In this document: piece after piece, positions 1 to 64,000 of the stretch
How the letters are laid out: each line of letters begins with the position of its first letter
How positions within the stretch are numbered: the stretch's first letter is position 1
NCBI RefSeq assembly: GCF_030140925.1
Contig: NZ_JARBWD010000001.1
Coordinates: forward strand, 1,798,001-1,862,000
Length of the DNA: 64,000 nucleotides
From: Parerythrobacter aestuarii
GTDB taxonomy: Bacteria; Pseudomonadota; Alphaproteobacteria; Sphingomonadales; Sphingomonadaceae
Reading direction: 5' to 3'
Translations under genes and position numbers: made by a program
Notes under the pieces: generated by a model
Told to the model about the DNA's origin: nothing
The model's database searches: none
The model's input: the letters and a program-made list of their open reading frames with translations, nothing else

Positions 1-975
1 GATGAGCGGTCCGACACCGCTTTCGCCCAGCCATCCGACCTGCGTTGCGGCAGTCACTTCGTTGATCCGCACTTGCGGAATGCGGCCGCCGCTCACCGGT
101 AAACGCAGCGGACGGGTGCCGGGGATCATCGCAATCGTTCTGGCAATCGCGCGCGGGACATCCATGGGATCGGCACTCCTGCCCGAGCCGTCTTCCATCC
201 CCATACGAGCGACCTGCTGCGGGTAGCCAGAAGTGTGCAGATCCGATGCGCGCTCGCGAAGAGCCTTTGTATAGATATTGCGATTGACCCAGACCTTGGT
301 CGGATAGCCGCCGGGTTCGATGATGGTGACATCGATATTGTGCGGGACCATTTCGTAAGCGAGCTGCTCACTCATTGCTTCGAGCGCGAACTTGGTGGCG
401 GAATAGTGCCCAGAGTAAGGTACGATAACGCGGCCAAGCTGCGAGCTGATCTGGAAAATCTGCCCGCCGCCCTTCTTGCGCATGCCCGGAAGGATCGCCC
501 GCGCCATGCGATGGCAGCCAAAGACATTGGTGTCGAAGATCAGTTTCGTCGCTTCCATGTCCTGCACTTCGACAGGCGAAGTGATCCCGATCCCAGCGTT
601 GTTGATCAGGACATCGATCGGGCCGCCATTGATACTTTCCGCGCGCAGGACACCGGCTTCGACCTGCTTGTCGGACAGGACATCGATTTCGATGATGTGA
701 ATGTCGAGCCCTTCGGCCTGAGCCAGCGTAGCGAGTTCATCGGCTTCAGGGCGGGGCAGGTTGCGCATGGTGGCAAATACACGCGCGCCGAGCCGGGCAT
801 AGTGCTCTGCGCCGAGCCTGCCGAATCCAGAAGAACAACCTGTGATCAGGATCGACTTGCCCGAGAGGTCGGGATCCGCCTTGATGACATCCGGCTGCGC
901 AAGCGCGCCGGTAGCTGTCAGAGCAGCGGTGGCAGCGGCGCTTGCAAGCAAGGTGCGGCGATCAATTGCAGGCAT
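1..975 (-). CDS. SDR family oxidoreductase, Tat-type signal (3' end beyond window)
   Basis: Short-chain dehydrogenase/reductase, probably NAD(P)-dependent; 325 residues are visible and the frame is still open at the window edge. Translation from the ATG at 975 gives a twin-arginine-like leader (MPAIDRRTLLASAAATAALT) ending near ALAQ, so export to the periplasm is predicted. The Rossmann glycine motif (TGCSSGFG), the NNAG motif and the catalytic YSATK (Tyr-x3-Lys) are all present, so the enzyme core is intact. Exported SDRs are uncommon because the cofactor is cytosolic; Tat export of a folded, cofactor-loaded protein would reconcile this. The start overlaps the end of the upstream kinase gene by 14 bases. 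Substrate unknown. Confidence 0.85.
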   Translation of the reverse strand, partial: MPAIDRRTLLASAAATAALTATGALAQPDVIKADPDLSGKSILITGCSSGFGRLGAEHYARLGARVFATMRNLPRPEADELATLAQAEGLDIHIIEIDVLSDKQVEAGVLRAESINGGPIDVLINNAGIGITSPVEVQDMEATKLIFDTNVFGCHRMARAILPGMRKKGGGQIFQISSQLGRVIVPYSGHYSATKFALEAMSEQLAYEMVPHNIDVTIIEPGGYPTKVWVNRNIYTKALRERASDLHTSGYPQQVARMGMEDGSGRSADPMDVPRAIARTIAMIPGTRPLRLPVSGGRIPQVRINEVTAATQVGWLGESGVGPLI

Positions 976-1480
976 GTTTTCTCTCCAACTTCACGAGCCA
1001 GTCCTCCATTGCGCGTGGACTCGTGAAACGGTGAACCTTCCCTTCCGATCCCGCAAGCAGTGCTTCGGTCCTCGGACGCGCGTGGCGGTTCCAGTTTGCG
1101 ATGTAGAGGAAGAACGCGAAATCGAAGCGTTCCGGGCATCCTTCGGTCATGTCTGGCCGGGTTCGCCCGCGAAACCTCCAGACGCGCTTCGCCGCTCGCC
1201 AAAGGCAAAGCGACACGGGGTAATCCAGGTAGATGACAGCATCCGATCGTACAATTCGCTGCTGCATCGTGCTGCCGTAGTTGCCATCGATTATCCAGCG
1301 ATCTTCGGCAAGGATGGGAGCGAGAAGCTCATGCAGCTCTTCCTTGCTGCCCTCTACCCAACCTGCCTTCCAGTGCAAGCGGTCGAGGTGGTGAAGGGGC
1401 AACGCGAGTACCGCCGCGATACGGCGCGATGCGGTGCTCTTACCGGCACCGCAGGGACCGATGACAAGCACGCGCTCCAT
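962..1480 (-). CDS. P-loop NTPase, FlaR/adenylate-kinase-like small kinase
   Basis: 172-residue protein with a Walker A loop GPCGAGKST at residues 8-16 and the overall pattern of the small P-loop kinases annotated as DNA topology modulation protein FlaR or AAA family ATPase: HHLDRLHW after the P-loop, a WIIDGNY segment, and an arginine-rich lid region (RAAKRVWRFRGRTR). The substrate is not known for this family and no topology role should be assumed. The gene starts 4 bases after the pth stop, so it is probably co-transcribed with pth, and it overlaps the downstream SDR start by 14 bases. Confidence 0.75.
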   Translation of the reverse strand: MERVLVIGPCGAGKSTASRRIAAVLALPLHHLDRLHWKAGWVEGSKEELHELLAPILAEDRWIIDGNYGSTMQQRIVRSDAVIYLDYPVSLCLWRAAKRVWRFRGRTRPDMTEGCPERFDFAFFLYIANWNRHARPRTEALLAGSEGKVHRFTSPRAMEDWLVKLERKHACN

Positions 1481-1484
1481 TCCA

Positions 1485-2054
1485 TCAGTCCTGCATCCTG
1501 AGCGCCATTTCGCTCATGAAACGGGCATCGTCGCCTTTCGCCAGCCATTCGGCTTCGGCACCAATCGCTCCGAGCATCTGGACAAGATCGTCCTGTTCGC
1601 TCTTGGCGTAGTTGCCCAGAACGTGGCCGTGGACCCGTTCCTTATGGCCAGGGTGGCCGATCCCGATGCGCACGCGACGAAAATCGGGACCCAGGTGCTT
1701 GTCGATCGAGCGCAAGCCATTGTGGCCCGCGGTCCCACCGCCGCGCTTCACCTTGACCTTGAACGGTGCGAGGTCGAGCTCGTCATGGAATACTGTCAGC
1801 GCGTCGAGATCTAGCTTGTAGAACCGCAACGCTTCGCCGACGCTCCGACCACTCTCGTTCATGAAGGTCCCGGGCTTGAGCAACAGTATCTTTTCCGTGC
1901 CGATCCGCCCTTCCTGAACCCAGCCCTGGAATTTCTTCGTTACCGGGCCGAAGCTGTGCATTTCGGCGATCACATCACACGCCATGAAGCCGACATTGTG
2001 TCGGTGCATCGCGTATCCCGGTCCGGGATTTCCAAGTCCTGCCCAAATCTGCAT
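1485..2054 (-). CDS. pth: peptidyl-tRNA hydrolase
   Basis: 189 residues, normal length for bacterial Pth, which cleaves the ester bond of peptidyl-tRNAs released from stalled ribosomes and recycles tRNA in the cytosol. The family landmarks are present: GLGNPG near residues 6-11, catalytic His19 in HRHNVG, the KPGTFMNESG segment, the HDELDL motif with Asp91, and GGGTAGHNGLRSI. Start ATG at 2054 is preceded by AAAGG. Lies downstream of rplY, the usual bacterial order, but a terminator lies between them, so it may also have its own promoter in 2055-2160. Confidence 0.96.
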   Translation of the reverse strand: MQIWAGLGNPGPGYAMHRHNVGFMACDVIAEMHSFGPVTKKFQGWVQEGRIGTEKILLLKPGTFMNESGRSVGEALRFYKLDLDALTVFHDELDLAPFKVKVKRGGGTAGHNGLRSIDKHLGPDFRRVRIGIGHPGHKERVHGHVLGNYAKSEQDDLVQMLGAIGAEAEWLAKGDDARFMSEMALRMQD

Positions 2055-2159
2055 TTTTTGCCTTTAGCACGCTACGCGTGCCCCTCAAGCGCCGGGCGCC
2101 CGCAGCGATTGGGCCGTCAGGCCCCTTGAGCGAGGAGGACGCACGCCGGATGGCGTGCG

Positions 2160-2197
2160 CAAAACAAAAGTGCCGGACTTCGTATGAAGCCCGGCAC
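2160..2197 (-). terminator. rho-independent terminator of rplY
   Basis: On the minus strand a hairpin with outer arms GTGCCGG/CCGGCAC (2191-2197 and 2170-2176) and inner arms CTTC/GAAG around a 4-base loop is followed by the T-rich run TTTTGTTTT at 2160-2169. It lies about 30 bases after the rplY stop and should end or attenuate transcription before pth. Confidence 0.85.
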
Positions 2198-2227
2198 CTT
2201 GGTGATCTGTGTCGAATGGGGAAGAGT

Positions 2228-2911
2228 TTACTCTTCGCCGCCCTCTTCGCCTTCGTCGTCGCCCTTCTGTTCGGTGGCTTCGACTTCATCGGCTGCGACT
2301 TCTTCTTCGCCTTCTTCACCGGCTGCGCCTTCGGCCTTCTTCAGCGCCGACGGAGCGACCAGCGTCGCGATGGTGTAGTCGCGATCGGTAATCGCGCTCT
2401 CGCTGCCTTCGGGCAGGGTGACTTCGCTGATGTGGATCGAATCGCCCACTTCCTTGCCGGTGACGTCGATCTCTATTTCACTCGGGATCTTGTCGGCAGC
2501 ACAGATAAGGTCGAGGTCGTGACGGATCACGTTGAGCACGCCGCCCTTCTTGAGGCCGGGGCTCTTCTCTTCGTTGACGAACACGACCGGGATCTGGACT
2601 TCAACCTTGGCGTCCTTGGACAGGCGCAGGAAGTCGACATGTTCCGGACGGTCGGTCACAGGGTGCAAAGCGACATCTTTCGGCAGCGTACGCACGGTCT
2701 TGCCGCCGACTTCGATATTCACGATCGAGTTCATGAAGTGGCCGGTGCCGAGCTGCTTGACCAGCTCCTTGGCTTCGACGTGAATCATCGTGGGTTCTTC
2801 TTTTCCGCCATAGATCACAGCGGGTACACGGCCATCGCGACGCAATGCACGGGAGGCTCCCTTGCCAGCCCGTTCGCGCGCTTCGGCCGGCAGGGTCAGA
2901 GCGTCGCTCAT
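2228..2911 (-). CDS. rplY: 50S ribosomal protein L25/general stress protein Ctc
   Basis: 227 residues: an N-terminal L25 domain binding 5S rRNA (about 1-95, with [13 protein letters not shown]), the longer Ctc/TL5-type second domain (about 96-190), and a strongly acidic Glu/Asp-rich tail of about 40 residues, typical of long-form alphaproteobacterial L25. Start ATG at 2911 follows an AGGT Shine-Dalgarno-like sequence. Monocistronic or first gene of the rplY-pth-kinase-SDR row, with a strong terminator right after its stop. Confidence 0.95.
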
Positions 2912-3043
2912 GTCACTTACCTTTCGAATTGCTTGCTTGGTTCAATCCGGATCCGCCACGCCTCCAGGGATGACCATGGCGTCCGAAGGGCGCGCGCATA
3001 GTGGCATTGCCCAACCGATGCAAGGAATTCCTTGGCTGCCAGC

Positions 3044-4264
3044 CTAGTACGCGCTGTCGCTGCGATGCCACTTCTTGAAGTTCGACATCCGCGCTTCCAG
3101 CTGCGGCGGGATGTGCAGCACGTCGGGCTGGTCCTGGTTGATGTAGACCAGCACATTGGGCGTCCATTTGGCAGTGCCATAGACTTCACCGGGTTCACGG
3201 TCGGGACGCGCAGCCTCGAAAACCTCGCCTTTCTCGGCATGCCACGCCCACGTTCCTTGGCCCTGACCGCCAAAACGCAGGCCCCGGATCACTTGCATTC
3301 CGGCACTGTAACCTTCCTGCTCCATCCGTTCGGTAGCCGAGACGACTGAGGCGGAGACGGTATCTCCTACTAGCCGGAAAGCGATCACACCGCCGGCATC
3401 GCTGGTCCAGTTGCCCAACAACCAATCCCAGCGGGTGCAAATGGGTTCCGTCGTTCCCATCGGGCAGGGATCGTCACTGATCGGTTCACCCTGCGCTTGG
3501 TCATCGTCAAAGCTGATGGGTTTCTTGGTCTTCTCTTCCTTCTCCTCCTTCTTGGGCGGTTCCTTTTTCTCAGGAGGACAGGGATCGGTCGCAGCCTGCA
3601 TCTTGGGTAATGCAGCTTCCATTTCCTTGATGATCTTCTGAAGATGCCCGGTGCTGGGCGCAGCAAGACCATCCGAGCGCGGATCGATCCTGATTTTGCT
3701 CGCATTGGGCCCCAGCGAGAGCGCTGTACTCAACTCGCGTTTGCGCTGGCGCAGCAGGCGGACGAAACGGTTGAAACGCAAGCGCGCCAATGCCTTGCGC
3801 CGTGCCTCAGGGGTCGCACAATCGGCAAGTCCGGAGTGAAAGCTGGAGGCAATAATTGCACCGTCGCAAGCCTGTTCAACGGACCGCCACAGCCCGCCAA
3901 AGAAATCCAAAGTGATTTCCTTGTCCGCAATCAGGGCGGGGTGGTCCTTGAGCGGCGCGTAGGTATTGACGCGATATGCGTCATCCTCGACGAGGTAGTA
4001 CAGGTCCGAAAAGCCTTCGCGCGAGCGCATGAAGCCGAGATAATTGCAGGAGTTGATAACCTGCTGGGCTTCCTTGCGGTAGCTCCCCGTATTGTACTCC
4101 TCGAAGAAGAAGTTGGAGTTCTTCGGGCGAGGCGGAAGTGGGTCGATATCGCTGATCTGTGATCCCGCCGTGGTTTGGGCCACTGCCGCTGGCAAAAGGC
4201 AGGCCAGGAGAAGCGCCAGGCTTGCGCCAACCATGCGTGCCAGGATGAGCTGCACGCCCAGCAT
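3044..4264 (-). CDS. secreted protein of unknown function, paralog of the 4264-5154 gene
   Basis: About 406 residues. N-terminal signal peptide (MVGASLALLLACLLPAAVAQ), a middle region with cysteines, a Lys/Glu/Pro-rich linker around residues 230-255, and a C-terminal domain of about 125 residues shared with the upstream neighbour: CTRWDWLLGNW, GGVIAFRL, FGGQGQGTWAWHAE, YGTAKWTPNVLVYI and a final SNFKKW. I do not recognise the family. The chosen ATG at 4264 shares its A with the TGA of the upstream gene (TGATG), suggesting translational coupling; an ATG at 4276 would add four residues. The tandem arrangement and shared domain show gene duplication. Predicted periplasmic or extracellular. Confidence 0.72.
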   Translation of the reverse strand: MLGVQLILARMVGASLALLLACLLPAAVAQTTAGSQISDIDPLPPRPKNSNFFFEEYNTGSYRKEAQQVINSCNYLGFMRSREGFSDLYYLVEDDAYRVNTYAPLKDHPALIADKEITLDFFGGLWRSVEQACDGAIIASSFHSGLADCATPEARRKALARLRFNRFVRLLRQRKRELSTALSLGPNASKIRIDPRSDGLAAPSTGHLQKIIKEMEAALPKMQAATDPCPPEKKEPPKKEEKEEKTKKPISFDDDQAQGEPISDDPCPMGTTEPICTRWDWLLGNWTSDAGGVIAFRLVGDTVSASVVSATERMEQEGYSAGMQVIRGLRFGGQGQGTWAWHAEKGEVFEAARPDREPGEVYGTAKWTPNVLVYINQDQPDVLHIPPQLEARMSNFKKWHRSDSAY

Positions 4265-5154
4265 CACCGCACCCATTGCTTGAAGTTGGAAATCCGGCCT
4301 TCAAGCGCGCTCGGCAAATAGAGGACGCCGGGGCGCACTTTCTCAATATACACGATGGCCCCTGGCGACCAGCGCGCTGTCCCCCGAACCTGGTCGGGCT
4401 TGCGGTCGGGCTTCTTCGCTTCGTAGTGCGCCCCGCCTTCGGCATGCCAAGCCCAGGTTCCCTGGTTTCGCCCGCCGAACTTGAGGTCGCTGATCAGCGG
4501 AGTGCCGGCCGTGTACCCTTCTTCTGCCATCTGCTTGTTCGGAGTCACGACAAAGGCTGCGACGGTCTTGCCATCAAGCCGGAATTCGATGACTCCGCCA
4601 TATTCGCGATTGGTCCAGCGACCCAGCAGCCATTCCCACTGGATGCAGAGTGGATCCACGGTGTCCTTTGGGCACCGTTCGATGATGGAGCCAACTTCAC
4701 GGACAGCTTCTGCTTGCGGTCCTTCTCCTTCACGCAAGCCCTCGATAAAGGTATCGAGGTCACGCGAATGGCTGGGATCGGTCAGCTCGTAGGCGCGCAC
4801 AGCCACCTGGTAATCTTCCTGAACATTCTTTCGAACAGTGTCGCCGACATCGGGATTCGACGCCACGCTGGTAACTCGCTTGCGATGCCATTCGATCAAC
4901 CGTTGCAAGCGAGATCGATGGCGGTCGAGCAACTCCTGGCGCGCTTGCAAGTCGGGATATGCGGCGTCGTCTCGATTGCGATAGGCAGCGATATAATCGG
5001 CCAGTATCCGCCCCGCCGAAGTGGCATCGAATACTTCCTCTGACTGGTCGGCCTTTGCCGGCCCGGTACGGTGATCGGTTTGAGCTTGTGCGGGTCCAGC
5101 GAGGACGTTGAGCGCAATAACAGCTGCCAAGAACAGCGACTTTCCTGCAAGCAC
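4264..5154 (-). CDS. secreted protein of unknown function, paralog of the 3044-4264 gene
   Basis: 296 residues from a GTG at 5154, chosen because GGAGG lies 8 bases upstream and the resulting N-terminus is a clean signal peptide (LFLAAVIALNVLAGPAQAQ). The open frame extends to 5271, but that longer form would bury the signal peptide. The N-terminal half is helical and charged; the C-terminal domain (about 165-296, beginning CPKDTVDPLCIQWEWLLGRW) matches that of the downstream paralog almost motif for motif (GGVIEFRL, GTWAWHAE, GTARWSPGAIVYI, SNFKQW). Two cysteines precede the domain. Function unknown. Confidence 0.75.
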   Translation of the reverse strand: MLAGKSLFLAAVIALNVLAGPAQAQTDHRTGPAKADQSEEVFDATSAGRILADYIAAYRNRDDAAYPDLQARQELLDRHRSRLQRLIEWHRKRVTSVASNPDVGDTVRKNVQEDYQVAVRAYELTDPSHSRDLDTFIEGLREGEGPQAEAVREVGSIIERCPKDTVDPLCIQWEWLLGRWTNREYGGVIEFRLDGKTVAAFVVTPNKQMAEEGYTAGTPLISDLKFGGRNQGTWAWHAEGGAHYEAKKPDRKPDQVRGTARWSPGAIVYIEKVRPGVLYLPSALEGRISNFKQWVR

Positions 5155-5267
5155 GGGTCGAGCCTCCGCAACACCAGACACGCTGCTGCCTTCCAGCAGC
5201 GCGTGCAACCTTCGACCCGCGGTGAAAATGGTAGCAGAACCCGGCAAATGGGCCAAATTGCCGCAAA

Positions 5268-6149
5268 TCAAGGTGTGCGGCGTATGCTATATCCCTTGCT
5301 GCGCAACAGTGAGACCAGCCCCCCCGGACCGACAAGATGCGCTGCTCCGACGGCAACCAGAGGCCGTTCAGGGACGGCCAGCATAGCCTCGATCTGCTTG
5401 CTCCAGTTGAGGTTGCGACTGACCAGGAGGGCTTGCCGCAGCTCCGGATCGGCGAGCATGCCGTCCTCAAGCTCATCGACGAGCGCGGCCTCGTCGCCGG
5501 CAAGCCAGAGTTCGGCCGGACGCATGGCGGCGGCTGGATCCTGCGCTTGTGCCACAACGGCGGCAAGCAAGGCTCGCTGGTCTTCCTCCGCCAGGGCGTC
5601 GAAGATGGCGAATTGCCGTTTTGCCCCTTCCAGTTCAGCGATACGGCGCCCGGCAAATTGCTTAAGCAACGCCATATCGACACCGTTTGCATTGTCGGAT
5701 TGCGTCGGAACCGCTTGGGCAATGATGAGCGCAGCAGCCCATGTCTCAATCTCGCGATAGTCTTCAGGAGAATAGGGCGTCTTGCGCGCCAGGTCCTCCA
5801 GCGCCGAGCGCTTGCCAACAGGAACTCGTTGATGGAGGAGTGGATGTCCGCTCGAACGGGCCGCTTCCGAAAATGCCTTCGACAATGCCTGGCTGTCATC
5901 GAGGTCGGCGACTTCGACAACGAGGAAATCGGCCCGATCGATAATGTCGGCGACAGCGCCGGTTTGCCAATCGACTCCGTCGGGCAGAGCGTGGATGGTC
6001 CCGTAGAGCCACCCCTCGACCTGTCCTTCCGAATTGGCGATTTCCCACAGCAGGGGATTCTCCGCCGTGGTCGGCGGTGAATCTACTTCACTGCATGCGC
6101 CCAGCAGCAAAGCCGCCAGGCAGGCGATGGCAAACCGGCCTCCGATCAT
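5268..6149 (-). CDS. TraB/GumN family lipoprotein
   Basis: 293 residues. Lipoprotein signal with lipobox LLGAC (lipidated Cys19), so membrane-anchored in the cell envelope. TraB/GumN fold: first GxxH motif GTIH (residues 50-53, in YGTIHALPDG), conserved Glu79 in VVEVADLD, the SRNLNW segment near 244-249, and second GxxH motif GAAH (268-271). Two GxxH motifs plus the Glu are the putative metal-binding set of the TraB/Tiki protease-like superfamily; bacterial GumN members have no established substrate. Start overlaps the stop of the upstream TraB gene by ATGA. Confidence 0.88.
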   Translation of the reverse strand: MIGGRFAIACLAALLLGACSEVDSPPTTAENPLLWEIANSEGQVEGWLYGTIHALPDGVDWQTGAVADIIDRADFLVVEVADLDDSQALSKAFSEAARSSGHPLLHQRVPVGKRSALEDLARKTPYSPEDYREIETWAAALIIAQAVPTQSDNANGVDMALLKQFAGRRIAELEGAKRQFAIFDALAEEDQRALLAAVVAQAQDPAAAMRPAELWLAGDEAALVDELEDGMLADPELRQALLVSRNLNWSKQIEAMLAVPERPLVAVGAAHLVGPGGLVSLLRSKGYSIRRTP

Positions 6150-7066
6150 TGCACCCGCGTGACTGTGATACCGCGCTGGGCCAGCAAATCCTGCACGCTC
6201 CGCTCCCCGGCAAGATGGCCTGCGCCCACCGCGACGAAGACAGTACCCGGCTGGTCAAGGCGCTCATCGATCCAGACCGCCCAATTGGCATTGCGGCTGT
6301 AAAGCACCGCTTCAGCCAATTCAGGCGTTTCCGCCATGCCTTCATTCATGATGGCACCCAGTCCATCAGGATCGCCTTCGACCCATTCCGCTACCATAGC
6401 ATCGACCATGGTTTTGACCTCGTCGACGCCATCGACGATCTGTTCCAGGTAGGCAATCTGGGCCTCTATCGGCGCACCGTCGAAGATCGACATCTGGAAC
6501 TCGATTGTTTCCAGCGCTCCACGCTCCAGGCGGCTGTCAGCAGTCGCCTCCAGCACCTTTTCGACGCCCTGGTCGATCTGGTAGCCATGCTTGATAAGCG
6601 GCAACAGGGACAGGTTCAGCGTCGCAAACCACGGCTCATAAGGGTCGAACGCGGCAGGTGGCATTCCCAGAGACAGCATGGCGGCCTCATACTTCAACCT
6701 TTGCTCTTCAGACAGCAGGCTACGCAAGGTCGTCCCCGCAGGAAGCATGCCCAGTTCAGCCACCAGTTGCTGGGTTCTGACAGTCGTTTCGGGAGACATG
6801 AGAATCTCCGTGACCAACATGTCGGAGCTGTCGAGCGCGGTATCGATTTCGGGTGTCATCCACTTAACACCGTCGGGCAATACATGGACCGTGCCGAACA
6901 GGTAGATGGTGGTATCTTCATCAGCCACTTTCCACAGCGCGGGGCCCGTAGGCGCGGGAGCGACCATCTCCGACGCATCGATCGGGACCTGGGCCATAGC
7001 TGCTGGGGAAATCAGCAAGGCCAATGCGGCAACTGCGGCGGTGAGGGATGATTTGAGCGGATTCAT
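6146..7066 (-). CDS. TraB/GumN family periplasmic protein
   Basis: 306 residues from the ATG at 7066, preceded by AGGAAAGA. A Sec-type signal peptide (to about AAMAQ, residue 26) replaces the lipobox of its neighbour. Both GxxH motifs are intact (GTVH 58-61, GAGH 281-284), as are the conserved Glu87 and the SRNANW segment. The frame is open further upstream but without a better start. Second of three TraB/GumN paralogs in 6 kb; translationally coupled to the lipoprotein paralog (ATGA at 6146-6149). A protease- or hydrolase-like role in the envelope is inference from the Tiki relatives. Confidence 0.88.
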   Translation of the reverse strand: MNPLKSSLTAAVAALALLISPAAMAQVPIDASEMVAPAPTGPALWKVADEDTTIYLFGTVHVLPDGVKWMTPEIDTALDSSDMLVTEILMSPETTVRTQQLVAELGMLPAGTTLRSLLSEEQRLKYEAAMLSLGMPPAAFDPYEPWFATLNLSLLPLIKHGYQIDQGVEKVLEATADSRLERGALETIEFQMSIFDGAPIEAQIAYLEQIVDGVDEVKTMVDAMVAEWVEGDPDGLGAIMNEGMAETPELAEAVLYSRNANWAVWIDERLDQPGTVFVAVGAGHLAGERSVQDLLAQRGITVTRVQ

Positions 7067-7133
7067 GTGGGGGTCTTTCCTGATTTGGGGGGCATTGAGG
7101 GAAAGTGAACAAGATGACCAAGGAGACACCCGT

Positions 7134-7328
7134 TCAGCGTTGGTCGTCGAATATTTCTTCAATTGGCATGGCGAACAGCCGGGCAATGCGAAAGGCCAAC
7201 GGGAGCGAGGGATCGTGCTTGCCGGTTTCGATCGCGTTGACTGCCTGTCGAGACACATCGAGCCGGCTCGCCAGTTCCGCCTGGCTCCAGTCGCGCTCGG
7301 CACGGAGCACTTTGAGGCGGTTCTTCAT
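7134..7328 (-). CDS. XRE family helix-turn-helix regulator, 64 residues
   Basis: Short Cro/CI-type repressor consisting of little more than the HTH domain: MKNRLKVLRAERDWSQAELA, then SRLDVSRQAVNAIETGK (recognition helix) and a short tail PIEEIFDDQR. Start ATG at 7328 overlaps the stop of the preceding membrane-protein gene by ATGA. Small XRE regulators coupled to a membrane protein gene often control their own operon; the paired GTCA-N8-TGAC boxes at 8306-8361 are the obvious candidate operator, but that link is inference. Confidence 0.88.
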   Translation of the reverse strand: MKNRLKVLRAERDWSQAELASRLDVSRQAVNAIETGKHDPSLPLAFRIARLFAMPIEEIFDDQR

Positions 7329-7750
7329 GCAACCACGCCCCGGAACCGGTAGGTGAAATAACCGACCGACCAGCTGCCAAGCAGCAATGCCATCATCTGC
7401 CCAGTGGTCGGCGTTCCCAGCCAACGGGACAGAAGCAAATCGCTCGACCAGATAAAACCGACGAACAGCGTCGTAGCGACCGCTACGAGGGCGGCACTGG
7501 AAATCAGCTGGAAGGAATATTCCTCCGTGCCGCGCCGATCCAGCGCTGCAAGCCTGGTCACGAGGAAACCCACGATCGCCATCAGTAGAACGACAGTGCC
7601 CGCAGTAATCCATGGGTTGGGCGCGATGATCACGCTCTTGGTCGCATCGAAGGAATCGACAGTCAGGCCAGCAATTCCAATCACGGTCATGATGGCGAAC
7701 GAGACATCGGCCTTGCGCATTTGCCAGTCGCGCCGGGACAATTTTTCCAT
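7325..7750 (-). CDS. four-helix membrane protein paired with XRE regulator
   Basis: 141 residues with four predicted membrane segments (about 17-33, 46-66, 82-103 and 116-137) and a Tyr/Arg-rich C-terminus (WSVGYFTYRFRG). Family not recognised by name. The ending WSxGYxxxRxRG is shared with the protein at 7841-8272, so the two are paralogs. Start ATG at 7750; its stop overlaps the XRE start by ATGA, showing coupling. May sense or relay a membrane signal to the regulator, but nothing in the sequence proves it. Confidence 0.75.
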   Translation of the reverse strand: MEKLSRRDWQMRKADVSFAIMTVIGIAGLTVDSFDATKSVIIAPNPWITAGTVVLLMAIVGFLVTRLAALDRRGTEEYSFQLISSAALVAVATTLFVGFIWSSDLLLSRWLGTPTTGQMMALLLGSWSVGYFTYRFRGVVA

Positions 7751-7840
7751 GTCAGGTCTCCGGTTACGGGTGATAAAACAAGAAGGGGGAACAAGACGCC
7801 ATGCAGGCCCTGCTGAGTAGGAGCGAGGCAGGTTGAACTT

Positions 7841-8272
7841 TCATTCGCCCGTGCCGCGCCAGCGGAGGAAAGCGTATCCTATGGACCATGCGAGACCCGC
7901 CATGGGAATTGCGCCAAGCGTCATCGGGCGGCTGATGGGAACGCCGAAGAGATGAAACGCAGTTACTTCGGCGAGTGCTGCCGCGATGATGAAGGTCACC
8001 ATGCCGATCAGGGCCGACTGCGCAACCACCTGGCGCATGTAGTCATCCCACCGTTGTCGATCGAACCGATGCGACAATGCGGTCGCGATGCCTGCCGCTA
8101 CGACAAAGGCGAGAAGCCAATGGCCGGCCCGGGCCTGGAACTCTCCTTCAAGCATAGGCAGGTCTGGCCGCTCCGCACCGAAGCCAAGGATGGCTAGTGA
8201 TCCGGTCCCGATAATGGCGAAAGTGAGGTCTGCCAGTCGTGGCGCGTAGAGACCTTTGGACGTTTGAGGCAT
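7841..8272 (-). CDS. four-helix membrane protein, first gene of the XRE operon
   Basis: 143 residues from the ATG at 8272; a TTG at 8293 would add seven residues. Four hydrophobic segments (about 14-33, 50-67, 86-105 and 116-137) and the C-terminal WSIGYAFLRWRG shared with the next gene. The promoter at 8322-8350 points into it, leaving a leader of roughly 40 bases. No clear Shine-Dalgarno sequence precedes the ATG. Function unknown. Confidence 0.7.
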   Translation of the reverse strand: MPQTSKGLYAPRLADLTFAIIGTGSLAILGFGAERPDLPMLEGEFQARAGHWLLAFVVAAGIATALSHRFDRQRWDDYMRQVVAQSALIGMVTFIIAAALAEVTAFHLFGVPISRPMTLGAIPMAGLAWSIGYAFLRWRGTGE

Positions 8273-8305
8273 GAGAGATAGTCCGTTCTGCAATTCTGAC
8301 TCAGT

Positions 8306-8361
8306 GTCAGGTATAATTGACTATATGTCGCGATTCGCTGACCATGTCAACATTACCTGAC
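8306..8361. promoter_or_regulatory. paired GTCA-N8-TGAC palindromic boxes, candidate operator
   Basis: GTCAGGTATAATTGAC (8306-8321) and GTCAACATTACCTGAC (8346-8361) are both GTCA-N8-TGAC dyads; the reverse complement of the first matches the second at 13 of 16 positions. Centres are 40 bases apart. Additional half-site pairs TGAC-N5-GTCA (8297-8309) and TGAC-CAT-GTCA (8339-8349) overlap them. The XRE regulator at 7134-7328 is the likely binder (inference). Confidence 0.6.
8322..8350 (-). promoter_or_regulatory. sigma-70-type promoter of the membrane protein/XRE operon
   Basis: On the minus strand a perfect -35 hexamer TTGACA (8345-8350) is followed after 17 bases by CATATA (8322-8327). Both elements touch GTCA/TGAC boxes: one box covers the -35, the other lies just downstream of the -10 over the expected start of transcription, the usual geometry for repression. 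Confidence 0.65.
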
Positions 8362-8442
8362 TTTTAGTAATACCTACCCGACATCCACGATTGCTGGCGC
8401 CGTGCCAATGGCTCTGCTAATCCCGGGCCGGAGGAGAGCACC

Positions 8443-10542
8443 ATGACCACTATCCATCAACGCACCTGCCACATTTGCGAAGCCAATTGCGGCGTGCTGG
8501 TAGAGATGGACGGGCGCAAGGTTGTCTCCATCAAGGGCAATCCCGATCATGTATTGAGCCGGGGGCATATCTGCCCGAAAGCTACGGCAATCGCCGATTT
8601 ACAAGATGATCCGGATCGCCTGCGCCGTCCGGTCAAGCGCACCGCCGATGGCTGGCAGGAGCTCGACTGGGACACCGCCTTTCGCGAAATCGCGCAGAGG
8701 GCTGTGGCCCTGCAGGGCGAGGGCGCCCGCGCAGCCTTCTACCGCGGCAATCCCGGCGCGCATGATTATGCCCTGTCGACCCAATCGGGATATCTTCAGC
8801 GCGCGGTTGGCGCACGCGGCACTTTTTCCGCCTCTACGCTCGACCAGATCCCGCATCACTATGCACAGTACCAGCTTTACGGCCATGTCAGCCTGGCTGC
8901 AGTGCCCGATATCGATCGTTCGCAGCTGATCGTTATCGTCGGCGGCAATCCGATGGCGTCGAACGGGAGCCTGTGGACCGTCCCCGACTTCCGCAACCGG
9001 GTGAAGGAAATGCAGGCGCGCGGTGGCAAGCTGGTGGTGATCGACCCCCGCAAGACCGAAACCGCCCGCGTTGCCGACGAATGGCATCCGGTCATTCCCG
9101 GCACGGACACGGCACTTCTTATCGGTATCCTGCAATGCGTACTGGCCGATGGTGATGCGCTGCGACCGGGCCTGGCAGAACTGGTCGACAATAGCTGGAC
9201 GGATGTGAAACCGGCAGTCGATGCTTTCGACCTAGAGCAACTTGCGGTGCACTGCGGCATCGATGCAGATACAATCCGCAATCTGGCGGCAGAGCTATCC
9301 AGCGGCCGGCCTGCAGTCCTCTATGGCCGCATGGGTGTCTCGGTGTGCGAGTTCGGCGCGCTCAACCAGTGGCTGATACAACTGGTCAACCTCGCCACCG
9401 GCAATCTCGACCGCGAAGGCGGGGCGATGTTCCCGCAGCCGCTGCTTGACCTGGTCGGCATGGTCGGCCGCGGGGGAATCAAGACCGTCGAGACTGCACG
9501 TGGCACCTTGCCCTCCGTCATGAGCGAGATCCCTACCATCGCTTTCGCCGACGAGCTGCTGCGCGAGGATGACCAGCGCATCCGCACGCTGTTCGTGATC
9601 GCCGGCAACCCGGTGCTGTCAGCCCCCGATGGCGAGCGGACCGAGCAGGCGCTGCAAGGCCTCGACCTGATGGTGAGCATGGACATGCACATCACCGAGA
9701 CGAGCCGCCACGCGCATTACATCCTGCCGCCGTGCGGCCCGCTCGAGAAGGATCACTACACCTTCTTCTTCGGCCCGCTCGCGGTGCGCAATTTCGGGGC
9801 CTATTCGCCGCAGACCATCCCGATGGAGGAAGGTGCCAAGGCCGACTGGGAGATTGCGAGCGAACTGGCACAGGCGATCCTGGCCGAGAAGGGCAAGCCT
9901 GCGCCCAATTTCGAGACCCCGCGCGAACGGCTCGATGCGATGCTCAAGGCTTCGCCGGCGGGCATGTCTCTGGCGGAAGTCGAGGCGCAGCCCAATGGCG
10001 TCGACCTGGGGCCGCTCAAACCGTGCCTCAAGGACCGGCTGATGACCGAAAGCCGCAAGATCGAAGTCCTGTCCGATGCGCTGCAAGAAGATCTGCGGCG
10101 CTTTGCCGAGAGCATGGCAGCGAAGCCCGATGGCGCGCTGAGCCTGATCGGACGTCGCCATGTCCGCTCCAACAACAGCTGGTTGCACAATGCCCAGCGG
10201 CTGGTGAAGGGGCCGGATCGCTGCACCCTGATGATCCATCCTGCAGATGCTGCCGAACGCGGGCTGGAGGACGGCGATCTCGCCAGCGTTGCCAGCAGGG
10301 TTGGGCAGGTCGAAGTCGCTGTGGAAGTGACCGAGGACATCATGCCCGGCGTGGTCAGCATTCCGCACGGCTGGGGGCACCACCGCGAAGGCGTGAGCTG
10401 GAAGACCGCTGCTGCCCACGCCGGGGTATCGCTGAACGACCTGACCGATCCGGAACGGTACGACAGGTTGACCGGCAATGCGGTACTGAACGGGACGCCC
10501 GTAACAGTGGCGAAGGCAGCCGAGGTGGTTGCGGCAGAATAA
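8443..10542 (+). CDS. molybdopterin-dependent oxidoreductase, 4Fe-4S containing, orphan
   Basis: 699 residues of the DMSO reductase/formate dehydrogenase superfamily. N-terminal [4Fe-4S] site Cys9-x2-Cys12-x3-Cys16-x27-Cys44 (in TCHICEANCG and HICPKA), then molybdopterin domains with VVGGNPMAS, VVIDPRKTETA and FVIAGNPVLS, and a C-terminal molydopterin-dinucleotide binding domain (about 560-690, with IPHGWGHHREG). No signal peptide, so cytosolic. Start ATG follows GGAGGAGAGC. No electron-transfer partner subunit or cofactor gene is adjacent, so the substrate cannot be assigned. Divergent from the membrane protein/XRE operon. Confidence 0.88.
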   Translation: MTTIHQRTCHICEANCGVLVEMDGRKVVSIKGNPDHVLSRGHICPKATAIADLQDDPDRLRRPVKRTADGWQELDWDTAFREIAQRAVALQGEGARAAFYRGNPGAHDYALSTQSGYLQRAVGARGTFSASTLDQIPHHYAQYQLYGHVSLAAVPDIDRSQLIVIVGGNPMASNGSLWTVPDFRNRVKEMQARGGKLVVIDPRKTETARVADEWHPVIPGTDTALLIGILQCVLADGDALRPGLAELVDNSWTDVKPAVDAFDLEQLAVHCGIDADTIRNLAAELSSGRPAVLYGRMGVSVCEFGALNQWLIQLVNLATGNLDREGGAMFPQPLLDLVGMVGRGGIKTVETARGTLPSVMSEIPTIAFADELLREDDQRIRTLFVIAGNPVLSAPDGERTEQALQGLDLMVSMDMHITETSRHAHYILPPCGPLEKDHYTFFFGPLAVRNFGAYSPQTIPMEEGAKADWEIASELAQAILAEKGKPAPNFETPRERLDAMLKASPAGMSLAEVEAQPNGVDLGPLKPCLKDRLMTESRKIEVLSDALQEDLRRFAESMAAKPDGALSLIGRRHVRSNNSWLHNAQRLVKGPDRCTLMIHPADAAERGLEDGDLASVASRVGQVEVAVEVTEDIMPGVVSIPHGWGHHREGVSWKTAAAHAGVSLNDLTDPERYDRLTGNAVLNGTPVTVAKAAEVVAAE

Positions 10543-10557
10543 AAGGTCCGGGGAGGC

Positions 10558-11628
10558 CTAGTTCTCGCTGTACTCAATCAACTGGCTCGGCAAGTCGGCG
10601 GTCGAGGGGTTGAGCCGCTCCACTTCATACCCCTTCTTCGCCAACAGACGCTGGACGGCGTCGGGGCCTTCGAAATGCCCGCCGCCAACTGCAATCAGCA
10701 CCGTCCCGGGTCGATCCATGCGATCGATGATCCAGTCGGTCCATTGCCTGTTCCGGTCGATGAGCAACACTTTGTAGAGCGCCTTGGAAAACGGGTCGGC
10801 CATCCATGACTGGAAGCTCTGCGGATCCTCGATGCCCAGCGCCCAAAGGTGTTCGAGCCGCCAATTGTAGCCGGTCATATCCGGCTCGAACCCGGCCAGG
10901 TCGACCCCGTCCCAATTGCTGAGGGCACCATCAAGTGTAGCGAGCGCCAGTTCTTCATCGAGCCCGATCACTGATTGCAAAACCGCCGCCGGATCCTCGA
11001 TCGCGTAGATGGGTTTGCCCGCCGCGCGGAATTCACGCTCGAGCACGGTTTCGACACCATATTCGCCCTCGGAACCACGCAACGCGCTGGTCGCGACGCT
11101 TATGAACATTAGCGACATGCTTGGAGGCATGTAGTCGAACGATCTGAAATCAAGCGCCGTGAGCTGGGCCAGCCTGCGCCACTTTGCCCGGTTGTCTTCG
11201 CTCAGGCGCGCGGAAATCGGGCTCCTGTCGGTCGATGCCGAAAAGATCGTTTCAAGCATGGTCGCATAGGCTTCGTCCTCGCTCGATTCGCTGCTCCGGG
11301 ACTCGAAAACAATCTCGTCCGACTTCCCGATCACCTCTTCCAGCAGCGGACTGCGCCAGCGAAATCCCTCGGGCAGGGCGTGAACCGTCCCGAAGAAATA
11401 CAGCGTCGTATCGCCATCGGCGAGCCGCCAGATCGCAGGGTCCGGGTCATAATCCTGGATGACAGGATTGGCCGCCTTGTAGGACGGCCTGCCGCCGGAC
11501 TCGGCGATTTCCGTAGGGGCACCGTTCTCTTCAGCGGTAGGTTGGGCCAGTGTCTCCCAGGCCGAAGCCGGCTGGAAGGGAAGAATGAGAAGCGCGGCAA
11601 GAGCGAGCGACCGGAGAAAATCAAGCAT
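10558..11628 (-). CDS. TraB/GumN family periplasmic protein, third copy
   Basis: 356 residues from ATG 11628 (a TTG two codons upstream is possible). Signal peptide ends near ASAWE; an extra 40-residue low-complexity stretch precedes the TraB domain. GxxH motifs GTVH (80-83) and GGGH (315-318) and the conserved Glu109 are kept. Longer than the two copies at 5268-7066 and more divergent (DRNRQW instead of SRNxNW). Convergent with the molybdopterin oxidoreductase (15 bases apart) and divergent from glyQ. Confidence 0.85.
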   Translation of the reverse strand: MLDFLRSLALAALLILPFQPASAWETLAQPTAEENGAPTEIAESGGRPSYKAANPVIQDYDPDPAIWRLADGDTTLYFFGTVHALPEGFRWRSPLLEEVIGKSDEIVFESRSSESSEDEAYATMLETIFSASTDRSPISARLSEDNRAKWRRLAQLTALDFRSFDYMPPSMSLMFISVATSALRGSEGEYGVETVLEREFRAAGKPIYAIEDPAAVLQSVIGLDEELALATLDGALSNWDGVDLAGFEPDMTGYNWRLEHLWALGIEDPQSFQSWMADPFSKALYKVLLIDRNRQWTDWIIDRMDRPGTVLIAVGGGHFEGPDAVQRLLAKKGYEVERLNPSTADLPSQLIEYSEN

Positions 11629-11740
11629 TCGCAATTGGTAGCGCGGGGCAACAGCAGATCAAGCCCGGATCGCACTGCCCGGTGACTTTGCTGCATTGCG
11701 GCATTGACGGTTTTTGAGCGCTACGCCATGGCCTCCCGCC

Positions 11741-12640
11741 ATGGACCGCAATCCGCAAAAGTCTTTCCAGGACATGATCCTGGCGCTCCACGATTTCTGG
11801 AGCGCGCACGGCTGCCTGATCCTCCAGCCCTATGACATGCGCATGGGGGCGGGGACGTTTCACACCGCCACGACCCTGCGCGCGCTTGGCCCGGAGCCGT
11901 GGAACGCCGCCTTCGTGCAGCCTTGTCGCCGCCCCACCGACGGCCGCTATGGCGAAAACCCGAACCGCCTGCAGCACTATTACCAGTACCAGGTGATCCT
12001 GAAGCCAAGCCCGCCCGATATCCAGGACCTCTATCTCGCAAGCCTGCGCGTGATCGGCATCGATCCGCTCAAGCACGATATCCGCTTTGTCGAGGACGAC
12101 TGGGAGAGCCCGACGCTCGGCGCATGGGGCCTTGGCTGGGAAGTCTGGTGTGACGGGATGGAAGTGACCCAGTTCACCTATTTCCAGCAGATGGGCGGCT
12201 TCGACTGCAAGCCGGTTGCGGGCGAGCTGACCTACGGGCTCGAGCGCCTCGCGATGTATATCCAGGGTGTCGACAACGTCTACGATCTCGACTTCAACGG
12301 CCACGGCGTGACCTATGGCGACGTTTTTCTCGAAAACGAGAAGCAGATGTCGAAGTGGAACTTCGAGGTTGCCGAGACCGGCGCGCTGTTCGACCTGTTC
12401 AACAAAGCCGAGGCCGAATGCAAGAACTGTCTTGCCAATGAGGTGCCTATTGCGGCTTATGAGCAGGCAGTCGAGGCCAGCCACATCTTCAATCTCCTGC
12501 AAGCCCGCGGTGTGATCAGCGTACAGGAACGTGCCAGCTACATGGGCCGGGTGCGTGATCTGGCGCGTGGTTCGTGTGAGGCACACATGGAGAAAGAGGC
12601 CGACGGCTGGGCGGAAAAGTATCCGGAGTGGTCGAAATGA
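11741..12640 (+). CDS. glyQ: glycine--tRNA ligase, alpha subunit
   Basis: 299 residues, standard for the alpha chain of the alpha2-beta2 bacterial GlyRS, which activates glycine with ATP. Conserved opening [20 protein letters not shown], class II motif 2 region ([16 protein letters not shown]), [15 protein letters not shown] and the [20 protein letters not shown] segment are all present. Start placed at ATG 11741; upstream TTG 11714 would add nine residues lacking family similarity. No obvious Shine-Dalgarno sequence. Followed after an unusual palindromic spacer by glyS. Confidence 0.96.
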
Positions 12641-12658
12641 GCGCGCTGTCCGCAAACT

Positions 12659-12788
12659 CCCTCTCCCCGCGGGAGAGGGAAGGGGCCCGTTGCGCCAGCA
12701 ACGGGAAGGGTGAGGGTGTCTCGCTTTTGCCTATGACCCTCACCCTTCCGGCGCTGCGCGCCTCCCTCCCTCTCCCGGTAGGAGAGGG
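12659..12788. repeat. multi-palindromic intergenic repeat, family 1 (copy A), carrying the glyS RBS
   Basis: Five nested or adjacent dyads fill the glyQ-glyS gap: CCCTCTCCC/GGGAGAGGG (12659-12679), CCCGTTGC/GCAACGGG (12686-12705), GGGTGAGGGT/ACCCTCACCC (12708-12717 with 12736-12745), GGCGC/GCGCC (12750-12762) and CCCTCTCC/GGAGAGGG (12768-12788). The last arm forms the AGGAG Shine-Dalgarno of glyS, so the site can be sequestered in a stem. Related to the element at 25317-25431. Confidence 0.8.
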
Positions 12789-12791
12789 TTT

Positions 12792-14855
12792 ATGAGCGGC
12801 TTTCTCCTCGAACTTCGCTGCGAGGAAATCCCCGCGCGTATGCAAGCTGGCGCGCGTGCTGAGCTGGAGAAGCTCTTCCGCCGCGAACTGGAAGCGGCCG
12901 GGGTTTCGCCGGGTGATCTCACCGTCTGGTCCACTCCGCGCCGCCTTGCGCTGATCGCGCGTGGTTTGCCGCAAGCCACCGAAGCTGTGCGCGAGGAAGC
13001 CAAGGGGCCGCCGGTTGGCGCTCCCGATCAGGCTATCGACGGCTTCTGCCGCAAGAACGGCGTGACCCGCGAACAGCTGGAAACGCGCGACGTGAAAGGC
13101 CGGGCGACCTATTTCGCGGTGATCGAGGAGCCCGGCAAAGCGGTGAACGACCTGCTCGCCGAGGCGATCCCTACCATTGTCCGTGATTTCAGCTGGCCCA
13201 AGAGCCAGCGCTGGGGTGCTGCATCTATCAGCACCGAAAGCACGCGCTGGGTCCGCCCGCTCTCAGGCATTGTCGCATTGTTCGATGGCGAAGTGGTCGA
13301 GTGTAGCGTCGGCGATATCGACAGCGGCAATCAGACGCGTGGCCACCGTTTCCACTCGGAAGGCGACATCGCCATCGACGGCGCGGATGACTACGCTGAC
13401 AAGCTCCGCGCGGCACATGTCATTGTCGATCACGAAGAACGGCAGGACGCCATTCGCGACGGCGCCAAGAAGGCCGCCACCGATGCCGGACTGGTGCTGG
13501 TTGAGGATGAAGGCCTGGTCATCGAGAACGCCGGCCTGACCGAATGGCCGGTGCCGCTGCTCGGGCGCTTCGACGAGAGCTATCTCGACGTCCCGCCAGA
13601 GGTCATCCAGCTCACCGCGCGGGTGAACCAGAAGTACTTCGTCTGCGAAGACGCACAGGGCAAACTCGCCAACGCCTTCATCTGCACCGCCAATATCGAT
13701 GCAGTCGATCCGGCGGTTGTGGTCGATGGCAACCGCAAGGTCCTCGCCGCGCGCCTCAGCGATGCGCGGTTCTTCTGGGAACTGGACCAGAAAACGCCGC
13801 TGGCCGAGCATGCGAAGAAGCTGGAGCGGATTACCTTCCACGAGAAGCTGGGCAGCGTTGCTCAACGGCAGGAAAGATTCTCGCAGCTTGCGAACGATTT
13901 CCAAGGTGAGATGCAGGATAGCGTTTCAGCTGCACGAGAAGCTGCAAAGATCCTAAAGGCTGACCTTGTAACGGAAATGGTAGGCGAATTCCCTGAACTC
14001 CAAGGCTTGATGGGTGGCTACTACGCCGAAAAGGAAGGGCTAGGCGAGCATATATCGGCAGCACTGAGGGATCACTACAAGCCTGCGGGGCCGTCCGATT
14101 CACTTCCTGAGAATCCGGTAGCGACAATTGCCGCCCTTTCCGACAAAGTCGACGCTCTGGTCGGCTTCTTTGGTGCTGATCTGAAACCAACAGGATCCAA
14201 GGATCCCTTCGCGCTTCGTCGGGCGGCTCTTGGAATTATTAGACTCGTAACCGAGAATGGCTTGCGTCTACGTCTAAAAAGCTTGTTCGAAGCGGCGGGC
14301 CAACTCTACCTAAATCAGAGCATCTACATTGATCTCGATTCCGATGAGCTGCTGACCTTTATTGCCGACCGCCTCAAGGTTCAGCAACGCGAGGCAGGTA
14401 TCCGTCACGACCTGATCGATGCAGTCTTCGCTCTCGGCGGAGAGGACGATCTCGTCCGCCTTCTCGCCCGCGTCCATGCGCTCCAGTCCTTCATGGAAAC
14501 CGAAGACGGCACCAATCTCCTCGCCGGCTACAAGCGCGCGGCCAATATCCTCAAGAAGGAGGAATGGGACGCCGATGACAACAAAACGCTGTCCTACACG
14601 CCCGAACCTGCGGAAAGGGCACTGATGGACGCGCTTGCTGCTTCAGAACCCAAGGCCGTACAGGCTGTCGCTGCGGAAGACTTCGCGGCAGCTATGTCGG
14701 CGCTAGCATCGTTGCGCGCACCGATCGACCGCTTCTTTGAAGACGTGATTGTGAACGCTGAAGAAAAGGAAGTCCGCGCGGCGCGGCTCGACCTGCTAGC
14801 GCGGTTCCGCGATGCGGTGCACCGCGTGGCGGACTTCTCGAAAATCGAGGGATGA
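12792..14855 (+). CDS. glyS: glycine--tRNA ligase, beta subunit
   Basis: 687 residues, usual size of the tRNA-binding beta chain that pairs with GlyQ. Family features: opening FLLELRCEEIPARM, VNQKYFVCED, ANIDA, the DARFFWELD segment, the conserved LVGFFGADLKPTGSKDPFALRR stretch (cited in part: KPTGSKDPFALRR) and a C-terminal anticodon-binding-like region. The frame is intact. Roughly 13862-14395 is AT-richer with codons such as AGA, CTA and GTA that are rare in the flanks, suggesting an exchanged segment. The Shine-Dalgarno AGGAG lies in a repeat arm. Confidence 0.96.
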   Translation: MSGFLLELRCEEIPARMQAGARAELEKLFRRELEAAGVSPGDLTVWSTPRRLALIARGLPQATEAVREEAKGPPVGAPDQAIDGFCRKNGVTREQLETRDVKGRATYFAVIEEPGKAVNDLLAEAIPTIVRDFSWPKSQRWGAASISTESTRWVRPLSGIVALFDGEVVECSVGDIDSGNQTRGHRFHSEGDIAIDGADDYADKLRAAHVIVDHEERQDAIRDGAKKAATDAGLVLVEDEGLVIENAGLTEWPVPLLGRFDESYLDVPPEVIQLTARVNQKYFVCEDAQGKLANAFICTANIDAVDPAVVVDGNRKVLAARLSDARFFWELDQKTPLAEHAKKLERITFHEKLGSVAQRQERFSQLANDFQGEMQDSVSAAREAAKILKADLVTEMVGEFPELQGLMGGYYAEKEGLGEHISAALRDHYKPAGPSDSLPENPVATIAALSDKVDALVGFFGADLKPTGSKDPFALRRAALGIIRLVTENGLRLRLKSLFEAAGQLYLNQSIYIDLDSDELLTFIADRLKVQQREAGIRHDLIDAVFALGGEDDLVRLLARVHALQSFMETEDGTNLLAGYKRAANILKKEEWDADDNKTLSYTPEPAERALMDALAASEPKAVQAVAAEDFAAAMSALASLRAPIDRFFEDVIVNAEEKEVRAARLDLLARFRDAVHRVADFSKIEG

Positions 14856-14930
14856 ATTTTTGCCCCATGGACTGTGTAACATGCGGTCCATGTCTCGAAC
14901 AAACGGGCCTCCCAACAAAGAGGGACTAGA

Positions 14931-17603
14931 ATGAGCACGACGGTCTATCCATTCGGCGGAAATGCGGCGTCGGACGACCCACGCGCGAAGGACAAGACCA
15001 TTGTTGGCGGCAAGGGTGCCAACCTTGCCGAAATGGCCAGCATCGGCCTGCCGGTCCCTCCCGGTTTCACCATCACCACCGAGGAATGCCTCGACTACCT
15101 CGCCAAGGGAGCAGATTTCTCGGACAAGCTGCGCGAAGACGTACGGCAGGCGCTCGGCCATATCGAAGCGACGGTCGGCAAGCGTTTGGGCGACAAGGAC
15201 GACCCGCTGCTGGTTTCGGTCCGTTCGGGCGCGGCGATTTCCATGCCGGGGATGATGGACACGGTCCTCAACCTGGGCCTCAATGACGCAACAGTTGAGG
15301 GACTTTCGAGGGTCAGCGGCGACGAACGCTTCGCCTGGGACAGCTATCGCCGTTTCATCCAGATGTATTCCGATGTCGTGCTCGGGCTCGACCATGGCCT
15401 GTTCGAGGAAGCGCTCGAAATCGCCAAGGAAGACAAGGGGCTATACGCCGATACCGAGATGTCGGCGGATGACTGGAAAGAGCTGGTTGCCGAATACAAA
15501 CAGATTGCCGAGGACGAGCGCGACGGGCAGCCGTTCCCGCAGGACGTGAACGAGCAGCTGTGGGGCGCGATCCGGGCCGTGTTCGACAGCTGGGACAGCG
15601 AGCGCGCCAAGGTTTACCGCCGCCTCAACGATATCCCGCACGACATGGGCACGGCAGTGAACGTCCAGGCGATGGTGTTCGGCAACATGGGCGACACTTC
15701 GGCCACCGGCGTTGCCTTCACCCGCGACCCCGCAACGGGCGAGAAGGCCTATTACGGCGAGTTCCTGATCAATGCGCAGGGCGAAGACGTCGTCGCCGGC
15801 ATCCGTACGCCGCAATATCTTACAAAGGCCGCGCGCGAAACCGCCGGGGCCGAGAAGGCGAGCATGGAAGAAGCCATGCCCGATGCCTATGCCGAGCTCG
15901 CCCGCGTGTTCGACCTGCTTGAGCGGCATTACCGCGACATGCAGGACATCGAGTTCACTGTCGAGCGCGGCACGCTGTGGATGCTGCAGACCCGCAGTGG
16001 CAAGCGGACCGCCAAGGCCGCCCTCAAGCTGGCCGTCGACATGGTCGGCGAAGGATTGATCAGCGAGGACGAAGCGATCCGGCGGGTCGATCCGATGGCT
16101 CTCGACCAGTTGCTCCACCCGACGCTCGATCCCGACGCGCCGCGCGATGTGCTCACCACCGGGCTGCCGGCGTCGCCCGGCGCGGCCTCCGGCAAGATCG
16201 TGCTCGATGCCGATACCGCCGAGCAATGGGCGGGGCGGGGCGAGAAGGTGATCCTTGTCAGGGTCGAGACCAGCCCTGAGGATATTCACGGCATGCACGC
16301 CGCCACCGGCATCCTCACCGCCCGCGGCGGGATGACCAGCCACGCTGCCGTTGTGGCGCGCGGGATGGGCCGGCCCTGTGTTTCCGGTGCCTCGGCAGTG
16401 ATGATCGCGCGGGAAGGGCGCACGCTCAAGATTGGCAATCGCGATCTCAAGGAAGGCGATGTCATCACCATCGATGGCGCTAATGGCCAGGTCATGGCAG
16501 GCGAAGTCGCCACCATTGAGCCAGAGCTGGCCGGGGACTTCGGCACGCTGATGGAATGGGCGGACAAGCACCGCCGCATGGGTGTGCGCACCAATGCCGA
16601 AACCCCTGCGGATTGCAAAATGGCGCGCCAGTTCGGGGCTGAGGGGATTGGCCTGTGCCGCACCGAACACATGTTCTTCGATGCCGAACGGATCAGCGCC
16701 GTTCGGCAGATGATCCTGGCCGAGAATGAGGCCGGGCGGCGCACGGCGCTGGCCAAGTTGCTCCCTGAACAGCAATCTGACTTCAAGGCGATCTTCGAAG
16801 TGATGACGGGCCTGCCGTGCACGATCCGCCTGCTCGACCCGCCGCTGCACGAATTCCTGCCGCATGGCGATGCCGAGTTCGAGGAGCTGGCGGCGGCGAC
16901 GGGGCATACAGTCGAGCATCTCAGGCGGCGCGCGGACGAGCTGCATGAATTCAACCCCATGCTCGGCCACCGCGGCTGCCGGCTCGGGATCACTTACCCC
17001 GAGATCTACGAAATGCAGGCGCGGGCGATCTTCCAGGCGGCTTGCGAAGTCGCCACGGAATCGGGCGAGGCTCCCGTTCCCGAGATCATGATCCCGCTGG
17101 TCGGGACCAAGCGCGAGCTCGAGATCCTGCGCGCGCTCGTCAACCGGGTGGCAAAGGAAGTCTTCGCGGAAACCGGCCAACAGGTCGATTACCTCGTCGG
17201 CACCATGATCGAGCTGCCGCGCGCTGCGCTGATGGCAGGCGAGATCGCCGAGGAAGCGCGGTTCTTCTCGTTCGGTACCAACGATCTCACCCAGACCACG
17301 CTGGGCGTCAGCCGCGACGATGCCGGGCGCTTCCTCACCCCATATGTTGAAAAGGGCATCTACGCCCGTGACCCCTTCGTCAGCCTCGATGTCGATGGCG
17401 TCGGGCAGCTTGTGCAGATGGGTGCCGAGCGGGGCAGGGCGACGAGGCCCAATATCAAGCTCGGAATTTGCGGCGAGCATGGCGGCGATCCGGCCAGCAT
17501 CGCATTCTGCGAAGAGGTTGGGCTCGACTACGTCAGCGCCTCACCCTACCGCGTGCCGATCGCGCGGCTGGCGGCAGCACAGGCATCGCTCAAGGCGGGC
17601 TAG
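14931..17603 (+). CDS. ppdK: pyruvate, phosphate dikinase
   Basis: 890 residues, full length. Converts pyruvate, ATP and phosphate to phosphoenolpyruvate, AMP and PPi (reversible), giving PEP for gluconeogenesis. N-terminal ATP-grasp domain (KTIVGGKGANLAEMASIGLP; SGAAISMPGMMDT), central swivelling domain with the phosphorylated His471 in GGMTSHAAVVARG, and C-terminal TIM barrel (GIGLCRTEHMFF; GTNDLTQTTLG; GICGEHGGDP). Start ATG follows AGAGGGA. Monocistronic; its stop overlaps the convergent methyltransferase stop by 4 bases. Confidence 0.97.
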   Translation: MSTTVYPFGGNAASDDPRAKDKTIVGGKGANLAEMASIGLPVPPGFTITTEECLDYLAKGADFSDKLREDVRQALGHIEATVGKRLGDKDDPLLVSVRSGAAISMPGMMDTVLNLGLNDATVEGLSRVSGDERFAWDSYRRFIQMYSDVVLGLDHGLFEEALEIAKEDKGLYADTEMSADDWKELVAEYKQIAEDERDGQPFPQDVNEQLWGAIRAVFDSWDSERAKVYRRLNDIPHDMGTAVNVQAMVFGNMGDTSATGVAFTRDPATGEKAYYGEFLINAQGEDVVAGIRTPQYLTKAARETAGAEKASMEEAMPDAYAELARVFDLLERHYRDMQDIEFTVERGTLWMLQTRSGKRTAKAALKLAVDMVGEGLISEDEAIRRVDPMALDQLLHPTLDPDAPRDVLTTGLPASPGAASGKIVLDADTAEQWAGRGEKVILVRVETSPEDIHGMHAATGILTARGGMTSHAAVVARGMGRPCVSGASAVMIAREGRTLKIGNRDLKEGDVITIDGANGQVMAGEVATIEPELAGDFGTLMEWADKHRRMGVRTNAETPADCKMARQFGAEGIGLCRTEHMFFDAERISAVRQMILAENEAGRRTALAKLLPEQQSDFKAIFEVMTGLPCTIRLLDPPLHEFLPHGDAEFEELAAATGHTVEHLRRRADELHEFNPMLGHRGCRLGITYPEIYEMQARAIFQAACEVATESGEAPVPEIMIPLVGTKRELEILRALVNRVAKEVFAETGQQVDYLVGTMIELPRAALMAGEIAEEARFFSFGTNDLTQTTLGVSRDDAGRFLTPYVEKGIYARDPFVSLDVDGVGQLVQMGAERGRATRPNIKLGICGEHGGDPASIAFCEEVGLDYVSASPYRVPIARLAAAQASLKAG

Positions 17604-18355
17604 CGCCAGCCAGTAAGTGTCAGGATTTCAAACACTTCGGTGACCTTTCCGTCATCGTCGCGCAAGGCATCGAACGCCGCTTCGGCGCGATTGAGACCTT
17701 CCCGAGTGATCGGCGAGGCGGGCGAAGCGAGGGAACGCGTCAAACCATGGTCACGCAGGTCGGAGAGCATACGCTGGAACGAGAGAAAGCGCACCCGGAT
17801 CGGGTAGCTGTCGACCACCTGTCGCTTGAACCCGGCACGCTGCAGAAGGCCTGACGCTGCCTGGTTGTCCACCAGCGGATGCATCCGCGCCGCCGGTCGC
17901 TCGCCATCCGCCGCCAGCGCCAGCTGGCGCAGTACCGGCTGGCTCCCGGCACCGGGGAAGGCGGCGATAAAAAGACCGTCATCCTTCAGCGCATTCCGCG
18001 CATGGATCAGCGCACCGGGCAGGTCGTTGACGTGGCCCAGGCCGAGCAAATGGATGATGAGGTCGAACATCGCGCTCGGCCCGGGTTGCTCCTCTTCGAA
18101 CTCGCCAAGCAATCCTGCCTTTCCTACACCTCCGCGTTGGCTTAACCATGGCGCTATGGTGTTGGTCGTATCGCCAATGATGAGCGAATGCGCGGGTTCG
18201 GCCCGCATGAATTCCAGACGCTCGACAATATCACTGGCGATAGTGCGCGTCAGGAAATCGGCTGCGTCATCACGACGTTGGCGCGACCGTGCTCGAGCGA
18301 ATTTGGCGGCACTTTGCCGACGCGAGAAAATTTGCGGAATCGAGCGCTCTTCCAT
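17600..18355 (-). CDS. SAM-dependent methyltransferase, BioC/NDUFAF5-like
   Basis: 251 residues. The opening IFSRRQSAAKFARARSR resembles the arginine-rich start of the NDUFAF5/BioC-like group common in alphaproteobacteria. The methyltransferase core is degenerate at motif I (SLIIGDTT) but keeps the FDLIIHLLGLGHVNDLPG segment and the LKDDGLFIAAFPGAGS strand-loop typical of this group. NDUFAF5 homologs hydroxylate or methylate respiratory complex I subunits; that role here is inference. Divergent from comF with 54 bases between starts. Confidence 0.8.
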   Translation of the reverse strand: MEERSIPQIFSRRQSAAKFARARSRQRRDDAADFLTRTIASDIVERLEFMRAEPAHSLIIGDTTNTIAPWLSQRGGVGKAGLLGEFEEEQPGPSAMFDLIIHLLGLGHVNDLPGALIHARNALKDDGLFIAAFPGAGSQPVLRQLALAADGERPAARMHPLVDNQAASGLLQRAGFKRQVVDSYPIRVRFLSFQRMLSDLRDHGLTRSLASPASPITREGLNRAEAAFDALRDDDGKVTEVFEILTLTGWR

Positions 18356-18409
18356 GGCTGCGCCCTGCCGTGCCCAAGGCGCAATGGCAAGCGATGCGGG
18401 TATTCACGC

Positions 18410-19219
18410 ATGAGCTCCGCGCAACTTCTGATGAATTCGCTGAGGCCTGTGGTGGACTTCGTCTATCCGCCTCGTTGTCCCTTGTGCGGCGACGCAATCG
18501 AGCAGCAAAGTGGCCTGTGTGTCGGGTGCTGGAGCGGCCTTGTCATCCCCGCCGAGCCACAATGCGCAACTTGCCAGCGACCGCTCGATCCGAGAACAGC
18601 TGGAGCGGGCACCATGTGTGCACCATGCCTTGCCGTTCCGCCCCGCCATGCAGGCATTGCAGCCGCCACGCTTTACAACGACGCCTCGCGCAAGCTGGTC
18701 CTCATGTACAAGCATGGCCGCAGGATTGCCCTTGCGAAGTTGATGGCGCGTCTCATGACGTCCCGCCTGGGCCGCCTGGAAGAGGGCGCGCTTTTGATCC
18801 CGGTTCCATTGCATCGCTGGCGATTGTGGCGCCGCGGCTTCAACCAGGCAGCACTGCTGGCGCGGGAAATATCTGCCTTGACCTCGGCAGAACTGGCGGT
18901 CGGGTTGATGCATCGACGGATTTCCACGCCATCGCTGGGCGGACTCGGACGCAAGGCACGGGAGAAAGCGCTGACAGGTGCAATCGTTGTTCCCGAGCCT
19001 GCAAAGTCGAAGCTGGAAGGTGCGTCCGTGGTCCTCGTGGACGACGTACTCACCAGCGGCGCGACCAGCGATGCCTGCGTCAACGCCTTGCTCAAGGCTG
19101 GGGCAGGATCGGTGCGGATCGCGTGCTTTGCAAGAGTGCTGGCTGGGGAACCTGGCGGGACCGGTTTCTCGCAGGAAAACGAAACGCCCGAGGCCGCTAG
19201 GACCTCGGGCGCCACGTGA
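18410..19219 (+). CDS. comF: ComF family protein (amidophosphoribosyltransferase-like)
   Basis: 269 residues from ATG 18410. Two cysteine pairs at the N-terminus (Cys23/26 and Cys37/40) and further pairs at Cys52/55 and Cys70/73 form the ComF zinc-binding region; the phosphoribosyltransferase domain carries LIPVPLHRWRLWRRGFNQ and the PRPP-binding loop VVLVDDVLTSGAT. Homologs act in DNA uptake for transformation, but many non-competent bacteria keep the gene. A GCCCGAGG/CCTCGGGC hairpin (19188-19212) overlaps the 3' end of the frame. The codons upstream of 18410 remain open but carry no family signal. Confidence 0.88.
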   Translation: MSSAQLLMNSLRPVVDFVYPPRCPLCGDAIEQQSGLCVGCWSGLVIPAEPQCATCQRPLDPRTAGAGTMCAPCLAVPPRHAGIAAATLYNDASRKLVLMYKHGRRIALAKLMARLMTSRLGRLEEGALLIPVPLHRWRLWRRGFNQAALLAREISALTSAELAVGLMHRRISTPSLGGLGRKAREKALTGAIVVPEPAKSKLEGASVVLVDDVLTSGATSDACVNALLKAGAGSVRIACFARVLAGEPGGTGFSQENETPEAARTSGAT

Positions 19220-19266
19220 CGAAAACTGTAGAACCCGGCGGCCGTCCCCCGATGGCCGCGCGAGGG

Positions 19267-19421
19267 TCCTGTCCCTCATCGTCTGTTCCGAAAGCGGCAT
19301 CACCCCCATGATGCGGTGCCTTCGGCTTACCCCCTGAACCTGGCTTCTTACAGGCCGGAATTCCGGTGGACGACACATTCATGCCGTAACGGAAGGTGTT
19401 CCATTCATCTGCCCGACAGGA
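19267..19421 (+). ncRNA. ssrS: 6S RNA candidate
   Basis: No gene fits 19220-19520. The stretch GACGACACATTCA (19369-19381) matches a conserved part of the 3' half of E. coli 6S RNA, and GTTCCGAAAGCGGC (19285-19298) resembles its 5' closing stem. The predicted fold is right: TCCTGTC (19267-19273) pairs with GACAGGA (19415-19421), and TTCCG plus GCGGCAT (19286-19300) pair with ATGCCGT plus CGGAA (19381-19394), enclosing a central region with CCCCTGAACCTGG. 6S RNA mimics an open promoter and binds sigma-70 RNA polymerase in stationary phase. Motif match is from memory; a covariance search would settle it. Ends are approximate. Confidence 0.72.
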
Positions 19422-19520
19422 AAGTGGGATTGCGCGGCTCGTCCTATTTTGGCACCGCTCTGTGGTGTTCCTGCAACAAAACTGTCGCATTGATCCAATT
19501 GCCCAGAGGAGACCGACAAG

Positions 19521-19904
19521 GTGAGTAATAGCGATAATGCGCTGCTTCGCGAGAGTGGTACGGTCTTCATGCCGAAATTCGACCCAGTGTCAGGTCTTCT
19601 GACAGCGGTGGTGCAGCACGCTGAGACCAACGCCGTACTGATGGTTGCCTTCATGAATGCGGAAGCACTGGCGGCCACTCGTGAAACCAAGGTAGCGCAC
19701 TTCTACTCTCGGTCTCGTCAGGCTCTTTGGCAGAAAGGCGAAACATCGGGCAACACACTGCGAGTCACAGACATTCTCGTAGATTGCGATCAGGACGCGC
19801 TGGTCCTGAAAGCCCTGCCCGGCGGACCAACCTGTCATACAGGGGCATCGTCCTGCTTTTATCGCGTCCTCGGTGATAGTACTCTCGCCCCCGTCAAGTC
19901 TTGA
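19521..19904 (+). CDS. hisI: phosphoribosyl-AMP cyclohydrolase
   Basis: 127 residues; opens the adenine ring of PR-AMP in the third step of histidine synthesis. Stand-alone HisI, as usual in alphaproteobacteria where HisE is separate. Family motifs: [31 protein letters not shown], the metal-binding DCDQDALV and the [11 protein letters not shown] cysteines. GTG start at 19521, fixed by GAGGAG about 9 bases upstream. No other his genes nearby. Confidence 0.95.
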
Positions 19905-19919
19905 CCTTTACGTAAAGGT
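19904..19919. promoter_or_regulatory. perfect 16-base palindrome, candidate MerR operator
   Basis: ACCTTTACGTAAAGGT is perfectly self-complementary and lies 17 bases before the MerR-family start, overlapping a TTGACC -35-like hexamer at 19901-19906. MerR regulators bind dyads inside the promoter spacer, so autoregulation is plausible. No good -10 element was found. Confidence 0.5.
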
Positions 19920-19936
19920 TAGATAGCAAAAGCGAC

Positions 19937-20389
19937 ATGGCAAACGTCGCTGCAACAGACTCGCGAAACCGATCAAGCACCCATGGTGGCGCTCATCTCG
20001 ATCGCCCGGACAAGCTCGAGCGCGAGCAATACAGCATTTCCGATCTGACGACCGAGTTCGAATGCACCGCCCGTGCGCTCCGCTTCTACGAAGACGAAGG
20101 GTTGATAAACCCGTCGCGCGTCGGGCTGGCGCGGGTTTATTCCAAGCGTGACCGGGCAAGACTGGCGTGGATCATGCGGGCCAAGAACGTCGGCTTCAGC
20201 CTGGGGGAGATCAAGGAAATGATCGACCTCTACGACCTCGGCGATGGTCGGGTGGAGCAGCGCCGGGTGACGATCGAGAAGTGCAAGACCCACATCGCCA
20301 AGCTCAAGCGCCAGCGCGCCGATATCGATTCCTCCATCAAGGAACTCACTGAATTCGTCGCTCAGATCGAGAAACTCGACCTGGGCTGA
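19937..20389 (+). CDS. MerR family transcriptional regulator
   Basis: 150 residues. Winged-helix DNA-binding domain YSISDLTTEFECTARALRFY followed by EDEGLINPSR, then FSLGEIKEMIDLYDLGDG and a C-terminal coiled coil (about 105-148) for dimerisation. No cysteine metal site near the C-terminus, so a metal sensor is unlikely. It lies just upstream of an acyl-CoA dehydrogenase gene, like the LiuR-type MerR regulators of branched-chain and fatty acyl-CoA catabolism; that assignment is inference from context. Confidence 0.9.
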   Translation: MANVAATDSRNRSSTHGGAHLDRPDKLEREQYSISDLTTEFECTARALRFYEDEGLINPSRVGLARVYSKRDRARLAWIMRAKNVGFSLGEIKEMIDLYDLGDGRVEQRRVTIEKCKTHIAKLKRQRADIDSSIKELTEFVAQIEKLDLG

Positions 20390-20425
20390 CCAGTCCCCTG
20401 AAACCCCTTTCGCCAAGGAACCAAA

Positions 20426-22231
20426 ATGCCGATCTACACCGCGCCGACCCGCGACACCCGCTTCGTGGTCAACGAACTGCTCGACCTCGCCAGCTTCGGT
20501 AACTTGCCCGGCTTTGAGAACGCTACGCCGGACATGATCGACACGGTCATTAACGAAGCCGGCAAGTTCTGCGCCGAGGTGCTGGCCCCGCTCAACCAGA
20601 GCGGCGACCAGGAGGGCTGCACACGGCATGAAGACGGCTCTGTCACCACGCCGAAAGGTTTCAAGGAAGCCTTCGACCAATATCGCGAAAGCGGCTGGGG
20701 CACGATTTCGCAGCCGGAGGAATTCGGCGGGCAAGGCATGCCGCATGTCATGGGCTTCGTGATCGAGGAATTCGTGGCAACGTCCAACCAAGCCTTCGGT
20801 ATGTATCCGGGCCTGACCACCGGGGCCGTCTCCGCCCTGATCGCCAAGGGTTCGCCCAAGCAGCAGGCGACCTACCTGCCGAAAATGGTTTCGGGCGAAT
20901 GGCTCGGCACCATGAACCTGACGGAGCCGCATTGCGGCACCGACCTCGGCATGATCCGGACCAAGGCCGAACCGCAGGCGGACGGCTCCTATGCCATCAC
21001 CGGCACCAAGATCTTCATTTCGGCCGGCGAGCATGACCTGACCGAGAACATCATCCACCTCGTCCTCGCCAAGACCCCGGACGCGCCCGATAGCTCGAAG
21101 GGGATCTCGCTGTTCGTGGTGCCCAAGGTGCTGGTCAATGACGACGCTTCGCTGGGCGAGCGCAACGCGGTCAGCTGCGGCTCGATCGAGCACAAGATGG
21201 GCATCCACGGCAACGCCACCTGCGTCATGAACTATGACGGGGCGAAAGGCTGGATGGTCGGCGAGGAAAACAAGGGTCTCGCCGCCATGTTCATCATGAT
21301 GAACGCGGCGCGCCTCGGCGTCGGCATCCAGGGTCTCGGCCAGGCCGAAGTCGCTTACCAGAATGCCGTCGCCTATGCGCTCGACCGGCGTCAGGGCCGC
21401 GCGTTGACCGGTCCCGCCGATCCCGAAGCCAAGGCCGATCCGATCTTCGTCCACCCCGACGTGCGCCGCATGCTGATGGACGCCAAGGCCTTTACCGAGG
21501 GGCAGCGCGCGCTGTGCCTGTGGGGCGCTTTGCTGGTCGATCTCGCGCACAAGGCGCCGACCGAGGAAGAACGCGCCGACGCCGATGCGCTGATCGGCCT
21601 GCTGACCCCGGTCATCAAGGGCTATGGCACCGACAAGGGCTATGAAGTCGCCACCAACATGCAGCAGGTCTTTGGCGGCCACGGCTATATCGAGGAATGG
21701 GGCATGAGCCAGTTCGTGCGCGATGCCCGCATCGCCATGATCTACGAAGGCACCAACGGCGTTCAGGCAATGGACCTGTGCGGTCGCAAGCTCGCACAGA
21801 ATGGCGGCGCTGCGGTGCAGGCCTTCTTCAAGCTGGTCGGCGAAGAGATCGAAGCGGCCAAGAGCGACGCAACGCTCGCTCCGCTGGCAGAGGCGCTGGG
21901 CAAGGCGCTGAACGAACAGCAGGCGGCTACGATGTGGTTCATGCAGAATGCCATGACCAATCCCAACAACCTCGGGGCCGGCGCGCATAACTACATGCAC
22001 ATCATGGGGATCGTGACGCTCGGCCTGATGTGGCTGCGGATGGCCAAGGTGTCGCTGGAGAAGCTGGCCGGTGAGCCCGAAGACAAGGCCTTCTACGAAG
22101 CCAAGCTCGCCACGGCGCGCTACTACATGGATCGCTTCATCCCCGAAGCCGGCGCGCTGCGCCGCAAGCTCGAAGCCGGTGCCGACAGCATGATGGCGCT
22201 GGGCGAAGAGGCGTTCCAGACGGCAGCCTGA
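20426..22231 (+). CDS. acyl-CoA dehydrogenase, 600-residue DmdC/FadE-like type
   Basis: 601 residues, FAD-dependent dehydrogenase of the long group with an extra C-terminal domain (the family that includes DmdC, methylmercaptopropionyl-CoA dehydrogenase). Visible: MNLTEPHCGTDLG flavin-contact motif, GTKIFISAGEHDL, KMGIHGNATC, QVFGGHGYIEEWGM and the active-site region IYEGTNGVQAMDL. Substrate range cannot be read from sequence; general fatty-acyl oxidation is likely. Start ATG preceded by AAGGA. Behind MerR with 36 bases between, followed by a strong terminator. Confidence 0.93.
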   Translation: MPIYTAPTRDTRFVVNELLDLASFGNLPGFENATPDMIDTVINEAGKFCAEVLAPLNQSGDQEGCTRHEDGSVTTPKGFKEAFDQYRESGWGTISQPEEFGGQGMPHVMGFVIEEFVATSNQAFGMYPGLTTGAVSALIAKGSPKQQATYLPKMVSGEWLGTMNLTEPHCGTDLGMIRTKAEPQADGSYAITGTKIFISAGEHDLTENIIHLVLAKTPDAPDSSKGISLFVVPKVLVNDDASLGERNAVSCGSIEHKMGIHGNATCVMNYDGAKGWMVGEENKGLAAMFIMMNAARLGVGIQGLGQAEVAYQNAVAYALDRRQGRALTGPADPEAKADPIFVHPDVRRMLMDAKAFTEGQRALCLWGALLVDLAHKAPTEEERADADALIGLLTPVIKGYGTDKGYEVATNMQQVFGGHGYIEEWGMSQFVRDARIAMIYEGTNGVQAMDLCGRKLAQNGGAAVQAFFKLVGEEIEAAKSDATLAPLAEALGKALNEQQAATMWFMQNAMTNPNNLGAGAHNYMHIMGIVTLGLMWLRMAKVSLEKLAGEPEDKAFYEAKLATARYYMDRFIPEAGALRRKLEAGADSMMALGEEAFQTAA

Positions 22232-22277
22232 TCCCGAGTCGCAGCGTCACGCTGGGGTTTCGTTATTGAAGTACATG

Positions 22278-22313
22278 CGCGGGGTGCCTTGTTTATGGGG
22301 CATCCCGCGTTTT
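22278..22313 (+). terminator. rho-independent terminator of the acyl-CoA dehydrogenase operon
   Basis: CGCGGGGTGCC (22278-22288) pairs with GGCATCCCGCG (22299-22309), an 11-base stem with one G-T wobble and a 10-base loop, followed directly by TTTT. Confidence 0.8.
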
Positions 22314-22396
22314 GGTGCTGGATCGACGTTTCAAAGAGCCGATGCGAAGGTAGCAGGACGGCTCGATGTAGGAAAATGCTGAGTGTAGCAGCCCCA

Positions 22397-22981
22397 TCAC
22401 GGTTGCAGGCTTTCCTTCCATTCGCGGCAGAATGATCGCTCGTCCGGATTCGACTCCGGATACGGTGCGTTTCGCCAATAGCGGGCCGCCATCTCCTCGA
22501 ATGCGCATGATAGTTCCGGCGTCAACAGCGTTTCGCCGGAGATGGGTCCGCCGCATTGCGGATAAACCTCTTCGAGCTTGATCGCTACAGTTCGGCGGAA
22601 ATGCTTGACTTGCTCTGAATTCGACTGATCGAAGAACGCTGGACCAAACTGCACGTAGCGCTCTCTCGGATCATCGAAGGAATTGCCGGGAAAGCACGTG
22701 GGTGTCTGCAAGAACATCGAAAGCGAGTGCTCACCCACCAGGTCAGGTGCTTCATACCGCACAGTGACATGCACTTGCTCGTTGCAGGCGGACATCGACC
22801 CCCAATTGACAGGATGACCAGTCGGAAACGTCACGCCAGTTTCGCTACAGCCAACCCATTGGCCACGCTCAAACGTAACATTCTGACCGGAGGGTAGCCG
22901 TCCCGACGGTTCGACTCGAACCACATCTGAGGGAAGTTGCTCACGCGGTAGAATCGATGGCACGGTCCAGAACGCCAACAC
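22397..22981 (-). CDS. hypothetical membrane-anchored protein downstream of cysK
   Basis: 194 residues if started at GTG 22981. The frame is open upstream through an evident signal anchor (TLRRIFLSLAAIAVLAFW) up to the cysK stop, but has no ATG, GTG or TTG there; an ATT at 23035, 8 bases after a GGAGG inside the cysK end, would give a complete anchored protein. Six cysteines in the body suggest disulfides outside the cytoplasm. Less GC-rich than its neighbours. No family recognised. Confidence 0.6.
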   Translation of the reverse strand: MLAFWTVPSILPREQLPSDVVRVEPSGRLPSGQNVTFERGQWVGCSETGVTFPTGHPVNWGSMSACNEQVHVTVRYEAPDLVGEHSLSMFLQTPTCFPGNSFDDPRERYVQFGPAFFDQSNSEQVKHFRRTVAIKLEEVYPQCGGPISGETLLTPELSCAFEEMAARYWRNAPYPESNPDERSFCREWKESLQP

Positions 22982-23038
22982 AGCAATCGCTGCAAGGCTA
23001 AGAAAGATCCTGCGAAGCGTGACTGAGCGAGTAATGCC

Positions 23039-23959
23039 TCACTCCTCCGGCAGGAAGTCCGGCACGCTCAGATACCGTTCACCGGTATCGTAGTTGAAGC
23101 CCAGCACCCGCGAGCCGGCGGGCAGCTCCGGCAGCTTCTTGGCAATCGCCGCCAAGGTTGCGCCTGAAGAAATCCCGACCAGCATCCCTTCTTCGGCGGC
23201 GCAGCGGCGGGCCATTTCCTTGGCGGCGTCGGCATCCACGGGGATCGCCCCGTCGATCGCCTGAGTGTGCAGGTTCGCCGGGATGAAGCCCGCGCCAATA
23301 CCCTGGATCGGGTGCGGGCCGGGCTGGCCGCCGTTGATGACGGGGGAAAGCTCGGGCTCGACGCCATAGGCCTTAATCCCGCTCCAGTGGCGCTTGAGCT
23401 CCTCGGCGCAACCGGTCAGGTGTCCCCCGGTACCGACGCCCGTGATCAGCACATCGATCGGCGTGTCCTTGAAGTCGGCGAGGATTTCCTGCGCGGTGGT
23501 GCGGACGTGGACCTTCCAGTTGCTTTCGTTATCGAACTGGCTCGGCATCCAGGCGTTCTCGGTCAGCTCGACCAGCTCGGTCGCGCGTTCGATCGCGCCC
23601 TTCATCCCCTTGGCTTTGTCGGTCAGGTCGAAGCTCGCGCCATAGGCCAGCATCAACCGCCGCCGCTCGAGGCTCATGCTTTCGGGCATGACCAGGATCA
23701 ACTTGTAACCCTTGACCGCGGCGACCATGGCGAGGCCGATGCCGGTGTTGCCGCTGGTCGGCTCGATGATGGTACCGCCCGGCTTGAGCGCGCCCGAAGC
23801 CTCGGCATCCTCGACCATGGCGAGCCCGATCCGGTCCTTGATCGAGCCGCCGGGATTGGAGCGCTCCGATTTCACCCATACCTCGTGATCCGGGAACAGC
23901 TTGCTGAGGCGGATGTGCGGGGTGCCGCCGATGGTAGCGAGAATATTGTCGGCTTTCAT
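23039..23959 (-). CDS. cysK: cysteine synthase A
   Basis: 306 residues from ATG 23959 (GGGAGAGAG upstream). PLP-dependent O-acetylserine sulfhydrylase making cysteine from O-acetylserine and sulfide in the cytosol. PLP lysine Lys41 in [12 protein letters not shown], substrate loop [10 protein letters not shown], and the phosphate-binding [10 protein letters not shown] glycine loop are intact. Frame is open further upstream, but that region belongs to the intergenic gap and MFS gene end. Followed in the same reading frame, just past its TGA, by the anchored unknown protein. Confidence 0.95.
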
Positions 23960-23984
23960 GGTCTCTCTCCCGGGGGTTGAAGGC

Positions 23985-25265
23985 TTAAAGGTCGTCCTTA
24001 GCCAATTCCGGCGGCGGATCGAAGGTCTTGGTGGTCCTGAGGACCGGGAACAGGCGACTCCACAGCGCCACGGTGACAATAGCGCCCACGCCGCCCGCGA
24101 CAACCGCTGTCACCGGCCCGAGCAGGTAGGCGAGGCTGCCCGAAAAGAAGTCACCGCCTTCGTTGGAAGCGCTGATGGTCAAGTGGCTGACCGAAGACAC
24201 GCGGCCGCGCTTGTCATCGGGCGTGTGCAACTGGACCAGCGACTGGCGGATGTAGACACTGAACATGTCCGCCGCGCCAACCACGAACAGCGCCGCGAGG
24301 CTGAGCGGCATCGAGGTCGAAAGACCGAAAGTGATGGTGGCAACGCCGAACACCGCCACTGCCAACAGCATGGCCGGGCCGACATTGTTGGCGAGCGGAC
24401 GGTAGGAGAAGAACAGCCCCGTCAACACTGCGCCGATGGCAGGGGCCATGGCGAGCTGGGCCAGGCCTTCCTCGCCCACCATCAGGATGTCGCGGGCGTA
24501 GACCGGGAACAGCGCGGTAGCCCCGGCGAGGAACACGGCGAACAGGTCGAGCGTGATCGAACCCAGCACCATCTTGTTCTTCACGACATAGTGCAGCCCG
24601 TCGACCATCTGCCGGATCGGATGCGCGGCGCCGACAATGTTGGGCTGCGGCACATTGCCGATCGTTCCAAGCGCGAGGAAAGCGATGACGAACAGCCCGG
24701 TAGCCACAGTATAGGGCAGGGAGGGCTCAATCGCATGGAGATAACCACCAAGGCCCGGCCCGACGATCATACCCACCTGCCACGAAATCGAGCTCAACGC
24801 GATGGCCGTTGGCAGGATCGCCTTTGGGACGAGGTTGGGTGACAGGGCTGACAGGGCAGGGCCGTTGAAAGCACGAACGACACCCAGCACCACGGCAATC
24901 CCGAACAGCCATGGCAGCGAGATGGCATTGGTCCATGTCAGCCATGCGAGAACGGCTCCCGATGCGAACTGCAGCATGATGGTCGCCTGCGCCAGCTTGC
25001 GCCGGTCGAGCCGGTCCGCAGCCAGCCCGGAAAACGGCGTCAGCAGGAATAATGGCACAAACTGGAGCAGGCCGATCAGCGCCAGCTGGCCCGCAGCCCC
25101 TTCAATGCTCATGCCGCCGGTGCGGGCGAGGTCATACGTCTGCCAGCCAATCACCAGCATCATGGCGTACTGGCCCAGCGTCATGGTAAGCCGGGAAAAC
25201 CAGTAGGCGCGGAAATTGGCAACCCTGAACGGGTGCGAAGGCTGGTCTGGCGTGTGGCTCACCAT
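23985..25265 (-). CDS. MFS transporter, EntS-like exporter
   Basis: 426 residues from ATG 25265, 12 predicted membrane helices. Opens with [21 protein letters not shown], then the MFS motif A region [16 protein letters not shown] and [17 protein letters not shown], as in the MFS_3/EntS group of exporters (siderophores, drugs). A second copy of motif A is reduced to [10 protein letters not shown]. Substrate cannot be assigned; the adjacent cysK gives no strong clue. 25 bases before cysK, so possibly co-transcribed. Confidence 0.85.
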
Positions 25266-25316
25266 GCGGCTGTGGCAGGTGAGGTGGGCGTTGGGAAGAA
25301 AGATTAGGTGTTGGGG

Positions 25317-25431
25317 ACCCTCATCCAAGCTGCGGTAGCGAGCAAGCTCGCAACCTTCGCTTTCCTTCTCCCATTGGGAGAAGGATACGCAGACATGGCG
25401 CCTTGGCGCCTAGTCGGAGTTGGATGAGGGT
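25317..25431. repeat. multi-palindromic intergenic repeat, family 1 (copy B)
   Basis: Outer arms ACCCTCATCCAA (25317-25328) and TTGGATGAGGGT (25420-25431) are perfectly complementary and enclose GCGAGC/GCTCGC (25338-25351), CCTTCTCCC/GGGAGAAGG (25364-25384) and a doubled GGCGCC (25397-25410). The same building blocks occur in the glyQ-glyS spacer, so both belong to one REP-like family. Confidence 0.78.
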
Positions 25432-25445
25432 GAGTACCGCTCCGC

Positions 25446-25784
25446 TTAACGCGGGCGGCGCAGGCGCGGATTGGGCTGCAGCTCATCGATGATCGACATG
25501 AAGTCGTCGAGGCGGATGATCCGTTCGAACTGGAAACCGGCGCGGTTTTCGCGCACCCAGATGCAGTATGCCTCGATGCGACCGATGACGGGCAAGCGAA
25601 CAATGACGCGATCGCCTCGCGAAAGGTCGTGCGCATCGTCGATCATGAAGCCATGGGCCGACAGATTGGAGATATGCATGTTCATGTCACCGTGCACATG
25701 GTGCTCGGCAATAACCGGGAAGTCGACCGGATGGCGCGTCGCGCGGCGCTGGTCGGTCACAGTGAGCTGGGCTCCGGTAGGCAT
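25446..25784 (-). CDS. PilZ domain protein
   Basis: 112 residues, essentially one PilZ domain, the cyclic di-GMP receptor fold. Binding motifs are present: the arginine motif DQRRATRHPV and the downstream NLSAHG (N/DxSxxG). Start ATG 25784 is preferred over ATG 25802 because GGAGGG lies 10 bases before it. Likely reports c-di-GMP levels to a partner; no motility, cellulose or cyclase gene is adjacent. Lies next to a family 1 repeat. Confidence 0.88.
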   Translation of the reverse strand: MPTGAQLTVTDQRRATRHPVDFPVIAEHHVHGDMNMHISNLSAHGFMIDDAHDLSRGDRVIVRLPVIGRIEAYCIWVRENRAGFQFERIIRLDDFMSIIDELQPNPRLRRPR

Positions 25785-25918
25785 GATTGCACGACCCTCC
25801 ATGTTCGTGGTGCAAGCATGTGTTATGATGTAAATTCGCTGATATTCGGTTAAGGCCCAGCGTCCCGAAATGGCACAAAACCACGCAATTCTGTGGGTTT
25901 GGAAGATAAGCTAAATAC

Positions 25919-27148
25919 CTAGTGCACGAGAATCCCGTGCCGTTTCTTGCCGAGGCTCAGCTTTACTTCGCTGCCTTCGGAGACGGTCACTACCAGCGCG
26001 GGATCGGTGATTGGTTGACCATCGAGCTTAACGGCACCTTCCGCAATCTTGCGCTTGGCTTCGCCGTTGGAAGCGGTGAAGCCGATGGCCGTGAGGGCCG
26101 CCGGCAAGGCCATTCCGTCTGCGCCAAGCGAGAGGGTGGGGAGGTCTTCACCCGCACCGCCGCCGGCAAAGGTTTGCTTCGCGGTCGTTTCAGCCGAGCG
26201 GGCCGCATCTTCGCCGCGCACCATGGCGGTCACTTCATTGGCGAGAACCACCTTGGCATCATTGATCTCCGCACCCTGGAGCGCTTCGAGCCGGGCGATC
26301 TCGTCCAGCGGCAGGTCCGTGAACAGGCGCAGGAACTTGCCGACATCGCGGTCATCAGTATTGCGCCAGTATTGCCAGAAGTCATAGGCTGGCAGCTGCT
26401 CTTCATTGAGCCAGATTGCGCCATCGACCGACTTGCCCATCTTGGCCCCGTCTGCACGGGTGATCAGCGGTGCGGTCACGCCGTAGACCTCCTTGCCATC
26501 GATCCGCCGGGTCAGCTCGATCCCGTTGACGATATTACCCCACTGGTCACTGCCGCCGAGCTGCAGCCTGCATCCGTGCTCGCGGTTGAGCACGAGGAAA
26601 TCATAGGCCTGCATGATCATGTAGTTGAATTCGAGGAAGGTCAGCGGCTGCTCGCGATCGAGCCGCAGCTTGACCGAATCGAAGGTCAGCATGCGGTTGA
26701 TGGTGAAATGCGGGCCGACATCGCGCAGCATCTCGATATAGCCCAGTTCGCTCAGCCAATCGTCATTGTTGATCAGCAGCGCGCCGGTTTCACTGTCATC
26801 GAAGCGCAGAATCCGCTCGAAGCTACCCTTGATCCCCGCGATATTGCTGGCGAGCTTTTCATCGGTCAGCATGGTGCGGGTCTCGTCGCGACCACTTGGA
26901 TCACCGACCTTGGCGGTACCGCCGCCCATGATCACGATGGGCCTGTGCCCGGCCTGTTGCAGCCGCTTGAGCAGCATGATCGAAGCGAGGTTGCCGATAT
27001 GCAGCGACGGCGCGGTGGGGTCGAAGCCGACGTATCCGGTCACGATCTCCTTCGTCGCCAGCGCGTCGAGCGCGCCCGCATCGGTGACCTGGTGCAAATG
27101 ACCGCGCTCTTCGAGCAGGCGCAGGAGATCGGATTCGTATTGGCTCAT
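25919..27148 (-). CDS. tyrS: tyrosine--tRNA ligase
   Basis: 409 residues, class I synthetase charging tRNA-Tyr. HIGH signature as SLHIGN (49-53), YMIMQAYDFL and GGSDQWGNI tyrosine-binding segments, KMSKS loop as KMGKS, and a C-terminal S4 RNA-binding domain (GEAKRKIAEGAVKLDG). ATG start at 27148. Monocistronic; divergent from the DOMON-like gene with 79 bases between. Confidence 0.97.
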   Translation of the reverse strand: MSQYESDLLRLLEERGHLHQVTDAGALDALATKEIVTGYVGFDPTAPSLHIGNLASIMLLKRLQQAGHRPIVIMGGGTAKVGDPSGRDETRTMLTDEKLASNIAGIKGSFERILRFDDSETGALLINNDDWLSELGYIEMLRDVGPHFTINRMLTFDSVKLRLDREQPLTFLEFNYMIMQAYDFLVLNREHGCRLQLGGSDQWGNIVNGIELTRRIDGKEVYGVTAPLITRADGAKMGKSVDGAIWLNEEQLPAYDFWQYWRNTDDRDVGKFLRLFTDLPLDEIARLEALQGAEINDAKVVLANEVTAMVRGEDAARSAETTAKQTFAGGGAGEDLPTLSLGADGMALPAALTAIGFTASNGEAKRKIAEGAVKLDGQPITDPALVVTVSEGSEVKLSLGKKRHGILVH

Positions 27149-27227
27149 AGCGCGCGGCCTCTAGCAGCGGGGGGCAGCGGCTCCAAGTGGCTTGCGAGCG
27201 ATGCGCACCTCAGTAATAGCATTCCCC

Positions 27228-27749
27228 ATGCAAGAGCTTGTTCTCCACCCCGAATGCGCACCCGGCCCGATCACCCGCCTGGCTGCCTCCGTCGAAGCGA
27301 CTGCCGATGGATGCCGCGCCCGTTTCCGCCTCGAAGGCGACGTTACCGCAATCAAGGTCCCCGAACCTGCCACGGGCGAGCGGATGGACAACCTCTGGAA
27401 GACCACCTGTTTCGAGATCTTCTGGCAGCCGCATGGCGGCAGCTATTATCGCGAATTCAACCTTAGCCCCTCGTCGCGCTGGGCCTGCTACGATTTCGAT
27501 GATTTCCGCCTCAACAGCCGCGATGCGCCGGTTTCGGCCATATCGATCGCCTGCGCCGTCAGCGACGACGCCCTGGAGCTGGAGACGACCATCGCCAGCG
27601 AACTGCCGCTGCCGGCCGACATCGCGCTCAACGCCATCGTTGAGGACCGGGAGGGCAATATCCAGTTCTGGGCACTCGCCTTCGCCCCCGGCAAGCCCGA
27701 GTTCCACAGCGAGACCTGCCGCGCCATCACCCTCGAGGCCAGCGCATGA
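27228..27749 (+). CDS. DOMON-like domain protein
   Basis: 173 residues from ATG 27228. Single beta-sandwich domain of the DOMON-like (murB-like) type: RMDNLWKTTCFEIFW, YYREFNLSPSSRWACYDFDDF and a closing FWALAFAPGKPEFH. DOMON domains bind sugars or haem; the role in this cytosolic subfamily is unknown. Its stop overlaps the NamZ start by ATGA, so the two are translationally coupled, suggesting a shared job in peptidoglycan sugar metabolism (inference). Confidence 0.8.
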   Translation: MQELVLHPECAPGPITRLAASVEATADGCRARFRLEGDVTAIKVPEPATGERMDNLWKTTCFEIFWQPHGGSYYREFNLSPSSRWACYDFDDFRLNSRDAPVSAISIACAVSDDALELETTIASELPLPADIALNAIVEDREGNIQFWALAFAPGKPEFHSETCRAITLEASA

Positions 27750-28951
27750 AGTTCGGCATCGACCGGCTGCTCAGCGAGCCTGAGCTGCGCAAACCGCTCG
27801 AGGGCAAGCGCGTTGCCCTCGTCGCCCATCCGGCCTCAGTGACGGAGAACCTCACGCACAGCCTCGACGCGCTGATCGCCGCTGGGATCAACGTCACCAG
27901 CGCGTTCGGCCCGCAGCACGGGCTCAAGGGCGACAAGCAGGACAATATGGTCGAGACCGCGGACGAGATCGATCCGCACTACGGCATCCCGGTCTTCAGC
28001 CTCTATGGCGAGGTCCGCCGACCCACCGGCCAGATGATGTCGAGCGCGGACGTGTTCCTGTTCGACCTGCAGGACCTCGGCTGCCGCATCTATACCTTTG
28101 TCACAACTTTGCTCTATCTCCTTGAAGAAGCAGCGAAGCACGGCAAGAGCGTGTGGGTGCTCGACCGGCCCAATCCCGCCGGGCGGCCGGTCGAGGGCAC
28201 GCTGCTGGTGCCGGGCAACGAGAGCTTTGTCGGGGCGGCTCCGATGCCGATGCGGCACGGCCTGACCATGGGCGAGATGGGGCACTGGTTCATCCGCCAC
28301 TTCGGACTCGACGTCGATTACCGCGTGATCGACATGCATTACTGGCTGCCCGAATCCGGCTCAGGTTATGGCTGGCCGGAGGCCCGCATCTGGATCAATC
28401 CGTCACCCAATGCCGCCAATCTCAACATGGCGCGGGCCTATGCCGGCACCGTGATGATCGAAGGCGCAACGCTGAGTGAGGGCAGGGGTACCACGCGCCC
28501 GCTCGAAGTGCTGTTCGGAGCGCCCGATGTCGATGCCAAGGCTGCGCTGGTCGAAATGGCAAGAATGGCGCCCGAATGGCTGGCGGGCTGCGCCTTGCGC
28601 GACTGCTGGTTCGAACCGACCTTCCACAAACACCAGGGCAAGCTGTGCAATGCGCTGATGATCCATGCCGAAGGGCAGCACTACAATCACGACGCCTTCC
28701 GGCCGTGGCGCTTGCAGGCCCTGGCTTTCAAGGCGATCCGTAATCTCTATCCCGACTACCCGATCTGGCGCGGCACTGACTTCAAGTACGAGTACACCAA
28801 CGACGTGCTGGCGATCGATGTAATCAATGGCGGCCCGGCCTTGCGCGAATGGGTCGACAATCCAGCGGCAACACCGCACGACCTCGACCAGCTTGCCGCG
28901 CATGACGAGGCGGCGTGGATCGCGCAGGTACGCAACCTGCTGCTTTACTGA
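27746..28951 (+). CDS. namZ: DUF1343 / GH171 exo-beta-N-acetylmuramidase-like protein
   Basis: 401 residues of the DUF1343 family, whose Bacillus member NamZ removes terminal MurNAc from peptidoglycan chains. Conserved segments: [63 protein letters not shown] and [10 protein letters not shown]. Unlike many members it has no signal peptide, which points to recycling of muropeptides in the cytosol. Overlaps the convergent DUF817 gene by 7 bases. Confidence 0.85.
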
Positions 28952-29796
28952 TCGGGCTTTCGAACCGGCTGCACCAGCGACACCAGCACAAAACTGATAA
29001 GCATCAATAGGTACCACGCACCGAGCTTGGTGATGGAAACCATCTCCCAGCCATCCTCCTGCCCGGGATAATTCCACGCGTTGGCGAAAGTGGCGATGTT
29101 CTCAGCAAACCAGATGAACAGGGCGACGAGCCCGAACCCTAGCAACAGCGGCATCCAGCGATGCTCCCGCCAGTTGCGAAAGTGGATACTGGTTCGCCAG
29201 AAGAGCAGCGCGGTCACCGCAAACAGGCCAAGGCGGATATCGACGGTCCAGTGATGGGCGAAGAAATTGACGTAGATCGCCGCCGCCAGCAACCAGGTCG
29301 CCCATGGTTTGGGGTAGTGACTGAAGCGGAAGTCGAAGATCCGCCAGACGCGCGCGATGTAGCTGCCGACCGAGGCATACATGAAGCCCGAGAACAGCGG
29401 CACCGCGCCGATATGGAGGTAGCTCGCTTCCGGATACGTCCATGATCCCGCAGCGGTCTTGAACAGCTCCATCACGGTGCCGACGATGTGGAACAGCAGG
29501 ATGACCTTCGCCTCGTCCCAGGTTTCGAGCCGGAACAGCAGCATTCCGGCCTGGATCGTAATGGCGGCGAGAGTCAGGAAGTCATAGCGGTGTAGCGGCA
29601 CGTCATCGGGATAGAAAAGATGCGTTGCGAGCAGCAGGAACAACAGCAACCCACCGAACAGGCACGCCCACGCCTGCTTGAACCCGAACAGCAGGAATTC
29701 GTAGAGATAAAGTCGCCAACCCAACCCAGGGTCGAAGGCTTCTAGTCGCTCGCGAATTACAGCGAAGCGAGAGTGCCGGATCTGTTGTGCGGTCAC
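28945..29796 (-). CDS. DUF817 integral membrane protein
   Basis: 283 residues with about eight hydrophobic segments and conserved stretches typical of DUF817: [55 protein letters not shown] and [18 protein letters not shown]. No function established. GTG start overlaps the VWA gene stop (GTGA), so it is translationally coupled to that gene. Confidence 0.85.
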
Positions 29797-30977
29797 GCCC
29801 CGTGCTTACGGCTCAGTTCTCGCATCGCATCATCAAGCCCGTCGAGTGTCAGCGGGTACATCCGGTCGTTGACCAGCTGCTTCAGGATCTTGGTCGACTG
29901 TGAGTAGCCCCATTGCTTCTCCGGCACCGGATTGAGCCAAACGGTTGCCGGATAGGTGTTTGTCACCCGCTGCATCCACGTCGCTCCGGCTTCCTCGTTC
30001 ATGTGTTCGACGCTGCCGCCGGGATGGGTGATCTCATAGGGGCTCATTGCGGCGTCACCGACGAAGATGATCTTGTAATCGTGCCCGTACTTGTGGAGCA
30101 CGTCCCAGGTCTTGGTGCGTTCCTGCCAGCGACGCTTGTTGTCCTTCCACACGCCTTCGTAGAGGCAGTTATGGAAGTAGAAGAATTCGAGGTTCTTGAA
30201 CTCGGTCGTGGCGGCGCTGAACAGCTCTTCGCATAGCTTGATGAAAGGATCCATCGATCCGCCGACATCGAGGAAAAGCAGCAATTTCACAGCATTACGG
30301 CGCTCTGCTCGCATATGGATATCGAGCCAGCCTTGCTTTGCGGTCCCTTCGATGGTTGCATCAAGATCCAACTGGTCCTGCGCCCCTTCGCGGGCAAACC
30401 GGCGCAAGCGGCGCAGTGCCATCTTGATGTTGCGAGTGCCGAGTTCCTTGGTGTTGTCGAGGTTCTTGAATTCGCGCTTTTCCCAAACCTTGACCGCACG
30501 CTTGTGCTTGCTCTCGCCGCCGATGCGGACGCCTTCGGGGTTGTATCCCGAATTGCCGAACGGCGAGGTGCCGCCGGTCCCAATCCACTTGTTGCCGCCC
30601 TGGTGGCGCTCCTCCTGCTCGGCGAGGCGTTTCTTGAGCGTTTCCATCAGCTCGTCCCAGTCGCCGAGCTTCTCGATCTCCGCCATTTCTTCCGGCGTGA
30701 GGAATTTTTCGGCAACCGCTTTCAGCCAGTCTTCCGGAATCTCCACCGGATTCTGCCCATAATCAGTCAATAACCCTTTGAAAACCTTGTTAAAGACCTG
30801 ATCGAACCGATCCAGCATGCCTTCATCTTTCACGAAGGTTGCGCGGCTGAGATAATAGAACGCCTCAGGCGTCTGCTCGATGACATCGCGATCCAGCGCC
30901 TCGAGCAGTGTCAGGTGTTCCTTGAAGCTCGCGCCGATCCCGGCCTCGCGCAATTCGTCGACGAAATTGAAGAACAT
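29793..30977 (-). CDS. VWA domain protein, CoxE-like
   Basis: 394 residues. N-terminal helical region (1-125), a Gly-rich linker (127-155), then a von Willebrand A domain with a MIDAS-like loop DVGGS at 237-241, where the classic motif is DxSxS, so metal binding may be altered. Such proteins act with MoxR AAA+ ATPases as chaperones inserting metals or assembling complexes. The probable partner is the MoxR gene at 33582-34439, on the same strand but split off by two plus-strand genes. Confidence 0.87.
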
Positions 30978-31064
30978 GCGAAATCAGACCTCTTTTCCGA
31001 CCGAGCGTTTACGGGGAAGTAACCATCATGCCCCTAGGAATGCCGTAACCGAACAGGGGCGCTC

Positions 31065-32462
31065 ATGGAACATAGCAAAATCATAGCATCTGACCAATCG
31101 GCTTTGGAGCTGATCCCAGCCAAGTGCGGCGACGTGACAGTTGGCTGCACAGACGTGGCCGGCGTGGTCCAGGCAGTCATCGAATCCTCCCAGAAGCTGC
31201 GCGAAGAACACGCCGCGCTGCATGGGACAATCAGCGATCTCGAATCCGACCAGAACAGGGTCAGCGAAGCAAGCGATGAGGCTCGCCTGTTGTCCGAACG
31301 CGCCATTGCGCGTCTTGGTGACGGGAATGCTTTGATCCGCTCATCGCTCTCTCAGATTACGAACCTCCTCGACCTCGTCGAAACTCTGACCCGGCATGTT
31401 ACGGGTTTTGCCTCGGCGATGGACCAGGTGAAGAAGAGCTCACAGCGTATCGAGGAAATCGCCGAGACAACCAATATCCTCGCACTCAATGCGACAATCG
31501 AAGCGATGCGGGCCGGCGAAAGCGGTCGTGCTTTCGCAGTCGTCGCAGATGAAGTGAAGAGCCTCGCAGGGTCGACGCGCCAGGCGACGGAAGAAATCTC
31601 GCGCACCATCGAAACGCTTGAAGGCGAAGCGCGCGCCGTGATCGGCCAGATTGAAGGTGGTGCGGCCGCCTCAACCGAAGCGAAGGAATCTGTCGCCAAG
31701 ATCGAGGAAACGATCTCTGGGGTTTCCGAGCTGGTTGAGGAAGTCGACCGCCAGAACGACCAGATTGCCCGGGCCACCGGTACCATTAGTGGCCATGTTG
31801 CCAAGGTGCAGGATGTGCTGACGAGCTTCGATGCCGCTGCTCTTGCCAACGAAGCCAAGCTCGATCGTGCGCATGCACGGATGGAAGATCTCGAGATGAC
31901 CGCCAGCGAGATGTTCGACAGCATAGTCAAGGCAGGCCTGTCGCCTCGTGACAGTGATATGGTGGCCAAGGCTCAGGAACACGCCGAGAGACTTGCCCGG
32001 CTGGCTGAAGAGGCCATCGATAAGGGCGATTTGAGCATGGAAGACCTGTTCGACCAGGACTACCAGCTGATCCCTGGCAGCAATCCGCCACGCTATCGCA
32101 CCCGCCTTACGGACTGGGCCGACGCCAATTGGCGCCCGGCAATCGATGCGATGGTCGCCCAGGGTGGAGCGATCAAGATGTGTTCGCCTGCAGACATGAA
32201 GGGCTTCCTGCCGACGCATGTCAGCGACCGCTCGCGCCAGCCCACGGGCAATCTCGAGCACGACACCAAATATTGCCGCAACGGTCGACTGATTTTCTAT
32301 CCAATCGACAAGAAGGCCAAAGCGAGCAACGATCCCTACCTGATGGCGGTCTACCGCCAGGAAGGCGACGGCAAACGCTACGATGTCGTGCGGAACGTCT
32401 ATGTCCCGCTCGTTATCAAGGGCCGCCGTTGGGGCGATTCCGAACTCGCATACGCGTTCTAA
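31065..32462 (+). CDS. soluble methyl-accepting chemotaxis-type transducer with C-terminal sensor domain
   Basis: 465 residues without any membrane segment. Coiled coil, then the chemoreceptor hairpin tip EIAETTNILALNATIEAMRA at 131-150 followed by GESGRAFAVVADEVKSLAG, a second coiled coil to about 285, and a C-terminal domain of about 175 residues with LTDWADANWRPAIDA, DTKYCRNGRLIFYPIDKK and GRRWGDSELAYAF, which resembles a cache-like ligand domain placed in the cytosol. Signalling to CheA/CheW is expected from the tip, but no che gene is in the window. Confidence 0.88.
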   Translation: MEHSKIIASDQSALELIPAKCGDVTVGCTDVAGVVQAVIESSQKLREEHAALHGTISDLESDQNRVSEASDEARLLSERAIARLGDGNALIRSSLSQITNLLDLVETLTRHVTGFASAMDQVKKSSQRIEEIAETTNILALNATIEAMRAGESGRAFAVVADEVKSLAGSTRQATEEISRTIETLEGEARAVIGQIEGGAAASTEAKESVAKIEETISGVSELVEEVDRQNDQIARATGTISGHVAKVQDVLTSFDAAALANEAKLDRAHARMEDLEMTASEMFDSIVKAGLSPRDSDMVAKAQEHAERLARLAEEAIDKGDLSMEDLFDQDYQLIPGSNPPRYRTRLTDWADANWRPAIDAMVAQGGAIKMCSPADMKGFLPTHVSDRSRQPTGNLEHDTKYCRNGRLIFYPIDKKAKASNDPYLMAVYRQEGDGKRYDVVRNVYVPLVIKGRRWGDSELAYAF

Positions 32463-32650
32463 ACGGCAGTCCAGCCCCTTATTCCTAGCGCTGGTCGGAC
32501 CCGGGGATGGCACCGCTTACCTTGCCCGGATGTTCAAGATACCGTTCCAGTTCGCCCGCAAACGGCGGGCAAGTGCGCCACTGGCCCATATTCTCGCCGG
32601 TCGGGTAGGGCCAAAGTTATTGGCCAATGCTTGCCCCGCTGGACTTGTCC

Positions 32651-32677
32651 AACTAACCGTTAGTTAACTGAACTAAC
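32651..32677. promoter_or_regulatory. three alternating AACTAAC half-sites, operator or switchable hairpin
   Basis: AACTAAC (32651-32657), GTTAGTT (32659-32665) and AACTAAC (32671-32677). The middle arm can pair with either neighbour, giving a 15-base palindrome with a one-base centre or a stem with a 5-base loop. The last arm ends just before GGAGG, the ribosome binding site of the L,D-transpeptidase gene. Could be a TetR-type operator or an RNA switch. Confidence 0.5.
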
Positions 32678-32689
32678 GGAGGCGCGCTT

Positions 32690-33580
32690 TTGCGCAGGCA
32701 AACACTGACGCAGTTGGTACTGGCAGCATCGTTGCTGCTGATTTCAGCATGCGTGCCGGATGTTGAAGCGCAAGAGCGTAATCCCGTCGAGCAAGCTATT
32801 CCGACTGCCACCGCTCAAGTTGCACCCGTTGCGGTCGAAGAAGCGCAGAAGACGACAATCAGTTCATTCCTGTCCACGGGCGTGGTCATCGTCATCAGCA
32901 AGGCGTCGCAGCAAATGTATGTTTTTGCAGACGGTGCCTTGTGGGGATCCAGCCCGGTTTCCACCGGGCGCAAGGGCAAGGAGACGCCGTCTGGCGTGTT
33001 TGCCATCCTGCAGAAGAAGGTCTTCCATCGATCAAACCTCTATAACAACGCACCGATGCCCTTCATGCAAAGGCTCACATGGAGCGGGATCGCCATCCAT
33101 GCTGGGCATCTGCCTGGCTATCCGGCGTCGCATGGCTGCATCCGGCTGCCGCAAGCATTCGCGAAGGACCTTTACGATCTGACCGGATTCACGACGACTG
33201 GCGTGATTATCACCAATGACCCGCTAGCGACGGACGAGGAAGCGCTGCTGCTGGCGCAGGCGACCGATGCAAAGGTGCCGATCGATCCCCGGCGTCTATC
33301 ACCCGGTAAGCCAGATAAGCGCCCGGCAGCCCGATCAATCCCGCAAAGGCGTGGTGATCAGACCATCCAGCTGATTGCGGCATTGTCGTCAGCCGAAGCA
33401 TCGGCGCACTGGGGCAAACTGTTGCAACGACGGCCAGAGCTCGGACGCATGCGAATGACGATAGTACCGGCTGTTGTGAATGGACGGCAATATTATCGGC
33501 TACGCGCAACCGCCAGCGGTGCGCATTCAACCTGTCGGGACCTCAAGCGGTCCGGCATCGATTGCTTTCCGGTGAGCTAG
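32690..33580 (+). CDS. L,D-transpeptidase lipoprotein with SPOR-like C-terminus
   Basis: 296 residues. TTG start at 32690, fixed by GGAGG 7 bases upstream. Lipobox ISAC with Cys21. YkuD catalytic domain about 62-178 with His140, His148 and nucleophile Cys150 in ASHGCIRLP; makes 3-3 crosslinks in peptidoglycan or attaches proteins. The last 75 residues (SSAEASAHWGKLLQRRPELG, then a beta-rich end with VNGRQYYRLRA) look like a SPOR domain, which binds denuded glycan at division sites. Two Cys in the end region. Confidence 0.85.
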   Translation: MRRQTLTQLVLAASLLLISACVPDVEAQERNPVEQAIPTATAQVAPVAVEEAQKTTISSFLSTGVVIVISKASQQMYVFADGALWGSSPVSTGRKGKETPSGVFAILQKKVFHRSNLYNNAPMPFMQRLTWSGIAIHAGHLPGYPASHGCIRLPQAFAKDLYDLTGFTTTGVIITNDPLATDEEALLLAQATDAKVPIDPRRLSPGKPDKRPAARSIPQRRGDQTIQLIAALSSAEASAHWGKLLQRRPELGRMRMTIVPAVVNGRQYYRLRATASGAHSTCRDLKRSGIDCFPVS

Positions 33581-33581
33581 C

Positions 33582-34439
33582 TCAACTCTGGCGGCGCGCC
33601 ATGAAGGCAAGCCGCTCGAACAGCATCACATCCTGCTCGTTCTTCAACAGCGCGCCATGCAGTGGCGGGATCGCGCTGTTGGGATTGGCATCCTGCAGCA
33701 CGTCCATCGGCATGTCTTCATTGAGCAGCAGCCTGAGCCAGTCGAGCAGCTCGCTGGTGGAGGGCTTCTTCTTCAGCCCCGGCACTTCGCGGATCTCGTA
33801 GAAGACATCCATCGCCTTCTTCACCAGCTGCTTCTGGATACCGGGGAAATGCACGTCGATGATGTCCGCCATCGTCTCGCGGTCGGGGAACTTTATGTAA
33901 TGGAAGAAACAGCGGCGCAGGAATGCGTCAGGCAGTTCCTTCTCGTTGTTCGAAGTGATGACCACGATAGGGCGGTCCTTGGCCGAGATCCGCTCATGGG
34001 TTTCATAGACATCGAACTCGTTGCGATCGAGCTCCTGCAGCAAGTCGTTGGGGAACTCGATATCGGCCTTGTCGATCTCGTCGATCAGCAGGACTGGCAG
34101 CTGCTCGCTGGTGAAGGCTTCCCACAGCTTGCCCTTCTTGATGTAGTTCGAAATGTCGTGGACGCGCTCGTCACCCAGCTGGCCATCGCGCAGGCGGGCG
34201 ACCGCGTCATATTCATACAGGCCCTGCTGTGCCTTGGTGGTGGACTTGATGTTCCACTCGATCAGCGGGGCTCCGATGGCCTTGGCGATTTCATGCGCCA
34301 GCACGGTCTTGCCGGTACCGGGTTCACCCTTCACCAGCAGCGGGCGGCGCAATGTCACAGCGGCGTCGACAGCGACCTTGAGGTCATCGGTCGCGATGTA
34401 GTCACTGGTTCCTTCGAAACGCTTTGGAGTATCGGCCAT
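33582..34439 (-). CDS. MoxR family AAA+ ATPase
   Basis: 285 residues. Walker A GEPGTGKT (38-45), Walker B LLIDEID (117-123), sensor region VITSNNEKELPDAFLRRCFF and YKFP-like IKFPDRETM. MoxR ATPases remodel substrates together with VWA proteins; the CoxE-like VWA gene at 29793-30977 is the likely partner. Start ATG preceded by AGGGA. Convergent with the transpeptidase gene, one base between stops. Confidence 0.92.
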   Translation of the reverse strand: MADTPKRFEGTSDYIATDDLKVAVDAAVTLRRPLLVKGEPGTGKTVLAHEIAKAIGAPLIEWNIKSTTKAQQGLYEYDAVARLRDGQLGDERVHDISNYIKKGKLWEAFTSEQLPVLLIDEIDKADIEFPNDLLQELDRNEFDVYETHERISAKDRPIVVITSNNEKELPDAFLRRCFFHYIKFPDRETMADIIDVHFPGIQKQLVKKAMDVFYEIREVPGLKKKPSTSELLDWLRLLLNEDMPMDVLQDANPNSAIPPLHGALLKNEQDVMLFERLAFMARRQS

Positions 34440-34578
34440 GAGTTTCCCTATGCAACTTGCTTTACGTGAGCGTTAGGGAAGCCGTGCGGGCGGGGCAAGG
34501 GCGAAACTGCGAAGCCATCGCTTCGCCGTAACCGATCGGCTAGGACGGGCGGACTCCGCCTCGAGAAAGGACCAATCG

Positions 34579-35799
34579 ATGCCGACCGAGAAAATCTCCA
34601 TCGCCACCGAGGCGGGTTACGAGCTTTCAGGGGCGCTGGAGATGCCAACCGGCCTGCAACGCGGCGTGGCGCTGTTTGCACATTGCTTCACCTGCACCAA
34701 GCAGTCGAAAGCGGCGGTGGAAGTGACCCGCGCACTGGCCCGCGAAGGCATTGCCACGCTGCGGTTCGACTTTACCGGGCTGGGCGCTAGCGAAGGAGAG
34801 TTCGGACGGGCGGGGTTCGCCAGCGATATTAACGATCTGATCGCGAGCGCCGGCGCCCTGTGCGAGCGGTTCGGGGACGGCATCCTGCTGGTCGGACATA
34901 GCCTTGGCGGAGCGGCAGTCCTTGCGGCTGCTCACCGCATGCCCAAAGGCAAGGTGGCCGCAGTTGCGACAATCGGCGCGCCCTCTGATGTCACGCATGT
35001 GCTGCACAATTTGAAAGGCGACCTGGACGCCATCGAGCGCGAAGGCGAAGGCGAAGTCGCTATTGGCGGCAGGCCGTTCAAGCTGAGCAAGCAATTCCTC
35101 GACGCGACACGCGATGTGGACCTGCTTGGCCAGGTAGAAGCACTGCGCGTCCCGCTGATGTTCTGCCATGCACCGACCGACCAGATCGTGGGGATCGAGC
35201 ATGCGGGCAAGTTGTTCGACGCTGCCAAGCATCCCAAGAGCTTCATCAGCCTGGCTGGGGCCGATCATTTGCTGACCGATCCCGCCGATGCCGACTTCGC
35301 CGCACGCGTGATCGCCAGCTGGGCGCAGCGCTACATGCCAATGAAGGAGGATTGGCCGATGCCGGAGGAAGGCGTGATTGCCTGCACCGGACACGGAAAG
35401 TTCGGCACTGAAGTGCACACGGTGAGCCACCGCTTCGTAGCAGACGAACCGCGCAGCTATGGCGGCGATGACACCGGCCCAACGCCCTATGACTTGCTAG
35501 GGGCAGCTCTCGGCACCTGCACGGCGATGACGATGAAGATGTATGCCGAATACAAGGGCCTGCCCCTGGAAGGCGTCAGCGTCCACGTGACCCATGAGCG
35601 CGACCACGCCAGGGATTGCGACCACTGCACCGAGGAAGAGGTTACCAGCAAAGTTCAGGCACTGAACCGGGCTATCACCATCAGGGGTGACGAATTAGAC
35701 GAACAGGCGCGTGTGAAGCTGATGGAAATTGCCGACAAATGCCCGGTCCACCGGACGTTGGAGGGGAAACTGCATATTCACACGGAGGAAGCGGCATGA
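34579..35799 (+). CDS. bifunctional alpha/beta hydrolase-OsmC fusion
   Basis: 406 residues. Residues 1-255: alpha/beta hydrolase with nucleophile motif GHSLGG, acid PTDQIVG and final His in GADHLL. Residues 270-406: OsmC/Ohr-like domain with the two redox cysteines, in LGTCTAMTMKMY and KCPVHRTL, expected to reduce organic hydroperoxides with thiols. The fusion is a known arrangement; its joint substrate, perhaps acyl or ester peroxides, is not established. GAAAGGA precedes the ATG. Overlaps the next gene by ATGA. Confidence 0.92.
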   Translation: MPTEKISIATEAGYELSGALEMPTGLQRGVALFAHCFTCTKQSKAAVEVTRALAREGIATLRFDFTGLGASEGEFGRAGFASDINDLIASAGALCERFGDGILLVGHSLGGAAVLAAAHRMPKGKVAAVATIGAPSDVTHVLHNLKGDLDAIEREGEGEVAIGGRPFKLSKQFLDATRDVDLLGQVEALRVPLMFCHAPTDQIVGIEHAGKLFDAAKHPKSFISLAGADHLLTDPADADFAARVIASWAQRYMPMKEDWPMPEEGVIACTGHGKFGTEVHTVSHRFVADEPRSYGGDDTGPTPYDLLGAALGTCTAMTMKMYAEYKGLPLEGVSVHVTHERDHARDCDHCTEEEVTSKVQALNRAITIRGDELDEQARVKLMEIADKCPVHRTLEGKLHIHTEEAA

Positions 35800-36101
35800 T
35801 CATCATCACTGGCACGGTCCAGCTCAAACCCGAATCGCGCGAAGATGCCATTCGCCTTGGTTGCGAACATTCGGCCCGGTCGCGCGGCGAGCCTGGTTGC
35901 CTGGCGCACAATTGCTACGTGGATGCGGAAGACGAATTGCGTATCCACTTCTTCGAGAAGTGGGCTGACGAAGCGGCAGTGAAGCAGCACTTCGCTGTTC
36001 CTGAATCGCGGGCTTTCGTGGGGGAGATTTCTGGGTTTGCTTCAGCCCCGCCGCAGATCGAACTCTTTGCCGCGCGGGCTGTCGAAGGGACGCCGTTCTA
36101 G
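35796..36101 (+). CDS. antibiotic biosynthesis monooxygenase (ABM) domain protein
   Basis: 101 residues, a single dimeric ferredoxin-like ABM domain: IITGTVQLKPESREDAI, GCLAHNCYVD, HFFEKWADEAAVKQHFA. Members are quinol-type monooxygenases or haem-degrading enzymes, but many are uncharacterised. GGAGGAAGC lies ahead of the ATG, which overlaps the stop of the hydrolase-OsmC gene, so both are made together, perhaps in oxidative-stress defence. Confidence 0.85.
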   Translation: MIIITGTVQLKPESREDAIRLGCEHSARSRGEPGCLAHNCYVDAEDELRIHFFEKWADEAAVKQHFAVPESRAFVGEISGFASAPPQIELFAARAVEGTPF

Positions 36102-36105
36102 TCCC

Positions 36106-36468
36106 TCAAACCCGGGGCAGCGCGCCCAGCACGCTCAGACCCAGCTGCAACACTAGCACAATCACCGTAGCCAAGCGCCATCCCGTGCCAGCGCCCGACA
36201 TTCCCCGTTCCCACGTCCAGATCCAGATTAGCACCGTAGCCATCAGCGAAAATGCGATCGTGAAGAAGCCGTTGAAGCTCGCCAGCGCGATGAAGATCAC
36301 GAACAGCACGACCATCTGCAGCAGGAAGGCCCCGGCAAACCAGGCGATTGGGATGGGCCGGTACTGCGCATCGGGCGCATACCAGTCCGGCAGAGCGGTA
36401 TCCGGCCTCGCGATGCGGCGATCCTCGAACACGACGTCGCCCTCTTCGTTCTCCTGAGGATCAGGCAT
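36106..36468 (-). CDS. small integral membrane protein
   Basis: 120 residues from ATG 36468 (GTG 36480 also possible). Acidic N-terminal 45 residues in the cytosol, then three hydrophobic segments (about 43-65, 68-90 and 98-117). No family recognised. Its start overlaps the 3' end of parE by 8 bases in another frame, so it is probably the second gene of the parE transcript. Confidence 0.7.
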   Translation of the reverse strand: MPDPQENEEGDVVFEDRRIARPDTALPDWYAPDAQYRPIPIAWFAGAFLLQMVVLFVIFIALASFNGFFTIAFSLMATVLIWIWTWERGMSGAGTGWRLATVIVLVLQLGLSVLGALPRV

Positions 36469-38449
36469 CAATGAGGTCACGGTCGACCTCTCCAGCCCGG
36501 TTCTGGATGAAGTTGAAGCGATGTTCAGGATTGCGGCCCATCAGGCGGTCGACCAGCTCCTTTACCGCAAAGCGTTGCTCGTGCTCGGCGGGCAGGGTGA
36601 TGCGGATCAGCGATCGGGTGTCGGGGTCCATGGTCGTTTCGCGCAGCTGCGCCGGATTCATCTCGCCGAGGCCCTTGAAGCGGCCGACCTCGACCTTCTT
36701 GCCCTTGAAGACCGTGGCTTCCAGCTCGGCGCGGTGCGCGTCATCGCGGGCGTAGCGGCTCTCCTTGCCGGCAGTCAGGCGGTAAAGCGGCGGCTGGGCG
36801 AGATAGAGGTGCCCGCCGCGCACGATCTCGGCCATCTCCTGGAAGAAGAAGGTCATCAGCAGCGTGGCGATATGCGCGCCGTCGACATCGGCGTCGGTCA
36901 TGATGATGATGCGGTCGTAACGCAGGTTCTGCGGGTCGCAGTCCTTGCGCATGCCGCATCCCAGCGCGAGGCCAAGGTCGGCGATTTCCTGATTGGCGCG
37001 GATCTTGTCCGCGGTGGCGCTGGCGACGTTGAGGATCTTGCCCCGGATTGGCAGGATCGCCTGAGTCTTGCGGTTGCGCGCCTGCTTCGCACTGCCACCG
37101 GCGGAATCGCCTTCGACGATGAACAGCTCGGTCTCGGCGTCGGTTTCGCCGCTGCAATCGGTCAGCTTGCCGGGCAGGCGCAGCTTCTTGGCGTTGGTGG
37201 CGGTCTTGCGCTTGACCTCGCGCTCGGCCTTGCGGCGCAAGCGCTCGTCCATCCGCTCCATGACACTGCCGAGCAGCGCCTTGCCGCGCTCCATATTGTC
37301 GGACAGGAAATGGTCGAAGTGATCGCGCACCGCGTTCTCGACCAGTCGCGTAGCCTCGGGCGAGGTCAGCCGGTCCTTGGTCTGGCTCTGGAACTGCGGA
37401 TCGCGGATGAAGACGCTGAGCATGATCTCGGCGCCGGTCATCACATCGTCGGCCGAGATATCCTTGGCCTTCTTCTGGCCGGTCAGCTCGCCGAAAGCGC
37501 GCAGTCCCTTGGTCAGCGCCGCGCGCAGGCCCTGTTCATGCGTCCCGCCATCGGGGGTAGGGACGGTGTTGCAATACCAGCTGGTCGATCCATCCGACCA
37601 CAGGGGCCAGGCGATCGCCCATTCGACGCGGCCCTGCTCGTCAGGAAAGTCCTGCCGCCCGGTGAAGTGATCGGCGGTCACGCATTCACGGGCCCCCACC
37701 TGTTCGCGCAGGTGATCGGCCAGCCCGCCGGGGAACTTGAACACCGCCTCTTCGGGCACATCCTCGCCGGTGAGGCTGGCGGCGCATTTCCAGCGGATCT
37801 CGACCCCCGCAAAGAGATAGGCCTTGGACCGCGCCAGCTTGAACAGCCGCGCAGGCTTGAACTGGCGATCGCCGAAGATCTCGGTGTCGGGGGTGAAGGT
37901 GACCGTGGTACCGCGCCGGTTGGGCGTGGGACCGAGCTTCTGGATCGGCCCGAGCGTCTGCCCCTTGGAAAATTCCTGCGCATAGAGCTCGCGATCCCGC
38001 GCCACTTCGACCCGCGTGTGGCTGGACAATGCGTTGACCACGCTGACGCCCACCCCGTGAAGGCCGCCCGATGTAGCATATGCCTTGCCGGAGAACTTGC
38101 CGCCCGAGTGCAGTGTCGAGAGGATCACTTCCAGCGTCGACTTGCCCGGAAACTTTGGATGCTCATCGACCGGGATCCCGCGACCGTTATCAGCAATGGA
38201 AACGGTGTTGCCTTCCTCAACCCGGATTTCGATCCGGCTGGCATGGCCAGCCACCGCTTCGTCCATCGCATTGTCGAGCACTTCGGCGACAAGGTGATGA
38301 AGGGCGCGATCATCGGTCCCGCCGATATACATGCCCGGCCGGCGACGCACAGGCTCGAGCCCTTCGAGAACCTCGATGGAAGAGCTATCGTAATCGCCGC
38401 TGGAAGCGGGGGTGTTTTCGAACAGGTCGTCAGGCGCGGAGTCAGGCAT
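36461..38449 (-). CDS. parE: DNA topoisomerase IV subunit B
   Basis: 662 residues. GHKL ATPase domain (YIGGTDDRALHHLVAEVLDN, DNGRGIPVD, GGLHGVGVSVVNALS), transducer domain, then TOPRIM with EGDSAGGSAKQARNR and MTDADVDGAHI. The length lacks the long insert of proteobacterial GyrB (about 800 residues), supporting ParE, which with ParC decatenates daughter chromosomes. parC is not in the window. Confidence 0.93.
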   Translation of the reverse strand: MPDSAPDDLFENTPASSGDYDSSSIEVLEGLEPVRRRPGMYIGGTDDRALHHLVAEVLDNAMDEAVAGHASRIEIRVEEGNTVSIADNGRGIPVDEHPKFPGKSTLEVILSTLHSGGKFSGKAYATSGGLHGVGVSVVNALSSHTRVEVARDRELYAQEFSKGQTLGPIQKLGPTPNRRGTTVTFTPDTEIFGDRQFKPARLFKLARSKAYLFAGVEIRWKCAASLTGEDVPEEAVFKFPGGLADHLREQVGARECVTADHFTGRQDFPDEQGRVEWAIAWPLWSDGSTSWYCNTVPTPDGGTHEQGLRAALTKGLRAFGELTGQKKAKDISADDVMTGAEIMLSVFIRDPQFQSQTKDRLTSPEATRLVENAVRDHFDHFLSDNMERGKALLGSVMERMDERLRRKAEREVKRKTATNAKKLRLPGKLTDCSGETDAETELFIVEGDSAGGSAKQARNRKTQAILPIRGKILNVASATADKIRANQEIADLGLALGCGMRKDCDPQNLRYDRIIIMTDADVDGAHIATLLMTFFFQEMAEIVRGGHLYLAQPPLYRLTAGKESRYARDDAHRAELEATVFKGKKVEVGRFKGLGEMNPAQLRETTMDPDTRSLIRITLPAEHEQRFAVKELVDRLMGRNPEHRFNFIQNRAGEVDRDLIDA

Positions 38450-38525
38450 AGGCCAAGGCTATAGGCCCCGGTTTCACCGCGCTACAAGCTACCCGGCAAA
38501 GGTTTTGCGCAGGCCGCGCGCCTTG

Positions 38526-39680
38526 TCAGAATTTTGTCGGTGCGGCATCCACGATCACGACGCCGCCGGCGCGCACTTCGCGCACTTCCATTGCCCGTTG
38601 CACAACGCCGTTGCGCCCGAAGCGGAACGCTCCGTCAAGGCCGAGGAAACCGTCATCTGCATAGAGCGCGCCGGTCGGGAAACTGCTACCGACTTTCCAG
38701 TCCCGCGCGACCCGCAGCGCCAACAGCACGCTGTCGTACCCGAGCGTTGCGATACGGAAAGGCTGGCCGCCGAAGCGCGAATTGTAGCTCTCGGAGAAAC
38801 GCTTGAAGCGGCCGTCGGACACTGCCGAGAACCAGGTGCCACGAAGAGCACTGGCCTGCGTTACAGAGGATTCCCCGCTGAGCAACTCCGTGCCCAACAA
38901 CTGGGTTGTGCCCGGCTTGAACACTCCGGCCGCCTGGATGACAAGGCGGGCGCCATCGGCAATCAGTACGGCATCGAACCCACCGCGCGCCTTCAACCGC
39001 TCGCTCGCGCTCACGATCGAGGTATTGCCACGAGCGTACCGTTCGATCCCGCCAAGCGACATTGCATTCTCGCGCAGCGCCTGGGTCAGCGACAGTTCGG
39101 CGCGCTGGCCATACTCTCCGTCGGGTACAATCGCAGCCACGCTCTGTGCACCCCGGCTGCGGGCATAGGCAATGGTCCGGCTGATCGACTGGCTGGGCAA
39201 GTGGCCCATCACGAAGGAATCGGTTGCGGCCACGCTCTCGTCATTGGAAAACGAAATCAGCGGCACACGGGCAGGGCGAGCTTCAGCCAGCACCTGAGCG
39301 ACATTGCCGGACAGCAGCGGGCCGAGGATCAGCTTGTTGCCATCGGCGATTGCCTTGCGCGCGGCACCTCGCGGATCGGTTGACGTGTCATACGTCGTGA
39401 TCCGCAAATTGCTGGCGTTGGTATCAAGCAGCGCCATGGTGGTGGCATTGGCGATCGACTGACCGACGCGGGCGTTGTCGCCGCTCATCGGAACCAGCAG
39501 GGCGACGCGGTGGCGGGTCTCGTCGGTGGGCAGGGCAGTGGCGCTGGGTTCGGGTGCCGGACCGGTATCGACCGGACCGGTAGAAGTCGCTGGCCCTTTC
39601 GGGATAACCTGGCAGGCGGCCAGCAACGCCGCCGAACCTGCGATGACCAGCGCGCGACGCGCCAGTTTGAACCCCGTCAT
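38526..39680 (-). CDS. LpoA/YraM-like lipoprotein, penicillin-binding protein activator
   Basis: 384 residues from ATG 39680. Lipobox LLAAC (Cys23), a Pro/Thr-rich linker, and a type I periplasmic-binding fold (HRVALLVPMSGDNARVGQS, LILGPLLSGNV, FDAVLIADGARLV). Matches the ABC-binding-protein half of LpoA, the outer-membrane activator of PBP1A. Divergent from rsmI, with yraN after it, which recalls the rsmI-lpoA-yraN order of enterobacteria and supports the call; here lpoA is inverted. Confidence 0.85.
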   Translation of the reverse strand: MTGFKLARRALVIAGSAALLAACQVIPKGPATSTGPVDTGPAPEPSATALPTDETRHRVALLVPMSGDNARVGQSIANATTMALLDTNASNLRITTYDTSTDPRGAARKAIADGNKLILGPLLSGNVAQVLAEARPARVPLISFSNDESVAATDSFVMGHLPSQSISRTIAYARSRGAQSVAAIVPDGEYGQRAELSLTQALRENAMSLGGIERYARGNTSIVSASERLKARGGFDAVLIADGARLVIQAAGVFKPGTTQLLGTELLSGESSVTQASALRGTWFSAVSDGRFKRFSESYNSRFGGQPFRIATLGYDSVLLALRVARDWKVGSSFPTGALYADDGFLGLDGAFRFGRNGVVQRAMEVREVRAGGVVIVDAAPTKF

Positions 39681-39706
39681 GCTTGCGACTCCCTCAACTT
39701 CTGTCC

Positions 39707-40561
39707 ATGCCAACAATCGTGCAGCCCGAGATCCCCACCGACCCCTTGCCTGCGGGCCTCTATATAGTCGCCACGCCTATTGGCAATCTTGGCGATGTAA
39801 CACTGCGGGCAATCGAGACCCTTGCACGGTGCGATGCCGTCGCTTGCGAAGACACCCGTGTTGCAGGCAAGTTCCTCAAGCATCTGGGGATAACCAAACC
39901 CTTGTGGCGCTACGACGATCATGTCGATGCCAAGACCCGCGATGCCATCGTCTCCAGCCTCGCTGACAAGGCCGTTGCGCTGATAAGCGATGCCGGCACT
40001 CCGCTGGTATCCGATCCTGGCTATCGGCTGGCACGGGCCGCGCGGGATGCAGGTCGTTCAATGACGACTGTCCCCGGTGCCTGTGCTGCGATTGCCGGAC
40101 TGACTCTTTCTGGACTGCCTAGCGACCGCTTCCTGTTCGCTGGTTTTTTGCCGGTCAAGGACAAGGCCCGACGAGACTTGCTGGAGGAACTCTCACCGGT
40201 CGACACCTCACTCATCTTCTACGAAACCGGACCGCGACTGATGAAAAGCCTTGCCGCAATTGACGAGGTGTTGCCCGGTCGCGAGATCGCTGTCGCGCGC
40301 GAGATTACCAAGTTGCACGAGGAATGTCGCCGCGGGATGGGAGCAGGGCTGATGGCCCATTTCGACGCCCATCCACCAAAGGGCGAAATTGTCCTGATGG
40401 TCGGACCTCCACCAGAGGAAGCTTGCCAGGCCGACCCGGACGACCTCTTGCGCGAAGCGCTTAAGACTATGAAAATTTCGCAGGCCGCGGCCTACGTCGC
40501 CAAGGCCACGGGCCTCGACCGCAAGCAGCTCTATGCTCGTGCCATGGAACTGAAGGAATGA
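39707..40561 (+). CDS. rsmI: 16S rRNA (cytidine(1402)-2'-O)-methyltransferase
   Basis: 284 residues from ATG 39707. Tetrapyrrole-methylase fold: LYIVATPIGNLGDVTLRA, CEDTRVAGKFL, ALISDAGTPLVSDPG, VPGACAAIAGLTLSGLP and FYETGPRL. Methylates the ribose of C1402 in the decoding centre. Divergent from the LpoA-like gene with 26 bases between starts; stop overlaps yraN by ATGA. Confidence 0.95.
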   Translation: MPTIVQPEIPTDPLPAGLYIVATPIGNLGDVTLRAIETLARCDAVACEDTRVAGKFLKHLGITKPLWRYDDHVDAKTRDAIVSSLADKAVALISDAGTPLVSDPGYRLARAARDAGRSMTTVPGACAAIAGLTLSGLPSDRFLFAGFLPVKDKARRDLLEELSPVDTSLIFYETGPRLMKSLAAIDEVLPGREIAVAREITKLHEECRRGMGAGLMAHFDAHPPKGEIVLMVGPPPEEACQADPDDLLREALKTMKISQAAAYVAKATGLDRKQLYARAMELKE

Positions 40562-40908
40562 AGCGCCAACTCGCGGAACTCAGTGGCCGCGACGGTGAGA
40601 AGCGCGCAGCCCTGTGGCTGCGTGCCAAAGGCTGGTCGATCCTGGCAAACCGCGTCAGGACACCGCTGGGTGAAATCGACCTTGTCGCGCGGCGCGGCAA
40701 GCTGGTCGCCTTCGTCGAAGTCAAATGGCGCAAGGACAAAGCGGAGCTGGACCATGCCATTGACGAACGTCGGCTGAGCCGGGTTGCCGCCGCCGCCGAG
40801 GCTGTAGCGCACGACTATGCCCGCGAGGGGGAAGACATCCGGATCGACGTGATCCTGCTTGCACCCGGCAGCTTCCCGCGCCACATCGCCAATGCCTGGC
40901 AGCCGTAG
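40558..40908 (+). CDS. yraN: YraN family protein (UPF0102), nuclease-like
   Basis: 116 residues with the restriction-endonuclease-like core of UPF0102: GRDGEKRAALWLRAKGW, NRVRTPLGEIDLVARRG and FVEVKWRKD (Glu and Lys of the D-ExK site). No activity has been shown for most members. Coupled to rsmI by ATGA, the widespread genomic pairing. Confidence 0.92.
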   Translation: MKRQLAELSGRDGEKRAALWLRAKGWSILANRVRTPLGEIDLVARRGKLVAFVEVKWRKDKAELDHAIDERRLSRVAAAAEAVAHDYAREGEDIRIDVILLAPGSFPRHIANAWQP

Positions 40909-40917
40909 TTCAAAACC

Positions 40918-41049
40918 CGTCGCCCCTGCGCAGGCAGGGGCCTATCCACCATCCCGATCAGGCGGTATGCCTTCCTGAATTGCGGCGTTGCTGACTATCG
41001 GTGCGCCGACTGTGAAGCAATCTGGGCCCCTGCCTGCGCAGGGGCGACG
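40918..41049. repeat. long inverted repeat, family 2 (copy A)
   Basis: Two perfectly complementary 25-base arms (40918-40942 and 41025-41049) flank an 82-base centre. Each arm is itself a dyad, CCCCTGC-GCAG-GCAGGGG. The right arm stops just before the AGGA Shine-Dalgarno of gshB. Resembles the element at 44082-44158. Confidence 0.85.
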
Positions 41050-41059
41050 AGGAACGAGA

Positions 41060-42013
41060 ATGGCCCTGAAAGTCGCGGTCCAGATGGACCCCATGGAAAG
41101 CATCAATATCGCCGGGGATTCGAGCTTTGCCCTGATGCTCAGCGCTCAGGCGCGCGGACACACGGTCTATCACTACGATGTCGGTTCGCTGGCTTATGAG
41201 GATGGCCGCATCACCGCCCATGCGGCGCCGGTGACGGTCCAGCGGGTCGCAGGCGATCACTTCACCATGGGCGAGCGGCGCAAAATCGACCTTGCTACCG
41301 ACATCGACGTGGTACTGATGCGGCAGGACCCGCCGTTCCACCTGGGGTATATCTCGGCGGCATTGCTTCTCGACCGGCTCAAGGGCACGACGCTGGTCGT
41401 CAATGACCCACGCGAAGTGATCAACGCGCCTGAGAAGATGTTCGTGCTGGACTACGCCCGCTTCATGCCGCCGACGCTGGTCGCGCGCGAGCTGAGCGAC
41501 ATTCGCGAATTCCAGAAGAAACATGGTGCCGTGGTGGTGAAGCCGCTGCATGGCAATGGCGGCAAGGCAATTTTCCGCGTCGACGCCGAAGGGACCAACC
41601 TCTCGGCCCTGAGCGAAGTCTTCAACCAGACCTGGCCCGAACCGCACATGGTCCAACCCTTCCTCCCCGAGGTGGCCGAGGGCGACAAACGTATCGTATT
41701 GGTCGACGGCGAGGTCAGCGGCGCGATCAACCGTTTCCCGGGCGAGGGCGAGTTCCGCTCCAACCTGGCGCAGGGCGGCTATGCCGAAGCGACGACACTG
41801 ACCGGGCGCGAAGAAGAAATCTGTGCTGCCATGGGGCCTGAGCTCAAGCGGCGAGGGCTGGTCTTCGTCGGCATAGACGTGATCGGCGGCAAGTACCTTA
41901 CAGAGATCAATGTCACTTCGCCGACGGGAATCGTCGTGATCGACAGGTTCAACGGGACGGACACACCCGCACTGATCTGGGACGCGATCGAAGCGCGCCA
42001 CGCCGCGATGTAG
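41060..42013 (+). CDS. gshB: glutathione synthetase
   Basis: 317 residues from ATG 41060 (AGGA six bases upstream). ATP-grasp enzyme joining gamma-glutamylcysteine and glycine in the cytosol. Motifs: QMDPMESINIAGDSSFALM, MRQDPPFHLGYISA, VVVKPLHGNGGKAIFR, DGEVSGAINRFP and the metal-binding EINVTSPTGI. The frame is open further upstream inside the repeat, but the family similarity begins at this ATG. Confidence 0.96.
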   Translation: MALKVAVQMDPMESINIAGDSSFALMLSAQARGHTVYHYDVGSLAYEDGRITAHAAPVTVQRVAGDHFTMGERRKIDLATDIDVVLMRQDPPFHLGYISAALLLDRLKGTTLVVNDPREVINAPEKMFVLDYARFMPPTLVARELSDIREFQKKHGAVVVKPLHGNGGKAIFRVDAEGTNLSALSEVFNQTWPEPHMVQPFLPEVAEGDKRIVLVDGEVSGAINRFPGEGEFRSNLAQGGYAEATTLTGREEEICAAMGPELKRRGLVFVGIDVIGGKYLTEINVTSPTGIVVIDRFNGTDTPALIWDAIEARHAAM

Positions 42014-42910
42014 TCAGCCCTTCTCGCGCGGATGCGCCCCGCGATAGGTTTCCAGCAGCGTCGCTGCATCCACCTTGGTGTAGATCTGGGTCGAGCCGAG
42101 GCTGGCGTGTCCGAGAAGTTCCTGCAGGCTTCTGAGGTCCGCACCCGCCCCTAGCAGGTGGGTCGCGAAGCTGTGGCGGAGCGCATGCGGAGTGGCAGTT
42201 TCGGGCAGGCCGAGCGCCTTGCGCGCCCGGGCCGTCGCTTTCTGGATCATGCCCTGCGAGAGCGGCCCGCCCTTGGCCCCAAGGAACAATGGTCCGTCCT
42301 GCTCGATCGGCCATGGGCAGGCCTCGGCATAGTCTGCCGCTGCCGCACTGATGATTGGCAGGATCGGGACCACTCGCTGCTTGCCACCCTTGCCGGTGAC
42401 TTGCAGGCGCTCATTGAGCGGCAGGTCGCTCCCTTTGAGAGACAGCGCCTCGGCAATCCGCATCCCGGCACCATAGAGCAGCAACAGCACCGCGCGGTCG
42501 CGCTTGCCGATCCAGTCGTCCGCCGCATTTGCTTCGACCAAATCGGCGAGGTTGACCGCTTCGTCCGGCGTGACGGGGCGGGGCAGGCCCTTCTTGATCC
42601 GCGGCCCGCGCAGGCGCGGCGCGCCGGCCTCTTCCTCCCCGGCTTCGCTGCGGGCATAGGCGATAAAGGCCTTGAGAGCCGACAATTCACGAGCGGCGGA
42701 GCTGTTAGCCAATCCTTCCGCCCGGCGCTGGGCGAGATGACGGCGCAGCATGCCGGAATCGACCGCTGCCACGTCCCCCCATTCGGCAAGGTCGCGCGCA
42801 AACAGCAAACGCTCGGCGGCCTTGTGATAGGCCCTCACGGTATGTGGGGAACGGCGGCGTTCGACGGCCAGATGGGTGTGCCACTGGGCGAGGATGTCCG
42901 CCACACTCAC
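42014..42910 (-). CDS. xerC: tyrosine recombinase XerC
   Basis: 298 residues. N-terminal SAM-like core-binding domain (1-95), catalytic domain with Arg151, Lys177 region, His242 and Arg245 (HALRHSFATHLL), His268 and the nucleophile Tyr277 (STQIYTKV). Chromosome-dimer resolution at dif together with XerD. GTG start overlaps the hemW stop by GTGA. Operon context is housekeeping, not a mobile element. Stop abuts the convergent gshB stop directly. Confidence 0.93.
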   Translation of the reverse strand: MSVADILAQWHTHLAVERRRSPHTVRAYHKAAERLLFARDLAEWGDVAAVDSGMLRRHLAQRRAEGLANSSAARELSALKAFIAYARSEAGEEEAGAPRLRGPRIKKGLPRPVTPDEAVNLADLVEANAADDWIGKRDRAVLLLLYGAGMRIAEALSLKGSDLPLNERLQVTGKGGKQRVVPILPIISAAAADYAEACPWPIEQDGPLFLGAKGGPLSQGMIQKATARARKALGLPETATPHALRHSFATHLLGAGADLRSLQELLGHASLGSTQIYTKVDAATLLETYRGAHPREKG

Positions 42911-44058
42911 GCCAGCACCAGTTCGGAGGAAACTAGCTCGCCCAGCAGCGCATCGAGCAGCGGCATGCCCTTGGGTGTAACCGACAGACGGTCGCCGTCA
43001 TGTTCGACCATGCCCAGGCGTGCGTAGAATTGGGCCCGCTCATCATCAACCAACCCTTCCGGTGCAATCCCGAACCGGCGCGCCATAACCGCGAGATCGA
43101 CACCCTCGGTGAGGCGCAGTCCCATCATCAGGGCTTCGGAGGCTTGCTCTGCCGCTGCGAGGGCGCGCTCTTCCTGCGTACCACTCCCTGCATCCTCGAT
43201 AGCAGTCAGCCAGTTCTCCGGCTTCTTATGGCGGGTGGTGGCAATCCCGCTCCGACGGCCATGCGCACCGGGGCCGATCCCGCAATAGTCCTCGTAACGC
43301 CAGTAGGTTAGGTTGTGCCGGCTTTCCTCGCCGGGTCGGGCATGATTGCTGACCTCATAGGCTGGGAGGCCTGCAGCAGCTGTCATCGCCTGCGTCACGG
43401 CGAACATGTCGGCCGCTGGGTCGTCATCGAGCGGTGTGAAAGTGCCTTGCCGCACATCGGTGGCAAAGCGCGTGCCGGGCTCGATGGTCAGCTGGTAGAG
43501 CGAGAGGTGCGACGTGCCGAAGCCAAGCGCGCATGCCAGCTCGGCGCGCCACTGCGCCTCGGTCTGGCCGGGCCGGGCATAGATCAGGTCGAAACTGACC
43601 CGGCCGAAGTTCGCTTGTGCGGTATCGAGTGCGGCCAGCGCTTCGTCCGCACCATGCAACCGCCCGAGGAACCGCAGGGTTGCATCGTCCAGTGCCTGCA
43701 CGCCGAGCGAGACGCGGTTCACCCCGGCTGCGGCGAGGTCGGCAAAATTGGCCGCTTCGACCGAGGACGGATTGGCTTCCAGCGTAATCTCGATATCGGG
43801 CGCGAAGCCCCACAGGGCCTGGGCCTCGCTCAGCAATGACGCCACGAGGGCAGGGGGCATCAGCGACGGCGTACCGCCGCCGAAGAAGACCGATGTCAGC
43901 GGTTCACCGCCCGCCAGCCCGGCCTCATAGCGCATGTCGGCCAGCATCGCTCGCTCCCACAGCGCATGATCAACGCTGGCGCGGACATGGCTGTTGAAGT
44001 CGCAATAGGGGCATTTCTTCGCGCAGAAGGGCCAGTGAATGTAGAGTGCGCGGGCCAT
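42907..44058 (-). CDS. hemW: HemW, radical SAM haem chaperone (coproporphyrinogen oxidase-like)
   Basis: 383 residues from ATG 44058. Radical SAM site Cys12-x3-Cys16-x2-Cys19 (PFCAKKCPYCDF), FFGGGTPSLM, and HemW-type RHNLTYWRYEDYCGIGPGAH with a C-terminal HemW domain. Delivers haem to respiratory proteins rather than making it. Followed by xerC through GTGA coupling; a family 2 repeat lies upstream, between it and rdgB. Confidence 0.92.
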   Translation of the reverse strand: MARALYIHWPFCAKKCPYCDFNSHVRASVDHALWERAMLADMRYEAGLAGGEPLTSVFFGGGTPSLMPPALVASLLSEAQALWGFAPDIEITLEANPSSVEAANFADLAAAGVNRVSLGVQALDDATLRFLGRLHGADEALAALDTAQANFGRVSFDLIYARPGQTEAQWRAELACALGFGTSHLSLYQLTIEPGTRFATDVRQGTFTPLDDDPAADMFAVTQAMTAAAGLPAYEVSNHARPGEESRHNLTYWRYEDYCGIGPGAHGRRSGIATTRHKKPENWLTAIEDAGSGTQEERALAAAEQASEALMMGLRLTEGVDLAVMARRFGIAPEGLVDDERAQFYARLGMVEHDGDRLSVTPKGMPLLDALLGELVSSELVLA

Positions 44059-44081
44059 AGAAAGGTCTCTAGCACCTTCGT

Positions 44082-44158
44082 GATCCCCCGCGAAGGCGGG
44101 GGTCTCAGGCAATCGGGCAAATCACGGGCGGGCTGAGGTCCCCGCCTGCGCGGGGACA
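44082..44158. repeat. intergenic inverted repeat, family 2 (copy B)
   Basis: Two imperfect arms (about 44082-44110 and 44131-44158), each with a CCCCGC/GCGGGG dyad and ending TCTCAG or CTGAGG towards the centre. Same design as 40918-41049. Lies between the rdgB stop and hemW start. Confidence 0.75.
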
Positions 44159-44162
44159 CACG

Positions 44163-44789
44163 CTAGCCGAATTGCTCCGCTACCAGCTTCGCGAAGGCAT
44201 CGGCGCGGTGGCTGATGGCGTGCTTCTGCGCCGGATCGATCTCGGCAAAGGTCTGCTCGCGTCCGGTTGGTACGAACACGGGGTCATAGCCAAAGCCGAG
44301 CGTACCCCTAGGGGGCCAGGTCAGCGATCCGGTGCACTTGCCTTCGTAGATTGCATGCTCCCCGTCTGGCCAGGCGATGGCCAGCACGCAATGGAACGCC
44401 GCACTGCGATCGACGTCTGGCCCCAATTGCTGCAGCATCCCTTCGACCTTGCCCATCGCCATGTACCAGTCCCGGCCCGGCTCGCCTTCGAACCATTGCC
44501 GCTCGGCCCAGTCGGCGGTGTAGACACCGGGCCGGCCATCCAGTGAATCGACCGCCAACCCACTGTCATCAGCTAGCGCCGCCATCCCCGAGGCCTCGGC
44601 TGCTGCGCGCGCCTTGATGAGGGCGTTCTCGACAAAGGTCTTGCCGGTCTCTGCCGGCTCCGGCAGGCCCAGTGAACCGGCACTGATGCATTTGACCCCG
44701 TAGGGATCGAGCAGCGCCGAGATTTCCTTCAGCTTGCCTGCATTGTGCGTGGCGATCACCAGCGAGCCGGAGCCGAGACGGCGTGTCAT
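44163..44789 (-). CDS. rdgB: non-canonical purine NTP pyrophosphatase (RdgB/HAM1)
   Basis: 208 residues from ATG 44789. Hydrolyses dITP, XTP and related nucleotides to keep them out of DNA. Motifs: [54 protein letters not shown] and the closing [10 protein letters not shown]. Overlaps the rph stop by ATGA. Confidence 0.96.
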
Positions 44790-45499
44790 GCGGTAGCCTT
44801 GCCCTGGGCCGTGAAGATCTCTGCGCAACCGATCTGAGCCAGTCGAAGCAGGCGCAGAAAGCCTTCCTCGTCATAGGGTGCGCCCTCGGCGGTTGCCTGA
44901 GCCTCTGCGATCTTGCCGCCTTCGATCAGTACGAAGTTGGCGTCTGCATCAGCGTTGCTGTCCTCTGGGTAGTCGAGATCGAGCACTGGCGTGCCATCAT
45001 AGATGCCGCAGGAAATAGCAGCGACCTTCGCCGTGATCGGATCTTCTTTGAGGGCACCTGACTTGAGCAGGCCGTTGACAGCAAGCCGCAACGCCACCCA
45101 TGCGCCAGAGATGGAGGCAGTACGTGTCCCGCCATCGGCCTGGATGACGTCGCAATCGAGCGTGATCTGGTGCTCGCCGAGTTTCTTGAGATCGACAACG
45201 GCCCGCAGCGACCGCCCGATCAGGCGCTGGATCTCCTGCGTCCGGCCCGATTGTTTCCCCCGTGCCGCTTCGCGCGAGCCGCGCGTATGTGTCGCGCGCG
45301 GGAGCATGGAATACTCGCCTGTTACCCAGCCTTCTCCCTTGCCGCGCAACCATGGCGGCAAGCGGTCTTCGACGCTGGCGGTGCACAACACACGTGTGTC
45401 GCCGAAGCTGATCAGACAGGAGCCCTCGGCGTGCTTGGTATAGCCGGTCTCGATAGTGATAGCGCGCATCTCGTCGGGCGCGCGTCCGGAAGGTCGCAT
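44786..45499 (-). CDS. rph: ribonuclease PH
   Basis: 237 residues from ATG 45499 (AAAGGA upstream). Phosphorolytic 3' exoribonuclease for tRNA maturation. [11 protein letters not shown] start, [51 protein letters not shown] and [13 protein letters not shown] are all as expected. First gene of rph-rdgB, divergent from the DUF6882-like gene. Confidence 0.96.
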
Positions 45500-45569
45500 G
45501 AAAATCCTTTCGTTTGGATGCAGGCGGCCATAAATCAACTGCCGAAGCGTTCAACCCGAAAGGACCGGT

Positions 45570-46133
45570 ATGATACTGCCAGCAGCACTGTTCCTGAGCA
45601 TGGTCTTGACTGGTACCATGCCCGAAGACAGCTCGAACAGCGGTAACGAAAGCGCTGAAGCTAGCAATGACCGGATGGCGGATGCACCGGACCTGGCGGT
45701 AGCGCGCGCCATGAGCGGACTGCAGCAGAAGACGCAATTTCATATCGGCACCTGGAAGCTGGACGAGAGCTCTTGGGCCGTCGATCTCGACCGGGGTGTG
45801 ATCGAATTCACCAACAAGGAAGGATGGCTGATATCCGCTCCGGTGCAAGTCATCGGCACTCACGATACCCGTGACGGCACCTTCATGTGGGGCTGGGATC
45901 ATCCATCGGTACCGGCGGCGAGTGCGCAGGCGGCCCTTTTGCTCAAGACTTACGCCGAAGCCCACGGACTCACCGAAGTCTCGACCCAACTGGGCGTGCT
46001 TTCTGATGAACGCGCATGGGAACTGACAGCGCTCGCGGATTACCTTGCGGAGTCCAACGGCGCGTATCGTGCCCCCATCGGGACAACCAATGTGTACATG
46101 ACCTTTGGGCAGCTCAACATCGCGAAAGAATGA
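45570..46133 (+). CDS. DUF6882-like protein upstream of hrcA
   Basis: 187 residues. Hydrophobic start (ILPAALFLSMVLTGTM), perhaps a signal peptide or weak anchor, a Ser/Asn/Glu-rich linker, then a domain with GTWKLDESSWAVDLDRGVIEF, PVQVIGTHDTRDGTFMWGWD and a final GAYRAPIGTTNVYMTF that resembles DUF6882. Function unknown. AAAGGA precedes the ATG. Its stop overlaps the hrcA start by ATGA, so it is coupled to the heat-shock repressor; in most alphaproteobacteria rph and hrcA are direct neighbours without it. Confidence 0.7.
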   Translation: MILPAALFLSMVLTGTMPEDSSNSGNESAEASNDRMADAPDLAVARAMSGLQQKTQFHIGTWKLDESSWAVDLDRGVIEFTNKEGWLISAPVQVIGTHDTRDGTFMWGWDHPSVPAASAQAALLLKTYAEAHGLTEVSTQLGVLSDERAWELTALADYLAESNGAYRAPIGTTNVYMTFGQLNIAKE

Positions 46134-47167
46134 CAGCAGAGATTTCCGACCTGACCGACCGCGCACGGGCAATCTTCCAGCTCGTCGTCGAAGGCTATCT
46201 GGAAAGCGGACAGCCGGTCGGTTCCAAGACCTTGTCGCAAGATCAGGCACTCGATCTGTCTCCCGCTTCGATCCGATCCGTGCTGGCAGACCTCGAATCC
46301 ATCGGCTTGCTTGCCGCGCCGCACACCAGCGCCGGGCGCATGCCGACCGAAACGGGCCTGCGGTTGTTTGTCGACGGGATGATGCAGGTTGCCGAACCGA
46401 CACGGGCCGAACGCGAAACCATCCAAGCGCGTCTGGGGCATTCCGGCCCGATCGAGCAAGCGCTTGAAGCGACCAGCTCCATGCTGTCAGACCTCTCGGG
46501 AGCAGCAGGCATGGTCATGGTCCCTAGCCGCGAACCACGCCTCGCCCAGATCTCGCTGGTACCTCTGGGCCAGGGTCGTGCGCTCGCCGTCCTGGTCGGC
46601 GAAGACGGCGGGATCGAAAACCGCGTAATCGAGATCGGCGATACGCCTGCCAATGTGCTGGAACAGGTCAGCAATTACATCACCGCACGGCTTGCAGGGC
46701 GGACGCTCAGCGAAGCCACCCGTGCTGTGCGTGCGGAAATTTCCGCTGGCCGGTCGGCTCTCGACAAGGCGAGCCAGGACCTCGTCGAACGCGGCCTTGC
46801 GGTATGGACAGAGGACGCCACCCAGCGCCCGGTACTGATCGTGCGCGGTCAGGCGAACTTACTCGACGAAAGCGCTCTCGAGGACCTCGACCGGGTCCGC
46901 TCCTTGCTCGACGACCTGGAAAACAAGCAATCCGTGGCCGAGCTGCTGGAGACCGCGCGTGACGCTGATTCAACGCGCATATTTATCGGCAGCGAGAACC
47001 GCCTTTTTGCACTTTCAGGTTCGTCCGTCATCGCATCCCCCTATCGCGACCGCGAAGGAAAAGTCGTTGGCGTGCTGGGCGTGATCGGCCCCACGCGGTT
47101 GAATTACGCGCGCGTCGTCCCCATGGTGGATTTTACGGCCCGTTCGCTGGGCAAACTGATCGGTTAA
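46130..47167 (+). CDS. hrcA: heat-inducible transcription repressor HrcA
   Basis: 345 residues from ATG 46130. N-terminal winged helix (RARAIFQLVVEGYLESGQPV, LSPASIRSVLADLESIGLL, HTSAGRMPTETGLR), GAF-like middle and the closing GVIGPTRLNYARVVPMVD. Represses groESL-type genes through CIRCE elements with GroEL help. No CIRCE was found in this window, so its targets lie elsewhere. grpE follows after 20 bases. Confidence 0.94.
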   Translation: MTAEISDLTDRARAIFQLVVEGYLESGQPVGSKTLSQDQALDLSPASIRSVLADLESIGLLAAPHTSAGRMPTETGLRLFVDGMMQVAEPTRAERETIQARLGHSGPIEQALEATSSMLSDLSGAAGMVMVPSREPRLAQISLVPLGQGRALAVLVGEDGGIENRVIEIGDTPANVLEQVSNYITARLAGRTLSEATRAVRAEISAGRSALDKASQDLVERGLAVWTEDATQRPVLIVRGQANLLDESALEDLDRVRSLLDDLENKQSVAELLETARDADSTRIFIGSENRLFALSGSSVIASPYRDREGKVVGVLGVIGPTRLNYARVVPMVDFTARSLGKLIG

Positions 47168-47187
47168 CCGAAAGCCTCAAAAGAACA

Positions 47188-47793
47188 ATGATCGACAACG
47201 ACAAGAAGCAGGACACTGCGGCTGACGCAGAGGTTGAGAAAGAAATGGCCAAGGAAATGGAGGGCGTTCCCGAACACCTTCGCGATGATGGCGGCAGTGA
47301 CGCTGAAGAGAGCGGCGACATTACCGCTGCTCTGGAGGCGCTGAAGAACGATCTCGAGACCGCCAAGCAGGAAACGCTCTACGCCAAGGCCGAGACCCAG
47401 AACGTCCGCCGCCGCATGGAGAAAGACGTTGCCGACGCCCGCGCCTATGCCGCCACCGGCTTTGCCCGCGATATCCTGTCAGTATCGGACAACCTGACCC
47501 GTGCGGTCGATGCGATCCCGGAGGAGTTGCGCGAAGACGAGAAGTTCAAGGGTCTCGTCGCCGGTATCGATGCCACCCGCCGCGAGATCGACAAGGTTTT
47601 CGCCCAGCATGGGGTAAGCCGCATTGCCGCGATGGGCCTGCCGCTTGATCCGAACCAACATCAGGCGATGATGGAAGTTCCGACCGATGACGCCGAACCC
47701 GGTACCATCGTGCAGGAGATGCAGGCCGGCTACATGATCAAGGATCGCCTGCTCCGCCCGGCGCTGGTAGGCGTGGCGAAGAAGCCCGACTAA
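47188..47793 (+). CDS. grpE: nucleotide exchange factor GrpE
   Basis: 201 residues. Acidic disordered N-terminus (1-50), long coiled-coil helix, then the beta domain with MGLPLDPNQHQAMMEVPTDD and EMQAGYMIKDRLLRPALVGV. Releases ADP from DnaK. Co-directional with hrcA; dnaK-dnaJ are 5.5 kb downstream on the same strand. Confidence 0.95.
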   Translation: MIDNDKKQDTAADAEVEKEMAKEMEGVPEHLRDDGGSDAEESGDITAALEALKNDLETAKQETLYAKAETQNVRRRMEKDVADARAYAATGFARDILSVSDNLTRAVDAIPEELREDEKFKGLVAGIDATRREIDKVFAQHGVSRIAAMGLPLDPNQHQAMMEVPTDDAEPGTIVQEMQAGYMIKDRLLRPALVGVAKKPD

Positions 47794-47794
47794 A

Positions 47795-48460
47795 TCACAG
47801 CTCCGGCATCTTCGTCGCCTTGATCCCTTCGATCACACCAGCGTTCACCTGCGCCTTGTTCCCGGCGAATGCGGGCAATTTCATGCTGTCGAAATAGTTG
47901 GGCAAAGCCGCGCGTTCGATCTCCAGCGCCTCTGCGTCCACCAGCCGGTCGAGATATCCCACCCGCAGCGCTTCGTCGGGATCGAACATCATGCCCGTAC
48001 TGATCGCCTTTCGGCCCGATGGGGCCAGGCGATGGGTGGCCAGAACGACGGCAAATGCAGGCAAGACCAACCCGATCAAAGTCTCGTTCATGCCGATCTT
48101 GAAGTCGCCACGGATGCCGATTGCGCGGTCCGATGCCATCATCAGGAACGCGCCCGCAGGATAGGCATTGCCGGTGCAGATCGTGACCACTGGGGCTGGG
48201 TGCGTCAGGATGTCGAGGATCGCATCCTGCCCGGCCTGCAGCATCTCCAGCGCCGGGCCCGGTCCCTGGGCAAAGGTCTTGAGGTCGAACCCGGCCGAGA
48301 ACAGGCCCGGCTTGCCTTCCAACACCACTGGCAGTTGCTTCGCCGCTGCATTGGCCAGCACTTCGCGGATGCGCGCCAGCATGGGGATCGACATGGCATT
48401 GACCTTGCCATCGTCCATTCTTGCATGGACGGCCGGCCCCAATTCACTTGTCTCGATCAT
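47795..48460 (-). CDS. enoyl-CoA hydratase/isomerase family protein
   Basis: 221 residues from ATG 48460, fixed by GGAGG. Crotonase fold: DDGKVNAMSIPML, GLFSAGFDLKTF (oxyanion loop) and AYPAGAFLMMASDRAIG with GMNETLIGLVLP. The usual catalytic Glu positions are not both obvious (GNAYPAGAF in place of GxAxGGG, NETLIG in the second), so hydratase activity is uncertain. Stop lies one base from the grpE stop (convergent). Confidence 0.82.
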   Translation of the reverse strand: MIETSELGPAVHARMDDGKVNAMSIPMLARIREVLANAAAKQLPVVLEGKPGLFSAGFDLKTFAQGPGPALEMLQAGQDAILDILTHPAPVVTICTGNAYPAGAFLMMASDRAIGIRGDFKIGMNETLIGLVLPAFAVVLATHRLAPSGRKAISTGMMFDPDEALRVGYLDRLVDAEALEIERAALPNYFDSMKLPAFAGNKAQVNAGVIEGIKATKMPEL

Positions 48461-48600
48461 GTATCCTCCCTCGAATTGCCAGCCACAGCACGCCTTCGGT
48501 TTGCGAAACCGAGCACGCCTCTGGCGGGTGGGCTGAAGCGATGTTAGGCCCTTCATGACAGGCGCCTGAAGCCGGCGCAAAGGTTTGGAGGTACTCTATC

Positions 48601-50349
48601 GTGAAATTCCTGCCCATCGTCACCGCTACCCTGCTGGCAACGACTGCCGCACCTGCATTGGCGACGACCAACGCAAATGACGAGCTGGAGGCCCTGACCG
48701 GGGAGTATTACGAGTTCCAGGTCATACAATCGGGGCGGACACTGGACGAAAAGGGCAATCCCCAGCCGACCACCTCATTGCCTTCGGTCACGCCCGAAGC
48801 ACAGTTGGCACGCGCAGCATTCGCGCAGGAAATGCTGGAACTTCTCGACTCGATCGACAGCACGGAACTCTCCGAGAAATCCAGGATCGATGCCGCCGTC
48901 TTCCGCACGCTGCTCAATGAAGAGGTCGGCGATGCCCAATACCGCGAATGGGAAATGCCCTTCGACAGCGACAATAATTTCTGGAGCTACCTGGCGGGGC
49001 GGCGCGGTTTCCGCTCCGTAGAGGACTACGAGCGTTACATCGGGCAGATGCGCGACCTGCCGCGCTATTTCGCAGAGCATACCGCGAATGCGCGAACTGG
49101 CCTCGCTCGGGGGTTCTCCGTGCCGCGAGTGACGCTGGAAGGCCGCGATGCATCGCTCGCCGCCTATGTCACGGACAAAGCCGAGGATAGTCCGTTCTGG
49201 GTACCTTTCACACAAATGCCTGACGGGATCCCGGCCAGCGAGGCCAATCGGCTCAAGGAAGCGGGAGTGGCCGCAATCCAAGAGGCTGTAACGCCCGCCT
49301 ATGCCGAGCTGCTGACGTTCTTCCGCGAAGAATATCTCCCGCAGACCCGCACCGAACTCGCTGCCGAAGCCATGCCTGATGGCCCTGCCTATTATGCCCA
49401 GCAGATCCGGCAATACACGACGCTCGATCTTTCAGCCGAGCAGATCCATCAGATTGGGCTCGAAGAAGTCGCAAGAATCACCGCCGAAATGGCGAAGGTG
49501 AAAGCCGAGGCTGGGTTCGAAGGCACGCTGGACGAATTCGTCCGTTTCCTGCGCACCGACCCTCAATTCGTTGCCAGCTCGCCCGATGAGCTGATGGGCG
49601 TCTCGGCCTATACCGCCAAGAGGGTCGATGGAGTGCTGGATGAGTTCTTCGGCTTCTTGCCTCGTCACCGCTTCTCGATCGTCGAAGTCGATCCGGCAAT
49701 CGCCCCGTTCTATACGGCCGGGCGTGGTGGCTACGAAGCGTGCCAGATGAACACCTATGACCTGCCGTCGCGACCGCTCTACAATATCCCCGCGCTGACC
49801 CTGCATGAATGCGCCCCGGGTCACAGTTTCCAGGCCGCTGTCGCCAACGAACAGCCCGAAGCGGCCAGATTCCGCCGCCGCACCTATTTTTCCGGCTTTG
49901 GCGAGGGCTGGGGGCTCTACACCGAGTACCTCGGTGAAGAGATGGGGATATACCGCACCCCTTACGAGCGCTTCGGGAAGCTCAGCTACGAGATGTGGCG
50001 CGCCGTTCGGCTGGTGATCGATACCGGTATCCATCACTATGGCTGGAGCCGTGAACGGGCGGTCGACTACCTAGCATCGCGCACTGCCCTCTCCACGCAC
50101 GAGGTCAACACAGAGGTCGATCGCTACATCAGCTGGCCAGGGCAGGCGCTGGCTTACAAACTCGGAGAGATGACAATCCGCCGGGTCCGAAAGAAAGCCG
50201 AGGCCGAACTGGGCGATCAGTTCGATCTCCGTAAATTCCACGATGTAGTTCTGTCGCTGGGTTCGGTGCCGTTGCCGGTCCTGGAAGAACGGATCGATGC
50301 CTTCATCGCCGATGGTGGTCAGGGACTTGAAGGTGTCAAATACGACTAA
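48601..50349 (+). CDS. DUF885 secreted zinc-peptidase-like protein
   Basis: 582 residues. GTG start with GGAGG nine bases upstream; signal peptide to about ALATT. DUF885 family with the metal motif HECAPGH (His402, Glu403, His408) and GEGWGLYTEYL, which supplies the third ligand in related peptidases. Other landmarks: GPAYYAQQIRQYTT, EVDPAIAPFYTAG and SWPGQALAYKLGEMTI. Predicted periplasmic peptidase; substrate unknown. A small cytochrome c gene follows after 12 bases. Confidence 0.88.
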   Translation: MKFLPIVTATLLATTAAPALATTNANDELEALTGEYYEFQVIQSGRTLDEKGNPQPTTSLPSVTPEAQLARAAFAQEMLELLDSIDSTELSEKSRIDAAVFRTLLNEEVGDAQYREWEMPFDSDNNFWSYLAGRRGFRSVEDYERYIGQMRDLPRYFAEHTANARTGLARGFSVPRVTLEGRDASLAAYVTDKAEDSPFWVPFTQMPDGIPASEANRLKEAGVAAIQEAVTPAYAELLTFFREEYLPQTRTELAAEAMPDGPAYYAQQIRQYTTLDLSAEQIHQIGLEEVARITAEMAKVKAEAGFEGTLDEFVRFLRTDPQFVASSPDELMGVSAYTAKRVDGVLDEFFGFLPRHRFSIVEVDPAIAPFYTAGRGGYEACQMNTYDLPSRPLYNIPALTLHECAPGHSFQAAVANEQPEAARFRRRTYFSGFGEGWGLYTEYLGEEMGIYRTPYERFGKLSYEMWRAVRLVIDTGIHHYGWSRERAVDYLASRTALSTHEVNTEVDRYISWPGQALAYKLGEMTIRRVRKKAEAELGDQFDLRKFHDVVLSLGSVPLPVLEERIDAFIADGGQGLEGVKYD

Positions 50350-50361
50350 GGAGACAGCGCT

Positions 50362-50850
50362 ATGAAGATCCGAAAGGCCTGGCCAGCCATTGCGCTTGTG
50401 GTAGGAACGGTCGTCCTTGGCGGCGACCTCTCAGCGCAAGAGGAGGCAGGAGCAAGTCCTCCGCCTACGGTGACAATGGACGCGATCGACGTCGTCGCTG
50501 CTCGGCGAAATGCTTTCTTCCTTTCGACCCGTGCCGTTGCCCAGATCAAGCAAGGCCTGGCGAAAGACGGCGATCTTCGCTTCACTCGGGGCGGCGCAAT
50601 CTTGTTGGCCCGCTGGGCGGAAACGCTTCCCAGAATGTTTCCGGACGGGTCGAATGTCTCGCCCACACGAGCGTTGGACACAGTGTGGAGCGACCGTGAA
50701 GGATTTGAAGCGAGGGCCAGCGCTTATCGTGAAGCCGCAGTGGAGTTGGCGAAACTCGCTGAATCAGGTGACAGGGCAGGTGCCAACGAAGCCTTCATGG
50801 CAATGGCTGACACCTGCAAGGCCTGTCACGACGGTTACCGCGAGGAATAG
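50362..50850 (+). CDS. cytochrome c' family protein
   Basis: 162 residues. Signal peptide to about LSAQE, four-helix body, and a C-terminal haem motif CKACH (Cys152, Cys155, His156) followed by DGYREE, the arrangement of class II cytochromes c'. These bind NO or CO and may protect against NO. AAGGAG precedes the ATG. Probably co-transcribed with the DUF885 gene. Confidence 0.88.
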   Translation: MKIRKAWPAIALVVGTVVLGGDLSAQEEAGASPPPTVTMDAIDVVAARRNAFFLSTRAVAQIKQGLAKDGDLRFTRGGAILLARWAETLPRMFPDGSNVSPTRALDTVWSDREGFEARASAYREAAVELAKLAESGDRAGANEAFMAMADTCKACHDGYREE

Positions 50851-50855
50851 CCTCG

Positions 50856-52019
50856 TCAGACAAGCTGAGCGGCGTTTTCGTCGCGGTGCTTTTTCAGATA
50901 TTTCATGAACGGCGTACCACCGGTGCCGACATCGGGGTCGTTCCCTGCAATGCTGCCCGCCTGCTTGTTGATGTAGCTCGCGGCATATTCCAGGTGCCGG
51001 GTGCGGAAACGGGCCGACTGGTTGAGACACGCGTTGAAGGCATCTTTCAGGCTTTGGCTGCCCGATGCTTCGACGAAGCTACGCAGTGTCGTGTGCGCTG
51101 CCAGGTCTTCGATGAAGCGGCGGTGCTGGACCGGGCGATACTGGTGGAGCTCGTCGAGGAAGCTCTTGAGTGGGTCGTCGCTATGGCCGACCTTGAACAA
51201 CGCATCCATCGCCGGAACGATCGAAGACTGGCTACCGGTTTGCCCACGCAGTGCCTGCGGTTTGCCGCCCAGCTTCTCGACGCCTTCGTAAATAAGGCCA
51301 CCATGTTCCAGCGCCGGGTTGTTGGCCCAGCCATGGATGTAAGGGCGCACGCGGTGGAAATAGACATACGGGTCGCAGCGCTCGGGCATCCGCGCAAAAT
51401 GGGCGTAGATTCGTTCCCATGCCTGATCCATCTCCACGAGCAGGCGCTCCGCCTCGGCATCATCGCCGTTTTTCGCGACACTGACCAGCTTCGCCGCATT
51501 ATCCAGCAGGACACCGGCTTCGGCCTCTATCGCGACGTGGATCATCACGAACCAGTTCTCGTCATCTCCGCCGACGAAGTTCTGGTACATATAGATATTG
51601 TCGAGCGCGATCGGACCGGATTTGTCCAGCCTCGCCCAGTTGTCGAGGACATAGCCGGAGTAGGGGAGCAACGGAGCCTGTCCCAACCGGTCGGATACCG
51701 CCACCATCGGTCTGGCAAGGTTCGCCGGGAGGAAGGCGGGCGGGGTGGCTTCGCCCCAGACATAGGCCTGCACGAGGAAGGAATAGTGCACCATCGCGGT
51801 GCGAACTTCTTCATCGCGAGCCTCGCGCGCCCATTCTTCGAGTCCCGGATCGGGCAGCTGGTCGAGCCAGTGGCGAACCCTGCCGGTCGAGAGCAGGCCG
51901 GAGAGGTTTCCGGCGGCTTCGCGCACGCTGGCAAGGTGCGAGGGCAGGGTGATCACGTCGATCTCGTAATGCGAAAGGTAACCGCGTTCGCGGCTCAAAC
52001 CGTAGTCTTTAAGCTCCAT
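50856..52019 (-). CDS. indoleamine 2,3-dioxygenase family haem protein
   Basis: 387 residues. C-terminal half follows the IDO pattern: RPYIHGW, GQTGSQSSIVPAMDALF, DELHQYRPVQHRRFIEDL, then RTRHLEYAASYI with the predicted proximal haem ligand His342 and the VGTGGTPFMKYLKK ending. IDO opens the indole ring of tryptophan to N-formylkynurenine. Related PrnB proteins of the same superfamily do other indole chemistry, so the substrate is not certain. No kynureninase or formamidase gene is nearby. Convergent with the cytochrome gene. Confidence 0.78.
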   Translation of the reverse strand: MELKDYGLSRERGYLSHYEIDVITLPSHLASVREAAGNLSGLLSTGRVRHWLDQLPDPGLEEWAREARDEEVRTAMVHYSFLVQAYVWGEATPPAFLPANLARPMVAVSDRLGQAPLLPYSGYVLDNWARLDKSGPIALDNIYMYQNFVGGDDENWFVMIHVAIEAEAGVLLDNAAKLVSVAKNGDDAEAERLLVEMDQAWERIYAHFARMPERCDPYVYFHRVRPYIHGWANNPALEHGGLIYEGVEKLGGKPQALRGQTGSQSSIVPAMDALFKVGHSDDPLKSFLDELHQYRPVQHRRFIEDLAAHTTLRSFVEASGSQSLKDAFNACLNQSARFRTRHLEYAASYINKQAGSIAGNDPDVGTGGTPFMKYLKKHRDENAAQLV

Positions 52020-52123
52020 TGTTGAGACTCTTTGGCCAAGCGCGGGTTGGGCCGCTTGGACGGCAATCCGGTATCAATTGAAACCGGATTGCACAAGATC
52101 GCTACGGTAAAAAGTCGGTAGTG

Positions 52124-52639
52124 TCAGAGCGTGGCACCAGGGAAATTCACCAACAGGTCGTAGGCCGCAGAATCGCCGACACCGCCAACCTTGATCCCCG
52201 TGCGCAGCCAGAAGGCATGCTTCACGATCTCGGCTTGCTGCTCGATGCCATATTGCTCGAGCTTCCAACCCGGCTTGAGAGAATAGTCGTAGCGGCAAAA
52301 GGGATGACGATGGAGCGGCAGGTACCAATCACCCTTCTGCTGGGTCTGCCAGACATGCGTCATCTCATGAATGAAATGACCGCGTTTGTAGAAATCTGCC
52401 AGCGAGAAATCATCGCAATAGCTTTCGCCGCGAGGGTGGAAATGGAGATGTCCGCGCGGTGCCATGGTCGTCTTGCGTGGCTGGAAGGGCCACCACTTGC
52501 GGCGACGGATCGTGACCTTGTCATAGCGAATGGCATCGCCGAAGACCCCGTGTGCAAGCGCGACCTCACCCTCGGTCAATCGCCGCTCACCCCCTATCGG
52601 GCAGAAGTCCGGCTCGTGATGGTCGTGGCCGTGGCTCAA
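52124..52639 (-). CDS. Vgr-related/DUF4157-like putative metallopeptidase
   Basis: 171 residues. LTEGEVALAHGVFGDAIRYDKVTI opens a domain resembling DUF4157 and proteins annotated as Vgr-related; a zinc-protease-type HEMTH (in FIHEMTHVWQTQ) lies near residues 90-94. His-rich N-terminus (SHGHDHHEP). TTG start with GGAG just upstream; no other start precedes the conserved part. No signal peptide and no type VI secretion genes nearby. Two bases after the copper chaperone stop, so same operon. Confidence 0.7.
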   Translation of the reverse strand: MSHGHDHHEPDFCPIGGERRLTEGEVALAHGVFGDAIRYDKVTIRRRKWWPFQPRKTTMAPRGHLHFHPRGESYCDDFSLADFYKRGHFIHEMTHVWQTQQKGDWYLPLHRHPFCRYDYSLKPGWKLEQYGIEQQAEIVKHAFWLRTGIKVGGVGDSAAYDLLVNFPGATL

Positions 52640-52641
52640 AC

Positions 52642-53100
52642 CTACTCCGACTCCCCGATTGCCTGGACCTTCACCGGAAAGACCAGATCGTCGCGATCTG
52701 AAAACGTGAGCGTCACATCGACCAGATCACCGGACTGAACGGACTCATCGAGCTTCATCGCCATGACATGTTTGCCGCCTGGGGCGAATTCGACAGAAGC
52801 CCCGTCGGAGAGCGTCGTTGGCTTGAGCGGGACCATGCGCGTTACGCCGTCCTCCTTTTCTACGTCATGCATCATCGCCATCTGTGCACCTTCAACTTCC
52901 ACCCCATCGATCGTCGCCTCGCCGTCGCCGTCGTAGGTGATGGTGAAGTAGACCGCAGCAGGATTACCCTCCACGGCTGGCAGGACGAGACGGCCCTCGC
53001 TGATCTCGATTTCGGTCCGCGTTCCTGACTCCATTTCGTCACAGCCCGCCAGTCCCATCGCGGATGCAAACAGGGTCAAGGCGGCAAAAGCGTGTTTCAT
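52642..53100 (-). CDS. copper chaperone PCu(A)C lipoprotein
   Basis: 152 residues. Lipobox LAGC (Cys20) and a PCu(A)C beta-barrel with the copper site: AMMHDVEKEDGVTRM and GGKHVMAM, giving the His/Met pairs of the HxnMx21HxM pattern. Delivers Cu(I) to cytochrome oxidase in the periplasm. Followed by the metallopeptidase-like gene; no cox genes in the window. Confidence 0.92.
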   Translation of the reverse strand: MKHAFAALTLFASAMGLAGCDEMESGTRTEIEISEGRLVLPAVEGNPAAVYFTITYDGDGEATIDGVEVEGAQMAMMHDVEKEDGVTRMVPLKPTTLSDGASVEFAPGGKHVMAMKLDESVQSGDLVDVTLTFSDRDDLVFPVKVQAIGESE

Positions 53101-53151
53101 TGCAAGAAATGTCCCTCGTCGAGAATGTTCGGATTCTAGGCATCCCGATCC

Positions 53152-53179
53152 CTTGTGCCAAGCAAAACCGCACCTATAT
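53152..53179 (+). promoter_or_regulatory. sigma-32-type heat-shock promoter of dnaK
   Basis: CTTG (53152-53155), 17-base spacer, CCTATAT (53173-53179), matching the alphaproteobacterial RpoH pattern CTTG-N17/18-CYTATnT. Predicted leader to the dnaK start is about 85 bases. Confidence 0.75.
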
Positions 53180-53270
53180 CCGCCTCACAATCCGAGCTGC
53201 CAAGCGGCCTTGCCGATGATCGGGAGGTCCACCGTGCAGCGTCCAACAAACGACTACTGATGGGGTAGAA

Positions 53271-55196
53271 ATGAGCAAAGTAATCGGGATCGACCTCGGC
53301 ACCACCAACAGCTGCGTATCCGTTATGGATGGCGGCAAGCCCAAGGTCATCGAGAATTCGGAAGGCGCGCGCACCACGCCGTCGATCGTTGCTTTCACCA
53401 AGGATGGCGAGCGCCTGATCGGCCAGCCTGCCAAGCGCCAGGCCGTCACCAACCCTGACAACACGCTGTTCGCGATCAAGCGCCTGATCGGGCGCCGGTT
53501 CGATGATCCCATGACCAAGAAGGACATGGAAATCGTCCCCTACAACATCGTCAAGGGCAAGAATGGCGATGCATGGGTCGAGGCCGGTGGCGAACAATAT
53601 TCGCCCAGCCAGATCTCGGCCTTCATCCTGCAGAAAATGAAGGAAACCGCCGAAGGTTACCTCGGCGAAACCGTGACGCAGGCGGTCATCACCGTTCCCG
53701 CATATTTCAACGACGCCCAGCGCCAGGCAACCAAGGATGCCGGCCAGATCGCGGGCCTCGAAGTGCTGCGCATCATCAACGAGCCGACCGCAGCCGCGCT
53801 CGCCTATGGGATGGACAAGGACGATGGCAAGACCATCGCCGTCTATGACCTTGGCGGCGGCACCTTCGACGTCTCGATCCTCGAGATCGGTGACGGCGTA
53901 TTCGAAGTGAAGTCGACCAATGGCGACACGTTCCTCGGCGGCGAAGACTTCGACAATGCCATCGTCGAATATCTCGCCGACGAGTTCAAGAAGAAGGAAA
54001 ACATGGACCTGAAGGCCGACAAGCTCGCCCTCCAGCGTCTCAAGGAAGCGGCTGAAAAGGCCAAGATCGAGCTTTCCAGCTCGGCCTCGACCGAAGTCAA
54101 CCTGCCCTTCATCACCGCTCGCATGGAAGGTGGCAGCTCGACCCCGCTGCACCTCGTGGAAACCATCAGCCGTTCGAAGCTCGAGCAGCTGGTCGGCGAT
54201 CTCGTCAAGCGGACGCTCGAGCCGTGCAAGAAGGCGCTGGCCGATGCCGGCATTGAAAAGGGCGGCGTCGACGAAGTGATCCTCGTCGGCGGGATGACCC
54301 GCATGCCCAAGGTTCGCGAAGTGGTGAAGGACTTCTTCGGCAAGGATCCGCACACCGGCGTCAACCCGGACGAAGTCGTGGCCATGGGTGCCGCGATCCA
54401 GGCCGGCGTGCTGCAGGGCGACGTCAAGGACGTGTTGCTGCTCGACGTGACCCCGCTTTCGCTGGGCATCGAAACGCTGGGCGGTGTCTTCACCCGCATG
54501 ATCGACCGTAACACGACGATCCCGACCAAGAAGACGCAGACTTACTCGACCGCTGAAGACAATCAGAACGCGGTGACCATCCGCGTGCTGCAAGGCGAGC
54601 GCGAGATGGCGGCAGACAACAAGCTGCTCGGTAATTTCGACCTCGTCGGGATCCCGGCCGCTCCGCGCGGCGTACCGCAGATCGAAGTCACCTTCGATAT
54701 CGACGCCAACGGCATCGTCAACGTCAGCGCCAAGGACAAGGGCACTGGCAAGGAACAGCAGATCAAGATCCAGGCCTCAGGCGGCCTCTCGGAAGCTGAC
54801 ATCGATCAGATGGTGCAGGACGCCGAGAAGTTTGCCGAAGAAGACAAGAAGCGCAAGGAAGCGGCTGAAGCCCGCAACCAGGCCGACAGCCTGGTCCACG
54901 CGACAGAAAAGCAGCTCGAAGAACACGGCGACAAGATCGACGCTTCGCTCAAGAGCGACGTCGAAGCGGCGCTGGCAGAAGCCAAGGCCGCGCTCGAAGG
55001 CGAAGATGTCGACGCCATCAACGCCAAGGCGCAGGCGCTGACCGAAGTGGCCATGAAGATGGGCCAGTCGATCTACGAGCAGGAGCAGGCCAATGCCTCT
55101 GCCGAAGGCGACGCCGGCGAAGGCGAAGCCAAGAAAGACGACGAGGAAGTGGTCGACGCCGAATTCTCGGAAGTCGACGAAGACAACAAGGGCTGA
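53271..55196 (+). CDS. dnaK: molecular chaperone DnaK (Hsp70)
   Basis: 641 residues, full length. [16 protein letters not shown] phosphate loop, [34 protein letters not shown], the [14 protein letters not shown] linker and a C-terminal lid ending in [19 protein letters not shown]-driven folding of client proteins with DnaJ and GrpE. Weak GGGGT before the ATG. A hairpin separates it from dnaJ. Confidence 0.98.
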
Positions 55197-55214
55197 TGTC
55201 CTGATGAAAATCCG

Positions 55215-55256
55215 GGCCGCCGTCGATGTTTCGCCATCGATGGCGGCCTGAGTTTT
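55215..55256 (+). terminator. hairpin with T-run between dnaK and dnaJ
   Basis: GGCCGCC (55215-55221) pairs with GGCGGCC (55242-55248), inside which TCGATG pairs with CATCGA around a 6-base loop; TTTT follows at 55253-55256. Likely a partial terminator that keeps dnaJ expression below dnaK, or a processing/stability stem. Confidence 0.7.
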
Positions 55257-55274
55257 ACGGGGACGGGGTAGTAC

Positions 55275-56390
55275 ATGTCAGCCGAAGCCGACCTTTACGA
55301 ATTGCTGGGTGTTGATCGCGGCGCAGATGATGGGGCGATCAAGTCTGCCTATCGCAAGCTCGCCATGAAGTATCACCCGGACCGCAATCCGGGTGACGCG
55401 GAGGCGGAAGCTCATTTCAAGGCGGTGGGTGCCGCCTATGAGGTCCTCAAGGACCCGCAAAAGCGCGCCGCCTATGATCGCTTCGGCCATGCCGCCTTCC
55501 AGAACGGCGGCCCCGGTGGTGGTGCCGGTGGGCCCGATTTCGGCGATATCGGTGATATCTTCGAGACCATTTTCGGCAGCGCCTTCGGTGGCGGCGGGCG
55601 GCAACGCCCTCAGCGCGGCGCGGACCTGCGCTACGACATGGAAATCACGCTCGACGATGCATTCCATGGCAAGGAAACGGAGATCGAGATCGAAGTTTCG
55701 GTCGCTTGCGATACCTGCAGCGGCTCGGGAGCCGAGCCCGGCACCAGTACGCGCGGCTGCAACCTATGCAACGGCTATGGCAAGGTCCGTGCCCAGCAGG
55801 GTTTCTTCATGGTCGAGCGGCCGTGCCCCAACTGCCATGGCCGCGGCGAAGTATTGGAAGACCCCTGCCACAGCTGCCGCGGGGAAGGCCGCGTAGACAA
55901 GCCACAGGCACTGAAAATCGATATCCCGCGCGGGGTCGATACCGGCACGCGCATCCGCCTGAACGGCAAGGGAGAGGCCGGCCCGCGCGGTGCGCCTCCA
56001 GGTGACTTGTACATTTTCCTGCATGTGAAGAAGCACGATGTGTTCGAACGTGAGGGGACATCGCTGATCACTCGCGTGCCCGTCAGTTTCACGACAGCTG
56101 CGCTCGGCGGCTGCGTCAACATTCCAGACCTGGACGGATCGACCAACGAGATCGAGATCCCGGTCGGGATCCAGTCAGGCAAGCAGCTGCGCAAACGTGG
56201 TGCAGGCATGCCTGTGCTACAAGGGCGCGGGCGGGGCGATCTCGTCGTTGAAGTGATCGTGGAAACGCCCACCAGGCTGTCGAAGGACCAGAAGGCTATC
56301 CTGGAGCAGTTCCGCGAGACGGAGACTGGGGACGAATGCCCGCAGAGCCGCGGATTCTTCGACAAACTCAAGGATGCATTCGGCGCTTAG
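55275..56390 (+). CDS. dnaJ: co-chaperone DnaJ (Hsp40)
   Basis: 371 residues. J domain (DLYELLGVDRGADDGAIKSA, HPDRNPGD with the HPD tripeptide), Gly-rich region, and the zinc domain with four repeats: CDTCSGSG, CNLCNGYG, CPNCHGRG, CHSCRGEG. Stimulates DnaK ATPase. ATG start 78 bases after dnaK. Confidence 0.98.
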   Translation: MSAEADLYELLGVDRGADDGAIKSAYRKLAMKYHPDRNPGDAEAEAHFKAVGAAYEVLKDPQKRAAYDRFGHAAFQNGGPGGGAGGPDFGDIGDIFETIFGSAFGGGGRQRPQRGADLRYDMEITLDDAFHGKETEIEIEVSVACDTCSGSGAEPGTSTRGCNLCNGYGKVRAQQGFFMVERPCPNCHGRGEVLEDPCHSCRGEGRVDKPQALKIDIPRGVDTGTRIRLNGKGEAGPRGAPPGDLYIFLHVKKHDVFEREGTSLITRVPVSFTTAALGGCVNIPDLDGSTNEIEIPVGIQSGKQLRKRGAGMPVLQGRGRGDLVVEVIVETPTRLSKDQKAILEQFRETETGDECPQSRGFFDKLKDAFGA

Positions 56391-56449
56391 TACCGGTAGC
56401 AGGAACCCTCGTACTGTCCGTTCGTATTGGGATGGAAAAGGGGATTGCC

Positions 56450-57334
56450 ATGAAAACTGCCGCTACGCTTGCATGCCTGTCGCTGTTCGCCCTTGCCGCG
56501 CCAGCGAGCGCGCAAACCAATTGGGATGAGGTCGAATTCGAAACCATACCCCTCGCACCGGGTGTGGCGGTCCTCATCAGCGGGCGCGCTGGCAATCTCG
56601 GCGTGAGCTATGGCGAAGACGGCACGATCCTGATCGACGACCAGTTCGCGCCGCTGACCGACAAGATTGAAGCTGCGATCGCCGAACTGGGTGCCGATCC
56701 GGTCAAGTTCCTCATCAACACCCATTACCATGGCGATCACACGGGCGGGAACGAGAACCTCGGCAAGAAGGGCGCCCTCATCTTCGCACAGAAGAACGTG
56801 CGCGTGCGATTGCTGGAAGGACGCCAGGGAGAGCGGCCCATCCCGCCAGCACCCAAGGAAGCGCTGCCGGTCGTCACCTATGACCAGGGGCTGACGCTCA
56901 ACGTCAATGGCGACACTGTCGACGTCATGTTCGTCGGCGGTGGCCACACCGATGGCGACAGTGTTATCTTCTGGCGCGAGGACAACATCGTCCACATGGG
57001 CGATCTCTATTTCAAGATCCCCGGCTATCCCTTCATCGATGTCGCTTCAGGCGGCAATGTGTTCAATGCCATGAACTCACTCGACACGGTCATCCGGATG
57101 ATCGACGACGAGACCAAGGTCATCCCCGGTCATGGCCCGATGTCCAACAAGGCAGAACTGGTCGTTTACCGGGCGATGGTCGGCGATGCTGTGGCGCGGG
57201 TGAAGGCTCTCAGGGACGAAGGCAAGACACTGGAAGAAGCAGTTGCAGCCGATCCGCTGGCAGATTTCAATCGCGGCGAAGGCTTCATCAGCAAGGACAG
57301 CTTCGTCACGGCTATCTGGAACAGCATGGACTGA
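56450..57334 (+). CDS. secreted metallo-beta-lactamase fold hydrolase
   Basis: 294 residues from ATG 56450 (AAGGGGA upstream; ATG 56432 would add six residues). Signal peptide to APASAQ. Zinc motif THYHGDHTGGN (HxHxDH), GGGHTDGDSVIFW, MGDLYFKIPGYPFID and PGHGPM. Likely periplasmic hydrolase of the same subgroup as subclass B-like and SoxH-like proteins; whether it cleaves beta-lactams cannot be told. Confidence 0.88.
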   Translation: MKTAATLACLSLFALAAPASAQTNWDEVEFETIPLAPGVAVLISGRAGNLGVSYGEDGTILIDDQFAPLTDKIEAAIAELGADPVKFLINTHYHGDHTGGNENLGKKGALIFAQKNVRVRLLEGRQGERPIPPAPKEALPVVTYDQGLTLNVNGDTVDVMFVGGGHTDGDSVIFWREDNIVHMGDLYFKIPGYPFIDVASGGNVFNAMNSLDTVIRMIDDETKVIPGHGPMSNKAELVVYRAMVGDAVARVKALRDEGKTLEEAVAADPLADFNRGEGFISKDSFVTAIWNSMD

Positions 57335-57342
57335 AGAGCCGG

Positions 57343-59658
57343 CTAGCCAAGCCGCTCTGCCACTTCGGACCGGAGCTGCGCGATCAGGCTTTTTTCACAG
57401 CGCCCCGCCGCCTCTTCCTCGTCGAGGATTGCAACGAATGCGTCGCGCTTGAAACTGCGACAGCGATCCTCCGGCAAGGGCTGGTCGAGGGTTGAGCAGA
57501 CCAGGTCCACCATCCGTTCGGCCCCGTGCAGGCGGCCCCACAGATAGTCGTTCTCACGATAGTCGCGACTGAAGAACGCACCGAAGTTGTAGAATTCGAT
57601 CCCGCGCAACGTCGCCCGTGTCCCTCCCTCGCGGATGGTGCGAGCATCGTCGGGGCTGATCCGGTCGACCTTGACGGGATCGAATTCCGTCAATCCGTCC
57701 TGCCCGAGCAACGGCAAGGTCGCGACATCGTAGAACGGGAAACCGAGATAGGTCAGCAGCATCCGCCGCCGCAGGTTCTTGGGCATGGCCTGCATCGCAG
57801 CTGCGAGCATTTCTTCGGCCTGGGCATCGACTGATGGCAGCAGGTGCTTGTCCGCGAACGCATCGATGACCGCGCCCGGATCCTCGAAGACCTTGTTTGC
57901 CAGCATCGGAAAATCTGGGCCCATGTTATCCAGACCCTCGCGACCGAAATAGAGCGCCAGGATCTCGTAGATAGCCTCGCGTGCTTCATCGAGGGCCTCA
58001 TCATCGAGTTCAGGGTCTGCGTCCCAGTCGCGAGACAGGCGCCGGGCGAGCAGGCGCAAACGCCTGATACGGAATCCGAGATCGTGCGACCGGAAGAAGG
58101 CGATGGCCTCTTGCGTTGCCCCGCCGCTCGCGAGCGTCAGGCTGGAAAGACCTCGGCGATTCAGCTCATCGCGCAGAACATCGATGATCGGCACTGCGTC
58201 GGGCAATTGCAGGTGCGGAGCGGCTTCGTGGACCAGCTCGCCTAGTCGCTCCACGATTCCGGTGAACTTGGTCTGCGCATAGGCATGGAAAGCGTATCCA
58301 GCGCTCTCGGCAGCTGCTTGCTGCGCCTTGTTGCGCCACGCCACAAGGCGCTTGGGCGTGGGGCTGTCGAGGAAGAATGTACGACCGAACAGACGCTCTA
58401 TGGCATCCTCTATCCCGGGCCGCATGCCGGTAATGATGCGGCGCAGCCGCTCTGCCTCTCGCGACTGTTCTTCCAGCGCTTCGAGGTTGTCGCGGATCGG
58501 CTGTTCCCGCGGAATGGTCGAAAGCGAACCGAAGATGGCGGCGAAGAAACCGACATCGCGATCATCGGATTCCCTGATCGACCCGAAGCGATCGGGGCGA
58601 GGGTCGATATAGACGAAGCGGCGGTCGACTTCACGATGCGCGGGTCGGCCCCGAAGAGCCTCGATGGCCCCGCCGAACGGACGATTGACCAGCACGGAAC
58701 CGTCGATCAGTGACACCGAGCAGGTTGTCTCTAGCCGCACGTGCGCAGGCATGATCCGTTTCAGGAAAGCCTCACGGGTCCGCCATTGGCGGTCCAGATC
58801 TTTGGCAAGCTGATCGATCTCAGCCAGCATCAATGGGGGAAATGCGCCCGGGAAGCTGGAGGTTGCACGCGCCGCCAGCGTCAGTTCAAGCGGATCGGCC
58901 AGCATCTGCCCGCTTTCCTTGCTGGCATGAGCATGGAACGAAACCGGCATGCGATGTTCGCTTTCCTCGACCAGCGCCGGGCTATGGAGGCGCAGCGTTT
59001 CCAGATAGCCGCGAAAATCGGTGGCGGTGACAAACAGGTCTATCGGATGCCCCGGCGGCAACAGAGGCGGGCCGGGCACGGCTTCGCTCATCGCCTGCAG
59101 GGCATTGTAGAGCAGCTTCGACATGCCGAGACCGGAGAAGGGCGGTTGGAACCAGCGACTGCGGATGAAGCGCGAAACCTTCATCCGCACTTCATCGCGG
59201 GTCTCCTCAGCCACGCTTTCGGTGACGGCATTGCCTGGCCGATTGAGCAACCACCAGGCAATCGGCTGCGCCCAGAACTTGGCGAAGCGCCACAGCGGAC
59301 GGGCATCGGGATCGATCAGCCGGTCGACATCGGCATTGTCCAGCCAAAGCTCGGTCAATGGCTCGAGCGAAGCGCCTGAATGGATGGCCTGCGCGAGGAA
59401 CACCGCATTGATGCCGCCTGCGCTGGCGCCGCTCAGGATATCGGGCAACACCCGCAAGCGCAGCCCCTTGTCCTCTTCGATAGTCCGCAACAGCTCGGCG
59501 TAGACATGCGCGCTACCCATCGGCGCAATGTCATCCGCGTGGTGAGCGCGGCTGGCCCTTGCCAGATGCCACAGCTCTTTCGTTACGCCGTGCATGTATA
59601 CAGCGAGGCTGACCCCACCGTAGCAGACAAGCGCAATACGAAGTTCCTTTTGCCGCAT
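57343..59658 (-). CDS. patatin-like phospholipase, 771 residues
   Basis: Start ATG 59658. Patatin domain in the first ~330 residues: RIALVCYGGVSLAVYMHG (oxyanion-type glycine loop), nucleophile Ser79 in SGASAGGINAVFL and the dyad Asp in LIDGSVLVNRP. The long C-terminal region (DUF3376-type) is mostly helical with no catalytic motif I recognise. No signal peptide, so a cytosolic or membrane-associated lipase or acyl hydrolase. Divergent from radA. Confidence 0.88.
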   Translation of the reverse strand: MRQKELRIALVCYGGVSLAVYMHGVTKELWHLARASRAHHADDIAPMGSAHVYAELLRTIEEDKGLRLRVLPDILSGASAGGINAVFLAQAIHSGASLEPLTELWLDNADVDRLIDPDARPLWRFAKFWAQPIAWWLLNRPGNAVTESVAEETRDEVRMKVSRFIRSRWFQPPFSGLGMSKLLYNALQAMSEAVPGPPLLPPGHPIDLFVTATDFRGYLETLRLHSPALVEESEHRMPVSFHAHASKESGQMLADPLELTLAARATSSFPGAFPPLMLAEIDQLAKDLDRQWRTREAFLKRIMPAHVRLETTCSVSLIDGSVLVNRPFGGAIEALRGRPAHREVDRRFVYIDPRPDRFGSIRESDDRDVGFFAAIFGSLSTIPREQPIRDNLEALEEQSREAERLRRIITGMRPGIEDAIERLFGRTFFLDSPTPKRLVAWRNKAQQAAAESAGYAFHAYAQTKFTGIVERLGELVHEAAPHLQLPDAVPIIDVLRDELNRRGLSSLTLASGGATQEAIAFFRSHDLGFRIRRLRLLARRLSRDWDADPELDDEALDEAREAIYEILALYFGREGLDNMGPDFPMLANKVFEDPGAVIDAFADKHLLPSVDAQAEEMLAAAMQAMPKNLRRRMLLTYLGFPFYDVATLPLLGQDGLTEFDPVKVDRISPDDARTIREGGTRATLRGIEFYNFGAFFSRDYRENDYLWGRLHGAERMVDLVCSTLDQPLPEDRCRSFKRDAFVAILDEEEAAGRCEKSLIAQLRSEVAERLG

Positions 59659-59728
59659 ATGCGGATAGTGGCGAGGCCGGGCGCACTTGGCAATTGCGTT
59701 CTGCAAATGTTCTGTTTATCGCTTGGCC

Positions 59729-61096
59729 ATGGCAAAGACCAAGAAGCGCTATGTATGTCAGGCCTGCGGGGCCGTCGCACATCGTTGGCAAGGGCAATGC
59801 GCCGATTGTGCGGAGTGGAACTCACTGGTCGAAGACGTACCGGCGACGGTGTTTTCCCAGAAACATGACCTGTCGAGCGGCGGGCGGGCGATCGAGTTTG
59901 TCGATCTTAACCAGCCCGGTGACGAACTTGTCCGGCGGACGACCGGGCTGGCAGAGTTTGACCGGGCATTGGGTGGGGGTCTGGTCCCGGGCTGTGCGAT
60001 CCTGATGGGCGGCGATCCCGGCATCGGCAAGTCGACCCTGCTGCTGCAAGCTGCCGCCAATATCGCCAAGGCGGGCCAGCAGGTCGTTTACGTCAGCGGT
60101 GAAGAAGCTGCCGGTCAGGTCCGCATGCGCGCATCGCGACTCGGCGTTGCCGATGCGCCGCTCAAGCTCGCCTCCAGCACGTCGGTGCGCGATATCCTCA
60201 CCACGCTAGGCGGGATGGATGCGCCCGCCATGCTGGTGATCGATTCCATCCAGACCATGCATTCCGACACCATTGAAGGCGCGCCCGGCACCGTCAGCCA
60301 GGTTCGTGGCTGCGCTTTCGAACTGATCCGCTATGCCAAGGAGAGTGGCGTTGCGCTGGTGTTGGTCGGCCATGTGACGAAGGATGGCAATATTGCCGGG
60401 CCTCGGGTCCTCGAACACATGGTCGACGTTGTCATGAGTTTCGAAGGCGAACGCAGCCACCAGTACCGAATCCTGCGCGCACTGAAGAACCGCTTCGGCG
60501 CAGTCGATGAAATCGGCGTCTTCGCCATGGCCAGCAAGGGGCTGGAGGAAGTTGCCAACCCATCTCTTCTGTTCCTCTCGGGCCGCGACGAACCGCTGGC
60601 TGGCAGCGCGGTTTTCCCGGCGCTGGAAGGCACGCGACCCGTGCTGATCGAAGTGCAAGCACTGATCGTGCGTTTGCAATCTGGAGCCACTCCGCGGCGC
60701 GCAGTTGTCGGCTGGGACAACGGTCGCCTCGCAATGCTGCTTGCGGTGCTGGAATCGCGGTGTGGACTGAACTTCAGCTCGGCCGAAGTCTATCTCAACG
60801 TAGCCGGCGGTTATCGCCTGTCTGATCCGGCGGCAGACCTCGCAGTTGCAGCGGCTCTCGTCTCTGCATTGGCCGACAAGCCATTGCCGGAACGCTCGGT
60901 CTGGTTTGGCGAGGTCTCGCTTGCAGGTGAAGTCCGCCCGGTGGCGCATGCCGGCCTGCGATTGCGAGAGGCCGCAAAACTGGGCTTTGCAACAGGGTGC
61001 GGACCTCGAAACGGCGGAGAGAAGGTGGCGAACATGCGCTTTACCGGCGTGGATCGGCTCGCAAACCTCGTTGACCGGGTCATGGCAAGGACCTAA
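59729..61096 (+). CDS. radA: DNA repair protein RadA
   Basis: 455 residues from ATG 59729. C4 zinc finger Cys10/13/24/27, RecA-like ATPase with Walker A GDPGIGKST (95-103), RadA-specific KNRFG (ALKNRFGAVDEIG) and a Lon-like C-terminal domain (SSAEVYLNVAGGYRLSDPAA). Branch migration in recombinational repair. cvpA follows after 14 bases. Confidence 0.96.
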   Translation: MAKTKKRYVCQACGAVAHRWQGQCADCAEWNSLVEDVPATVFSQKHDLSSGGRAIEFVDLNQPGDELVRRTTGLAEFDRALGGGLVPGCAILMGGDPGIGKSTLLLQAAANIAKAGQQVVYVSGEEAAGQVRMRASRLGVADAPLKLASSTSVRDILTTLGGMDAPAMLVIDSIQTMHSDTIEGAPGTVSQVRGCAFELIRYAKESGVALVLVGHVTKDGNIAGPRVLEHMVDVVMSFEGERSHQYRILRALKNRFGAVDEIGVFAMASKGLEEVANPSLLFLSGRDEPLAGSAVFPALEGTRPVLIEVQALIVRLQSGATPRRAVVGWDNGRLAMLLAVLESRCGLNFSSAEVYLNVAGGYRLSDPAADLAVAAALVSALADKPLPERSVWFGEVSLAGEVRPVAHAGLRLREAAKLGFATGCGPRNGGEKVANMRFTGVDRLANLVDRVMART

Positions 61097-61110
61097 GTCA
61101 CCGAGCTGTA

Positions 61111-61647
61111 ATGACTGGCTTCGACATCATTGTGCTTATCATTGTAGGGGTCGCCGCGATTGGTGGCTTCATGCGCGGTTTCGTGCAGGAAGTGCTGTCG
61201 TTGGCAGCATGGGTCCTTGTGGTCTTTGCGATCCGATATCTTCATACGCCGCTCTATCAGGGAATTGAGCCCTACGTCCCGACGCAGACAGGGGCATCGA
61301 TCCTTGCTTTCACGATGTTGCTGCTCATTCCCTACGCAGCGATGAAGCTGATTGCCGGTCGTGCCGGTGAAGGCGCTCGAAGTTCCCTGCTTGGCCCAAT
61401 TGATCGAGTCCTTGGCTTTGGCTTCGGCGCCATCAAGGGAGGGATCGTGGTCATCCTTGCCTTCTCCCTGCTTGTCCTCGGCTATGACACCGTATGGGGC
61501 TATCAGGGCCGGCCTGTGTGGATCACGACAGCGCGGACTTATCCGGTGGTGAACGCCAGCACCGAGGCAATGGTGCAGTATGTCTCGGAGCGCAGGGCAG
61601 CCTTGCGCGCGCAACAGGAAGCTCAGGCGCGGATGCTGGGGCAATGA
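61111..61647 (+). CDS. cvpA: CvpA family membrane protein
   Basis: 178 residues, four membrane helices (about 5-24, 28-46, 62-82 and 105-127) and a charged C-terminal coil. FDIIVLIIVGVAAIGGFMRG and the GFGFGAIKGGIVV glycine-rich helix are typical. Involved in envelope homeostasis and colicin V production in E. coli; precise role unclear. Overlaps the Fe-S scaffold gene by ATGA. Confidence 0.88.
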   Translation: MTGFDIIVLIIVGVAAIGGFMRGFVQEVLSLAAWVLVVFAIRYLHTPLYQGIEPYVPTQTGASILAFTMLLLIPYAAMKLIAGRAGEGARSSLLGPIDRVLGFGFGAIKGGIVVILAFSLLVLGYDTVWGYQGRPVWITTARTYPVVNASTEAMVQYVSERRAALRAQQEAQARMLGQ

Positions 61648-62087
61648 CCTCAGCTCGAAATGCCGAGCAACTCTACACCCCTCAAATCCTCAGCCTGGCA
61701 GTTGAACTCGCTAAGGTTCCGTTCGACCCGTCGTCACCATTGAACGGCAGCGCGCGGTCGCAAAGTTGCGGTAGCACCGTCGAACTGAGCCTGTATCTGG
61801 ATCGGCACGCCGCTATCGATACTGTCGGGCTCAAGGTCGCAGCCTGCGCTATTGGACAGGCGAGCGCCGCGATATTTGCCCGCCACGCCACAGGCAACCG
61901 CTCCGACGACATCGAACGGGCCCTGGAAGCCATTCGCTCTTGGTTGGCAGACGAGGGGGAGATGCCTCACTGGCCGGACTTCCATTTCCTCGCTGCCGCG
62001 CGCGATTATCCCGGGCGTCACGGTGCCATACTGTTGCCGTGGAAGGCGGCAGCTGAGGCGCTTTCCAAGGACAGGGACCGCCGCTAG
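61644..62087 (+). CDS. NifU/IscU-like iron-sulfur cluster scaffold protein
   Basis: 147 residues. Cys42 (SQSCGSTVEL) and Cys68 (KVAACAIGQASA) sit at the first two IscU cluster positions; the third cysteine is missing, the site reading PGRHGAILLPW with His126. Such two-cysteine forms are common in alphaproteobacteria and are called iron-sulfur cluster assembly scaffold proteins; activity is unproven. Coupled to cvpA. Confidence 0.8.
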   Translation: MTSARNAEQLYTPQILSLAVELAKVPFDPSSPLNGSARSQSCGSTVELSLYLDRHAAIDTVGLKVAACAIGQASAAIFARHATGNRSDDIERALEAIRSWLADEGEMPHWPDFHFLAAARDYPGRHGAILLPWKAAAEALSKDRDRR

Positions 62088-62116
62088 GGAAGGGCCAACC
62101 AGTCCAGGGGAGAGCT

Positions 62117-63757
62117 ATGAGCGAAGCCGCCGCATTGCAAGGCCGCGAACCAACCGAAAAAGAAATCCGCCTCGTCATCGCAGCTTCGTCTGCCGGGACG
62201 GTTTTCGAATGGTATGATTTCTTCATCTACGGCACGCTGTTTGCGCTCATTGGCGCAGCATTCTTCCCGAGCGACAACGAAACACTGCAGGTCTTGCTGG
62301 TGTGGGCGGGGTTTGCCATCGGCTTCGGCTTTCGGCCCCTCGGCGCGATACTGTTCGGTTTCCTTGGTGACCGGTTGGGGCGGAAATATACCTTCCTCGT
62401 AACTGTAACACTCATGGGGATCGCCACGGCAGGTGTGGGACTTGTGCCTAGCGCGGCTTCGATCGGCCTGTGGGCACCCGCCATCGTCATCCTGCTACGC
62501 ATCCTGCAGGGACTCGCGCTGGGCGGTGAATATGGTGGTGCGGCGATCTATGTTGCCGAGCACGCGCCGCCCGAAAAACGGGGCTATTACACCAGCTATA
62601 TCCAGGCCAGCGTCGTAGGCGGATTTGTCTTGTCGATCCTTGTCGTGCTGGGTTGCCGGGCGCTGATCCCGGCGGAGGAATTCGCCGCCTGGGGCTGGCG
62701 CATTCCGTTCCTTCTATCGGTGGTCCTGCTCGGAATTTCGCTGTGGATGCGGCTCAAGCTGTCGGAAAGCCCGGTGTTCCAGGCAATGAAAGAGGCGGGC
62801 GAAACGGCCAAGAACCCGTTCGTCGAGAGCTTTACCTTCCCGGGCAACAAGAAGCGCATTTTCGTCGCCCTGTTCGGGGTGACGGGCATCCTCACGACAA
62901 TCTGGTACACCGCGTTCTTCTCCAGCCTGTCTTTCCTGCAGCGCGACATGCGGCTGGAACCGCTCACGGTCGAACTGACCCTGCTGGTGGCAGCCACCAT
63001 CGCAATGTCATTCTACATTTTCGTGGGCAAATGGTCTGACCGGGTGGGCCGCAAGAAGCCGATCATGGTCGGTGCGATCTTGACGTTGTTGCTCATCTTC
63101 CCGCTGTTTTGGGGAATGGGCAGTCTCGCCAATCCGGGCCTCTCTGAAGCGGCAGAACGCAATCCGGTGGTCGTTACAGGTCCGGAGTGCACTACGGATC
63201 CCTTCGCCGAACTGTTCAAGCGGACTCAGTCACCGTGCGGGAATATCCTGCAGACCCTGACTTCCAGCGGCGTGCGGTATTCAGTCGAGGCAGGCTCGGA
63301 ACTGGGCATGACAGTTGGCGGTGAAGCGATTGCTATCGGCCCGGATTGGGACAGTGACGGTGCGGCGCGCCGCGACGACATCCAGGGCGCCCTGACTACC
63401 AGGGGTTTCGACTTCGCCCTGCAATCCCCACCATTGGCAAACCTTGCCGGGATTGTCGGCATCTTGCTCGTGTGGGGCCTCCTTTCCGCCCTTACCTATG
63501 GCTCGGTCGCTGCGCTTCTTTCGGAAATGTTTCCGCCGCGCATCCGCTACAGTTCCATGTCGATCCCCTACCACATCGGGGCAGGCTACCTCGGTGGGTT
63601 TCTGCCGCTGATCGCAGGCGTCATTGTCGCCTCCACAGGCAACATTTACGCCGGGCTGTGGTACACATTCGGTGTCGTGGCCTTCGGGCTCGTGGTGCTG
63701 TGGTGGGGTATACCCGATGGCCCTCCACGCGATTTCGAGCACAACCCGGACAGCTAG
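62117..63757 (+). CDS. MHS-type MFS transporter with a large periplasmic insert
   Basis: 546 residues. Metabolite:H+ symporter group: EWYDFFIYGTLFALIG, GFLGDRLGRKYTF and RILQGLALGGEYGGAAIYVAE are classic. Between helices in the C-terminal half lies an insert of about 100 residues (about 337-437) with two Cys and no membrane segments, not seen in the E. coli ProP/KgtP type. Substrate unknown, probably an organic acid or osmolyte. GGGGAGAG precedes the ATG; alr starts 6 bases after its stop. Confidence 0.87.
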   Translation: MSEAAALQGREPTEKEIRLVIAASSAGTVFEWYDFFIYGTLFALIGAAFFPSDNETLQVLLVWAGFAIGFGFRPLGAILFGFLGDRLGRKYTFLVTVTLMGIATAGVGLVPSAASIGLWAPAIVILLRILQGLALGGEYGGAAIYVAEHAPPEKRGYYTSYIQASVVGGFVLSILVVLGCRALIPAEEFAAWGWRIPFLLSVVLLGISLWMRLKLSESPVFQAMKEAGETAKNPFVESFTFPGNKKRIFVALFGVTGILTTIWYTAFFSSLSFLQRDMRLEPLTVELTLLVAATIAMSFYIFVGKWSDRVGRKKPIMVGAILTLLLIFPLFWGMGSLANPGLSEAAERNPVVVTGPECTTDPFAELFKRTQSPCGNILQTLTSSGVRYSVEAGSELGMTVGGEAIAIGPDWDSDGAARRDDIQGALTTRGFDFALQSPPLANLAGIVGILLVWGLLSALTYGSVAALLSEMFPPRIRYSSMSIPYHIGAGYLGGFLPLIAGVIVASTGNIYAGLWYTFGVVAFGLVVLWWGIPDGPPRDFEHNPDS

Positions 63758-63763
63758 AAGGGC

Positions 63764-64000
63764 ATGGCCATCGCCCCCCCAACACCAACCTTGCGGCTCG
63801 ATATCGACCACGAGGCGCTGGCTGCCAATTGGCGCAAGCTCGATCGCCTGTCCGGCGGTGCCCGCGCAGGGGCCGCCGTGAAGGCCGATTGCTACGGACT
63901 TGGAGTAGACACCTGTGTCCCGGTATTGCGTGATGCCGGAGCGCGCGACTTCTTCGTCGCCCACTGGAGCGAAGTAGAACCGGTCCTGAAACATGTCCCG
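63764..64000 (+). CDS. alr: alanine racemase, N-terminal part (runs off window)
   Basis: 79 codons visible, frame open to the edge. LRLDIDHEALAANWRKLDRL followed by AAVKADCYGLG, in which Lys40 is the PLP lysine. Makes D-alanine for peptidoglycan. Starts 6 bases after the transporter stop, so co-transcribed. Confidence 0.88.
   Translation, partial: MAIAPPTPTLRLDIDHEALAANWRKLDRLSGGARAGAAVKADCYGLGVDTCVPVLRDAGARDFFVAHWSEVEPVLKHVP

Follow-up and report, generated by a model that had tools for sequence, protein, structure and literature searches.

The regulators CylR1/CylR2 (also Bib1R1/Bib1R2) of the Enterococcus faecalis cytolysin operon offer one described precedent for control of a small DNA-binding protein from the membrane. 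According to PMC3709268, CylR2 binds its promoter, and its release is believed to go by way of the membrane protein CylR1 with no phosphorelay involved; that source and PMC11385697 call the signalling enigmatic, since how the membrane protein acts on the regulator is not understood. LytTR regulatory systems (LRS), as presented in PMC6193735, combine a regulator with a transmembrane partner in an autoregulated operon. The LRS regulator is a LytTR protein acting on direct repeats that lie immediately upstream of the -35.

Three layers in a seven-gene stretch

We analyzed a 64,000-nucleotide stretch of Parerythrobacter aestuarii DNA (the window), in which seven ORFs on the minus strand lie together (Table 1). 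The original prediction, seven genes in one orientation downstream of a promoter framed by boxes, was confirmed, as were its paired families: membrane proteins 1 and 2 are paralogous, with 26% identity (E 1e-4), two genes match PF01963, and the C-terminal domains of the secreted proteins sec1 and sec2 are 54% identical. The stretch consists of three layers rather than one seven-gene system. The first is a pair of TraB/GumN genes flanked by glyQ on one side and rplY-pth on the other, where we take the downstream neighbours to be rplY (ctc) (Table 1) and pth (2054-1485). The second is a cassette before this pair, made up of a 64-aa Cro/C1 regulator and small membrane proteins, and the third is the secreted pair sec1-sec2, a rare addition in this strain. 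Gene order and homologies are apparent from the sequence, and we lean slightly towards an explanation in which the cassette is a CylR1/R2-like, autoregulated, phosphorelay-free membrane switch placed before an older exported TraB/GumN pair.

Table 1. Features of the seven-gene stretch and its conserved neighbour, in window positions
Feature	Position	Strand	Basis
57-bp operator/promoter unit (putative)	8305..8361	-	conservation, palindromes
Small membrane protein 1, 143 aa, loop motif DRQRWDDY	7841..8272	-	ORF; paralogue of membrane protein 2
Small membrane protein 2, 141 aa, loop motif DRRGTEEY	7325..7750	-	ORF; stop overlaps XRE start (ATGA)
XRE (Cro/C1) regulator, 64 aa, CylR2-like	7134..7328	-	HTH_3; 9k3w and CylR2 matches
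gumN1, exported TraB/GumN protein, two GxxH motifs	6146..7066	-	PF01963; signal peptide by eye
gumN2, TraB/GumN protein, lipobox-like LLGAC	5268..6149	-	PF01963; overlaps gumN1 stop (ATGA)
sec1, secreted, 296 aa from GTG 5154	4264..5154	-	ORF; no Pfam match above cut-off
sec2, secreted sec1 paralogue, 410 aa	3044..4276	-	C-terminal domain 54% identical to sec1
rplY (ctc)-like gene, conserved neighbour outside cassette	2228..2911	-	in 47/52 gumN loci

A conserved triple palindrome at the promoter

The predicted boxes are three 16-bp palindromes (8361-8346, 8342-8327 and 8321-8306) with the pattern GTMA-N8-TGAC, arranged around a -35, TTGACA (8350-8345), and a candidate -10, TATAGT (8325-8320). 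The spacer between these elements is 19 bp and wholly contains the middle palindrome. Of the two outer inverted repeats, the first overlaps the -35 and the other the end of the -10. A generic promoter scan, being limited to spacers of 16-18, misses this unit; its three matches, two of them on the minus strand inside gumN2, are no clear excess over the 2.2 expected.

Palindromes at other gumN loci were located by weight matrix. Of the 36 gumN loci that carry the XRE gene (XRE+), 34 have the 57-bp unit intact; of the 16 that lack the gene (XRE-), none does. This co-occurrence at the sequence level supports the predicted regulated operon with a regulator and a putative operator. At the two XRE+ exceptions, and at a further locus (L047, the 37th) whose contig is short, variant palindromes with the same half-site were seen by eye near the regulator. 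As a comparative test against chance, the unit was set against its own 57-bp flanks: mean pairwise identity over the 34 loci is 0.77 for the unit versus 0.35 and 0.31 on either side. The core of the unit occurs in 63 of 298 family genomes, a count that includes two (G221 and G291) showing only TTGCCAGCGTCAGCGAATC and probably unrelated, and a reversed control pattern occurs in none. A class-wide sample contained the core in three of five own-family genomes and in 0 of 380 others. Within the P. aestuarii genome, two GTCA-N8-YGAC sites adjoining in exactly this pattern recur nowhere else.

A middle palindrome lying entirely between TTGACA and TATAGT would suit a positive-feedback switch as in LRS, with promoter activation by the regulator, perhaps through a bend in the 19-bp spacer, and inhibition of the regulator by the membrane proteins; the LRS plan given in PMC6193735 likewise puts a regulator and a membrane gene together in an autoregulated operon. 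We consider such a switch unlikely, since LRS regulators are LytTR proteins acting on direct repeats upstream of the -35 whereas the regulator here is of the HTH_3 type, and since an overlap of the outer inverted repeats with the -35 and with the final part of the -10 is what repression usually looks like. That the regulator could be an activator, with a palindrome inside the spacer, was counted against the CylR1/R2-like explanation.

A near-invariant regulator with variable membrane partners

The XRE protein matches HTH_3 (Pfam, E 4.8e-15), and its nearest solved relatives are 9k3w (E 9.4e-25) and CylR2 (E 3.5e-13), the CylR2 match covering residues 3-61 of 64. Mean pairwise identity of the regulator is 0.87 over 36 loci, while the small membrane genes vary in number and type from locus to locus. 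One to four such ORFs passed our filter at 35 of the 36 XRE+ loci, and tblastn gave one at the last (G105). An acidic 'DE/DDY' loop motif is found in 56 of 64 small membrane ORFs, compared with a mean of 6 and a maximum of 12 in 200 shuffles. An AlphaFold model of membrane protein 2 has four long helices (mean pLDDT 72.4) and matched no solved fold at E <= 0.001.

A small XRE protein, palindromic operators at the operon promoter and variable small membrane genes are also what a toxin-antitoxin-like unit would present, with small membrane toxins under an autoregulating XRE antitoxin. This is most improbable given how widely the acidic motif is kept and how little the regulator changes while the membrane proteins vary. 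In addition, the membrane proteins tested matched no family above the Pfam and NCBIfam cut-offs, nor any in PHROGs at E <= 0.01, and no toxin family was matched above cut-off by membrane proteins 1 and 2 in these three collections. Membrane protein 1 gave no Pfam match at E <= 1, and the best match of membrane protein 2 in Pfam and NCBIfam, NF011877, reached 20.2 bits of the 104 needed. Weak names below cut-off for the membrane and secreted proteins, EscS-type (NCBIfam) and MgtE (21.4 bits of 27.6 needed), were rejected.

Related XRE-membrane pairs occur at other loci. In 8 of 10 loci a paralogous class-3 regulator has its own triple palindrome, which matches at least 41 of 50 positions where shuffled sequences reach 22-26; the other two loci are without an intact triple site. 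The palindromes are spaced by 17 and 17 in class 3 versus 19 and 21 in class 1. At class-2 loci a site was seen in 9 of 16, a count without control.

The TraB/GumN pair with and without the cassette

Both GumN proteins match PF01963 over the whole profile (1-263 of 263) and far above its cut-off of 26.8 bits, gumN1 with 262.5 bits (E 7.3e-78) and gumN2 with 169.6 bits (E 1.6e-49). A second GumN gene is present at 43 of 52 gumN loci, partial copies counted. GxxH appears twice in gumN1 at 52/52 loci and twice in gumN2 at 52/52, a figure in which nine single-GumN loci have that gene counted twice. Two GxxH motifs are catalytic in TIKI, and gumN1 and gumN2 are putative TIKI/TraB-type metalloproteases with predicted protease activity. 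Nothing among the genes examined pointed to a connection with conjugation pheromones or xanthan.

GumN genes are kept without XRE or operator at 16 examined loci, and the predicted dependence of TraB on the regulator thus finds no support; this retention was also counted against the CylR1/R2-like explanation. It would fit a cassette whose XRE and membrane genes regulate only themselves, next to an independent, housekeeping GumN locus, as would the related pairs elsewhere and the eight changes in cassette presence that parsimony requires when 51 of the 52 loci are placed on a tree. A gumN promoter of its own would point the same way. Scanning 150 bp before gumN1 gave promoter scores of 6-10 of 12 at XRE+ loci (31/36 at or below 8) and 6-9 at XRE- loci (15/16 at or below 8), with no consistent sigma-70 site. 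XRE- loci must own a gumN promoter yet score only 6-9, so the scan is without power; a separate gumN promoter may therefore exist, and the scan is silent on read-through.

We nevertheless regard a purely self-regulating cassette as somewhat unlikely in view of where it sits. By coordinates, 37 of the best 40 regulator matches from 119 family genomes sit immediately upstream of gumN1; the exceptions, in G110, G080 and G065, are not near it. The best 30 are all upstream of gumN1 and on its strand, though related by descent, so that the XRE and membrane genes do not routinely lie far from TraB. Moreover, the 67-bp gap between XRE and gumN1 (7067-7133) holds no terminator-like site in our scan, which found three such sites (5.8 expected), those on the minus strand being at 7473-7459, inside membrane protein 2, and 5137-5123, at the start of sec1.

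The secreted pair as a rare addition

For sec1 we chose the GTG start at 5154, behind GGAGG, within a longest frame from 5271; the gene overlaps sec2 by 13 bp if sec2 starts at 4276. Pfam gave sec1 no match above cut-off (best 12.6 bits of 24.3 needed, in the N-terminal half). As with the membrane proteins, no family name for the secreted proteins passed the cut-off in Pfam or NCBIfam, and PHROGs offered none at E <= 0.01. Its AlphaFold model, from four rows, has a mean pLDDT of 60 and matched no solved fold at E <= 0.001, a lipocalin standing at rank 15 (E 1.0). A plasmid origin of sec1 was rejected after a search of 72,556 plasmid records gave no match.

A dedicated seven-gene envelope quality-control operon, with the secreted pair as a working part, would agree with the single direction and short gaps throughout, and with a sec gene in another genome (G134, locus L016) that also ends an XRE-membrane pair. 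However, sec genes occur in 3 of 298 family genomes and in none of the four further genomes of the genus, one being 73% complete, and they stand alone at two of four sites (L017 and L095), with a remnant in L100. Because of this rarity and the lone occurrences we rejected one seven-gene system, which appears very unlikely, and the place that the original prediction gave the secreted pair in a common module is unsupported.

Discussion

In the CylR1/R2-like explanation, the 64-aa Cro/C1 regulator would bind, probably as a dimer, the three tandem palindromes of its own operon and hold that operon down, acting as a repressor rather than an activator. The membrane proteins with their acidic loop may pass on the membrane's condition to the regulator by retaining it or letting it go. 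Release would allow transcription through the membrane genes, the regulator, gumN1 and gumN2 (here also sec1-sec2), presumably by read-through, and two exported TIKI/TraB-type putative metalloproteases would be made. Tentatively, and with more doubt than confidence, we extend this to an undescribed, family-wide form of membrane signalling, in which a CylR2-like repressor and its triple operator, both near-invariant, with input from one to four fast-changing membrane sensors, would control exported TIKI-type proteases, the design recurring as paralogous cassettes elsewhere, each with its own palindromes.

Literature searches did not contradict the earlier statement that no described system has this set of genes, but the regulatory half does have a relative in CylR1/CylR2. 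The cassette would give bacterial TraB/GumN proteins a regulatory context. As a common group of CylR1/CylR2 relatives with a sharply defined putative operator, natural variants in which the membrane partners number from one to four, and natural cassette-free loci, it makes the question of how membrane and regulator communicate testable.

Comparison with known systems

The cassette shares with CylR1/CylR2 a Cro/C1 regulator of equal size (CylR2 has 66 aa) that is homologous along its length, and an adjoining membrane protein gene. It differs in its alphaproteobacterial host, in the number and variety of its membrane proteins (one to four, of several types), in a putative operator of three palindromes at the promoter of its own operon, and in the TraB/GumN genes that follow. 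Pfam indicated no lanthipeptide gene among the window's seven, with peptides of at least 60 aa considered; the cassette would therefore work like CylR1/CylR2 rather than be such a system. With LRS it has in common the two-gene plan of a transcription regulator and a membrane partner in an operon that is probably autoregulated, but its regulator is HTH_3, no LytTR is present among 15 Pfam matches, and the repeats of its conserved unit are inverted and surround the -35 and -10, where LRS have direct repeats upstream of the -35. In lambda-type operators, three adjacent palindromes at a promoter serve one small Cro/C1 protein. The same arrangement is seen here, although outside a phage, at a single promoter and with spacings of 19/21 or 17/17. 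Finally, both GumN proteins are full-length members of TraB/PrgY/GumN (PF01963) with two GxxH motifs, and what sets them apart is that they are paired, exported and placed behind a putative membrane switch.

The regulator and gumN1 keep company

In order of transcription, the seven minus-strand genes encode a pair of small, paralogous membrane proteins, a Cro/C1 (XRE) regulator of 64 aa, two TraB/GumN proteins (gumN1, gumN2) and two paralogous secreted proteins (sec1, sec2). The window covers G000:C1:1798001-1862000 of a 3.0-Mb genome, and the block is flanked there by a molybdopterin oxidoreductase gene on one side and rplY (ctc)-pth on the other (rplY, pth, glyQ, glnA and hydrolase being our presumed gene names). 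The complete set was found in this strain alone among the genomes searched. The original prediction that the XRE and TraB genes belong together held: among 119 family genomes, 72 of which have a regulator match at E <= 1e-8, gumN1 lies downstream on the same strand for all 30 best matches, and by coordinates gumN1 is also close to seven of the matches ranked 31-40, the other three (genomes G110, G080, G065) lying away from it, which gives 37 of the best 40. We compared stretches of 4.6-20 kb from 52 of the 119 genomes, a non-random sample made up of 29 of the 30 best matches (the 30th, G082, is on a short contig and was handled separately), seven of the next ten picked for closeness to gumN1, and 16 loci with gumN1 and without a close regulator (XRE-; the others are XRE+). 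glyQ is on the far side of the block in 51 of the 52 (exception G091), rplY follows the GumN genes in 47, and a second GumN gene, counting partial copies, is found in 43. All 36 XRE+ loci have the regulator upstream of gumN1 and on the same strand, and in the 34 with an intact operator it stands between operator and gumN1. From these arrangements the GumN genes seem to be the older element, and the regulator with its membrane genes a cassette placed upstream of them. Parsimony counts 8 changes of cassette presence on a FastTree phylogeny covering 51 of the loci, which would represent repeated loss or gain; the cassette is absent from G004 and G098, and their congeners G161 and G281 have the operator core.

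The divergent neighbour is glyQ in most relatives among the 52 loci, as opposed to the molybdopterin oxidoreductase gene in the window. A third TraB/GumN gene adjoins glyQ in the window; a similar one lies between glyQ and the operator in G103, G104, G026 and G100, and between glyQ and gumN1 in G065.

Features of the window and of related loci
Feature	Location	Coordinates	Strand	Remarks
Seven-gene block	window	8272-3044	-	
Operator	window	8361-8305	-	57 bp
Operator to divergent gene start	window	8305-8443		82 bp apart
Regulator	window	7328-7134	-	
gumN1	window	7066-6146	-	
gumN2	window	6149-5268	-	
sec1	window	5154-4264	-	
sec2	window	4276-3044	-	
Molybdopterin oxidoreductase gene	window	8443-10542	+	PF00384
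Third TraB/GumN gene	window	10558-11634		PF01963, E 7e-50
Second CylR2-like XRE	source genome (L085)	G000:C1:359798-359980		79% identity
Lone sec homologue	G155 (L017)	9180-11709		lower-GC stretch
Secreted-looking protein	L101	1399-3132		577 aa
Secreted-looking protein	L102	1342-3000		552 aa

A triple-palindrome operator and changing membrane partners

The predicted box-framed promoter could be resolved further: the boxes mark either end of a unit in which three 16-bp inverted repeats, GTMA-N8-TGAC (in the window the middle repeat closes with CGAC), follow each other at start-to-start distances of 19 and 21 bp around TTGACA and TATAGT. TTGACA overlaps the first repeat, the second sits inside the 19-bp spacer, and the last two bases of TATAGT are shared with the third. 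A weight matrix built from 27 distinct sequences (unit called at score >= 48) detects the unit in 34/36 XRE+ and 0/16 XRE- loci, the latter scoring -20 or lower at best. Since the loci that supplied the matrix are among the 34, the result is best judged from the 16 loci lacking the unit and from the flanks: across the 34 loci, pairwise identity averages 0.77 in the unit, and 0.35 and 0.31 in the 57-bp flanks. The exceptions L107 and L109 and the fragment L047 (scores -6, -5 and 1) have, by eye, 2-3 palindromes with the same half-site near the regulator, the spacing changed or the middle worn. The 19-base core, with one mismatch allowed, occurs in 63 of 298 family genomes (reversed control, 0) and, class-wide, in 3/5 own-family genomes versus 0/380 others sampled. 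In its own genome the regulator likely has one target, this operator being the sole fit to an exact search for two neighbouring GTCA-N8-YGAC sites, which leaves single sites and GTAA variants outside. The nearby divergent molybdopterin oxidoreductase gene might also be affected.

A simple filter applied to the interval from operator to gumN1 finds 64 membrane ORFs in 35/36 XRE+ loci, 1-4 per locus; in the two loci without a unit the search started 1.5 kb before the regulator, starts were set mechanically so that some ORFs are too long, and two, both in G091, are probably unrelated. In G105, where the filter gave none, tblastn detects a protein related to the membrane protein of G002. BLAST at E 1e-5 groups the ORFs into 41, 11 and 9, with 3 single. 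The motif [RKHNQ]-x(1,2)-[DE][DE]-[YFLHVQMWA] is present in 56/64 (200 shuffles: mean 6, maximum 12), and most of the other eight carry DDY, DEY or DEH in slightly different surroundings. The regulator is conserved to the same degree as GlyQ (mean pairwise identity 0.87 and 0.86), with gumN1 at 0.49 and gumN2 at 0.37, a figure to which single-GumN loci contribute that one gene. The oddest feature is a fixed regulator and operator set against quickly changing membrane partners. In L116, L118, L108 and L117, three or four cassette membrane genes of different types stand in an order similar by eye.

The GumN genes as putative targets

No terminator-like site was found in the 67-bp XRE-gumN1 gap of the window. 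Scanned for promoters, the 150 bp preceding gumN1 scored at most 8 of 12 in 31/36 XRE+ loci and 9-10 in G068, G087, G009, G023 and G026; among the 16 XRE- loci, which must have a separate gumN promoter, 15 scored at most 8 and one 9. Because the XRE- loci score no better, the scan does not discriminate, and it is from position that we infer read-through from cassette into gumN. Judged by eye, each GumN protein has a signal sequence, that of gumN2 with a lipobox-like LLGAC. Each also contains the two GxxH motifs that are catalytic hallmarks of TIKI/TraB proteases.

The secreted pair

The secreted pair, originally counted as part of the module, turned out to be a rare addition: among 298 family genomes, matches to a two-row C-terminal-domain profile come from the window, G134 and G155. 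A four-row profile over 396 order genomes returns the same three, a remnant in G189 and, weakly, two longer proteins from G398 and G521. No known family matched the pair. A first pattern scan with two rows gave no match; a later one, over 84,980 genomes, recovered Sphingorhabdus sp. EL138 and, once more, the G155 contig. In L016 a sec gene ends a class-3 regulator-membrane pair; L094 is that locus without it, L100 contains a remnant, and no XRE was found within the 17-20 kb stretches around the sec genes of L017 and L095. That 2/4 sites have a sec gene closing an XRE-membrane operon is suggestive at most. The L017 homologue neighbours what we take, by eye, to be terminase- and portal-like genes of gene-transfer-agent or prophage type. 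The L101 and L102 proteins carry, N-terminally, a distant copy of the C-terminal domain of sec, which suggests a wider unnamed domain family with a WLxGTW motif.

Paralogous cassettes and known systems

More distant regulator copies occur at other loci, as class 2 (72-85% identity; next to a hydrolase-like gene in L085 and L021) and class 3 (54-62%; next to a glnA-like gene in L016 and L094). Close upstream of class 3 is a triple palindrome whose core differs, GTAAAGAGCTCTTGAC-T-GACAAGAGCTCTTTAC-A-GTAAAGAGCTCTTTAC, matching at least 41/50 positions in 8/10 loci (shuffled loci, 22-26); the exceptions are L016 (33/50, middle site lost) and L165 (29/50). Class 2, scored without a control, has one or two sites in 9/16 loci and none in 7. 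With half-sites shared and cores distinct, control of each cassette by its own regulator is suggested. In L085 the XRE gene overlaps that of a ~210-aa membrane protein, followed by the hydrolase-like gene; L021 has the same context, with a membrane protein of the window's type.

By sequence, the solved proteins nearest to the regulator are 9k3w (a 'PbsX family' regulator, E 9.4e-25) and CylR2 (E 3.5e-13, residues 3-61). CylR2 is described as the repressor of the enterococcal cytolysin promoter (PMC3709268), and its release as proposed to go via a suspected membrane protein, CylR1, with no phosphorelay and by a route that is not understood (PMC3709268; PMC11385697). The LytTR regulatory systems (LRS) have similar logic but a different protein family and site layout (PMC6193735). 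The cassette is not a cytolysin system; it would work like CylR1/CylR2, with the membrane proteins as putative counterparts of CylR1. Overall, the conserved regulatory cassette with its clear operator is real, a known logic in a new setting.
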